A program made the translations under genes and the position numbers. The notes below the pieces were generated by a model. That model was not told the origin of the DNA and did no database searches. It saw only the letters and a program-made list of their open reading frames with translations. Positions 1-33,976 of a stretch of DNA of 33,976 nucleotides are shown here, one piece after another (positions within the stretch are counted from its first letter, which is position 1; each line of letters opens with the position of its first letter). The stretch covers positions 1 through 33,976 of the IMG/VR virus record IMGVR_UViG_3300046090_000075. One strand, written 5' to 3'. Source of the stretch: a virus.

Positions 1-50
1 AAAACCACTCGGTTAGAATGGCTTGATTTTAAAGGGATTTTTATTTGAAA

Positions 51-1262
51 TTAGAAAATATAATTATTGATTGTTTTTTGCTTTTCGTAATAATTCATTG
101 TAGTGAAACTGCTTTTTGTGTTTTTGAAGTTTACCTTTACCCAGTCAGACGGAGGACTAAATGCTCCAAAGTTTTGGTATTCAAAAGCCGTTGAGCTGGT
201 TAAGTCAAAAAGTAATTGATGACTATCGCCTTTTGAAAATTCAATTTGATATCCGTGCAATTTATATTCGTCAATGTAGTTTTTTATTTTTTCAATTTGT
301 ACCGCATCCAAATGTGGTTTAAAACCAAATTTCAAACTTTTATCGTCTTTCCCGTGGGTAAGAATGAAACAACGATTTTCAAACAAATAATGGTCAATGA
401 ATTTTCGTTGATTTACAACAGAAACATTTTTATATTTTAGCTCAATATAAGACTTGAAAGCAGAATTTACAATATAGCCAAAAGAACCAGAATGATTGTC
501 GTTGCAAATATTTACAATGTGTATTTCATTGTAATACTGAATTAAAGCGTCTATCAAAGTTATTTTAAAACTCAAAGCCACATCAAACGCTTTTTGATTA
601 TCCATATTCTGCGGCAATTCGTGACCTCCTCTGGTAGTCAAACCATTGTAACCATCCATAAAATCACCCAAATCGTGGATTAAAAGTTTATTTGATTTCT
701 GATTATTTATGATTTCATTTACAAATACATCACGTCTTTTAAAAAGCTCCTCTTCATCCCAAGATCCGTCGTATAAAGAATGTCCGTCACTTACTTTCAT
801 TCCAACGTGTACATCTGTCAAAACGGCTCTATCAAATAAAGCTTTTGATTTTACTATTTTTGGCTGAACATCAACGGGGATAATTTTACCTTCAAAAAAT
901 TTTGAGAAGTCAATTTGTTCTAAATCTACAATCTTTTCTTTTATTGGCTCTGTAATTATCCATTGCTGACCATTTGAAACATTTGTAGAAACTCTTTTTA
1001 TTTCGTGGTTTAAAGGAATGTCAATTAACTTTTTTTGACCTAACTTTTCAACCGTGCTAATTACTTTTCCGCTATCGTTTAGCGTTCTTCTAATTTCCTT
1101 GAATTCAGTTGCGTGGAAATCTCTAATTTTTTGGAGTTGCTGGATTTGTTCTTCTGTAAGTCGATAACGTTGGTTGCCTAACATTTTATCGCTTTTCTTT
1201 TTCAAAGTCAAGCCTAATGCAATAGCTTCCATTTCGCTCAATCTAATTCTTTGTTTTGGCAT
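51..1262 (-). CDS. calcineurin-like metallophosphoesterase, phage type
   Basis: The 403-aa protein carries the spaced motifs of the metallophosphoesterase superfamily: D150-x-H152 in TDVHVG, GDFMD around 199-203, a GNHD-like NDNH at 254-257, THGK with H303, and a GDSH motif with H348. These are the expected ligands for a two-metal phosphodiesterase site. The first 140 residues are a charged, mostly helical extension with no domain I recognise. The substrate is unknown; phage relatives may act on nucleic acid ends or nucleotides (inference). It is the last gene of the late operon, 11 bp after the spanin candidate. Family assignment is good, role unknown. Confidence 0.8.
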   Translation of the reverse strand: MPKQRIRLSEMEAIALGLTLKKKSDKMLGNQRYRLTEEQIQQLQKIRDFHATEFKEIRRTLNDSGKVISTVEKLGQKKLIDIPLNHEIKRVSTNVSNGQQWIITEPIKEKIVDLEQIDFSKFFEGKIIPVDVQPKIVKSKALFDRAVLTDVHVGMKVSDGHSLYDGSWDEEELFKRRDVFVNEIINNQKSNKLLIHDLGDFMDGYNGLTTRGGHELPQNMDNQKAFDVALSFKITLIDALIQYYNEIHIVNICNDNHSGSFGYIVNSAFKSYIELKYKNVSVVNQRKFIDHYLFENRCFILTHGKDDKSLKFGFKPHLDAVQIEKIKNYIDEYKLHGYQIEFSKGDSHQLLFDLTSSTAFEYQNFGAFSPPSDWVKVNFKNTKSSFTTMNYYEKQKTINNYIF

Positions 1263-1273
1263 AATTAGATTTT

Positions 1274-1732
1274 TTATAGGAACAATTTATTTTTGATTTG
1301 TCTATAAATATACATTCCAACTGGGATTAGTAATAGCCATAAATAGATAAAGTAATTAGTTTTTTTATCTATATGTTTTTCTTTTATTGAAACTTTCTTT
1401 TCAATTGTTTTTTTTGCCGTTTTTTCTTTCACCAGAGCTACTTTTTTAAAGCTCGTGTCACTTTGTTTAATTCTGGTATTTTTAATCCTTATACGAGCGT
1501 TTTTGTAAGGTATATTATTTATGAAGATTTCTTTTGAATTATCTATTGGCGATATTTCAATTTCTTGCGACTGATTATCTATTACAATATTGTTTTGTAT
1601 TGTGGCGGTGCTATCTGTTTTTACAATAGCGGTTGAGTCTATTGTAATTTTAGTGTCATTTTTTACAATAGCAACTTTTCTCGCTCCGCAGCTTGAAAGT
1701 AAAAGCAATAAGATAATTAAGTATCTACGCAT
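1274..1732 (-). CDS. unimolecular spanin candidate (lipoprotein with C-terminal membrane anchor)
   Basis: The 152-aa protein begins with a lipoprotein signal: RR, a leucine/isoleucine stretch and the lipobox LSSC-G, with Cys15 as the predicted lipidated residue. A polar, lysine-rich, probably extended or coiled periplasmic region follows. The protein ends with a hydrophobic segment at about 127-143 (YFIYLWLLLIPVGMYIY) and a basic tail. An outer-membrane lipid anchor and an inner-membrane anchor in one chain is the topology of u-spanins, which fuse the two membranes in the last step of lysis. No acidic lipoprotein export signal follows the cysteine, so surface display is not suggested. It overlaps the endolysin gene by 8 bp, completing a holin-endolysin-spanin cassette. 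The call rests on topology and context. Confidence 0.72.
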   Translation of the reverse strand: MRRYLIILLLLLSSCGARKVAIVKNDTKITIDSTAIVKTDSTATIQNNIVIDNQSQEIEISPIDNSKEIFINNIPYKNARIRIKNTRIKQSDTSFKKVALVKEKTAKKTIEKKVSIKEKHIDKKTNYFIYLWLLLIPVGMYIYRQIKNKLFL

Positions 1733-2183
1733 AATTCTGGTAATAAGTTTTAATACCTACTTTTTTAGCTCTCAAAATTTGTTTTCTGTTTCCGTCTTTA
1801 GAATAAGAAACGTGTACCCAATCTGGGTTTGAATCATTTCCAAATTCAAAAATCAATTGGTCAAATTCCAAATTGTCTTTAATGAAGTCAAAAATTTGTT
1901 TGTTTGTTATGCTGGTCCCATCAACATCAATATCAATTGCTTGACCTTTACAATGCTGGCTCTTTGTCGCTCCTCCAATTGCATTATTTAATATCCTTGA
2001 ACGATAACCACTTGAAATATGAATTGGTGCCGCAAAATGGTCACGAATTGGCTGGAAAACCTTTTCAGCTAATAATTTAAGATTTGCCAAATGTTCAGCC
2101 GTAGGAGAATTGTTTATTCCACGTCTTTTTGCTTCTGTGCTACGTGTCACTTCAATTAAATCTAAATTTTTTGATAGTTTCAT
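1725..2183 (-). CDS. endolysin, peptidase M15 (D-Ala-D-Ala carboxypeptidase-like)
   Basis: The 152-aa protein shows the M15A/VanY signature: SSGYRS at about 57-62, SQHCKGQAIDID at 75-86 with zinc ligands H77 and D84, and WVHVSY at 122-127 with the third ligand H124. The family cleaves peptide bonds in peptidoglycan stem peptides. No signal peptide is visible, so release to the periplasm should need the holin encoded immediately upstream (stop and start adjoin at 2183/2184). The length is typical of single-domain phage M15 lysins. The 3' end overlaps the spanin candidate. Confidence 0.9.
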   Translation of the reverse strand: MKLSKNLDLIEVTRSTEAKRRGINNSPTAEHLANLKLLAEKVFQPIRDHFAAPIHISSGYRSRILNNAIGGATKSQHCKGQAIDIDVDGTSITNKQIFDFIKDNLEFDQLIFEFGNDSNPDWVHVSYSKDGNRKQILRAKKVGIKTYYQNYA

Positions 2184-2618
2184 TTAATTTGTAATATCGT
2201 TAATATCAGATTTGATTTCTTTTGCCCTATTGAAAGATTTTTTAAGAAGTTGCCAAATATCAATTTTGAAAGTTTCCTCAATGTTTTCTTTTATGGAAAC
2301 AAGCTCAACAAAAATTAATAATATAGCGCATATCTTTGTGAACATAAAGTCAAAACCAAAAGCAGATTTGACAAACTCATTCAAAACAAAATTGTCAATT
2401 AAAAAAAGAAACACTATACATATTTCGTATAATGCCATTTTAGAAATTATATTCGATAATTTTCGGCTTCTTATTGATTTCCACCCGTTCAATTTAATGC
2501 TTTTGAATATTCCAGTAAAAGTATCTAAAACTATCGCGCTACCTACGGCTATCAACAAGCCGTAGATAGGTACGAATAATAAAATTAAAGAAGTAAATAT
2601 ATAATTGATGTACTTCAC
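2184..2618 (-). CDS. holin, phage_holin_4-like
   Basis: The 144-aa membrane protein has hydrophobic segments at about 5-35, 65-80 and 90-110, and a charged cytoplasmic tail ending in lysine- and aspartate-rich sequence. The order GSAIVLDTFTGIFKS followed by a basic loop and two further helices resembles toxin-secretion/phage-lysis holins of the holin_4 type. It lies directly before the M15 endolysin and after small tail-fibre-associated genes. It presumably opens the inner membrane at a set time. The DNA for residues 16-27 contains a strong hairpin (see separate entry). Confidence 0.8.
   Translation of the reverse strand: MKYINYIFTSLILLFVPIYGLLIAVGSAIVLDTFTGIFKSIKLNGWKSIRSRKLSNIISKMALYEICIVFLFLIDNFVLNEFVKSAFGFDFMFTKICAILLIFVELVSIKENIEETFKIDIWQLLKKSFNRAKEIKSDINDITN
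2534..2568. repeat. GC-rich hairpin inside the holin coding sequence
   Basis: An inverted repeat with arms CTACGGCT and AGCCGTAG and a 7-nt loop extends outward by another CTA/TAG-type match after one mismatch, giving about 12 paired positions. It is unusually GC-rich for this genome. It lies in the early codons of the holin (VPIYGLLIAVGSA), where RNA structure could slow translation. Coordinates are approximate to a few bases and the function is inferred. Confidence 0.45.
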
Positions 2619-2624
2619 TTTTTT

Positions 2625-2888
2625 TTACTTGAATAATGGTAAGATTTGACCTTTCAATAAAATTGTCAATCCTTCGTTATTTTTAACAAAATTTTTCAAT
2701 GTTTCAGCATCTGAAGCATCCAAGTCAAGCTCAATCCCTTTGTAAAGTTTTGTTGCCCAATCCCAGAATTTCAATGCGTCACCTTTTGATTCTTGTGCCA
2801 AAGCACTTGCTATCGCTTTACCAGCGTTTGCGTCTTGGATTTCTTGTCCTTGTAAATCTTTCAAATTAAAGTTTAAATTCAATTTCAT
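2625..2888 (-). CDS. small conserved-looking phage protein, function unknown
   Basis: An 87-aa soluble protein with a strand-rich start (LNLNFNLKDLQG) and a helical remainder including the WDWATKLY segment. There are no cysteines, signal peptide or membrane segment. It is translated between a 103-aa gene and the holin, with 6 bp to the holin start. Position between tail fibre and lysis genes suggests a tail-fibre chaperone or lysis-timing role, but nothing in the sequence proves either. Start chosen at ATG in an AATTATG context like its neighbours. Confidence 0.7.
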   Translation of the reverse strand: MKLNLNFNLKDLQGQEIQDANAGKAIASALAQESKGDALKFWDWATKLYKGIELDLDASDAETLKNFVKNNEGLTILLKGQILPLFK

Positions 2889-2920
2889 AATTTTTATTTT
2901 AAATTAATAAGTTATTTCAA

Positions 2921-2928
2921 CAAAAATA
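2921..2928 (-). promoter_or_regulatory. possible -7 box before the lysis-side genes
   Basis: TATTTTTG on the minus strand fits the Bacteroidota -7 pattern TAnnTTTG and lies about 32 bp before the 87-aa gene. No clear TTTG element is seen 17-21 bp upstream, so the call is weak. Confidence 0.25.
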
Positions 2929-2934
2929 TAAAAT

Positions 2935-3246
2935 TTAATCTATACTACGTATTTCAATTTTAGGATTTTCAATCAAATCTATTTGATTTGCAATGTTTTC
3001 CTCCATTCCGTCAATATCTAAAATAGATTTCAACCAGCCAATAATTGTTTCATTGTCAAGTTTTTCATATTCAACAAAGTTTTCAGCTTCTGGACTTGGT
3101 AGTGAATTGGCTCCGTAAGTTTCTGCAATAATTCCGTTTTCATTAATACCAGAATATCTCCAATGAATTGTTTTAATTACATTTTCTAAAGTTCCGTCAA
3201 TCAATTGTACCTCTAAAACTGGTTTTTCAAATTTGAATGTTATCAT
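2935..3246 (-). CDS. small phage protein next to the tail fibre, function unknown
   Basis: A 103-aa acidic protein containing VIKTIHWRYSG, then an NSLPSP turn and a C-terminal helix with acidic repeats. The strand-rich N-terminal half resembles small proteins that sit beside tail-fibre genes in other phages, but I cannot name a family with certainty. It starts 6 bp after the tail-fibre stop. It could be a fibre chaperone or a minor virion protein (inference from position only). Confidence 0.7.
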   Translation of the reverse strand: MITFKFEKPVLEVQLIDGTLENVIKTIHWRYSGINENGIIAETYGANSLPSPEAENFVEYEKLDNETIIGWLKSILDIDGMEENIANQIDLIENPKIEIRSID

Positions 3247-3252
3247 TTTTTT

Positions 3253-4947
3253 TTAATTTTTTAAGATTTGTATTTCTGACTTCAATTCTTTAATAGCTTT
3301 TATTAATACTGGTACTAATTTTGAATAATCAACACCTTGCATTTCTTCTCCATCTTTTTCTCCGTTTACAGCTTGTGGAATCACTTGTTGAAGTTCGTGA
3401 GCCAATACTCCATAGGCACGACTTTCATCTGATTTCCATTTGTAATCATAAACTTCAATTTTAGAAATTAAATCCAATCCATTTATTTGTTTTAAATCTT
3501 CTTTCAAACGATAATCAGAACTTGTGTTATAAGATGTAGAAGTTCCATTTGTTGAAATTGAACCAACTCCCCCACTATTATAATAAAAAGCCACAAAATT
3601 ACCAGTCTGTGAACTAATTCTGTGTAAAAATAAATTTTCACCAGTAACATCACGTGTAACACCAAATCCTTTTCCGTTTACTTCAAATTGCGAACCAGCA
3701 ACTGTCCAGCTTGTGGCTTGTTTACCAATTAAGACATCTCCAGCTGGATTTATTCTTAATTTTTCAGCACCTCCTGCTTGTAAAGCTAAATATCCGTTTG
3801 AACTTAATCGTGTGCTAAAATCTCCACCATCATAAAAGTTATATAAAAAACCAGTTTCAACTCCATTGAATTGAAATCTTAATTTAGTCCCAGAAGAATT
3901 TACCGCAGCACCATTGTTTTCAATTATAGCAGTTATTGGATTACTTGAATTACCTGTCAAATGAACTAATCCAGAAGGATTTGTGTTACCAAAACCTACA
4001 TATCCATTATCTTTAATACACATTCTAACAACAGATTGATTTCTGTCTATAATAGCTAATCCACCATCATCAACCGCATTAATATCAACTGAAAAATCCC
4101 ATTGTTTAGTACCGTTTCTATTCAACATAGATAAAGCATTAGTCAAAGTTGAATTTTCTCTTAAAGTTAAAACAGAATTCACATACGGACTTGCTGTATT
4201 TATTCCAACATTTCCGCCTGATGCCATATTAAGAACCGGAACATTATTAACTATAAATTGAGCTAAATGTGGAACACTTGAATGTGCATTTCCATACATA
4301 GCCAAATAAGTAGTGACACTTGGATTCCCTATAATAAATCTTCCAGCATTATCTCCTCCGTAAAGTCTTGAATCTGAATTTTTTATCTCTACATTTCCAG
4401 TTGGGGTAATAGCTATTCTAATAGCTCCATTATTACTTAAATATAAAGATTTAGCTCCAACAGCATTTACTTCAACAGAAGTGGCGGTATTGTAAAAATA
4501 CGCACCACCAGCTCCAGCAATACTCAACACTAACATTGATTGAGAGCTTCCATTTATATCTAAAACTCTACGTACAGATGTAGAAAAATTTGGAATAGTC
4601 GTTCCAACCCCAATACTTTCTCCATTATCATAAATCAAACTATTACCTAAAATATTACTTCCAGTTGCTTTTGGAATATATCCAACGGTCAAAGAACCAG
4701 ACTGACTAAATGTTCGATTGAATAAAACTGGAAGCAAGGCATTTTGTAAAGCCGCAACGCTTCCGTAAATAACTCCGTCAACACTAATGTCGCTATAAAT
4801 AGTCGGAAAGTTTGTCAAAGAAATACAAGCATCGTATGTGTTCACAATGCTAACTTTATTACCAGTTACAAATGGAGTGAAATTCTTAAAATAGTTTATA
4901 CCATTGTAAGAAAATTTTGTGTCTGAAATATTAATTATTGTAATCAT
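3253..4947 (-). CDS. tail fibre with C-terminal S74 intramolecular chaperone
   Basis: The 564-aa protein has a long strand-rich, glycine/serine/asparagine-rich body. It contains repeated phrases of the type GNVGINTASP and GYVGFGNTNPSG, typical of trimeric beta-structured fibres. The C-terminal 89 residues match the endosialidase chaperone (peptidase S74). They start with SSDYRLKEDL near 476, continue through YDYKW and YGVLAHELQQVIPQAV, and end in a heptad helix KAIKELKSEIQILKN. This domain trimerises the fibre and then cleaves itself off at the serine before DYRLK. The fibre likely contributes to host recognition. The start overlaps the preceding gene as ATGA. Confidence 0.9.
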   Translation of the reverse strand: MITIINISDTKFSYNGINYFKNFTPFVTGNKVSIVNTYDACISLTNFPTIYSDISVDGVIYGSVAALQNALLPVLFNRTFSQSGSLTVGYIPKATGSNILGNSLIYDNGESIGVGTTIPNFSTSVRRVLDINGSSQSMLVLSIAGAGGAYFYNTATSVEVNAVGAKSLYLSNNGAIRIAITPTGNVEIKNSDSRLYGGDNAGRFIIGNPSVTTYLAMYGNAHSSVPHLAQFIVNNVPVLNMASGGNVGINTASPYVNSVLTLRENSTLTNALSMLNRNGTKQWDFSVDINAVDDGGLAIIDRNQSVVRMCIKDNGYVGFGNTNPSGLVHLTGNSSNPITAIIENNGAAVNSSGTKLRFQFNGVETGFLYNFYDGGDFSTRLSSNGYLALQAGGAEKLRINPAGDVLIGKQATSWTVAGSQFEVNGKGFGVTRDVTGENLFLHRISSQTGNFVAFYYNSGGVGSISTNGTSTSYNTSSDYRLKEDLKQINGLDLISKIEVYDYKWKSDESRAYGVLAHELQQVIPQAVNGEKDGEEMQGVDYSKLVPVLIKAIKELKSEIQILKN

Positions 4948-5453
4948 CCTATTCGTGACATTTTAAAGTTTTTGTTCTTTTGTTGGCTTCCGCAAATTGT
5001 ATATAACGGCTCTTTCGTTCTTGTAAGGAACAATTCCACATTCAGCCACAAATTGTATGCATAATTGCAGTTATGTTCGTACAAAGTCTTTTTCATACCC
5101 GTATCAATTCGCTCACTAACATCTGTATTTAATTTTGCTTTCAAACCAAAAGCCGTATCTATTACATCTCCAAACATAGAATAACGAGCGTAAACGTAAT
5201 GCGACAAAACGGCTTTCAAACCTACATTTGTGTAAGTTATACCATTGTAATCGTATGTGCTTCCGTCTAATAAAGCTACTCTATCTTCTGGGTTCTGTAA
5301 TAAATCGTAATACAATCTTTCGCCAAGTAACGGCAATAAATCAACCATTTGCGATTGCAAAATAAGTTCATTCAATTTTGCCGTGTTTACCGAACTACTT
5401 AATTGTTTGTATTGCTGAATTTCAGCACGAGTGATTAATGGTGTAGTTATCAT
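4944..5453 (-). CDS. probable head-tail adaptor (DUF6712-like)
   Basis: The 169-aa, mostly helical protein has an N-terminal TRAEIQQYKQLSS, a central ERLYYDLLQNPED and a C-terminal aromatic helix (YAYNLWLNVELFL). Size and layout resemble the DUF6712 proteins seen beside portal genes in Bacteroidota phages, and helical gp6-type head completion proteins. It overlaps the portal stop by 4 bp (ATGA) and is followed by the fibre gene in the same way. The adaptor role is inferred from size, helicity and portal adjacency. Confidence 0.6.
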   Translation of the reverse strand: MITTPLITRAEIQQYKQLSSSVNTAKLNELILQSQMVDLLPLLGERLYYDLLQNPEDRVALLDGSTYDYNGITYTNVGLKAVLSHYVYARYSMFGDVIDTAFGLKAKLNTDVSERIDTGMKKTLYEHNCNYAYNLWLNVELFLTRTKEPLYTICGSQQKNKNFKMSRIG

Positions 5454-6835
5454 ACCGCTGGAGGATTTTGAATTCCTAATTTTGGAGTACCTAACATTTT
5501 ACGTGCTAAATCCCCACTAATTCCGTAAATTTCTTCAATGATTACAACCGCACTTTCCAAATCAGTCAATTGAGCTGAAACTGCTTGTTGAATTTGTAAT
5601 AAGGCTTGAACACCACCGACAGAACCTTTCAATTGCGCTTGTGCTTCAATACGTTTCACATCTCCAATATTCGCTTCCATATCAACTTCAAAAAGAGAAA
5701 CTATTTTAGCGTAACTTCCATTCCAGTTTGGTAAATTTTGAACCACATCATTAATAATAGTTTCTAAAATATTACGTTCTTTTGATGTGTTTTCCCAATA
5801 CATTTTTTTGGCTTCTTGTAAACTTTCGCCACTATTACCAAACATTGCACTATCTGGAGATTTTACCAAAGAAATAGGCAAGTTATTGAATGCCATTAAA
5901 ATATTCTTTGAGATAGAATTTTCAGTGTATTCAAACATCTTGTCATCAACCTCGCTATTGATAGTAATTACTTTAAAAATATCATCAATGCTTCCTTGTA
6001 AGTCTGGCAATTGTATTAACATCGCTCCACCAGCATTTTCAGCACCAATAAAACTTTCAATAGTTTCTTTAATTTCGTCAGCTTCTGATTGTCTTTTGTG
6101 GTATTCGTTATTTCTAACTGGAACACCTAAATCATTGTAGATAAACTCTGGTAAATCATTGTCGATTAATGGAGGTGTAACAATAACTTGCTTTCCAAAA
6201 AAACCTTTACGCAAAATCATATTTTTGTAAATACTGGCTTGACTTTCTGAATCGCAGTCATTCATTACCGCGTCAATTCTTGAAAGTGGATAGTAATAAT
6301 TTCTATCCATATTGTAATACAAAACTTGACCTTTGTATTTTGAAATATCGCCAGCCTTTTCAATTTGTGATTTTACAATATCTGGATTAGAATTGAACAC
6401 ATCAAAAACGATAGGTTTTTCTTTGCTATCGTTCCAATTATTTTTGAATAAAATTTTTGAATTGTATTCTTTTGAATCCTTTTTGCCTATTCTACATTTT
6501 TCAAACGGCAATACTTTTGGATTAATTCTGTCAAAATTTAGATTGTAATCGTAATGAATGAAAAAACCTCTATTTTTTGCAATATCATCTGCAACATCAG
6601 TTGCAAAGTCAATCAATTTTTGGTCATCATTTACTTTGAAATTATCCGCATCGCCAAAACCTTTTCCAATTAAATATTGGATCATTATTTCGAGTGACAT
6701 TTTAGCCGTAACAGAATTATTGATTAGTCTGTCAACACGTTCTGGGTATGCGTTATCTTCCCCGTTTGTGTATATTTCTAATTTCTTATCCCATTTTACA
6801 AGCCTTTTAACAATGTCAAGAACTTGTATTTTCAT
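5450..6835 (-). CDS. portal protein
   Basis: The 461-aa protein follows the portal pattern. It opens with NNSVTAKMSLEIMIQYLIGKGF, where the invader segment is usual. A mid-region reads FDRINPKVLPFEKCRIG and PLSRIDAVMND. A late segment NNLPISLVKSPDSAMFGNSG is followed by ESLQEAKKMYWENT and a long helix (ILETIINDVVQNL), as in SPP1/HK97-type portals. The last 60 residues are helical and may form the clip/crown end. It would form the dodecameric DNA gate at one capsid vertex. Placement three genes after the capsid gene, rather than right after terminase, is unusual. Confidence 0.82.
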   Translation of the reverse strand: MKIQVLDIVKRLVKWDKKLEIYTNGEDNAYPERVDRLINNSVTAKMSLEIMIQYLIGKGFGDADNFKVNDDQKLIDFATDVADDIAKNRGFFIHYDYNLNFDRINPKVLPFEKCRIGKKDSKEYNSKILFKNNWNDSKEKPIVFDVFNSNPDIVKSQIEKAGDISKYKGQVLYYNMDRNYYYPLSRIDAVMNDCDSESQASIYKNMILRKGFFGKQVIVTPPLIDNDLPEFIYNDLGVPVRNNEYHKRQSEADEIKETIESFIGAENAGGAMLIQLPDLQGSIDDIFKVITINSEVDDKMFEYTENSISKNILMAFNNLPISLVKSPDSAMFGNSGESLQEAKKMYWENTSKERNILETIINDVVQNLPNWNGSYAKIVSLFEVDMEANIGDVKRIEAQAQLKGSVGGVQALLQIQQAVSAQLTDLESAVVIIEEIYGISGDLARKMLGTPKLGIQNPPAV

Positions 6836-7251
6836 TATTTAGCTTTTTTGATTCTTGAAGTTTCTTTTACAACTTCTTTTTCAACTTCAACTGGATAAAT
6901 TTCAAATAAATCTTCCATTTTGAAATCTTGGTTTAAATCCTTAAATCTTTTGATTAATTGTTTTGCATAAGAATCAGTAAGATTGGCATTTGTTACCATA
7001 ATACTGCTTCCAAAATCTAAAGAAATTCCTTCTCTTTTTGCTAATAATTTATATTTTGAATTTGATTCCATAGGATTAAATTTGTTAATGAAGTCTTTGT
7101 GGTACGTGTATATGCACTTTCTACAAGCGGCATTTACGACTTCTACGTTAAATTCTTTTTTGTAGTCTTGTAAAAATAATTTTAAGTAAGGAATGTTATC
7201 GGGAGTTTTCCCCCCGATAATCATATCCAAACTTATATTATGCCATTCCAT
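6835..7251 (-). CDS. virion-module protein, function unknown
   Basis: A 138-aa protein with a CRKC motif in AACRKCIYTYHKDFINKF, then NSKYKLLAKREGI. It ends in a highly charged tail (VEVEKEVVKETSRIKKAK). It lies between the tube candidate and the portal and overlaps the portal start by 1 bp. The basic middle and acidic/basic tail suggest a head completion or scaffold-associated role, but I see no recognisable fold. Real gene status is supported by tight spacing on both sides. Confidence 0.68.
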   Translation of the reverse strand: MEWHNISLDMIIGGKTPDNIPYLKLFLQDYKKEFNVEVVNAACRKCIYTYHKDFINKFNPMESNSKYKLLAKREGISLDFGSSIMVTNANLTDSYAKQLIKRFKDLNQDFKMEDLFEIYPVEVEKEVVKETSRIKKAK

Positions 7252-7254
7252 ACA

Positions 7255-7839
7255 TTAAGACGCAAATTTAGCGACAAATGCAGTTTTAGTAGTAGCATAA
7301 TCAGTTTCCAACAATGTCAAATGTAAAGTTGGTTCCTCGTAACCTTCTGTACTTTCTAAAGTGAAAGCAATTGTTCCGTCATTTTCTTTTGTGTTCCAAG
7401 TCATTGTTTGTAATTCCAAACCAGACTTCAAACCTAAGACAACAAATGCATCAGCATTAGAAGCGCCTTTCCATTTTTGCTCAATTACAACTACATATTT
7501 TGAACCTTCTGAAAGGTTTGTAGCTTGTAATTTATTTGCAGCGCTTGCGTTTAAAATAACTCCAGAAAAAACGTGTTTGAATTTATCTGGTCCCATTTCT
7601 TTTTTCACAAGCTCGGTATTCGCTCCATTCACTTGTTTCACACCTTGTAAAATGTAACCAGTTTTACCTGACTTCAAAGCCAAGTTAGTAACTACGGTTT
7701 TATTTGTAGATGAAAAAGTTGTGGCTGCAATATCAACGTCTTCTGCATTAATCAAAAGAACGTCTGTTTCAATACCCCCTATCGCTGGGTTAGCGCAGTC
7801 GAATAACATATCCGCTGAAATTAATCCTTCACATGCCAT
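7255..7839 (-). CDS. major virion protein, tail-tube candidate
   Basis: A 194-aa strand-rich protein beginning MACEGLISADMLFDCANP-AIGG, with alternating hydrophobic and polar residues and low charge, as in tube or decoration proteins. It follows the capsid gene after 39 bp and precedes the portal region. No sheath gene is seen, which with a tape measure of 864 aa points to a siphovirus, so one abundant tube protein must exist. This is the best candidate in the window. A capsid decoration protein is the main alternative. Confidence 0.6.
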   Translation of the reverse strand: MACEGLISADMLFDCANPAIGGIETDVLLINAEDVDIAATTFSSTNKTVVTNLALKSGKTGYILQGVKQVNGANTELVKKEMGPDKFKHVFSGVILNASAANKLQATNLSEGSKYVVVIEQKWKGASNADAFVVLGLKSGLELQTMTWNTKENDGTIAFTLESTEGYEEPTLHLTLLETDYATTKTAFVAKFAS

Positions 7840-7865
7840 ACCTATATTTTTTTAAAGTTAAGAAT

Positions 7866-7893
7866 GTTGGGCTTACAATTAGTAAGCCGCAAC
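7866..7893 (-). other. hairpin spanning the capsid-gene stop codon
   Basis: On the minus strand GTTG-C-GGCTTAC, a 5-nt loop TAATT, then GTAAGCC-CAAC forms an 11-bp stem with one bulged C. The stop codon TAA lies at the top of the stem. No U-run follows at once, so it looks like an mRNA-stabilising or processing hairpin rather than a strong terminator. It could raise capsid mRNA relative to downstream genes. Confidence 0.55.
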
Positions 7894-8949
7894 AGTCATA
7901 TATTTTTCTAAATGTTTAGCGTCAATTCCGTAAACACCATCAATTACATTCACTTTATGGTATTGGTCGTAGAATGCGTCAATTGTTCCGAAATCGTCAG
8001 TAGCTAATGTACCAATTCTTAAGTTAGAAGGAGTTGATAAAACCGCTCTGTGAGGCAAGTTCCATTTAGTTCCATTATCTTGGTAAGCAGCGATTACTCT
8101 GTCGAAAACTTCAACTTTCACAACTGGAATTCCTCTGTAAGTTAATGTAACTTGACCATTCTCGTTGATTGTAGTGTTTCCGTTTCCAGTATTTTGTAAA
8201 CTTTCTAAGTCATTTAAGTAACCATCCCATAAAGAACGAGTAACATAAAATTTAGCAGCACCAGAATCCAATAATCTTGAATCAGCTTTGCTATACATTG
8301 CTTTTAAAGTAGCGATTGCATCTCCAGAAGCCAAAGCTTGAGCAGCATAAGAAGCTCCAGCATTTTTAGCGATAGCTACATATTTAGAATCAGTTGTATG
8401 AATGTCAGTGAAGATTTGTTTGAACAAACCATTCAATGAATTGAAATATCCTAAATCAGTTCCAACTTTGAAAACACCACCTCCAGAAGTAAGCGCAGCA
8501 GCAGTATCACTGAACCAAGCTTGACGGATTAAGTTTTCGTTGAATCCTTCAACAACTTTAGCAACTAAAAAGTTACCAACTGGTGAATTTGAACCTTCAA
8601 TTACATTGTAAAAATCTGGGTTCATTTTTGACATTTGACGAATCAATTTGTCTTGAGCGTTTGCGTTAGCAGAACAATGCTCTAATCTGAAATCCATATC
8701 AACTGGAGTCCAAGTTTTTTCAGTTAGTGTAATTCCACCTACTGCGTTAGGAGTACAACCAGCAACGGTCTTACCCATTAATCCCATTCGTCCAGCGAAT
8801 ACGATTTGCTCATTGTATTTAATACCTTGTTCGATTTCGTGTAAATCATTTAAGGTAGGGTCGCCAAAAGTTAATTCGTTGATTACTTTTGACCAGTCTT
8901 TAAGCTCCTCTCTGTTAAAAGAAAAAGCACTTGAAATTGCTGTTGCCAT
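7879..8949 (-). CDS. major capsid protein, HK97 fold
   Basis: The 356-aa protein follows the protease-scaffold gene with a 1-bp overlap. Its N-terminus (ATAISSAFSFNREELKDWSKVINEL) is short, so there is no long delta domain; the scaffold function is probably supplied by the C-terminus of the upstream protease. The central sequence is rich in small residues with an N-x-x-L-I-R-Q-A-W helix. It also has GNGNTTINENGQVTLTYRGIP-type strands and an RAVLSTPSNLRIGT strand, consistent with the P- and A-domains of HK97-fold capsids. The role follows from position and composition as well as sequence pattern. Confidence 0.82.
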   Translation of the reverse strand: MATAISSAFSFNREELKDWSKVINELTFGDPTLNDLHEIEQGIKYNEQIVFAGRMGLMGKTVAGCTPNAVGGITLTEKTWTPVDMDFRLEHCSANANAQDKLIRQMSKMNPDFYNVIEGSNSPVGNFLVAKVVEGFNENLIRQAWFSDTAAALTSGGGVFKVGTDLGYFNSLNGLFKQIFTDIHTTDSKYVAIAKNAGASYAAQALASGDAIATLKAMYSKADSRLLDSGAAKFYVTRSLWDGYLNDLESLQNTGNGNTTINENGQVTLTYRGIPVVKVEVFDRVIAAYQDNGTKWNLPHRAVLSTPSNLRIGTLATDDFGTIDAFYDQYHKVNVIDGVYGIDAKHLEKYMTVAAY

Positions 8950-10016
8950 TATTTACGTTTTTGTTTTAAGTTTGTTAATGCTTTTTGTGCCGGAGTTAAA
9001 TCGTCACCCTCTCCGTCTTTAGGGTCTTTTTTAGAATCTACAATTACTTTTGAAGTAATACCAGCCTTAAGCTCTTTTACTTCTTTAGCAATGTTTAAAA
9101 TTTGCGTTTCTTTTTCAGCCAATAAATCAGCGCTTGCCAATAATTCAGCTTCTTTGTCAGCAAGTTGTTTTCTTAATGCTTCTAATTCTTCTTTAGCAGC
9201 ATCTTCTACTTCCGCTTTAACGATTTCTGTTAATGAACCAGCAACAAATACGTAAGTACTTCCTTCTGGCATTAAATACTCTCCCTCAGCAGGTTGTCCG
9301 TCAACGTTTGCCATTGCCCCGATTGCTGGAGTTTCTCCCTCCATAACTTCTGGGAATTCAATTTCTACGCCATTTGCGTCTTGCAATACGATATTTAAAA
9401 TCGGTTTTGCAAATAAATTCTGGATAGCTTCAAATTTAGCTTCAATCCAGCTTTTGTCCTCTTTTGTCATTTGTTTATCATTGTTTAAATTAAGATACGC
9501 TTTTGCAAGAATTGGCTCATTTAATAAAGTTGCAAATCCTAACGATGTCGCTTGGTCTTCAGTAAGCCAAGTTTCATTTTTTAGAAGCGGTGCTATTGCA
9601 TCAACTTCCAATCCAGTTTGATTAGTATAAAACTTAACCAATCTATTTTCTGCATCCCTTACAGATTGAGCATATTTTTCAATCTCGTCAGCAGTTCCGT
9701 CAATTGAACCCCACGGAGAATGAATCATAAATTGGGTGCCACTTGTCAAAACTCTTTTATCGCCAGCCATAAAAATCACGGTCGCAATAGAAGCAACCAA
9801 ACCACTTCCAATTGTAGTCAAAGGAACTTGTAATGATTTCAAATAATTGAAAATATCAAAACCAGTATCTACTACACCGCCTTCTGAATTAATATGAATA
9901 CGAAAAGAAGTCGCTTCAGATTGTGATTTCACTTGCTGAATAACATCAATAAGTTCAACTCCTTTTTGAAAAGAGTCGCTTCCTATTTGTCCGTTAATGT
10001 AAATTGTTCCTTCCAT
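8949..10016 (-). CDS. ClpP-type prohead protease fused to scaffold-like tail
   Basis: Residues 1-165 are a ClpP/crotonase-fold serine protease: IHINSEGGVVDTG at 40-52, nucleophile S76 in GLVASIA, H99 in FMIHSPWGS, and a probable third residue near D154 in LTEDQAT. Residues 205-263 form a strand-rich linker region. Residues 267-318 are a heptad coiled coil (AAKEELEALRKQLADKEAEL) and the end is lysine-rich. This is a natural protease-scaffold fusion. The coiled coil should nucleate the procapsid and then be digested as the protease matures the head. It lies directly upstream of the capsid gene. Confidence 0.88.
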   Translation of the reverse strand: MEGTIYINGQIGSDSFQKGVELIDVIQQVKSQSEATSFRIHINSEGGVVDTGFDIFNYLKSLQVPLTTIGSGLVASIATVIFMAGDKRVLTSGTQFMIHSPWGSIDGTADEIEKYAQSVRDAENRLVKFYTNQTGLEVDAIAPLLKNETWLTEDQATSLGFATLLNEPILAKAYLNLNNDKQMTKEDKSWIEAKFEAIQNLFAKPILNIVLQDANGVEIEFPEVMEGETPAIGAMANVDGQPAEGEYLMPEGSTYVFVAGSLTEIVKAEVEDAAKEELEALRKQLADKEAELLASADLLAEKETQILNIAKEVKELKAGITSKVIVDSKKDPKDGEGDDLTPAQKALTNLKQKRK

Positions 10017-10023
10017 AATACTA

Positions 10024-10031
10024 CAAAATTA
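10024..10031 (-). promoter_or_regulatory. possible -7 box before the protease-capsid genes
   Basis: TAATTTTG on the minus strand matches TAnnTTTG and lies 7 bp before the ATG of the protease gene, in a 53-bp gap. No good upstream TTTG is visible, and the spacing to ATG would make a nearly leaderless transcript. Weak candidate for extra expression of the capsid block. Confidence 0.25.
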
Positions 10032-10069
10032 ATTTAATTTGTTTTATGTAATTAAAATGTATTTTTTAA

Positions 10070-10294
10070 TTATTTGTTCATATACCTAATGATATTGTAA
10101 ATCGTTTGTTCTGTGCAATTGTATTTGTCAGCGCAATATTGTATTGCCGTTACTTTTGGATTTGTTTTTAATTCGCTCAAATAAAATTCGTACACCGTCA
10201 AATAATCCATTAAATGTACTGGCATCATTCCGCGTCTTACCAATTCTAAAAATAATTTGTTATCTAATCCTTTTAAAAATTCGTAGTTTACCAT
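10070..10294 (-). CDS. small helix-turn-helix protein in the virion module
   Basis: A 74-aa protein starting MVNYEFLKGL. Residues 40-74 read KTNPKVTAIQYCADKYNCTEQTIYNIIRYM, which fits a helix-turn-helix: a helix ending AADKY-type, a turn at NC, and a recognition helix TEQTIYNIIRY. The ATG at 10294 overlaps the previous stop as ATGGTAA; a GTG at 10309 would add five residues but is less likely. Bacteroidota phages often carry such small HTH proteins in this place. Whether it regulates late genes or binds DNA in packaging is unknown. Confidence 0.68.
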   Translation of the reverse strand: MVNYEFLKGLDNKLFLELVRRGMMPVHLMDYLTVYEFYLSELKTNPKVTAIQYCADKYNCTEQTIYNIIRYMNK

Positions 10295-10539
10295 TTCTTT
10301 AATTCGCACATTTCTAATTCGCTTCTAATTTTTGCCGATATTGGACATTTACAAAGATTACAATAATGACCCTCAATTTCTTTTAAGTCGTCTTTAATGA
10401 AAGCCAAAACTTTTCCTTCTTTTAATTGTGGGCAAAACGCACATATTTCAGCACGTTTTTCCGCCAATTGTTCTGTAACTTCACTTTTTGAAATGAAATT
10501 CTGCCAGCCGTTAAGAATGTTTTTAATATTCATTTTCAA
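10288..10539 (-). CDS. small zinc-finger-like protein
   Basis: An 83-aa protein with CAFCPQL near 33, HYCNLCKCPI near 59-67, and a further C near the end, giving a C-x2-C ... C-x2-C-x-C arrangement able to bind zinc. The rest is charged and helical. It lies between the tape measure (5-bp gap) and the HTH gene (7-bp overlap). It is cytoplasmic by sequence. Function unknown; context suggests a tail-assembly or late regulatory accessory protein. Confidence 0.7.
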   Translation of the reverse strand: MKMNIKNILNGWQNFISKSEVTEQLAEKRAEICAFCPQLKEGKVLAFIKDDLKEIEGHYCNLCKCPISAKIRSELEMCELKKW

Positions 10540-10544
10540 ATATA

Positions 10545-13139
10545 CTAAAAATTCGCATTATCTTGTACCGTTGCATAACGATTTCCAACTCTTTGTATTT
10601 CGTCAACTGCTACAATTGGAGCTGGCATTGAAGCGATTGCTTCTGTAATAGAAGATAAATCCATTGTATTTGGTTTTACACCTTGTGTGATGATTCCACC
10701 TCCAGCGAAAAATCCCCTATTACTTGAACCTCCATTGTAATTGTTATTGAAATCCATAAAAGCACCGAATGCGCGTCTGTTTAAAATACCAATACCCTCT
10801 CCAGCTTCCGCTTCAAATGAAGTTCCGTCTTCTCCCCAGAATTTTGTTCCACCCGCTGAATGTCTTTTGCCGCCAATCTCTTGGATTCCTCCCTGTTCAA
10901 ATTTACGAGCAACCGCTCCAAGTCCACTAATAATAGAACTTGCAATGATCCCTTTTTGTTGCACTTTTGATGAAGCACCCAATACCGCATTTTGAGCAGT
11001 TGCCGCTGCAATGAAAGGCAAGTTTAATGGTGGCGGTGCGGTAGCCGTTGCATTCGCTAAGTTGATTTGTTGAGCCGAAGATGTCGCTATTTTTAATTTT
11101 GCTATCTGAATCAAAGCATCAAACGCAATCGCCGCTAATTGTCCCGCTAAGCTATCTCCTAATACGCTAAGCAATTGTTGTCCTAATTGTTGAGCAAGTC
11201 CGATCATGATGTCGGTTTTTTGTTTTTGATATTCTATTTCCTGAAGATCAAAATCACGTTTCTTTTGCATTTGTTTTAATGTAGCGTCTTCGGTTAATTT
11301 CGCCACATCATTATTGTATTTCTCTAAAATCAGTTTCTTTAATTCAGCTTTTTGGGTTTCGTTTGCTTCGATAGTTTCCAACTCCAAAAGTTGCTTTTCC
11401 AAATCTTGAGTTAATTTAAGCGCATCACTTTCAGCATCAGTAGCTGCATTTTGTATGTCGATTTGATTTTGCAAATCACGCTTTTTAGCTTCAAAACTTT
11501 TTAAATTTTCTAGGTCTTTCTCCTCTTTTTGTCTTTTGACTTCTTCGGTATTATTTTGTATAGCTAAAGCTTCAGCATCGTATTCAGCTTGAGTAATTTT
11601 TTTATTACTCAATTTAGTTTTTAGAATAGATAATTCTTTTGCCGCAAGTGTTTCCTGCTTTTTTACCGCGTCTTCTTCAAACCTATTTTTTTCTTGCAAT
11701 AATTTTAATTCGCTTTCTTGTTTGCCTATTAAATCATCAATTCTTTTTTGCGCCAATTCTCTTCTTTTTTCTTCTGCTTTTTCAGCCGCCGCAGCTTCCT
11801 TTTCTTTTCTTTCTTGTGCATTTTCCGCCAATTTATCTTCTTGGTTTTGCGCTTTTTCTAATCTTTTGGTAGTTTCATCTTTTATAGAAATTTTCCCTAA
11901 TTCAGCTTTTTTAATAGCTTCCAATTCCTTTTCTGTGATACGACCTTGATTTAACAAATAATTTCCGTAAGCCATTGTGTTACGTTTCAAATTCGTTAAT
12001 TCTTGGTCAGATAACTGCCCTTTAATTCTGGCTCCCTCAATAGCGTTTTTTAATTCAGCTTCAGCAAGTGCAGAACGTTGTCTAAAATTGGCTTCCTCTA
12101 TTTTTTGAGCTTGTTGGATATAGGCAATTCTTTCTTTTTCTGTAAGCGTTCTATTTTTAGATTTCACAATCAATTCATCATATTGTTGTGAAGCTTTCGC
12201 ATTCGCTACTTCTTGGGAACGTTGAGCGTCAGCTAAATCTTGTTGAGCTTCTTTTAATTTTGCAGCTTCTTTCGCCGCACTCGCCATTGACGAACCAAAA
12301 CCAGAAAAGGCTTCTTTTAATGATTTCGCTCCAGTTATTAAAGATAAAAACGTTTGTCTAACTACATCAATAATAGCGCTGATTGCCGCAAAACCTTGCT
12401 CAACTTTATCCATTACGGGGTCAAGGCTTTTAAATAATCCAATCAAAGTTCCTAATACAACTCCAATAACTGCCAATACGGCTCCAATAGGTGTAGCGAT
12501 AAAAGCCAAAGATGCTTTTACTAATCCTAAAACACCTTGTACCATTCCAGATATAGCACCCTTGAATAAGTTACCAGCACCCCCAGCTTCTTGCGCTCTT
12601 TGTGTAAAAGCACCCAAACCTCCATTCAATGGATTAATACTCGCAAACGCTTCCCTTACACTATCTGTGTAATTACCAATGTTTATTTTTTGTTTCAAAT
12701 AAGCATCGGCATTAGATTTTATGTAATCATTATTTTCATCAAGCTTTTTATTTAAAGCCGTGATTTGCGCTTGACCCTCAGCAGTTGTCGTGTTAGTTTC
12801 GTTACGCAATTTATTCAACAACTTGTTTTGCTCTCTGGCTTCAGCTATTGAAGTGACTTCTGTGTTTAAAGCCATATTCAAAAGCTCTGTTTGAGTAACT
12901 TGATTTTCAGTGGCTTTTCCACTTTCTTGGATAGCTTTTACATTTGAAGAATAAGCACTATTTAAAGATTTCAAAACGGCTTCATTTTCAATAAATTGTT
13001 CCGAAGTTCCTTTACCAGAAATTACTAATTCTTTTTGAGCGTTTTTTATAGAATCAATTTGCTTCTTCAAATCTGAAGTTGATTTTAAAAGTAAATCTAT
13101 ATCAATGTCTAATTCTGCTAATACTATTTTTTGTGCCAT
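10545..13139 (-). CDS. tail tape measure protein
   Basis: The 864-aa protein has a helical N-terminal 150 residues. A glycine-rich hydrophobic stretch at about 192-240 follows (VLGLVKASLAFIATPIGAVL and so on), able to cross membranes. Next come some 400 residues of charged coiled coil (KEKEAAAAEKAEEKRRELAQ-type sequence), an alanine/glutamine-rich hydrophobic region near 650-740, and a glycine-rich C-terminus. This is the classic tape-measure layout. At the usual ~0.15 nm per residue it predicts a tail of roughly 130 nm (inference). It is transcribed after the hub and distal-tail genes, not before them as in most siphoviruses. Confidence 0.9.
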   Translation of the reverse strand: MAQKIVLAELDIDIDLLLKSTSDLKKQIDSIKNAQKELVISGKGTSEQFIENEAVLKSLNSAYSSNVKAIQESGKATENQVTQTELLNMALNTEVTSIAEAREQNKLLNKLRNETNTTTAEGQAQITALNKKLDENNDYIKSNADAYLKQKINIGNYTDSVREAFASINPLNGGLGAFTQRAQEAGGAGNLFKGAISGMVQGVLGLVKASLAFIATPIGAVLAVIGVVLGTLIGLFKSLDPVMDKVEQGFAAISAIIDVVRQTFLSLITGAKSLKEAFSGFGSSMASAAKEAAKLKEAQQDLADAQRSQEVANAKASQQYDELIVKSKNRTLTEKERIAYIQQAQKIEEANFRQRSALAEAELKNAIEGARIKGQLSDQELTNLKRNTMAYGNYLLNQGRITEKELEAIKKAELGKISIKDETTKRLEKAQNQEDKLAENAQERKEKEAAAAEKAEEKRRELAQKRIDDLIGKQESELKLLQEKNRFEEDAVKKQETLAAKELSILKTKLSNKKITQAEYDAEALAIQNNTEEVKRQKEEKDLENLKSFEAKKRDLQNQIDIQNAATDAESDALKLTQDLEKQLLELETIEANETQKAELKKLILEKYNNDVAKLTEDATLKQMQKKRDFDLQEIEYQKQKTDIMIGLAQQLGQQLLSVLGDSLAGQLAAIAFDALIQIAKLKIATSSAQQINLANATATAPPPLNLPFIAAATAQNAVLGASSKVQQKGIIASSIISGLGAVARKFEQGGIQEIGGKRHSAGGTKFWGEDGTSFEAEAGEGIGILNRRAFGAFMDFNNNYNGGSSNRGFFAGGGIITQGVKPNTMDLSSITEAIASMPAPIVAVDEIQRVGNRYATVQDNANF

Positions 13140-13142
13140 TTT

Positions 13143-15593
13143 TTATGCTTTTCTTAAGTTTAAATATCCAGTTACTGCGAAATCATTTGTCCAAGTTGCA
13201 GTTACTTTAAAAGTTGTGCTATCATATACCCCACGTGTAAGTGTAAAAGGTACAGAATAATAGTAAACATTTGTTGAATTAGTAATATTAATTGTTTGAC
13301 CTCCAATAACTATTTGACCAGTTATATTTCCTTCACCAATATTCCCTCTTCTTACTCCAATTTGAAAAGTTTCACTCGCTGCATTTACCGTTATTCTTGT
13401 TGAACTATTTTGAGTAAATGTGGTAATTGTGGGTTCTGTGTATATTTCCGTATTTGAAATTATATAGTTTGGAATATTTGTCACAACGTTTGCCGTTGCT
13501 TGTGCAATAATTCCAAGAGAATTTACAATTTTGTAAATAAAACTTGACGAACCATTTAATACGCTTGGAGTGAACGTTACACTTTTCTTATTGATAAAAT
13601 TATTTAATGTTCCTAATGTAAATCCAGTTGTGTCAATTTGATATATTGATGCGTCTGGAGCTCCAAATTCATCGTTTGCCATTACATTTAATTCTTGTGG
13701 GAAAATTGTATTAACAAAGAAATTATCATCAACAGCATTGATAAATTTAGGTTGTATTTTAACCAATTCAACTTTCGTGTCTTTGTAAGGAATAAAATTG
13801 TTTATTTTATTAATGAAAAATGAACCTCCTAATTGCTTCAAATAAACTGGCTTTGAAAAGTCAATATTTGAAATATCACTTTCGTTCAAACGTAAAGTTG
13901 TGGTTATTATTTTGGCTTTGTTTAAAATACTCGCAAAATCAGAATAATATTTACTTTGTATTGAGCTATATTTTAAATCCGTGTAAAGGTCACCTTGTAT
14001 TGTATTTAATGTTGCATTTTGATTTAAAACTTCACTCGTTATATGGTAAGTTCCATTAATTTGTTGTGCTCTTAAAAAATAAAATCTATTTGATAAAGTC
14101 TTGTAATCAACGGTATTGTTGTCTTTTATCTCTTTGTTCCACAATCTATAAACATTTGATGTGAAGCCAATATTTGAAGTTAGATTAAAGTCTGGCGAAT
14201 AAATTACAGAACTAATAATGTTTTTTGAATCTGGCAAAACTGGATTATCAATCTCAATAAAGCCGTCGTTGAAAAAACTATTTTCATCATTGTATTTATG
14301 TCTTAACCAATTCTTTTGAGAATATGCTCCGTAAATGTAATTTTCATTGTCTAATGATTGAAATTTACCGCTCCAATCAATTGGGGTTCCGTATAAAATT
14401 TCGCTCAAATATTTGAAAGTATAACTATTATCAGTCTTGTCTTTGAAAATTGTTAGATTATACATCCATATAATTTCGCTCAAAAATTGCTTGATTTGCA
14501 TACCGCCAAATTCTTCTTCAAATAAAACGGCATTTGTCAATTCTTTGAAGTCAGCAGTTAAAAAGAAATCACTCACGCTTGTAGGGTAATCATCATAATT
14601 ATTGAAAACAACTTCCAACTGAAATTTAATACTTTCTCCAGCGGTCAATGAAATATATTGACTGACTGTTCTTGTTGTTCCGTCACAATAAAAAGATTCG
14701 CCGAGGAAACGTGCGTAAGCGATATAAATACTACCATTTGTTCTTTGAATAGAAATATAAGGGTTCAAAGTAAAAGTTACTTTGAGTTTTATATTTTGAA
14801 CAGCAACAAGAGTTATCTGGTCTCCAGAAGCAGTGATTTTACTTGTGCTAATTGATGAAAACGAATTGAATTTAACTGGAACATATTTTCCAGCGTAATC
14901 ATTTGTTACATTCGTCACATAATTTGAAATATCATTACTCGTTAAAACTGAAGCGCCAACTACTGGAGGACTTGCTTTTGGGTATGTGATATATAAATTT
15001 GTAAAATCTGGATTTGTCTTGAAACTTCCGTTTATTGTTATTCCAAGTGTGCTTTGAATTTTTTGTAATAGCCAACTTACTTTGACAGACGGAACAAGAT
15101 AATCAACATTTATTTTACTTCCGTGCATTGCTTTTCCATTGTAGTCAGCAAAAATATAAACGTAAGGCTTTGACAAATTTTGCGTATCTGAAACTGATTG
15201 AACTGATTTATCGTGAGCCAATTCGCTCAAATCTAAATCCGCCAAACTTAAATTTTCAATCGTTTTATAAAAATCTATAATCCCATCAAAAACATTACAC
15301 TTGAAATCTTTATCCGTTGAAGTAATAATCGCCCATCCACGTTTTACAATTGACTCACCGCTATCAGAATATAAATCACAATCATTTTTTCTATATGGTA
15401 TATTTGAATCGTTACCAACAATTCCAAGCATATCAAACGCTTTTATGTTATTTGCCGTTCTTGGAATAGAAAATGTATTTGTGTAATTTGTCTGTCTGGT
15501 ATTTACTGAACCAATTTCGTTCACTTGTAACGTTTTTGCTATCGTTACATCTGGTCGTAATTCAATATCGTACCCGTTTATAACTAACCTCAT
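13143..15593 (-). CDS. tail tip/hub protein with Ig-like domain
   Basis: An 816-aa strand-rich protein. The N-terminal 150 residues (INGYDIELRPD, TNYTNTFSIPRT, GWAIITSTDKDFKC, FDGIIDFYKTIENLSLADL) resemble the base domains of Bacteroidota phage tail-tip proteins. The region near 620-700 contains VDDNFFVN, LNVMANDEFGAP and SSFIYKIVN, a cadherin/bacterial-Ig type repeat often used in virion surface proteins. The stop overlaps the next gene's region closely (4-bp gap to the tape measure). It probably caps the tail and may touch host glycans or proteins (inference). Confidence 0.72.
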   Translation of the reverse strand: MRLVINGYDIELRPDVTIAKTLQVNEIGSVNTRQTNYTNTFSIPRTANNIKAFDMLGIVGNDSNIPYRKNDCDLYSDSGESIVKRGWAIITSTDKDFKCNVFDGIIDFYKTIENLSLADLDLSELAHDKSVQSVSDTQNLSKPYVYIFADYNGKAMHGSKINVDYLVPSVKVSWLLQKIQSTLGITINGSFKTNPDFTNLYITYPKASPPVVGASVLTSNDISNYVTNVTNDYAGKYVPVKFNSFSSISTSKITASGDQITLVAVQNIKLKVTFTLNPYISIQRTNGSIYIAYARFLGESFYCDGTTRTVSQYISLTAGESIKFQLEVVFNNYDDYPTSVSDFFLTADFKELTNAVLFEEEFGGMQIKQFLSEIIWMYNLTIFKDKTDNSYTFKYLSEILYGTPIDWSGKFQSLDNENYIYGAYSQKNWLRHKYNDENSFFNDGFIEIDNPVLPDSKNIISSVIYSPDFNLTSNIGFTSNVYRLWNKEIKDNNTVDYKTLSNRFYFLRAQQINGTYHITSEVLNQNATLNTIQGDLYTDLKYSSIQSKYYSDFASILNKAKIITTTLRLNESDISNIDFSKPVYLKQLGGSFFINKINNFIPYKDTKVELVKIQPKFINAVDDNFFVNTIFPQELNVMANDEFGAPDASIYQIDTTGFTLGTLNNFINKKSVTFTPSVLNGSSSFIYKIVNSLGIIAQATANVVTNIPNYIISNTEIYTEPTITTFTQNSSTRITVNAASETFQIGVRRGNIGEGNITGQIVIGGQTINITNSTNVYYYSVPFTLTRGVYDSTTFKVTATWTNDFAVTGYLNLRKA

Positions 15594-16714
15594 ATTTTTC
15601 TGTTTACGTTGATTGGAATATCAATTGCCAATGACAAAGTATTTAATTTTTCACGGGAATTGGAAATTCTAAATGTTCCAGATTTTAAACTTACCTCAAT
15701 CCAATCCGTATTTTCTGCTTTTGTAAATGGAGTACCAGTGAATAAAAACACTTTTACGCTATCCAACAAATCACGCAAAATAAACATTTCGTCTTCTGTG
15801 ATATTTTCTTGAATAAATGAAATTGAATTTGATGATTCAGTCCCCAAAGAAAGGTACGGGGAAATTGTGTCAGCTAAATTATTAAAATCGTTGTTTAAAG
15901 AACCCAATTCTTTCGTTGATATATTTTCATTACCTTTATTAAAAAGCCAGTAATTCCACCCTCCAAATGAGTTCATCCATTTAAGGTAATGCCCATTACA
16001 ACTTGAAGTTATTTTTTCAACTAAAAAATTAGCACTCCCAGCTGATGAAGAAGCCGTTACATTATTAAATCCGTCATTGAATGGAATTACATCTTCAATA
16101 CTTACATCTGTTCGCCCATCACTAAAAAATAAACGAGGTACTTTGTAGCCAGTTGTGAAAGTGTAATTAATTCCGTTACTATTGTTTTTTAAGTTGAAAT
16201 TTGTTGTGCTATAATTATAGATTGAAATATCAAACGGGTAACCCGCCCAATACTTTACCAATGGTAATTGCTTTAAAACAAATAATGTATTTATAGCAAA
16301 GTTATAAAGAGGGTAATTTTTTTTGTAATCAATTAAATTAGCGTAAGCATTAAACCACGTTACAGACCTTGCGCTTGTTTCAACTACTCCAGTTGAAAGA
16401 TATATCTTGAACTGAATAGTTTCACTCAACATTGCTTTTGAGCTCCAATCGTACACGTATGAGCCTAATACATTAGGATTGATTGTGTCAGCATAATTAT
16501 CCACATTCAATTCAACTGATTTTACTGATTTAAAATTGAACCAGAACCAGCCATTCAAATCTGGATAAATTGTGTATGTAAATCCGTTTGTAGTTATTTC
16601 GGATTTTACTTGTGTTACTCCAGACGTGCTGCTTTTGTATCTGATTACGTTATTATTAAATGCTAATAATATTCCAGCCGTGAAGTCTTTGTCGTATATA
16701 TAATCTAACGCCAT
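15590..16714 (-). CDS. distal-tail-like structural protein
   Basis: A 374-aa strand-rich, aromatic-rich protein (NGWFWFNFKS, HYLKWMNSFGGWNYWLFNKG) with no signal peptide. Its C-terminus (VSLKSGTFRISNSREKLNTLSLAIDIP) overlaps the following hub gene by 4 bp (ATGA). Size, position just before the hub and strand content fit a distal tail (Dit-type) or minor tail protein. I cannot match a specific family by eye. The gene is certainly part of the tail operon because neighbours overlap on both sides. Confidence 0.65.
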   Translation of the reverse strand: MALDYIYDKDFTAGILLAFNNNVIRYKSSTSGVTQVKSEITTNGFTYTIYPDLNGWFWFNFKSVKSVELNVDNYADTINPNVLGSYVYDWSSKAMLSETIQFKIYLSTGVVETSARSVTWFNAYANLIDYKKNYPLYNFAINTLFVLKQLPLVKYWAGYPFDISIYNYSTTNFNLKNNSNGINYTFTTGYKVPRLFFSDGRTDVSIEDVIPFNDGFNNVTASSSAGSANFLVEKITSSCNGHYLKWMNSFGGWNYWLFNKGNENISTKELGSLNNDFNNLADTISPYLSLGTESSNSISFIQENITEDEMFILRDLLDSVKVFLFTGTPFTKAENTDWIEVSLKSGTFRISNSREKLNTLSLAIDIPINVNRKI

Positions 16715-17169
16715 TCTGCTATCATTTTTTCAATTTGTGTTTTAAAAATCATTGTTTGTTCCAAACCAACTTCATCAATTATCTTTTGAATTCGCTCGTC
16801 TGTTACAACTGAACTAATCAATTCAACCCCTCCGTAACCTTCCCTTTTCCAGCCTTTTTTGGCTATCTTACGGGCAATTAAAAAAGCCAAACTACTAATA
16901 GATATTTGACCTTGTATTCTACTTGCTATTCCTTTATCTTGAATCCATTGTTTTATCGCGTCAATTGGCGGAAATTTACCAGCTCTACGACCAGTTTCTA
17001 ATTGCTGACCATAAGCTTCTCCAAACAATTTAGCATTCAATCCTTCAACTCTAACTTCTAAAGTTTCAGCGAATCTTCCGCTAGCACGCATACCCTTTGC
17101 ATCATAAGCAATAATCAAATCTTTTTTAAGATTTTCAAACTCTTTTGAAAGAATTGCGCTTTTATTCAT
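16705..17169 (-). CDS. neck/tail-completion protein, HK97 gp10-like
   Basis: A 154-aa protein with the pattern of the HK97 gp10/virion morphogenesis family. It has GRFAETLEVRVEG, then GQQLETGRRAGKFPPIDAIKQW, IQDKGI, and an arginine-containing helix AFLIARKIAKKGW. A G-R-x-A-G-K-F-P-P-x-x-A-I-x-x-W core is typical. The family forms part of the connector between head and tail. It overlaps both neighbours by 8-10 bp. Confidence 0.78.
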   Translation of the reverse strand: MNKSAILSKEFENLKKDLIIAYDAKGMRASGRFAETLEVRVEGLNAKLFGEAYGQQLETGRRAGKFPPIDAIKQWIQDKGIASRIQGQISISSLAFLIARKIAKKGWKREGYGGVELISSVVTDERIQKIIDEVGLEQTMIFKTQIEKMIAEWR

Positions 17170-17599
17170 AACTTCTTATTTGAAAAGTTATCCATAATCC
17201 ACTCATATTTGCGTCAATCACATCAATAGCGTCAACACTTTCCCAAGACAGAATATCTAAGTCATAACAAGTTTGCATTTTTAATTCTAAAGCATTTAAA
17301 GCCGTGATTAACGGCTCTATTTTACTTTCGTATTTGCTTTCTGATTCTGGCGCTTCTGTTTCGTTATAATAATTTTGAGCGAATTCGTCTGGTCTTACAA
17401 AAAAGAAATTACCATTGTAAACTCGGCTATTCGTGTTTCTGTCATATTGACCACGTCTAACTGGAAACAATAGCAAGTGAGTTTTGTCTGGTTCAAGTTC
17501 GCCGTCTTGGTCAATTAAATTCAAGTGCGACTTGTTTCCGTAATGGAATGCAAAACTACTTGCTATACATTCCGTTTCTATAATTCTAACTAAATCCAT
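17162..17599 (-). CDS. probable connector or tail-terminator protein
   Basis: A 145-aa acidic protein with strand FHYGNKSHLNL, a LFPVRRGQYDRNT loop, helix EPLITALNALELKMQ and final strands SGLWITFQIRSYE. The alpha/beta layout ending in a strand resembles tail-terminator or neck proteins that accompany gp10-like genes. The ATG overlaps the stop of the preceding 54-aa gene (TGATG). Family not certain. Confidence 0.62.
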   Translation of the reverse strand: MDLVRIIETECIASSFAFHYGNKSHLNLIDQDGELEPDKTHLLLFPVRRGQYDRNTNSRVYNGNFFFVRPDEFAQNYYNETEAPESESKYESKIEPLITALNALELKMQTCYDLDILSWESVDAIDVIDANMSGLWITFQIRSYE

Positions 17600-17763
17600 C
17601 AGCAGTATATTTTTATTCCTTTAAACGATCCGTCTTTTAATAAATGGGAAATACTATCGTAAAAATCTGGTTCAACTCTAATACTCACTTCGTTTTTGTC
17701 GATGTGTTCTGGAATATCTTTTATGAATTTTCGCAGTATAATTTTATTTTTGTTGGCGCTCAT
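17599..17763 (-). CDS. 54-aa gene in the tail module, possible frameshift partner
   Basis: This small ORF starts at ATG 17763, overlapping the preceding stop (TAATG), and ends TGA 17599-17601, overlapping the next ATG (TGATG). It encodes a basic start MSANKNKIILRKFIKDIP and a C-terminal DGSFKGIKIYC. The perfect stop/start overlaps on both sides argue it is translated. It lies in the -1 frame relative to the upstream 179-aa gene, after an A-rich ACAAAAATG. A fused product, as for tail assembly chaperones, is therefore possible, though no canonical X-XXY-YYZ heptamer is present. Function unknown. Confidence 0.7.
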   Translation of the reverse strand: MSANKNKIILRKFIKDIPEHIDKNEVSIRVEPDFYDSISHLLKDGSFKGIKIYC

Positions 17764-18302
17764 TACATTTTTGTCTTTAATTTCTGGAATTCGGCTTCTA
17801 TTTGGTTTTGCAAATTATTCATTCGTAACAAATAAATAATTTCAACATATTTCTTTTCTCCAAAATCAAACGGATAACCTCCGTATATCTTTGCTAATTG
17901 AGAAAGTGGCAATACATCGCTGAATTCATTTAGTTGATTACCTCCAGCAGCTTCCCAAATACCAGCATCGGCACTAACCGATTGCAAAAGTTTCTGTTCC
18001 TTGTCTTGCAAAAATACAAAATAATCGGATATGTATTTTTTTAGTTGAAAATATTTTTGTATAGGTAACGAATAAAGTTTTTCCTCGTCTATTCCAAATG
18101 CCAAAATGAATATTTCCTTAATGTCTTCCTCGCTTTCCGACTTACTTAATTTCTTGAATAGATTACGGACTTGATTGTATGTCAAGTTATTAATATCGAC
18201 TTTGAACCAGTCTTTCGCTTTTACAGAAGTCAATAAAGCCACGTATGGAAGCTTTTTATCGTCTGATAATGAAATATATTCTTTTACGGTTATTTGTTTC
18301 AC
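17763..18302 (-). CDS. tail-assembly-chaperone-like protein
   Basis: A 179-aa helical cytoplasmic protein (VKEYISLSDDKKLPYV, LTYNQVRNLFKKLSK, LPIQKYFQLKKYISDY). Near the end it reads LSQLAKIYGGYPFDFGEKKYVEIIYLLRMNN. The last segment, a helix ending in a tryptophan/tyrosine-rich patch, is typical of proteins that bind the tape measure during tail assembly, but position right after terminase is unusual. It overlaps the large-terminase stop by 4 bp and the 54-aa gene by 1 bp. Chaperone function is an inference. Confidence 0.55.
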   Translation of the reverse strand: MKQITVKEYISLSDDKKLPYVALLTSVKAKDWFKVDINNLTYNQVRNLFKKLSKSESEEDIKEIFILAFGIDEEKLYSLPIQKYFQLKKYISDYFVFLQDKEQKLLQSVSADAGIWEAAGGNQLNEFSDVLPLSQLAKIYGGYPFDFGEKKYVEIIYLLRMNNLQNQIEAEFQKLKTKM

Positions 18303-19687
18303 AATTTTATGTTTAAAGAAGTTGATTTTTTCAGTAATTCTTTTTCAATTCCGTAGCAAGTTAAATCAATATGCTCATCGTGTTTTGCATTAGGAAACAT
18401 CGCAATTTGTTGTAAGTAAGCTTCGTTCCAACTACCCTCCACAAGTTTCACTCTACCGCTTTCAATAAATGGACTGACCGTTCTGGCTCGTTCTATTTTA
18501 GATATTTGAACAAAGTCACTTTTGATTTCAGAAATATTCAATCTGGTTTGTTGTTTTATTAATTGAGCGATACTCTTACCACTCGCTTTTGGCTCAACAT
18601 AAATCATATTGATGTGAACACCAACCGCTTGTATAAATTCTGGAATGAATTTTAAAAGCTCTGGCATTTCAAGGTATTTGTCTATTGATGAAAGTATGAT
18701 ATAATCGTTATTGAATTTGGCTGAAATTTGAATTCCAGTTGGGTCGTTTGAATTATCTTTCGTGTAAGCTCCGTCAATATACATATTCCATTTTAAAGGA
18801 GGTAAATTTGCCTTACTTATAATTTCAAACCAATTCTTTTTCCATTCCCCTCCCTCGTCTGGTGACGGAGTTTGCATATATTGACCAGCGAATGTATATC
18901 TATTGGCTTGTCTAATTTGTTCTAATTCATCAAATGTATGTTTGTCTTCCCAAAGAGGTTCGTTTTTTTCATTTAAAGCTGGTAGGCATAAATGGTGCCA
19001 ATCTTCGCCACTTCCACCATCCAATAAAAATCCGCTCATATCTTCTTCGTGTAGTCTTTGCATAATCACGATGATTGGAGTTTCTCTGTCGTTTACACGG
19101 GAACGGATTGTATTGTTGAACCTTTCATTTACAGCCTTTCTTTTTACCTCGCTAAATGCGTCATCTGGCTTCAACGGGTCATCAATAATAATTGCACCGC
19201 TGAATTCTTTACTATCTGTTACACCAGCTCCAAAACCAGTAATCGCTCCTCCAGAAGCCGTAGCATAAACTCCTCCCCCGTGGTCGTTAAACCATTTTGA
19301 TTTGGATTGCGCGTCTTTCTTTAATTTCATTCCCCAAAACCTTTGAAAAGCATCTGATTCAATATACTCTTTTGTTTGGCTGGAATTATCAAGCGCCAAA
19401 CTATCGGAATAAGAAAGGTGTATGAATTTAGAAGTTGGATTTTTAGCCAGCGACCAAGCGATAAAACATTTTACCGCTAATTCTGTCTTCCCGTAACGAG
19501 GTGGAATATTAATTATCAATCTTTTTATATTCCCGTCAGCAACCTCTTGAAGCGTTTCAGCAATTTTAACAAAGTGCGGAGCGATAATGAAATTACGTAA
19601 TGTATTTTCTTTATAGATGTAACGTGTGAAAAATAAAAGATTTGTTTCACACATTACTTTTAATACTTTTTCTTCATTAGTAAGCAT
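18299..19687 (-). CDS. terL: terminase large subunit
   Basis: The 462-aa packaging motor has Walker A PPRYGKT at 62-68, Walker B IIIDD at 166-170 with catalytic acids, and the coupling motif QRLHEEDMSG at 210-219. The nuclease domain begins near KWNMYIDGAYTK with D305, followed by further acids near the C-terminus (KHDEHIDL). It translocates DNA into the prohead and cuts concatemers. The start overlaps the small subunit by 11 bp. This is one of the safest calls in the window. Confidence 0.96.
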   Translation of the reverse strand: MLTNEEKVLKVMCETNLLFFTRYIYKENTLRNFIIAPHFVKIAETLQEVADGNIKRLIINIPPRYGKTELAVKCFIAWSLAKNPTSKFIHLSYSDSLALDNSSQTKEYIESDAFQRFWGMKLKKDAQSKSKWFNDHGGGVYATASGGAITGFGAGVTDSKEFSGAIIIDDPLKPDDAFSEVKRKAVNERFNNTIRSRVNDRETPIIVIMQRLHEEDMSGFLLDGGSGEDWHHLCLPALNEKNEPLWEDKHTFDELEQIRQANRYTFAGQYMQTPSPDEGGEWKKNWFEIISKANLPPLKWNMYIDGAYTKDNSNDPTGIQISAKFNNDYIILSSIDKYLEMPELLKFIPEFIQAVGVHINMIYVEPKASGKSIAQLIKQQTRLNISEIKSDFVQISKIERARTVSPFIESGRVKLVEGSWNEAYLQQIAMFPNAKHDEHIDLTCYGIEKELLKKSTSLNIKL

Positions 19688-19985
19688 TTTCTAAAGCATC
19701 TTTTATTCGTTTAATTTCATGATCATCTAAATCTTTAGCTTCAATATTAAAATTAGTTTGTTTAATTTCTTGAGGTGCTTTTCCAAATATATGTTCAGCT
19801 ATAAATAACTGACCTCTTTGACTTTCTAATAATACATTTTTTATAAAATGTGTTTTTGCATCATCATCTGTTTCTTTGTCGTAAAGTTCTTTTAATGCCG
19901 TTACAAATAATGAATTTACTTTTTGTTCTTCAGCTACTGGTTTTCGACCTGCGTTTGGTCTTGCTCCTCCCCTTTTTGTTTCCAT
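19677..19985 (-). CDS. terS: terminase small subunit
   Basis: Starting at METK the protein is 102 aa and opens with RGGARPNAGRKP, the hallmark basic N-terminus of many small terminases. A helical middle and a C-terminal KDLDDHEIKRIKDALENAY follow, the last presumably contacting TerL. It recognises phage DNA for packaging. An upstream ATG at 20009 would add eight residues, but a candidate -7 box at 20015-20022 would place the transcript start near 20008, so METK is preferred. Confidence 0.85.
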   Translation of the reverse strand: METKRGGARPNAGRKPVAEEQKVNSLFVTALKELYDKETDDDAKTHFIKNVLLESQRGQLFIAEHIFGKAPQEIKQTNFNIEAKDLDDHEIKRIKDALENAY

Positions 19986-20014
19986 TTTGAAATAAGTTTG
20001 TTTATTCAATTTTA

Positions 20015-20022
20015 CAAAAATA
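20015..20022 (-). promoter_or_regulatory. possible late promoter -7 box before terminase
   Basis: TATTTTTG on the minus strand matches TAnnTTTG in the 30-bp gap between the methyltransferase and the small terminase gene. The upstream TTTG element is not evident. It is placed where a late operon promoter would be expected, giving a leader of about 23 nt to METK. Confidence 0.35.
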
Positions 20023-20038
20023 ACTAAAAAATAATTAT

Positions 20039-21433
20039 TTATTTTGTTTTGTAAGTTTCTGGAAGTGTAAAACCTTTCAACTCACCGTATGCTTTATTTA
20101 CTATATACCAATCATCGATATTTTTAAATTTAACGTGCATAGTTCCTTTTTTAAAAAACTTAACTTCAAAAAATCCCCATTCATACCATGTGTTTGTATC
20201 TAAGTTAAACATTGTTTTATGAGTATTTAAATCGTAATTGAAACGGTACAATGAACCAATTTTGTCAAAATTTTGCCCAGTTATGTTGCAAATAACTTTT
20301 ACCAAATCATCTATTTTGCGACCGTTATAAGAATCATATCTAACTTGAATTCCGCTACTATAATTTAATTCAATAATTCCATCGCAAATAAATTTCCTAT
20401 TAAGCATATAGCCTGAATTACTCTTCCATCCATCTACACCAAATCTGTTTTCATGTGTGTGACGTGTTAAATTATCAATAGTTAATTCTAATGACCTTTT
20501 AAATGTTTCTTGTCGAGTACCTACTATTATTTGTAACATCCTATAAATGTTTTTCATCGTGAAAGGCACTTTTTCTTGGGTTTCAACGAATTTATTAATG
20601 TCTTTCATAACTCCAGAAGTAACATACTTTTCCATTTTCATTTTTCTGAAAATATAATTCCAAGAACGTTTTTGGATGATTTTTGAAAACTGCTCTTTGG
20701 TGGTAATCATTTTTTCGCTTCCGATTTCTATCGTTATGCTTGACATTCCTATTTGTGAAATCATATTGTTTACTATGTCCATTTCGGATTTCATTTTATC
20801 AAAAATTTTCATTGTTCCTACATAACGATTAACCAAAGCACGAACTTCATTGTATTGAAGTATTCCTTCGCCTTGTAATTCTTCTTCATCATCATCCATA
20901 AAAAAACCATTAAACTCAAAATCTTTCGATGTTATAGGTTTGAATAATCGTATTAAACCAATGTCAATTCCTGTTTTTCTTTCGGCAGTAGAAAAGCAAT
21001 CTCCCAGATTTTCAGATATACCGTACTGCTTCACAATATTTGAAAGTTGTCTGTACGAATAATCTTTTTTAATAGTTTCATTATTACAAAGAGCAACTAT
21101 TTCGCAACCGTCAGGAGCTATTTTCCAAGCGTGTAAAATATGCTTGTCAGCATTGCTAAATGGTGGATTCATATAAATTGCTTGAACATGGCTTATTTGT
21201 TCAGGCTTGCAATCAAAGAAGTCTTCACCGATTAAGGTAGCTTTTTTTCTTACTATTTGTTGTAAATCCTTATTGATTTCAAATGCTAAGACTTCTTTTG
21301 CTCCTTTTTTTATACAATAATCAACTATGTCGCCTTTTCCTGCGTGGGGTTCAAGTATTACCTTATTGCTGCAATCTAATTGCATAACGTCTAAGACTTT
21401 TTCTGGTGTTGGATAAAATTCTGAATTAAACAT
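20039..21433 (-). CDS. DNA adenine methyltransferase with DUF4942-like C-terminus
   Basis: The 464-aa protein opens EFYPTPEKVLDVM. SAM-binding motif I follows as EPHAGKGD at 28-35, then an acidic end of strand 2 (FEINKD) and the catalytic NPPF at 89-92, typical of N6-adenine methyltransferases. Residues from about 195 on resemble the DUF4942 domain found fused to phage methyltransferases (WNYIFRKMKMEKYV, NRFGVDGWKSNSGYMLNRKF, MHVKFKN). It probably protects phage DNA from host restriction or marks packaging/regulatory sites (inference). Its leader contains a separate inverted repeat. Confidence 0.88.
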   Translation of the reverse strand: MFNSEFYPTPEKVLDVMQLDCSNKVILEPHAGKGDIVDYCIKKGAKEVLAFEINKDLQQIVRKKATLIGEDFFDCKPEQISHVQAIYMNPPFSNADKHILHAWKIAPDGCEIVALCNNETIKKDYSYRQLSNIVKQYGISENLGDCFSTAERKTGIDIGLIRLFKPITSKDFEFNGFFMDDDEEELQGEGILQYNEVRALVNRYVGTMKIFDKMKSEMDIVNNMISQIGMSSITIEIGSEKMITTKEQFSKIIQKRSWNYIFRKMKMEKYVTSGVMKDINKFVETQEKVPFTMKNIYRMLQIIVGTRQETFKRSLELTIDNLTRHTHENRFGVDGWKSNSGYMLNRKFICDGIIELNYSSGIQVRYDSYNGRKIDDLVKVICNITGQNFDKIGSLYRFNYDLNTHKTMFNLDTNTWYEWGFFEVKFFKKGTMHVKFKNIDDWYIVNKAYGELKGFTLPETYKTK

Positions 21434-21450
21434 ATAGTAATTTTTAAAAA

Positions 21451-21519
21451 AAACCGAACGATTGCCTTTGTAGTTTTATTTTTGTTTGCCAGATTTCGAG
21501 TTACACAAAAGTTCGGTTT
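21451..21519 (-). promoter_or_regulatory. 9-bp inverted repeat in the methyltransferase leader
   Basis: AAACCGAAC and GTTCGGTTT are exact complements separated by 51 nt, in the 135-bp gap before the methyltransferase start. On the minus strand the second arm runs into a T-tract (eight T in all) 17 nt before ATG. It could be an attenuator stem, a structured leader or a protein-binding palindrome pair. Unlike the three pseudoknot leaders, no good second helix was found. Confidence 0.5.
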
Positions 21520-21568
21520 ATATTGTAAATATCAGTTTCGCATATTAAATTACTTCAATTTTCATTTT

Positions 21569-21874
21569 CTATTTATTGATTTGATTGTACTTTCTTAATG
21601 CAGCCATTCTGGATGCGTCTGTTAGACTATAAATACCAAAACGAACATTTCTGCCGTGCTTGTTTTTTATCTCCTTCAAATCGCATTTAATGTTTATTTC
21701 GTGCGTAAGCCTAATTTTTGAAATAATTGCGGTAACATTTAAAACACCAGTCATTTCTGTAAGTTCAGACCGACTTGCATTTTTGTTATTAATTAATTCA
21801 AAAAGAATTTCAGAAGTTTGATTTTTTGGTTTTTCTAAAGAGTATCTGTTTGTAGTCTTGAAAAAGTTTAACAT
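21569..21874 (-). CDS. winged-helix DNA-binding protein (HTH_39-like)
   Basis: A 101-aa protein with ILFELINNKNASRSELTEMTGV, then ATAIISKIRL, and a wing-like NKHGRNVRFGIYSLTDASRMAAL. The arrangement resembles the HTH_39 family, small phage helix-turn-helix proteins that end in K-x-G-R-x-V-R-F-x-x-Y-x-L. It lies alone between a terminator-like hairpin and the methyltransferase leader. A regulator of the early-to-late switch is a reasonable guess but not shown. Confidence 0.75.
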   Translation of the reverse strand: MLNFFKTTNRYSLEKPKNQTSEILFELINNKNASRSELTEMTGVLNVTAIISKIRLTHEINIKCDLKEIKNKHGRNVRFGIYSLTDASRMAALRKYNQINK

Positions 21875-21892
21875 AATATAGTTTTTTAAAGT

Positions 21893-21930
21893 TAATAAAA
21901 AGGGAGTTACGTTTTGGAAGCAACTCCCTT
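21893..21930 (-). terminator. intrinsic terminator-like hairpin after the GHKL gene
   Basis: On the minus strand AAGGGAGTT, a 13-nt loop, then AACTCCCTT forms a 9-bp stem followed by TTTATT. It lies about 75 bp after the stop of the gene at 22003 and 19 bp before the next start. A GTTTTG upstream (21953-21958) is complementary to CAAAAC in the loop, so a weak pseudoknot like the three leaders is possible. The simple terminator reading is sufficient. Confidence 0.6.
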
Positions 21931-21963
21931 AATCAAAATATCAATATTAATTCAAAACCATAA

Positions 21964-21971
21964 CAAAAGTA
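21964..21971 (-). promoter_or_regulatory. possible -7 box upstream of the winged-helix gene
   Basis: TACTTTTG on the minus strand matches TAnnTTTG and lies upstream of the hairpin at 21893-21930, so the hairpin would be in the leader of this transcript. No TTTG is seen at the expected distance. Confidence 0.3.
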
Positions 21972-22002
21972 ATGATTTTTTTAATAAAAATACTTTTTTT
22001 AA

Positions 22003-23301
22003 TTATTTTGTTTGCAATTGATTATAATATAAGTTGAATAAATGATTTTGAAACGCTCTTGTTTCGTCGCCAAGTCCAGAAATATTGTGTTCGTTTTCCT
22101 CAATAATTATTTTGGCAATTTCATCAATTCCATAAATATCTAATTTTGTTGAAAGTAATATCTTTCCTTTTTCTGCTTGTCCGAGAATGTTATTATCTAA
22201 AAATTGAACGTATTCAATCTCTGGATTATCCCAGCGTTCTAAATAAGAAGTTTCAAGAAGCTTTCCAACCGCGTCTATGACTTTGTTTACAAAATTTTCT
22301 TTTGGCTTTACAATCACATAATTTGTATCTGATTTCTTTGAACTATCATTTAATCCAAGAACATCTATTTCATCAAATTGTAATTTCAAAGATTTAAGTA
22401 AATTCATTGGGAGTGTAATTCTACCTTTCAATTCTTCAGCGTCAAGCATTGAAGCAAATTCAACTGGAGCAAATTTTTTGTCTTTACAAGCATTTAGCCA
22501 AGCTTCTGAAAATGGTATTCCAATTTCGTATTCAGCTTTGTGTTCATAAAAACCAGCGTTCGCTCCCGTTAGAGCAAAAATCAAAACATTAATCGCTGAT
22601 TCGTTATTGCATAATTTTAAAATTACAGCAATCCTATTGTAAAGTTGAAATTGATATTTAATTACTCGGCTTTCGTTTATCTCTATATCAACAAAATTAT
22701 AGTGAAAAACGGATTTGTTTTGGTTTTCATAAGCCAATATACCTTTTCTAAAAATTCGTGTCTTAAAATCGCTATCTGCATTTTTATAAATTGCTCCGTA
22801 TTGATTTGCAAAAATTACATTTTCATTTTTAGTGCAAAAATACAATCCAACATTTTTATAGAAATGCTCAACATCTGGAGTCATTTCAATATAGAATTTT
22901 GTGTAATCTTCTTCTGGGTCTATAACTTCAATTTCGTTTATTTCCGCATCTTCATCTTCATCCATTGCGTTTGAATAAATTTCACGAATTGGAGCGAAAG
23001 CCGTGTCCCAATCATTCCCTCCCATTGTGGTAGTTAGAGAAGTTTCGTTTCCATTGATTAAAATTACTTTGAAGTTTTGGTCACGGAATTTTTGGTCACG
23101 AGTTGTAAATTTGATTTCGTCTTTACCAGAGAAAACATAAAATTCAATTCCTTTTCTTAAAAGCGTTGAAATTGCGTATTTGTTACCACTTCCGTACATT
23201 CCAATTTTTGAAGAGTCATTTCTTTTTGAACTGGCTCCGATTAAAGAAAAAGCTTGAATGTCAATTTTCCCTTTTGATTTGATTTCTAAAAATTTTTTCA
23301 T
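22003..23301 (-). CDS. GHKL-like ATP-binding protein with zincin-like C-terminus
   Basis: The 432-aa protein contains IGMYGSGNKYAI at 33-44, like the glycine-rich ATP lid of GHKL ATPases. It is followed by REIYSNAMDE at 106-115, like the N-box (E-x2-x-N-A-x-D). The two occur in the reverse of the normal order, which suggests a circularly permuted GHKL domain. A strand-rich middle follows. Near the end IIEENEHNISGLGDETRAF at 399-417 resembles an E-E-x2-x-H metal-binding helix. Similar phage proteins exist without known function, to my recollection. The leader is similar to that of recT. The ATG at 23301 is in an A-rich context. Confidence 0.65.
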   Translation of the reverse strand: MKKFLEIKSKGKIDIQAFSLIGASSKRNDSSKIGMYGSGNKYAISTLLRKGIEFYVFSGKDEIKFTTRDQKFRDQNFKVILINGNETSLTTTMGGNDWDTAFAPIREIYSNAMDEDEDAEINEIEVIDPEEDYTKFYIEMTPDVEHFYKNVGLYFCTKNENVIFANQYGAIYKNADSDFKTRIFRKGILAYENQNKSVFHYNFVDIEINESRVIKYQFQLYNRIAVILKLCNNESAINVLIFALTGANAGFYEHKAEYEIGIPFSEAWLNACKDKKFAPVEFASMLDAEELKGRITLPMNLLKSLKLQFDEIDVLGLNDSSKKSDTNYVIVKPKENFVNKVIDAVGKLLETSYLERWDNPEIEYVQFLDNNILGQAEKGKILLSTKLDIYGIDEIAKIIIEENEHNISGLGDETRAFQNHLFNLYYNQLQTK

Positions 23302-23324
23302 TTGGTTTTGATTTTAATATTGAT

Positions 23325-23825
23325 TTAATTTAATTGATAGTATGCTTTTTGATATTCTAAATGCGCTTCATATTCAGTTTCAAAACGTCCTAAATGTTTT
23401 TTTATTCCGTTAAAAGTTATATAAGCAATCCATTTTTTTCTTTTATTATCAAAATTTACTCCTATATATTTTGAAGAAGTTTTTGATTTATCTATATCTT
23501 TTATTCTATTTTCTCTATTAGTAATAATATGCAAATTTGAAAGCCTATTGTCAAATTGATTATTATTTTTATGGTCTATAACTATTTTATAACAGCAAGG
23601 AAAATGGTGTAAAAAAGCCATAGCAACTAATTGATGGACCTTAAAAAGTTTTATTTTTTTTTCTGACCTAAGTCTAACTCCTAAATATAATCTTCTTTTA
23701 TTTCCGATTAAATAAGGTTTTAAAATTTTTTCTTTTCCAAATTTTAAACTTTTTATATTACCTAAATTGCTTATTTGATAAATTCCTTCATATTCTGGAA
23801 TATCTTTCCATATTTCTTTTTCCAT
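23325..23825 (-). CDS. homing endonuclease: NUMOD4-HNH-AP2
   Basis: From MEKEIW the protein is 166 aa. Residues 1-25 are a NUMOD4 module (WKDIPEYEGIYQISNLGNIK). The HNH nuclease spans about 55-105 (VHQLVAMAFL, VIDHKNNNQFDNRLSNLHII, NRENR). Residues 115-160 are an AP2 DNA-binding domain (KYIGVNFDNKRKKWIAYI, HLGRFETEYEAH). It is a free-standing mobile nuclease that nicks or cuts phage DNA lacking the insertion. The longer reading from 23852 starts inside the leader pseudoknot and is rejected. Its stop (TAA) sits in the sequence that would be the promoter of the next gene. Confidence 0.9.
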   Translation of the reverse strand: MEKEIWKDIPEYEGIYQISNLGNIKSLKFGKEKILKPYLIGNKRRLYLGVRLRSEKKIKLFKVHQLVAMAFLHHFPCCYKIVIDHKNNNQFDNRLSNLHIITNRENRIKDIDKSKTSSKYIGVNFDNKRKKWIAYITFNGIKKHLGRFETEYEAHLEYQKAYYQLN

Positions 23826-23838
23826 ATTAAAAATAAAA

Positions 23839-23915
23839 GCCCACAATTTCAATCGGGCAGGATTTACTTTTGTGAGCGTTTAAATAATTTTTTAATTATA
23901 ATTGAACCTGCCCGA
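23839..23915 (-). promoter_or_regulatory. leader RNA pseudoknot, copy 1 (HNH-AP2 gene)
   Basis: On the minus strand four segments interleave: A TCGGGCAGG (23915-23907), B GCTCACAA (23877-23870), A' CCTGCCCGA (23861-23853), B' TTGTGGGC (23846-23839). A/A' pair over 9 bp and B/B' over 8 bp with one G-U. Loops are 29, 8 and 6 nt. B' is followed by a U-rich run and the ATG 13 nt later. The structure starts about 12 nt after the -7 box. It shares topology and position with copies 2 and 3 while the stem sequences are unrelated. Confidence 0.75.
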
Positions 23916-23927
23916 ACAACTATGTAA

Positions 23928-23958
23928 CAAATTTAATTAATATTTTTTAATTACCAAA
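23928..23958 (-). promoter_or_regulatory. promoter of the HNH-AP2 gene at 23825
   Basis: TTTG (23958-23955), 19 bp, TAAATTTG (23935-23928) on the minus strand: a full match to the Bacteroidota -33/-7 consensus. The predicted transcript start, about 6 nt downstream, falls just before the leader pseudoknot. Confidence 0.7.
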
Positions 23959-23975
23959 TGAAATGTAATTTTTTT

Positions 23976-24602
23976 TTATTTTTTTTTATGTTTTTTATTA
24001 ATAGGAGTTTCTATAATCTTTTCTATAGACCATCCTCTACTAATTCTGTTATGAAAAGTTGAAGTTGACATTTTTAAAAATTCACACCATTCAGAAATAT
24101 TCATAGTTTGATTTTTATATGTCAATTTTGTATTATTTGTTCTATTATTGGCTTGTTGTTTTGGATTTGACCATTTACAATTTTTCGGTTCATAATTTCT
24201 ATTAACATCTATTCTATCTATAGATAAACCATTTGAATTTCCCATATCTAAAAAAAAATTTTCAAATGAATTTATCCATCTATCACATACAATTATTCCT
24301 CTACCTCCATAATTTTTATATCTTGTATTATTTTTATTATAACATCTATCTTTCATTGAACCCCATATAGAATATTCTTTAGATTTCCACATTCCGTGAG
24401 TTCCCAATAAAAGATAGCATTTGTTACAACTTCTTGAAGCTCCTCTTCTTAAAGAAGAACCTAAAACAATTTTTTCTTTACCACAATCACATTTTACATT
24501 GTATAATATAAAACCATTTTTATCTCTTTCTGTAATTTCTGAAATGACTGTCAATAGACCATATTTTTTTCCAATCATATCTTGTTTTGTTGTTTTTCCC
24601 AT
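23976..24602 (-). CDS. HNH-like homing endonuclease with zinc ribbon
   Basis: A 208-aa protein with an N-terminal GKKYGLLTV, a zinc-ribbon pair CDCG (about 38-41) and CNKC, then EYSIWGSMKDRCYN, YKNYGGRGIIVCDRW, LSIDRIDVNRNYEPKNCKW and KQQANNRTNN. This order is the common phage endonuclease-like family often annotated as HNH/AP2. The C-terminal ISEWCEFLKMSTSTFHNRISRGWSIEKII is a helix-turn-helix-like DNA-binding module. It lies between the MazG gene and the NUMOD4-HNH-AP2 gene, two unrelated mobile nucleases side by side. Confidence 0.82.
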   Translation of the reverse strand: MGKTTKQDMIGKKYGLLTVISEITERDKNGFILYNVKCDCGKEKIVLGSSLRRGASRSCNKCYLLLGTHGMWKSKEYSIWGSMKDRCYNKNNTRYKNYGGRGIIVCDRWINSFENFFLDMGNSNGLSIDRIDVNRNYEPKNCKWSNPKQQANNRTNNTKLTYKNQTMNISEWCEFLKMSTSTFHNRISRGWSIEKIIETPINKKHKKK

Positions 24603-24625
24603 TTAATTAAATATTTATTGTTTTA

Positions 24626-24633
24626 CAAATATA
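24626..24633 (-). promoter_or_regulatory. possible -7 box before the zinc-ribbon endonuclease
   Basis: TATATTTG on the minus strand fits TAnnTTTG, 23 bp before the ATG, in the 50-bp gap after the MazG gene. The upstream element is poor. Confidence 0.35.
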
Positions 24634-24652
24634 CAATATTTATTAAATAAAA

Positions 24653-25045
24653 CTATTTTTCACGAACAAACTGCCCTCCTATCATAGTTCCTTTACGTTT
24701 TGAAATTATATAATAAGCACTTTGCAAACATTCTTCAAGCTTTAATCCTTGCATTTCAGCTTGTAAAATAATCGTAACGAGTATATCCCCCAAAGCGTCA
24801 ATAATTTCTTCTCTATTGTCCTCGTCTATCGCTGAAATAAGCTCCAATACTTCTTCGTGAGTTTTCTCGGCTTGTTTCATTGTGGTGCCATTATCTAAAA
24901 TTCCTTTTTGTTTTCCCCAAGCTATTACCAAAGCTTCTAATTCTTGATATTTCATTTTTCTTTCTGTTATTATTAGTTTATATTTTGGATTGTAACCAAA
25001 AGGAGTAATCCCTATACTCTGGTTTTTATTGTATTCTAATTTCAT
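24653..25045 (-). CDS. mazG: MazG-like NTP pyrophosphohydrolase
   Basis: Residues 31-130 form a MazG-type all-helical domain. It has HEEVLEL with E64, E65 and E68 and a second acidic helix EEIIDALGD with E80, D83 and D87: the EExxE...ExxD magnesium site that hydrolyses nucleoside triphosphates to monophosphates. Phage versions are thought to alter (p)ppGpp or dNTP pools. A 30-aa N-terminal extension precedes the domain. It is kept because the ATG at 25045 overlaps the stop of the upstream 59-aa gene as ATGA, as in the preceding overlaps. An internal ATG at 24955 is the alternative start. Confidence 0.85.
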   Translation of the reverse strand: MKLEYNKNQSIGITPFGYNPKYKLIITERKMKYQELEALVIAWGKQKGILDNGTTMKQAEKTHEEVLELISAIDEDNREEIIDALGDILVTIILQAEMQGLKLEECLQSAYYIISKRKGTMIGGQFVREK

Positions 25046-25221
25046 AATCTTTTTTCTTTTTTATTTTCCAATTCTATAATGTCTTGAATATTTGACTTTC
25101 CCTTTTTTCTGTCAACCAAGTCAACAACTTCTAAAACTTTTTTTAAAAGCTCTTGGCACAATTCTATGTTACGCATACGAAGCCCAACATCAATGTACTT
25201 TTGTCGATTTTCTTTTGTCAT
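25042..25221 (-). CDS. 59-aa early protein, function unknown
   Basis: An ORF of 59 codons starting MTKENRQKYIDVGLRMRN, with a predicted coiled helix LCQELLKKVLEVVDLVDRKK and a charged end. Its ATG overlaps the stop of the 52-aa gene and its stop overlaps the MazG ATG, both as ATGA. The chained overlaps make translation very likely. It is highly charged and cytoplasmic. I recognise no family. Confidence 0.75.
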   Translation of the reverse strand: MTKENRQKYIDVGLRMRNIELCQELLKKVLEVVDLVDRKKGKSNIQDIIELENKKEKRL

Positions 25222-25376
25222 AATAATTTTTGTTTTTTATATTTCTTCCATTTCTTTTTTGCTAATTTAGTAGCTTTTTCCAAAGCTGATATATAAAGCA
25301 TATTATATTCTGGAAACTTTTTATCAATAAAATAACCATCTAAGAAAGCGCCTATGTATTTTTGTTTTTCTGTCAT
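25218..25376 (-). CDS. 52-aa early protein, function unknown
   Basis: An ORF of 52 codons beginning MTEKQKYIGAFLDGYFIDKK. It ends in a lysine-rich tail (KKKWKKYKKQKLL) suited to binding nucleic acid or a membrane surface. ATGA overlaps link it to both neighbours. No family recognised. Confidence 0.75.
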   Translation of the reverse strand: MTEKQKYIGAFLDGYFIDKKFPEYNMLYISALEKATKLAKKKWKKYKKQKLL

Positions 25377-25495
25377 TTTTTCAAATCGTATTTAATTGGT
25401 TTTATGTCTTTGTGGTTTTCAGCCAGTTGTTTTGCTTCTTTTTTCAATCTTTTTTCTTCTTCAAAAATTGTTTCTTTTGGGGGTTTTGTTTTCAT
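25373..25495 (-). CDS. 40-aa early protein, function unknown
   Basis: A 40-codon ORF beginning MKTKPPKETIFEEEKRLKKE, all charged and helical. Its ATG is 3 bp after the stop of the 83-aa gene and its stop overlaps the next ATG as ATGA. It is the first of four genes chained by translational coupling down to MazG. No function can be assigned. Confidence 0.7.
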   Translation of the reverse strand: MKTKPPKETIFEEEKRLKKEAKQLAENHKDIKPIKYDLKK

Positions 25496-25498
25496 ATC

Positions 25499-25750
25499 TT
25501 ATTTGTTTATGAATTCGTAAATTATATCTGGACTTAATTTATTGGCTTTACTTTGTCTGACTGAATATTGCCAAGGTACTTGACTATTTAATTGGTCTAT
25601 ACTCATATTTCGTATTGTTTCCATTCTGTGTTCCAGTTTGGCAATTTCAATACAAAGCTTTCCGAGTGCTTCTTCTGGGCAAAATTTCAAATATCTTTTA
25701 TAAGAAATCAATTGTGACTCAATTCTATTTCTGTGAGCTATTACTTTCAT
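25499..25750 (-). CDS. 83-aa early protein, function unknown
   Basis: A basic helical protein (MKVIAHRNRIESQLISYKRYLKF, LCIEIAKLEHRMETIRNM) ending in LSPDIIYEFINK. It starts 2 bp after the stop of the HNH-AP2 gene at 25753 and leads into the chain of tiny genes. The central helices could form a short coiled coil. No recognisable family. Confidence 0.7.
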   Translation of the reverse strand: MKVIAHRNRIESQLISYKRYLKFCPEEALGKLCIEIAKLEHRMETIRNMSIDQLNSQVPWQYSVRQSKANKLSPDIIYEFINK

Positions 25751-25752
25751 TT

Positions 25753-26286
25753 TTAAATTTGTTTTAATTTTTCTTGATATGCATTTGAAGCTTCTTCAAT
25801 TGTTTTATATAATCCTAAACATAATTGTTTTCCGTTAATTCTTATTTTTGCCCTATATTTTTTTAAATCTTTTCTATAATGAACACCAACTGGTAAACCT
25901 GATTTTATTACTCTTTCTTTTGAGCAATTTTCTCTTTGACTTACTATTCTTAAATTACTTATTGAATTATTTAAAGTGTTACTATCAATATGGTCAATTA
26001 CCATTTTATGACCTTGAAATTTATAACCTAAAAATACAGATGCTAAAATTTGATGAATTGGTATTCTTTTTGGTTTTAAACCGCTAATTTGAACAAAAAC
26101 TTGTTTGTAATTTTTTATAGATATTTCTATTTTTTCATTTGTTATTTCTCCATAAAAAACCATATTTGAACCGCTACCTTTTCCATACCATTCTTTTGGT
26201 ATTTTTTTAATACGACCACATTTTGTGACTTCAATGTTTGTTTCTAAACCATTGTAATAAAATGGTTTCCATTCTAAATTTTTCAT
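25753..26286 (-). CDS. homing endonuclease: HNH-AP2
   Basis: From MKNLEW the protein is 177 aa. It has an N-terminal strand-rich NUMOD-like part (NIEVTKCGRIKKIP). The HNH nuclease spans about 80-135 (IPIHQILASVFLGY, MVIDHIDSNTLNNSISNLRIVS, QREN). A C-terminal AP2 domain follows (GLPVGVHYRKDLKKYRAKI, LGLYKTIEEASNAY). It is related in layout to the gene at 23325 but clearly diverged. The ATG at 26328 seen in a longer reading lies inside the leader pseudoknot; 26286 gives the domain start and a 12-nt spacing from helix B'. Confidence 0.88.
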   Translation of the reverse strand: MKNLEWKPFYYNGLETNIEVTKCGRIKKIPKEWYGKGSGSNMVFYGEITNEKIEISIKNYKQVFVQISGLKPKRIPIHQILASVFLGYKFQGHKMVIDHIDSNTLNNSISNLRIVSQRENCSKERVIKSGLPVGVHYRKDLKKYRAKIRINGKQLCLGLYKTIEEASNAYQEKLKQI

Positions 26287-26298
26287 AAAATAAAAAAA

Positions 26299-26366
26299 CC
26301 ACCAAATCAAAGGTCGCAGTCTTATCATTGGTGGAATTTATTTAAATTTTTATAAGTATCTGCGAC
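26299..26366 (-). promoter_or_regulatory. leader RNA pseudoknot, copy 2 (HNH-AP2 gene)
   Basis: On the minus strand: A GTCGCAG (26366-26360), B CCACCAA (26334-26328), A' CTGCGAC (26319-26313), B' TTGGTGG (26305-26299). Both helices are 7 bp and perfect. Loops are 25, 8 and 7 nt. L1 begins ATACTTA, L2 begins TGATAA, L3 contains TTTGAT. B' runs into seven T and the ATG 12 nt later. Confidence 0.78.
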
Positions 26367-26376
26367 AATACAAGAA

Positions 26377-26384
26377 CAAATTTA
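26377..26384 (-). promoter_or_regulatory. -7 box of the HNH-AP2 gene at 26286
   Basis: TAAATTTG on the minus strand, identical to the -7 boxes at 23928, 31157, 32429 and 33919, lies 10 nt before helix A of the pseudoknot. A matching TTTG upstream is not seen (TATT at the 19-bp position). Confidence 0.5.
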
Positions 26385-26422
26385 AAAATAATTTTTAAAA
26401 TTTAATATTTTTTTTCATTTTT

Positions 26423-26743
26423 TTAATCTAAATATTGATAAATCGGTTCTTTTGTACTTTTAGTATTTAATAAATTGTAAATCTTTTGTTTTGTTAATCC
26501 AGTTTTTTCAACACAATCAGCAACTGAATCAAATATTTCACCATCTGAAATTCTAATTACTTTTTTTAGTTCTCCATTTGTTTTTTGAACATAAAAAGGA
26601 TTTTTCGGTATTTTTCCATTTTTAATACTTTCCAAAACTTGATAATCCATTTCTGTGTATTTTGAATGGTGCTTATTTAAAAGACGATGATTTTTAATAC
26701 CAGCGTCTGAAAATATTTTATTTATAATTTTATTTGTTAGCAT
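26423..26743 (-). CDS. NUMOD1-like DNA-binding protein
   Basis: A 106-aa protein with a C-terminal module VIRISDGEIFDSVADCVEKTGLTKQKIYNLLN, which matches the NUMOD1 pattern (I-x-I-S-x-G-E-x-F-x-S followed by an HTH) found in homing endonucleases. The N-terminal half (MLTNKIINKIFSDAGIKNHR, YQVLESIKNGKIP) is basic with no nuclease motif. It may be a nuclease remnant or a stand-alone DNA binder. It overlaps the upstream gene by 14 bp. Confidence 0.72.
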   Translation of the reverse strand: MLTNKIINKIFSDAGIKNHRLLNKHHSKYTEMDYQVLESIKNGKIPKNPFYVQKTNGELKKVIRISDGEIFDSVADCVEKTGLTKQKIYNLLNTKSTKEPIYQYLD

Positions 26744-27107
26744 TCTTTTTTTTATTATTTATTCTATGAACGGTCGCTTCTATTATTTCGTGGTCTATAT
26801 TACAAGCTTCAACAATTTGTGTCAGCGCAACTTTTGAAGGTAATTTTTGAAGGGAAATGAATTTTACCATTTTAGAATATTCATTTGCAATTTTAATTGT
26901 TTCTTCTTGACCATTATTGAAAACAACATTGTAATCCCTTTCAGCTAATGGTTCAAGTTCTTTAATTAAAGAATTCATTTGTTGTTTGAGTCTTTGTTTA
27001 TTGTAATGCGTTCCTTGAAGTTCCTCCAAGTTTTCTAATAATAGCTGGATAAGAATAATTGCTTCCAACAATACTAACATATTTTTATCCGATTTTTCGT
27101 TGTTCAT
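26730..27107 (-). CDS. 125-aa early protein, function unknown
   Basis: The protein has a leucine/isoleucine-rich helix near the start (LVLLEAIILIQLLLENLEEL), probably amphipathic rather than transmembrane because acids are interspersed. A basic helix (NKQRLKQQMNSLIKELEPL) and a C-terminal lysine/asparagine-rich end follow. It is next to the replication genes with a 12-bp gap. No family recognised. Confidence 0.7.
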   Translation of the reverse strand: MNNEKSDKNMLVLLEAIILIQLLLENLEELQGTHYNKQRLKQQMNSLIKELEPLAERDYNVVFNNGQEETIKIANEYSKMVKFISLQKLPSKVALTQIVEACNIDHEIIEATVHRINNKKKNANK

Positions 27108-27118
27108 TTTTTTTGGTT

Positions 27119-27955
27119 TTAAATTATTACTGATTTATTTTCATTTTTAGCTCTTGTAAAAAAATCTATTAAGATTAACTTTTTGACCATTACATCAATT
27201 TTTTTACTTTCTCCGTGGATGATATTATCTAATTCTTTTTTTATTGCTTTACGTTCGCTTGAATTTTGAGTTGGCTGGTTTTTCAATTGAATTTCCAATA
27301 GTTTACGAGCTTTTATATTTTTCTTAATATAATAATCCCAATATTGTGAATCGCTATCTTTTGGCACGTGAATTAATCCCCTCAAGACAAGTTCATCAAA
27401 AATATACACAAGCGGTTCACTTACTTCATTATCGCTCTTAAAATCATTGTATTTTCTATTTATAGCTTCAGTCATTAATTGAAACTTTTCTTCTTCTGTT
27501 TTTTCTGCAGCTTGTATTTCGTTTGAAATATTTAATTCTATCTTTTTTTCTGACTTCCATTTTTGGTATTTCTTAAAAACTTTTGCGATGTAAGTAGAAT
27601 TAAAAAGCTGGAAATGTTCTGTTTGTTCTGTGAATTGACCGAAACGCTCCATTTCAAACGCTTTTACCATTTCTTCAAAAGTGAAATTTGACCAGTAACC
27701 ATCAAGCATATTAATAATATCTTGCTTCATAAAACTATCAATTGGATTTTTAATTTCCATTAATACAGAAGTTTGTGTAATCCAACCAGTAACTAAAAAA
27801 ACAAAATTCGGGTCTTTTTTTATTTCTTTAATTTTTTTGAAGTCGTATGATTTTTGCAAAAAGGATTTGACTGGCAAATTAATATCTATTTGAACATTCT
27901 GTCTTTTTTGCAAATAAAAATTTTCTGAATTTGTAATTTGAATTTGATTTTCCAT
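27119..27955 (-). CDS. replication-associated protein, function unknown
   Basis: From MENQIQITNS it is 278 aa. It is helical and aromatic-rich with FLQKSYDFKKIKEI, MLDGYWSNFTFEEMVKAFEM and YIAKVFKKYQKWKSEKK. Proteins with this pattern follow replication-initiator-like genes in Bacteroidota phages (from memory). They may act as a helicase loader or origin partner (inference). No Walker A motif is visible, so it is not a DnaC-type ATPase. Start 27955 is 1 bp after the upstream stop; the ATG at 27985 would overlap that gene. Confidence 0.65.
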   Translation of the reverse strand: MENQIQITNSENFYLQKRQNVQIDINLPVKSFLQKSYDFKKIKEIKKDPNFVFLVTGWITQTSVLMEIKNPIDSFMKQDIINMLDGYWSNFTFEEMVKAFEMERFGQFTEQTEHFQLFNSTYIAKVFKKYQKWKSEKKIELNISNEIQAAEKTEEEKFQLMTEAINRKYNDFKSDNEVSEPLVYIFDELVLRGLIHVPKDSDSQYWDYYIKKNIKARKLLEIQLKNQPTQNSSERKAIKKELDNIIHGESKKIDVMVKKLILIDFFTRAKNENKSVII

Positions 27956-27956
27956 T

Positions 27957-28703
27957 TTAAAGATTGTTTTGTTGGCTTGGAACATAAAGCCCAGTGGTAT
28001 CTAAATTTTGTTGAATAGTTGAAGCGGTTTGTCTTCCAGCAACAATTGGCTCAATTTCTTTTTTATTTGATTGAAAACTTTTATCACGACTTGCCCAATT
28101 TTTTAATCTTCTTTCCAAATCCCAAGTTTTTTCCATTTCCATTCTAAATTTAGAATTTGATTTATTTGGTTCTGTCCAATATTCGTAAAAATCTTTTATC
28201 ATTTTACGTTCATAAATAGAATTGAAAATAGAAAGCGAGGTAGCAAATTTTAATTTGCGTTCTTCAATATTATTTTCTTTTATTTTATTTTCTTTTATTT
28301 TATTTTCTATTATGGTATCACTTTCGCTTTGCGGTATTGATGCGGTCGCATTGCGCTCGCTTTCTTCCTTTTGTTTTCGGTGCTTTTCCCATCGTTCTTT
28401 TGCATTTTTGCTATTTTGTGAGCTTGTATTTTTAAATTCAGACAATTGTTCATTCAAAAAATCAATACAAATATACCCATCTTTTTGTTCGATTATATTT
28501 TCATCGAATAGCGAATTTAATGCGTTCGCATTACCAGCGCATAATTTTTGTATTGCCAATTTAACTGGTAAGTCACCAAGTCTTGACCAATACATAGAAC
28601 ACAAGTCAATAAATAATCCTTTATTTTCTCTTGAACAAATTTGAATATTCCCATTCTCCCATTGGTTTGGCTCAAATTTAAAATAGGGTAGTTCTTTAGC
28701 CAT
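27957..28703 (-). CDS. replication-initiation-like protein
   Basis: From MAKELPYF the protein is 248 aa. Residues 1-75 (PYFKFEPNQWENGNIQICS, GLFIDLCSMYWSR, LPVKLAIQKLC) form a winged-helix domain like the N-terminus of phage replisome-organiser proteins. A flexible KENKIKENN repeat linker near 135-150 follows. The C-terminal part (KMIKDFYEYWTEPN, RMEMEKTWDLERRLKNWASRD) is the motif common at the end of such initiators. A longer reading from 28769 begins in the leader pseudoknot and is rejected. Confidence 0.8.
   Translation of the reverse strand: MAKELPYFKFEPNQWENGNIQICSRENKGLFIDLCSMYWSRLGDLPVKLAIQKLCAGNANALNSLFDENIIEQKDGYICIDFLNEQLSEFKNTSSQNSKNAKERWEKHRKQKEESERNATASIPQSESDTIIENKIKENKIKENNIEERKLKFATSLSIFNSIYERKMIKDFYEYWTEPNKSNSKFRMEMEKTWDLERRLKNWASRDKSFQSNKKEIEPIVAGRQTASTIQQNLDTTGLYVPSQQNNL
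28273..28309 (-). repeat. tandem repeat coding for IKENK units
   Basis: About two and a half copies of a 15-bp unit (plus strand TTTTATTTTCTTTTA) encode repeated IKENK in the linker of the replication protein. Copy number may vary by slippage without breaking the frame because the unit is a multiple of three. Confidence 0.6.
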
Positions 28704-28729
28704 AATTCGTGTATTATATTTAAAACATA

Positions 28730-28813
28730 AACGGCTATAAATCCAAACGCTTCTCACTTCGTTTTTCATTATAGCCGTTGTAAAATTTCTTTAGGTTGAG
28801 TATAAGTGAGAAG
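28730..28813 (-). promoter_or_regulatory. leader RNA pseudoknot, copy 3 (replication gene)
   Basis: On the minus strand: A CTTCTCACTT (28813-28804), B AACGGCTATAA (28779-28769), A' AAGTGAGAAG (28759-28750), B' TTATAGCCGTT (28740-28730). Helices are 10 and 11 bp, both perfect. Loops are 24, 9 and 9 nt. L1 begins ATACTCA, L2 TGAAAA and L3 contains TTTGGAT, like copy 2. It begins 12 nt after a TAATTTAG box (28833-28826) and ends 26 nt before the ATG at 28703. Confidence 0.78.
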
Positions 28814-28825
28814 TCAACCACGGAG

Positions 28826-28833
28826 CTAAATTA
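28826..28833 (-). promoter_or_regulatory. possible -7 box of the replication operon
   Basis: TAATTTAG on the minus strand is one base off TAnnTTTG, at the same distance from the pseudoknot as the TAAATTTG boxes of copies 1 and 2. No -33 TTTG is evident. Confidence 0.35.
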
Positions 28834-28864
28834 AAAATATTAATTAAATAAAAAAAATTATTTA

Positions 28865-29038
28865 TCATTTTTTTTCGTTTGTAATTTTAAATTGAGAAAA
28901 ACCTTTCTTGTAAGCAATGTATTGAAAGCCTTTTTTTCGCTTGTTTTTATGAAAGTGAAGCCATTCATCTAATTGCATATATTTCTTTCTTAAAATGCCA
29001 GTTTTTAGCTCAATAGCAATGATTTCTATTTCTTCCAT
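28865..29038 (-). CDS. 57-aa basic protein, function unknown
   Basis: A 57-codon ORF beginning MEEIEIIAIELKTGILRKKY, then a basic second half (FHKNKRKKGFQYIAYKKG). The ATG overlaps the end of the upstream endonuclease gene by 13 bp. It is followed by the promoter region of the replication gene. It may have been the original neighbour of NinG before the endonuclease inserted (inference). No family recognised. Confidence 0.65.
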   Translation of the reverse strand: MEEIEIIAIELKTGILRKKYMQLDEWLHFHKNKRKKGFQYIAYKKGFSQFKITNEKK

Positions 29039-29637
29039 TGCTTAATTTCTGTATCAATTGCTTTCTGGTGTTCCCAACCTCTTTTTATTCTTGCTAAAAT
29101 TGTAAAATAATTTTTTTCTTTTCTTAATTTTTCTAACAAAATTTTTAATGCAATTTTTTCATTATTATAAAAAACATAAAATGTATTATCTCTATTATTA
29201 CAATTTATTTTTGATGTTACAAATCTGCAATTTTCTGGAAAATAACCTAATGAATTATTTTTTCTATCTAATTGTAAACCTTTTTTATATCCGTTTTCAA
29301 TACACCAATTATAAAATTCATCAAAATTATTAAGCCAATTTTCACTAACTTTAATCCCTTTGTCAAAATAAAGATGTCTTTGAAAATAATTTTCAGAAGT
29401 TCTATACTTAATACCTCTCCACAATTTACATATAGGTGAATTACCAATTCCATTTCTTGTTTTTACATAGCAGCCACAAGATTGTATTTTACCTCTTTTT
29501 AAATGTAGCCATCTAACTTTTTTTTCATTACCACATTCACATTTACATAAAAAAGCCTTATTCTTTTGACCACTTGGTAAAATATAACTTTCAGCATTTG
29601 AAATTATTTCTAATTTTCCAATTTTAAAACCTATCAT
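29026..29637 (-). CDS. HNH-like homing endonuclease with zinc ribbon (second copy)
   Basis: A 203-aa protein with CKCECG and CGCY zinc-ribbon cysteines (about 31-36 and 54-57). It then has KLWRGIKYRTSE, FDKGIKVSENWLNNFDEFYNW, LQLDRKNNSLGYFPENCRFV and KINCNNRDN. It is the same family as the gene at 23976 but diverged. The usual G-G-R-G-I is FDKGIKV here, and D-R-I-D is DRKNN. The C-terminal ILARIKRGWEHQKAID is the repeated DNA-binding module. It sits between ninG and the 57-aa gene and overlaps the latter. Confidence 0.8.
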   Translation of the reverse strand: MIGFKIGKLEIISNAESYILPSGQKNKAFLCKCECGNEKKVRWLHLKRGKIQSCGCYVKTRNGIGNSPICKLWRGIKYRTSENYFQRHLYFDKGIKVSENWLNNFDEFYNWCIENGYKKGLQLDRKNNSLGYFPENCRFVTSKINCNNRDNTFYVFYNNEKIALKILLEKLRKEKNYFTILARIKRGWEHQKAIDTEIKQWKK

Positions 29638-29660
29638 ATTATATAAATTACAATTAACGT

Positions 29661-30215
29661 TTACAAATTTAACATTAATTCTTTATATTTTTTATCATAA
29701 TATGATTTTTTTTCAATTAGTTCTTCTCTTGTATATTTATAGTCTCTTTTATAATTTGATTCATATTCTAATTTTTCAACAAATTTAACTCCAAACCTTT
29801 TAATTAATCCTTTTCTATATTCTAATAAATTTCCTGAAAGATACTTATTACAATGCGTGTTACATTGTTTATGGCAATTTCTTTCGTCAAAAATTAATCC
29901 AGAGTACATTCCAGCTGAAAAAAAATGCCCACCAGCCCAATCAGTTGTCTGGAAATTTCCGCAACTAATACATGGCAAATATTTGTCTCTTAATCTAACA
30001 TATTTTTGAAATGATTTTTTAGCTTCAGCTTCTAAGTCTGAAAGCGTTTTTAACTTTTCTTTTAAGATACTTTTTTCTTTTTTAGCCTTGTTTACTTTTA
30101 ATTTATTTGAATAATCAATCGCGCATTTTGGCGAGCAAACTGGAATTAATGGTCTATTAGGTGTAAATACTTCATTACAAATTTTGCATCGTCTTGGCTT
30201 TATTTTATATTCCAT
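29661..30215 (-). CDS. ninG: NinG recombination protein
   Basis: The 184-aa protein has an N-terminal zinc module (RRCKICNEVFTPNRP, VCSPKC) and a charged helix. A second module follows: LPCISCG, DWAGGHFFSAGMYSGLIFDERN, CHKQCNTHCNKYLSGN, as in lambda NinG (Rap). Rap cleaves recombination branch structures. It lies directly after the exonuclease (1-bp gap) in a recombination cluster. Confidence 0.92.
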   Translation of the reverse strand: MEYKIKPRRCKICNEVFTPNRPLIPVCSPKCAIDYSNKLKVNKAKKEKSILKEKLKTLSDLEAEAKKSFQKYVRLRDKYLPCISCGNFQTTDWAGGHFFSAGMYSGLIFDERNCHKQCNTHCNKYLSGNLLEYRKGLIKRFGVKFVEKLEYESNYKRDYKYTREELIEKKSYYDKKYKELMLNL

Positions 30216-30216
30216 T

Positions 30217-31128
30217 TTATATAATTTGATTTGCCAATTCCAAACTCAAATCATTTAAAAATGTTCTCGCTTTGTCAATTTGGCTTTTTATTGAATCTAT
30301 TAAAACTTGGTCTTTTGAAGTTTTGAAAATTTTAATTCTCATATTTTCTGGAATTTCTCTGAAGTCTGTGAACCAATCAATATTTACACTTGGATTTTGT
30401 TCGCAAAATTCTAACAATCCTTTATGAGTATAAATTTTATTTTGAACAATCTCAACAATTAAATGAATAGAATCTTCGCGAATGTTTCCGTCATTATCCA
30501 TTACGTTATAATTCCAATCCGCTCGTCTAATTTCGTCATTTATAATCTTATGTGGAGTATCAACAAGGCAATAAATCAACTCGGCTTCTTCTATTCCAGT
30601 TAAATCCATATACCCGTTGAGCTGGTACACATAATCTTGATTTTTAATTTCAGTATCATACATTGGAAATGTAGAATAATCCCAAGATGATTTGATGTCA
30701 CGAATCACTCCAGCTTTGTTATCTGGCTCCCCACTAAAATATTCATTCTTAAAACGCTCTTTATTTTTAAAAAACGGCTTTCCAATAAAGTTAGAATACA
30801 AAGTCAAAGACTGGTCCTCAACTTGAATACCTTTTTCAGTGTATTTGCTTTTCATAATATTGCTTCTTTTGAAAATATATTCACGATGCAATTGTTTCAA
30901 ATACGTTTTAACACCAGCGGAAAGCTCAATTGGTGCGTGTTTTTTAGCTAATAAATCGCCAAGGGTAATCGTTTGCTTCTCTGTTATCTTTCCTACTTTT
31001 TGTTTTTCAAGTAAGTCAATCATTGTTTTTTCTTGATTTTCTGTCAAGTTTGGTTTTACACCAGTCATCAAAGAGCCAAGTCCAGAACAACGAAATAGGT
31101 AATTTTCAAATGTAACTTCGGTTTTCAT
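30217..31128 (-). CDS. YqaJ/lambda-type recombination exonuclease
   Basis: The 303-aa protein has the PD-(D/E)XK core of the family: a GEPDNKAGVIRDIKSSWD segment near 140-157 with acid and lysine residues, then QLNGYMDLTGIEEAELIYCLVDTP. The N-terminal part is helical with FRCSGLGSLM at the start of the nuclease fold. It should resect double-stranded ends to give single strands for RecT. It is encoded downstream of recT but in a separate transcript with its own promoter after a terminator. Confidence 0.85.
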   Translation of the reverse strand: MKTEVTFENYLFRCSGLGSLMTGVKPNLTENQEKTMIDLLEKQKVGKITEKQTITLGDLLAKKHAPIELSAGVKTYLKQLHREYIFKRSNIMKSKYTEKGIQVEDQSLTLYSNFIGKPFFKNKERFKNEYFSGEPDNKAGVIRDIKSSWDYSTFPMYDTEIKNQDYVYQLNGYMDLTGIEEAELIYCLVDTPHKIINDEIRRADWNYNVMDNDGNIREDSIHLIVEIVQNKIYTHKGLLEFCEQNPSVNIDWFTDFREIPENMRIKIFKTSKDQVLIDSIKSQIDKARTFLNDLSLELANQII

Positions 31129-31156
31129 AATATTGATTTTTATTGATTTTGAATAG

Positions 31157-31187
31157 CAAATTTAATAAATAAATTTTAATTAACAAA
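31157..31187 (-). promoter_or_regulatory. promoter of the exonuclease-ninG operon
   Basis: TTTG (31187-31184), 19 bp, TAAATTTG (31164-31157) on the minus strand, followed by an A-rich leader that ends AATCAATATTATG at the exonuclease start. It lies just after the terminator of the recT pair. Confidence 0.75.
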
Positions 31188-31195
31188 TTTTATAT

Positions 31196-31226
31196 AAAAA
31201 AAGCGAGATTTATTTTAAACCTCGCT
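31196..31226 (-). terminator. intrinsic terminator after the recT-DUF3127 pair
   Basis: On the minus strand AGCGAGGTTTA, loop AAA, TAAATCTCGCT gives an 11-bp stem with one G-U, followed by TTTTTT. It is 11 bp after the stop of the DUF3127 gene. It reads almost as well on the plus strand but lacks a T-run there. Confidence 0.85.
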
Positions 31227-31237
31227 GATTATAAAAA

Positions 31238-31507
31238 TTACTTTTGAATTCTCCAAGCTTGTAAAGTGTTCGCGTATTGTGTAACACCATCTTTATTGGT
31301 ATAAGAACGACCACGTAAATTGAATTCAACTTTAATTAGTTCCCCGTCTGAATAAGGGTCTATTAAATCCGTTTTATCTTGGTGCAATTCAAATTTAATT
31401 TCTTGCGGATATTGTTCATCTGTTTTAATAACAAAATCACGTTTTGAAAATTTTTCTGTGATTTGTTGAGTTTCGCTTCTGTAAGTTAAAATTCCTTGTA
31501 ATTCCAT
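31238..31507 (-). CDS. DUF3127 protein, OB-fold ssDNA-binding candidate
   Basis: The 89-aa protein has KRDFVIKTDEQYPQEIKFE, LHQDKTDLIDPY, and VEFNLRGRSYTNKDGVTQY ending AWRIQK. The K-R-x-F-V-x-x-T-x-E-x-Y-P-Q and N-x-R-G-R blocks are the DUF3127 signature. The fold is predicted to be OB-like. Location in one transcript with recT suggests it coats or hands over single-stranded DNA during annealing (inference). Start and stop are tight: ATG overlaps the recT stop by 1 bp. Confidence 0.8.
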   Translation of the reverse strand: MELQGILTYRSETQQITEKFSKRDFVIKTDEQYPQEIKFELHQDKTDLIDPYSDGELIKVEFNLRGRSYTNKDGVTQYANTLQAWRIQK

Positions 31508-32403
31508 TATTTTTGTTGATTTAAAATTAAATTATTTTCTACATCGTTAAATTGTTCAAAAAGTCTATTGAACACTTCTGTGGGAACGCTATCTTTCAAT
31601 TCCATATATTCATCAATATTTGAAACAGAATTTAAAAATTGTAGCGTTCTTTTGTCTTCCTCTTTTTCATTCAAAGTTTCAAGGTCAATTGGTTCGTTAT
31701 CTGGATATTTGAAATTTCCGTCATCTTTAATAACTGACTGGTCAACCGCTGAAGCTTTTTGCATTTCAATTGAAAGTGGAGCAAATCCAGAATTCAAATG
31801 TAATTTAACAACCGTCTTTTTCGCCATTTTATCAAAGTCGTCTTTCCACAATCCAGTTCCATATTTTTTGAAAGTCTGTGAATATTTCTTTGCGTGTTTA
31901 TTTATTTCTTCAATAGGCATAAAAAATACGTTTTCAAAGCCGTTTAAAAGTTTGAAGTACGAAGCGTAACCAATTACTTTTTCGCTCGTCTTGGACTTCC
32001 ATTCAAAGTGATATCCGCCAAAACTATCATCTTCCACCAATTGACCTTCGTAAATTTCTTTTACTTCAAGATTTTTGTATTGATTTGAATTGATTGCCAA
32101 TTGGCGAAAACCTTTGTAACCAATTTGAAATTGAGCTTCACGACCATAAGGTATAATGTAAGCAAATCCAAGATTGTTATTAATTGGTAATCCAAGTGAA
32201 GTTGCGGTCAAACAAGCATTGAATAGACTTGCTGGCTCACACGCTTGTAATTTATCATTCGCATTAAAAAGGCTCAAAGCCGAACTGACAAATTGTGTAT
32301 CTCTGTCTTTTAGAACCTCCTTGATTCTTTCTTTAATAGCTGGGCTATCCAACAATTGTGCAAAGCCTTTTTTCTGGCTGGTAGTTTGAACTTGTGTATT
32401 CAT
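31507..32403 (-). CDS. recT: RecT single-strand annealing protein
   Basis: The 298-aa protein shows the RecT pattern: FNACLTATSLGLPINNNLGFAYIIPYG, AQFQIGYKGFRQLAINS, and MPIEEINKHAKKYSQTF near 160-180. GTGLWKDDFDKMAKKTVVKLHL follows. It anneals complementary strands in phage recombination. It is preceded by a TAAATTTG box and by the leader AATCAATATTAAAAACC, which is also found before the gene at 22003. Confidence 0.95.
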   Translation of the reverse strand: MNTQVQTTSQKKGFAQLLDSPAIKERIKEVLKDRDTQFVSSALSLFNANDKLQACEPASLFNACLTATSLGLPINNNLGFAYIIPYGREAQFQIGYKGFRQLAINSNQYKNLEVKEIYEGQLVEDDSFGGYHFEWKSKTSEKVIGYASYFKLLNGFENVFFMPIEEINKHAKKYSQTFKKYGTGLWKDDFDKMAKKTVVKLHLNSGFAPLSIEMQKASAVDQSVIKDDGNFKYPDNEPIDLETLNEKEEDKRTLQFLNSVSNIDEYMELKDSVPTEVFNRLFEQFNDVENNLILNQQK

Positions 32404-32428
32404 ATTTTTGGTTTTTAATATTGATTAA

Positions 32429-32436
32429 CAAATTTA
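32429..32436 (-). promoter_or_regulatory. -7 box of the recT transcript
   Basis: TAAATTTG on the minus strand, 25 bp before the recT ATG. A partial GTTT lies 17 bp upstream instead of TTTG at 19 bp, so strength is uncertain. Confidence 0.5.
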
Positions 32437-32460
32437 ATTAAAAAATTTTATTTAAACTAA

Positions 32461-32670
32461 TTATTCGGTCTTTTTTATTTGTGAAATTGGTTTTAATATT
32501 TGCAATTTTACTGGCAATCCTTTTTTGATAATAAGCAAATCTCTGGTACGTACCGCTTCAATTTCTGTGTCATACCAACCAGCTTTGTATGTAATTCCAG
32601 AATATGTAACACGTGATTCATATTTGCCTAATTTTCTATGGTAAGTTACTCCAGTATATTTCTTACTCAC
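32461..32670 (-). CDS. stand-alone AP2 DNA-binding protein
   Basis: A 69-aa protein in which residues 4-50 form an AP2 domain (KYTGVTYHRKLGKYESRVTY, AGWYDTEIEAVRTRDLL). No nuclease motif is present. The C-terminal KISQIKKTE-like tail is basic. The gene is in the small early operon and overlaps its upstream neighbour (ATGA at 32670). It could be the remnant of an HNH-AP2 endonuclease or a recruited regulator. Confidence 0.8.
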   Translation of the reverse strand: MSKKYTGVTYHRKLGKYESRVTYSGITYKAGWYDTEIEAVRTRDLLIIKKGLPVKLQILKPISQIKKTE

Positions 32671-32858
32671 GATATACTTCTTAAAAAATGAAACGGAATA
32701 TTGGCTTTAACATTTACAACTTTTTTATCATTATAAACATTAATTTCTGTGACAACTGGAGTTGTTAATTTTGTGATTAAAGTTCTTTTTGCCATTCTTG
32801 TAATTCTTTTTAATAATGGCTCTTGTTCAATAAATTTAATATCAAATAAATTATTCAT
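32667..32858 (-). CDS. 63-aa early protein, function unknown
   Basis: From MNNLFDIKF the protein is 63 aa. It is basic (RITRMAKRTLITKL) with a strand-rich end (KKVVNVKANIPF). The ATG at 32858 overlaps the upstream stop as ATGAATAA, which I prefer over an ATG at 32885 that would give a 35-bp overlap. No family recognised. Confidence 0.65.
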   Translation of the reverse strand: MNNLFDIKFIEQEPLLKRITRMAKRTLITKLTTPVVTEINVYNDKKVVNVKANIPFHFLRSIS

Positions 32859-33033
32859 TTTTTCTTGATTTAATTGGTTCGTCATTTAAGAATGGTTTTG
32901 AAACTTCTTCAATATAGTTTCTAATTTGTTTTTCAACTGGCTGGGGAAGTTTGTCAGCAATGACAAAAGTTTTTACCCCTTTTTTGAATTTAGGTTTTCT
33001 TCCAGCGTTTCTTTCGTTTTTTGTTTCTTTCAT
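32851..33033 (-). CDS. 60-aa basic early protein
   Basis: A short basic protein beginning MKETKNERNAGRKPKFKKG, an N-A-G-R-K-P AT-hook-like motif also found at the start of the small terminase, then KQIRNYIEEVSKPF. It may bind AT-rich DNA or RNA (inference). It sits in the tight operon of small early genes. Confidence 0.65.
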   Translation of the reverse strand: MKETKNERNAGRKPKFKKGVKTFVIADKLPQPVEKQIRNYIEEVSKPFLNDEPIKSRKNE

Positions 33034-33041
33034 TTCTGTTT

Positions 33042-33257
33042 CTAATTATAATTTTCGTTGTAATATTCTTCAAAATCTATTGGAGTGTAATTACTATTAC
33101 CAAAACATTTTCTCATATTTTCGTATGATGAACTCCAAGCGGCTCTCATTTGTTGCTTTTCTAATTCTAAATAATTTTCTTCATCTTCTTTATTAAAGAA
33201 ATCTTTATAAAGCCTATTGACTATACTTTTAAATACGGTTTGTTTTTTAAAGCTCAT
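33042..33257 (-). CDS. 71-aa early protein, function unknown
   Basis: A helical protein (VFKSIVNRLYKDFFNKEDEEN, EKQQMRAAWSSSYENMRKCF) with an aromatic acidic end (FEEYYNENYN). It starts 24 bp after the inverted repeat at 33282-33327. No family recognised; could be a host-takeover protein by position and size (inference). Confidence 0.65.
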   Translation of the reverse strand: MSFKKQTVFKSIVNRLYKDFFNKEDEENYLELEKQQMRAAWSSSYENMRKCFGNSNYTPIDFEEYYNENYN

Positions 33258-33281
33258 AACTATTATTTTGATTTTTAATTT

Positions 33282-33327
33282 AAGGTTATACCCTTATTAT
33301 TATTTTTTAATTTAAGGGTATAGCCTT
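33282..33327 (-). repeat. 15-bp inverted repeat between early genes
   Basis: Arms at 33282-33296 and 33313-33327 (AAGGTTATACCCTTA and its complement with one mismatch) flank a 16-nt AT-rich loop, immediately after the stop of the 52-aa gene. No strong T-run follows, so it may be an operator, a processing or stability hairpin, or a leaky terminator. Confidence 0.6.
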
Positions 33328-33486
33328 TTATTTTAATGTTTTTAAATATTTTACGGCAGCTTCAATTGTAATAAATTCTTTGAGTAATTTTTTACTAATT
33401 TTCAAGCCAAAAAATTCAATGCTTCTGTGAACAAAAAACATATCATACTCGTAATTCAACTCGTAAACTTTTCTAAATATTTTCAT
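33328..33486 (-). CDS. 52-aa early protein, function unknown
   Basis: A 52-codon ORF reading MKIFRKVYELNYEYDMFFVH at the start, then GLKISKKLLKEFITIEAAVKYLK. Its ATG is 2 bp after the stop of the 98-aa gene and its stop abuts the inverted repeat. The sequence is soluble with mixed strand and helix. No family recognised. Confidence 0.7.
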   Translation of the reverse strand: MKIFRKVYELNYEYDMFFVHRSIEFFGLKISKKLLKEFITIEAAVKYLKTLK

Positions 33487-33488
33487 AA

Positions 33489-33785
33489 TTACAAATCGTT
33501 AATTAGTTTGGTAAGTAATAATTTTTTACTTGATAATTCAATTCTGTTATCTGAACTGATATTTCCAAACATTGATAAATCTAATTCAATTTCGTTTATT
33601 CTTTTGTTTGTTTTATACATAAGAATTGCTTTCATTTTAATTGAATCTACCAAAGCGGTAAGCTCATCATCATCAAAAGTGTCTTTGATATAATCTTCAA
33701 GAACTTCAATTTCTGTTCTTTCATCTTTTACTTGCGCTTCTAATTTGTCGAAGTAATCTGGCTCGTTGTTATAAGTGTCTATCAT
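33489..33785 (-). CDS. 98-aa acidic early protein, function unknown
   Basis: A strongly acidic helical protein (MIDTYNNEPDYFDKLEAQVK, VLEDYIKDTFDDDELTALVD) with a lysine-rich C-terminal helix. Acidic small early proteins of phages often mimic DNA or bind host factors, but this is only an inference. It begins 4 bp after a 30-aa gene. Confidence 0.7.
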   Translation of the reverse strand: MIDTYNNEPDYFDKLEAQVKDERTEIEVLEDYIKDTFDDDELTALVDSIKMKAILMYKTNKRINEIELDLSMFGNISSDNRIELSSKKLLLTKLINDL

Positions 33786-33789
33786 AATA

Positions 33790-33882
33790 TTAGCTTCTAA
33801 AGATAAATTGAAAAAGAATGTACATTGCTATTAAGTAAGCGAAATTTTGTTGGCAAATAGCCTTTGATAGGAAGTTTTTCAT
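33790..33882 (-). CDS. 30-aa hydrophobic early peptide
   Basis: A 30-codon ORF reading MKNFLSKAICQQNFAYLIAM and ending YILFQFIFRS, a basic N-terminus followed by a hydrophobic stretch that could span or bind the inner membrane. It is the first ORF after the strongest early promoter, in an ACATTATG context, and is 4 bp from the next gene. Without homologues the call is tentative. Confidence 0.5.
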   Translation of the reverse strand: MKNFLSKAICQQNFAYLIAMYILFQFIFRS

Positions 33883-33918
33883 AATGTTTGATTTTGATTA
33901 TTATTTAATTTTGATATG

Positions 33919-33949
33919 CAAATTTAATAATTATTTTTTAATTAACAAG
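33919..33949 (-). promoter_or_regulatory. early promoter of the small-gene operon
   Basis: CTTG (33949-33946), 19 bp, TAAATTTG (33926-33919) on the minus strand, with a leader of about 30 nt to the ATG at 33882. This is the same -7 box and spacing as the exonuclease and HNH promoters. It is the most upstream promoter visible in the window. Confidence 0.7.
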
Positions 33950-33976
33950 TGAAAGACAAAAAAAATTTAAAAAAAA

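Follow-up and report, generated by a model that had tools for sequence, protein, structure and literature searches.

The fold that precedes the replication gene in the window (i.e., the whole stretch of 33,976 nucleotides analysed here, from the IMG/VR record IMGVR_UViG_3300046090_000075) is one member of a large family of phage leader elements built on two hairpins with kissing loops. Many related phages carry this fold with other letters, and Rfam 15 has no family that fits it; it therefore probably acts as an RNA switch on phage replication of a kind not yet described. Three pooled routes (relatives of the replication gene, relatives of the HNH genes, and pattern scans) yielded at least 109 non-redundant elements, among which about 55 loop sequences were distinguished, so that the element looks like an abundant structured RNA. 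Its position ties it to the replication decision in phages whose promoters are of the Bacteroidota type, a group for which little is known of transcription control.

The three copies in the window

Copy 3 (28833-28730, minus strand) reads TAATTTAG / CTCCGTGGTTGACTTCTCACTTATACTCAACCTAAAGAAATTTTACAACGGCTATAATGAAAAACGAAGTGAGAAGCGTTTGGATTTATAGCCGTT, and its parts are listed in Table 1 with those of copies 1 and 2. The first-pass annotation had described it as the copy with the longest helices, and this proved exact: helix A and helix P2 pair without a mismatch over 10 and 11 bp (9 and 8 bp in copy 1, 7 and 7 bp in copy 2), and because they are interleaved they form a pseudoknot. The best interleaved score of copy 3 (50) was reached by none of 3000 dinucleotide shuffles, while the scores of copies 1 and 2 were reached by 1 and 12 of 3000, respectively. 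Indeed, a plain minimum free energy (MFE) fold of copy 3 independently gives P1, P2 and P3 and leaves both strands of helix A as loops; as the loops of P1 and P3 are the two strands of the 10-bp helix, copy 3 consists of two hairpins with kissing loops, P3 capping P2. Both helices of the earlier description thus stand, and the kissing loops, the promoter and the terminator-like U-run that most of the family carries after P2 go beyond it.

The gene behind copy 3, whose ATG lies 26 nt after P2, was matched to primosomal proteins in PHROG (two families, E 1.7e-7 and 2.4e-6), so its earlier label of replication-initiation-like gene is fair; in the complete isolated Flavobacterium phage morran9-1, its relative is followed by a primase. 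Though its helices are the longest, copy 3 is the most divergent copy, because its -7 box has a mismatch and P2 is followed by TATGTTTTAA and not by an immediate U-run, and without a clean U-run the copy that leads the replication gene in the window may terminate weakly. A covariance model trained on other phages gave it 26.9 bits only with filters off and on a short stretch, and it was absent from the list of the large covariance-model search (E > 5). With this window left out of training, the model recovered copy 2 at 48.0 bits (E 2.8e-7) and copy 1 at 31.9 bits (E 0.0019).

Table 1. Features of the kissing-loop elements and of the genes that they lead in the window
Feature	Position	Strand	Sequence	Basis or remark
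Copy 3, -7 promoter box	28826..28833	minus	TAATTTAG	sequence; 1 mismatch to Bacteroidota consensus TAnnTTTG
Copy 3, P1 5' strand	28814..28819	minus	GGTTGA	MFE fold; pairs with 28794-28799; family P1 covaries at 6/6 pairs, with double changes
Copy 3, kissing strand A5 in P1 loop (helix A 5' strand)	28804..28813	minus	CTTCTCACTT	kissing shown independently for the family
Copy 3, P1 3' strand	28794..28799	minus	TCAACC	MFE fold
Copy 3, A/U-rich linker	28780..28793	minus	TAAAGAAATTTTAC	sequence; linkers of relatives mostly 13-20 nt
Copy 3, P2 5' strand	28769..28779	minus	AACGGCTATAA	sequence and MFE fold; pairs with 28730-28740
Copy 3, P3 5' strand	28760..28764	minus	AAACG	MFE fold; pairs with 28745-28749
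Copy 3, kissing strand A3 in P3 loop (helix A 3' strand)	28750..28759	minus	AAGTGAGAAG	complementary to A5 over 10 bp; shuffles 0/3000
Copy 3, P3 3' strand	28745..28749	minus	CGTTT	MFE fold
Copy 3, P2 3' strand	28730..28740	minus	TTATAGCCGTT	sequence; no immediate U-run
Replication (primosomal-like) gene led by copy 3	27957..28703	minus		PHROG 3992 / 9327 primosomal protein
Copy 2	26299..26384	minus		promoter TAAATTTG; P1 GTAT/ATAC; T7 after P2
Copy 2, kissing strands	26366-26360 x 26319-26313	minus	GTCGCAG x CTGCGAC	
Copy 2, P2	26334-26328 / 26305-26299	minus	CCACCAA / TTGGTGG	
HNH_3 (+AP2-like) homing endonuclease gene behind copy 2	25753..26286	minus		Pfam HNH_3 E 6e-10
Copy 1	23839..23935	minus		promoter TAAATTTG; P1 ATAGTTG/CAATTAT; TTTTATTTTT after P2
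Copy 1, kissing strands	23915-23907 x 23861-23853	minus	TCGGGCAGG x CCTGCCCGA	
Copy 1, P2	23877-23870 / 23846-23839	minus	GCTCACAA / TTGTGGGC	
NUMOD4 + HNH_3 homing endonuclease gene behind copy 1	23325..23825	minus		Pfam NUMOD4 E 1.1e-12, HNH_3 E 3.2e-7

No kissing-loop leader was found before two further HNH genes of the window (PHROG 374; 23976-24602 and 29026-29637, minus strand); in the first of them, a TATATTTG box is followed by a plain leader of short length. At 31130-31202, 32402-32455 and 33892-33964, promoter units rich in A/T recur with the direct repeats D1/D2 before an exonuclease gene, RecT and another early gene; their leaders are short and no kissing-loop element was found in them, which suggests that the element is used selectively. 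A marginal descriptor match at 21963-21900 (minus strand), before a 101-aa gene of unknown family, has neither P1 nor P3 and is probably due to chance.

A family in which little but pairing is conserved

Nearly all elements share one plan. A promoter box is followed by P1, which has A5 in its loop, and by an A/U-rich linker; the 5' strand of P2 then leads through an internal loop, and usually through P3, to the other kissing strand, and the closing strands P3' and P2' are followed by a U-run and the ATG. The kissing strand in the P1 loop has 6-10 nt, P2 has 7-15 bp, and the whole element is about 95 nt long. Between phages, the letters of stems and loops are almost wholly different, so that nearly nothing is conserved but pairing. 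A short variant without P3 (L011, L016 and L053, positions 18-106 in the latter) has its kissing strand in the P2 loop (TGT[GTGATGG]C) and a longer linker. Note that near-identical GGTCTCAC elements with a bulged P2 were observed on different contigs (L208, L212, L216, L172 and L176), and since the perfect-helix descriptor missed them, the copy count is a lower bound.

The DNA upstream of relatives of the replication gene was read, and this descriptor requires two interleaved helices after a TAnnTTTG box. A score of 38 or more was given to 40 elements at 886 promoter-like sites, whereas shuffles gave 0-1 such elements and the 1037 control sites gave 2. Comparative analysis further establishes both the structure and the kissing contact. 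When covariance models were built with nested pairs only (P1, P2 and P3), the kissing strands being unknown to the model, all 36 distinct matches had complementary loops (6-10 bp). The loop-by-loop score averaged 20.0 within elements versus 12.0 with loops swapped between elements, and none of 20,000 permutations reached the total. In an alignment fitted to the structure, P1, P2 and P3 covary, with double changes in 21 of 22 pairs and 90.4% pairing versus 38-46% when slid by one column. In the reverse test, IMG/VR was scanned for TTTG and a given pair of kissing strands only, and among the matches listed (55 unique sites) a P2 scoring at least 20 was present in 75% versus 0.9% of shuffled sequences, and P1 in 95% versus 26%. 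The full TAnnTTTG box, from which copy 3 deviates, was found at 48 of these 55 sites, and a T-run of at least four in 93% of those having P2. Minus-strand matches of the covariance models that overlap true elements were set aside as artefacts of the symmetric P2.

Since the loops are hypervariable yet always matched, compensatory mutation offers a direct test of the contact. In both phages that were checked, the loop sequences of the different copies are unique and mutually non-complementary, and such loop pairs would be useful for orthogonal RNA parts.

Genomic settings of the element

The first-pass annotation had held that the element is more than a component of a homing cassette, an idea that could be checked upstream of orthologous replication genes in phages lacking HNH genes and that would fall if related phages carried the element only with such genes. 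Our results support it. Among the relatives of the replication gene with enough upstream DNA, 32 of 42 loci have the element upstream; 11 of these 32 have it directly before the gene (16-28 nt), most others at 254-278 nt with one gene of about 73 aa between, and a few further away. A locus recognised by eye (L018), with an unusually long spacing, appears to be a 33rd. In morran9-1, the single element (14186-14285 of MN812219) heads the replication operon, and neither an annotated homing endonuclease (among 73 features) nor an HNH_3 match was found. Likewise, a search for HNH_3 gave no match in 16 of the 20 records tested, most of which are fragments. An occurrence restricted to HNH genes was therefore not observed.

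Elements of the morran9-1 type were found by BLAST in 46 Flavobacterium phage records, many of them duplicates or close relatives. Gene-blind pattern scans, performed by loop sequence, added at least 56 further non-redundant elements, mainly before replication operons. The first gene behind these elements, or the gene after a small first gene, encodes replication proteins of unrelated families, assigned by Pfam or by resemblance (DUF6291, Lin1244_N, RepL-like, HTH_36/DUF7833 and DEAD/ResIII helicases); counting all routes, the non-homologous genes at the head of these operons include primosomal-like ones. In the scans, other first genes encode endonucleases (NUMOD4/HNH_3, HNH and GIY-YIG), in agreement with the HNH searches, and some are small or unknown genes. 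Both settings are combined in phage mumin6-1, in which one element stands before a helicase/VapE operon and another before a NUMOD4 endonuclease gene. In addition, recurring HNH-linked sub-lineages were found, such as GTCGTCG/CGACGAC in L018, L027, L053 and mumin6-1, which is consistent with endonuclease genes carrying their own promoter and leader. It is plausible, as proposed earlier, that endonuclease genes have captured copies of the element. Its place before replication genes most readily suggests a gate on replication, and a control of replication timing is plausible as well.

A covariance-model search of 296 bacterial genomes with a strict filter, which may miss prophage copies, gave five weak matches, and the four readable ones are ordinary, P2-like intrinsic terminators. 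As far as this limited search goes, the element therefore looks phage-borne.

Promoter and terminator-like signatures

With the transcript start placed from the promoter box, P1 begins about 5 nt behind TTTG. Behind P2, 71% of the next 8 nt are T and 20% are A, A dominating further on, and a T-run of at least four follows P2 in 101 of the 109 listed elements versus 13.8% of control 14-nt windows; copy 3, L045, L047, L062 and L067 have no good immediate U-run. The start codon lies 7-34 nt from P2 in most elements and usually 7-50 nt overall. These comparisons show the promoter and U-run signatures, the places of the element in the genomes and its association with the genes.

As in an intrinsic terminator, a stem is directly followed by a U-run in most of the family, copy 3 being an exception. 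The loop of P2 is not the short one (3-8 nt) of such terminators: it spans about 20-28 nt, is capped by P3 and is occupied by a kissing strand, and P2 was not listed by the terminator scan because its loop is longer than the scan allows. By sequence, the terminator-like unit lies between a promoter-like box and the start codon, as expected for an attenuator. Pairing of the upstream region with the two P2 strands revealed no antiterminator: the observed values of 10.1 and 10.6 compare with 10.4 and 11.0 after shuffling. A leader peptide was not seen either.

Comparison with known RNAs

At the gathering score, none of the Rfam 15 families matches the element in the window or at 12 further loci, and nine other loci gave only a DUF805b RNA elsewhere in L001; copy 3 alone gave weak matches at chance level, and a weak Pedo-repair match (10.4 bits versus a gathering threshold of 150) was dismissed as chance. 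No description of the kissing-loop fold or of its setting was found in the literature searched. A ribozyme or riboswitch was rejected, as no conserved ligand-binding or catalytic core is present. The Pistol ribozyme and the preQ1 and fluoride riboswitches, which have conserved catalytic or ligand cores, resemble the element in that a hairpin loop pairs with a downstream strand; in contrast, the element conserves nearly only pairing and matches no Rfam model.

Replication leaders of plasmids and phages offer further likenesses. The pT181 repC and P4 alpha leaders are attenuators that work with antisense or immunity RNA and alternative hairpins. Like the element, they place a terminator between promoter and replication gene and use RNA-RNA loop contacts, whereas the contact of the element is internal to a single leader, for which a search for an alternative hairpin found none. 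In IncI/IncB plasmid rep leaders, a pseudoknot activates translation, with a leader peptide and antisense control. There too an upstream hairpin loop pairs with RNA near the start of the replication gene, but the element has a U-run after its second hairpin and no leader peptide.

Among phage RNAs, the HK022-type put RNA binds RNA polymerase at the beta' zinc-binding domain. Like put (PMC9378689), the element is a phage RNA that follows an early promoter directly and has two hairpins close to the transcript's 5' end, as placed from the promoter box. The put sequence is shared, whereas the element is hypervariable, its loops kiss and its second hairpin ends in a U-run; judged from the lack of conserved positions among the elements themselves, with their many loop sequences, no conserved put sequence is present.

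Proposed role and alternatives

Taken on sequence evidence, the element may well be a promoter-proximal attenuator, i.e., a cis-acting 5' leader with a terminator organised by the kissing loop, a reading to which we give about an even chance. The TAnnTTTG promoter would fire and the new RNA would open with P1; after the A/U-rich linker, the P2/P3 hairpin would form and its A3 loop would kiss A5 in the loop of P1. With the U-run behind P2, the unit can be read as an intrinsic terminator ahead of the start codon, and we infer that most transcripts would end in vivo after about 95 nt. The polymerase would then enter the replication operon or the endonuclease gene only on some trigger, be it an alteration of RNA polymerase itself, a phage factor or a shift in the physiology of the host. 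As no alternative antiterminator helix was found, the kissing contact is the only visible candidate for the switch: it could speed the closure of the terminator, hinder it, or be a surface for a phage factor or a modified polymerase. Several points speak against an attenuator: as no upstream antiterminator pairing with the P2 strands was found, the sequence does not reveal how the switch would work; copy 3 and a few other elements have no good immediate U-run; the terminator scan does not list P2; and the short distance of P2 to most start codons makes a translational role also possible.

More tentatively, the kissing between the first hairpin and the loop of the promoter-proximal terminator might decide read-through, the whole being a standard on/off gate of replication operons in phages with Bacteroidota-type promoters, hijacked by homing endonucleases; we consider this fuller version possible and somewhat doubtful. 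The element would give one regulatory reason for a leader common to replication genes and homing endonucleases, and the fuller version, if true, would represent a new class of RNA control in which the loop letters change freely but are always matched.

The attenuator has two main rivals, a structure that stabilises the 5' end or serves as a platform for translation, and an RNA that resembles put. In the former, which we regard as rather unlikely, a kissing-locked P1 at +1 would shield the 5' end of the mRNA, and the compact fold would keep the A/U-rich initiation region open in hosts little reliant on Shine-Dalgarno sequences. The place of P1 at or near the presumed transcript start, the near absence of conserved primary sequence, which fits a mechanical role, and the mostly short distance from P2 to the start codon are all in line with it. 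However, such a platform does not need the U-run found directly after P2, the position of the element is fixed relative to the promoter and not to the start codon, and in about 14 leaders P2 lies 44-50 nt from the ATG with a small hairpin-like stretch between.

A put-like antiterminator, in which the two 5' hairpins would attach to RNA polymerase during elongation and help it past P2 and the terminators further on, appears improbable. It would fit the multi-gene replication operons that the element heads, and the place just after a phage promoter, the two 5'-end hairpins and the size are similar: putL measures about 70 nt, and its pairing begins at +3 (PMC9378689). Nevertheless, put RNAs share sequence similarity and are described there with neither a terminator nor a kissing loop (PMC9378689), whereas the element has no conserved primary sequence and also serves single endonuclease genes.

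It is distinctly improbable that the element is a stand-alone small RNA gene acting in trans, with only incidental read-through into its neighbour. Its own promoter-like box, its terminator-like end and its length would suit such a gene, but it precedes replication or endonuclease genes in the same orientation, with a spacing that is short and varies rather little, and the unique, mutually non-complementary loops of the two phages checked argue against a common trans target. Finally, that the element belongs to the homing cassette of the HNH genes and lies near the replication gene by chance is very improbable and already largely refuted by the occurrences in replication operons. Two of the three window copies and many others do precede HNH or GIY-YIG genes, but the element also heads the operon of a complete phage with no detected HNH_3 gene, is found before many replication genes by the gene-blind scan, and was not found before two HNH genes of the window.

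Two further observations concern the surroundings of the element. Another short stretch that is conserved and resembles a hairpin (TAGTTATCGGTAATCTTAAAACCGTTA, with variants) occurs between P2 and the ATG of the first gene (about 73 aa) of replication operons, at about 5746-5795 of L001 (about 14284-14333 of MN812219), with equivalents in L007, L013, L020, L025, L034, L036, L044 and L046. It is also matched by blastn in the Cellulophaga phages phi10:1, phi19:1 and phi18:3, and no kissing-loop element was found in the 50 kb of phi10:1 that were scanned; possibly this stretch is an operator for the small protein. Besides, the DUF805b RNA mentioned above (RF02914, 52.1 bits; L001, 4300-4334) lies just upstream of morran9-1 gp040, which is annotated by similarity to Pfam PF02195, indicating that other leader RNAs exist in these phages.
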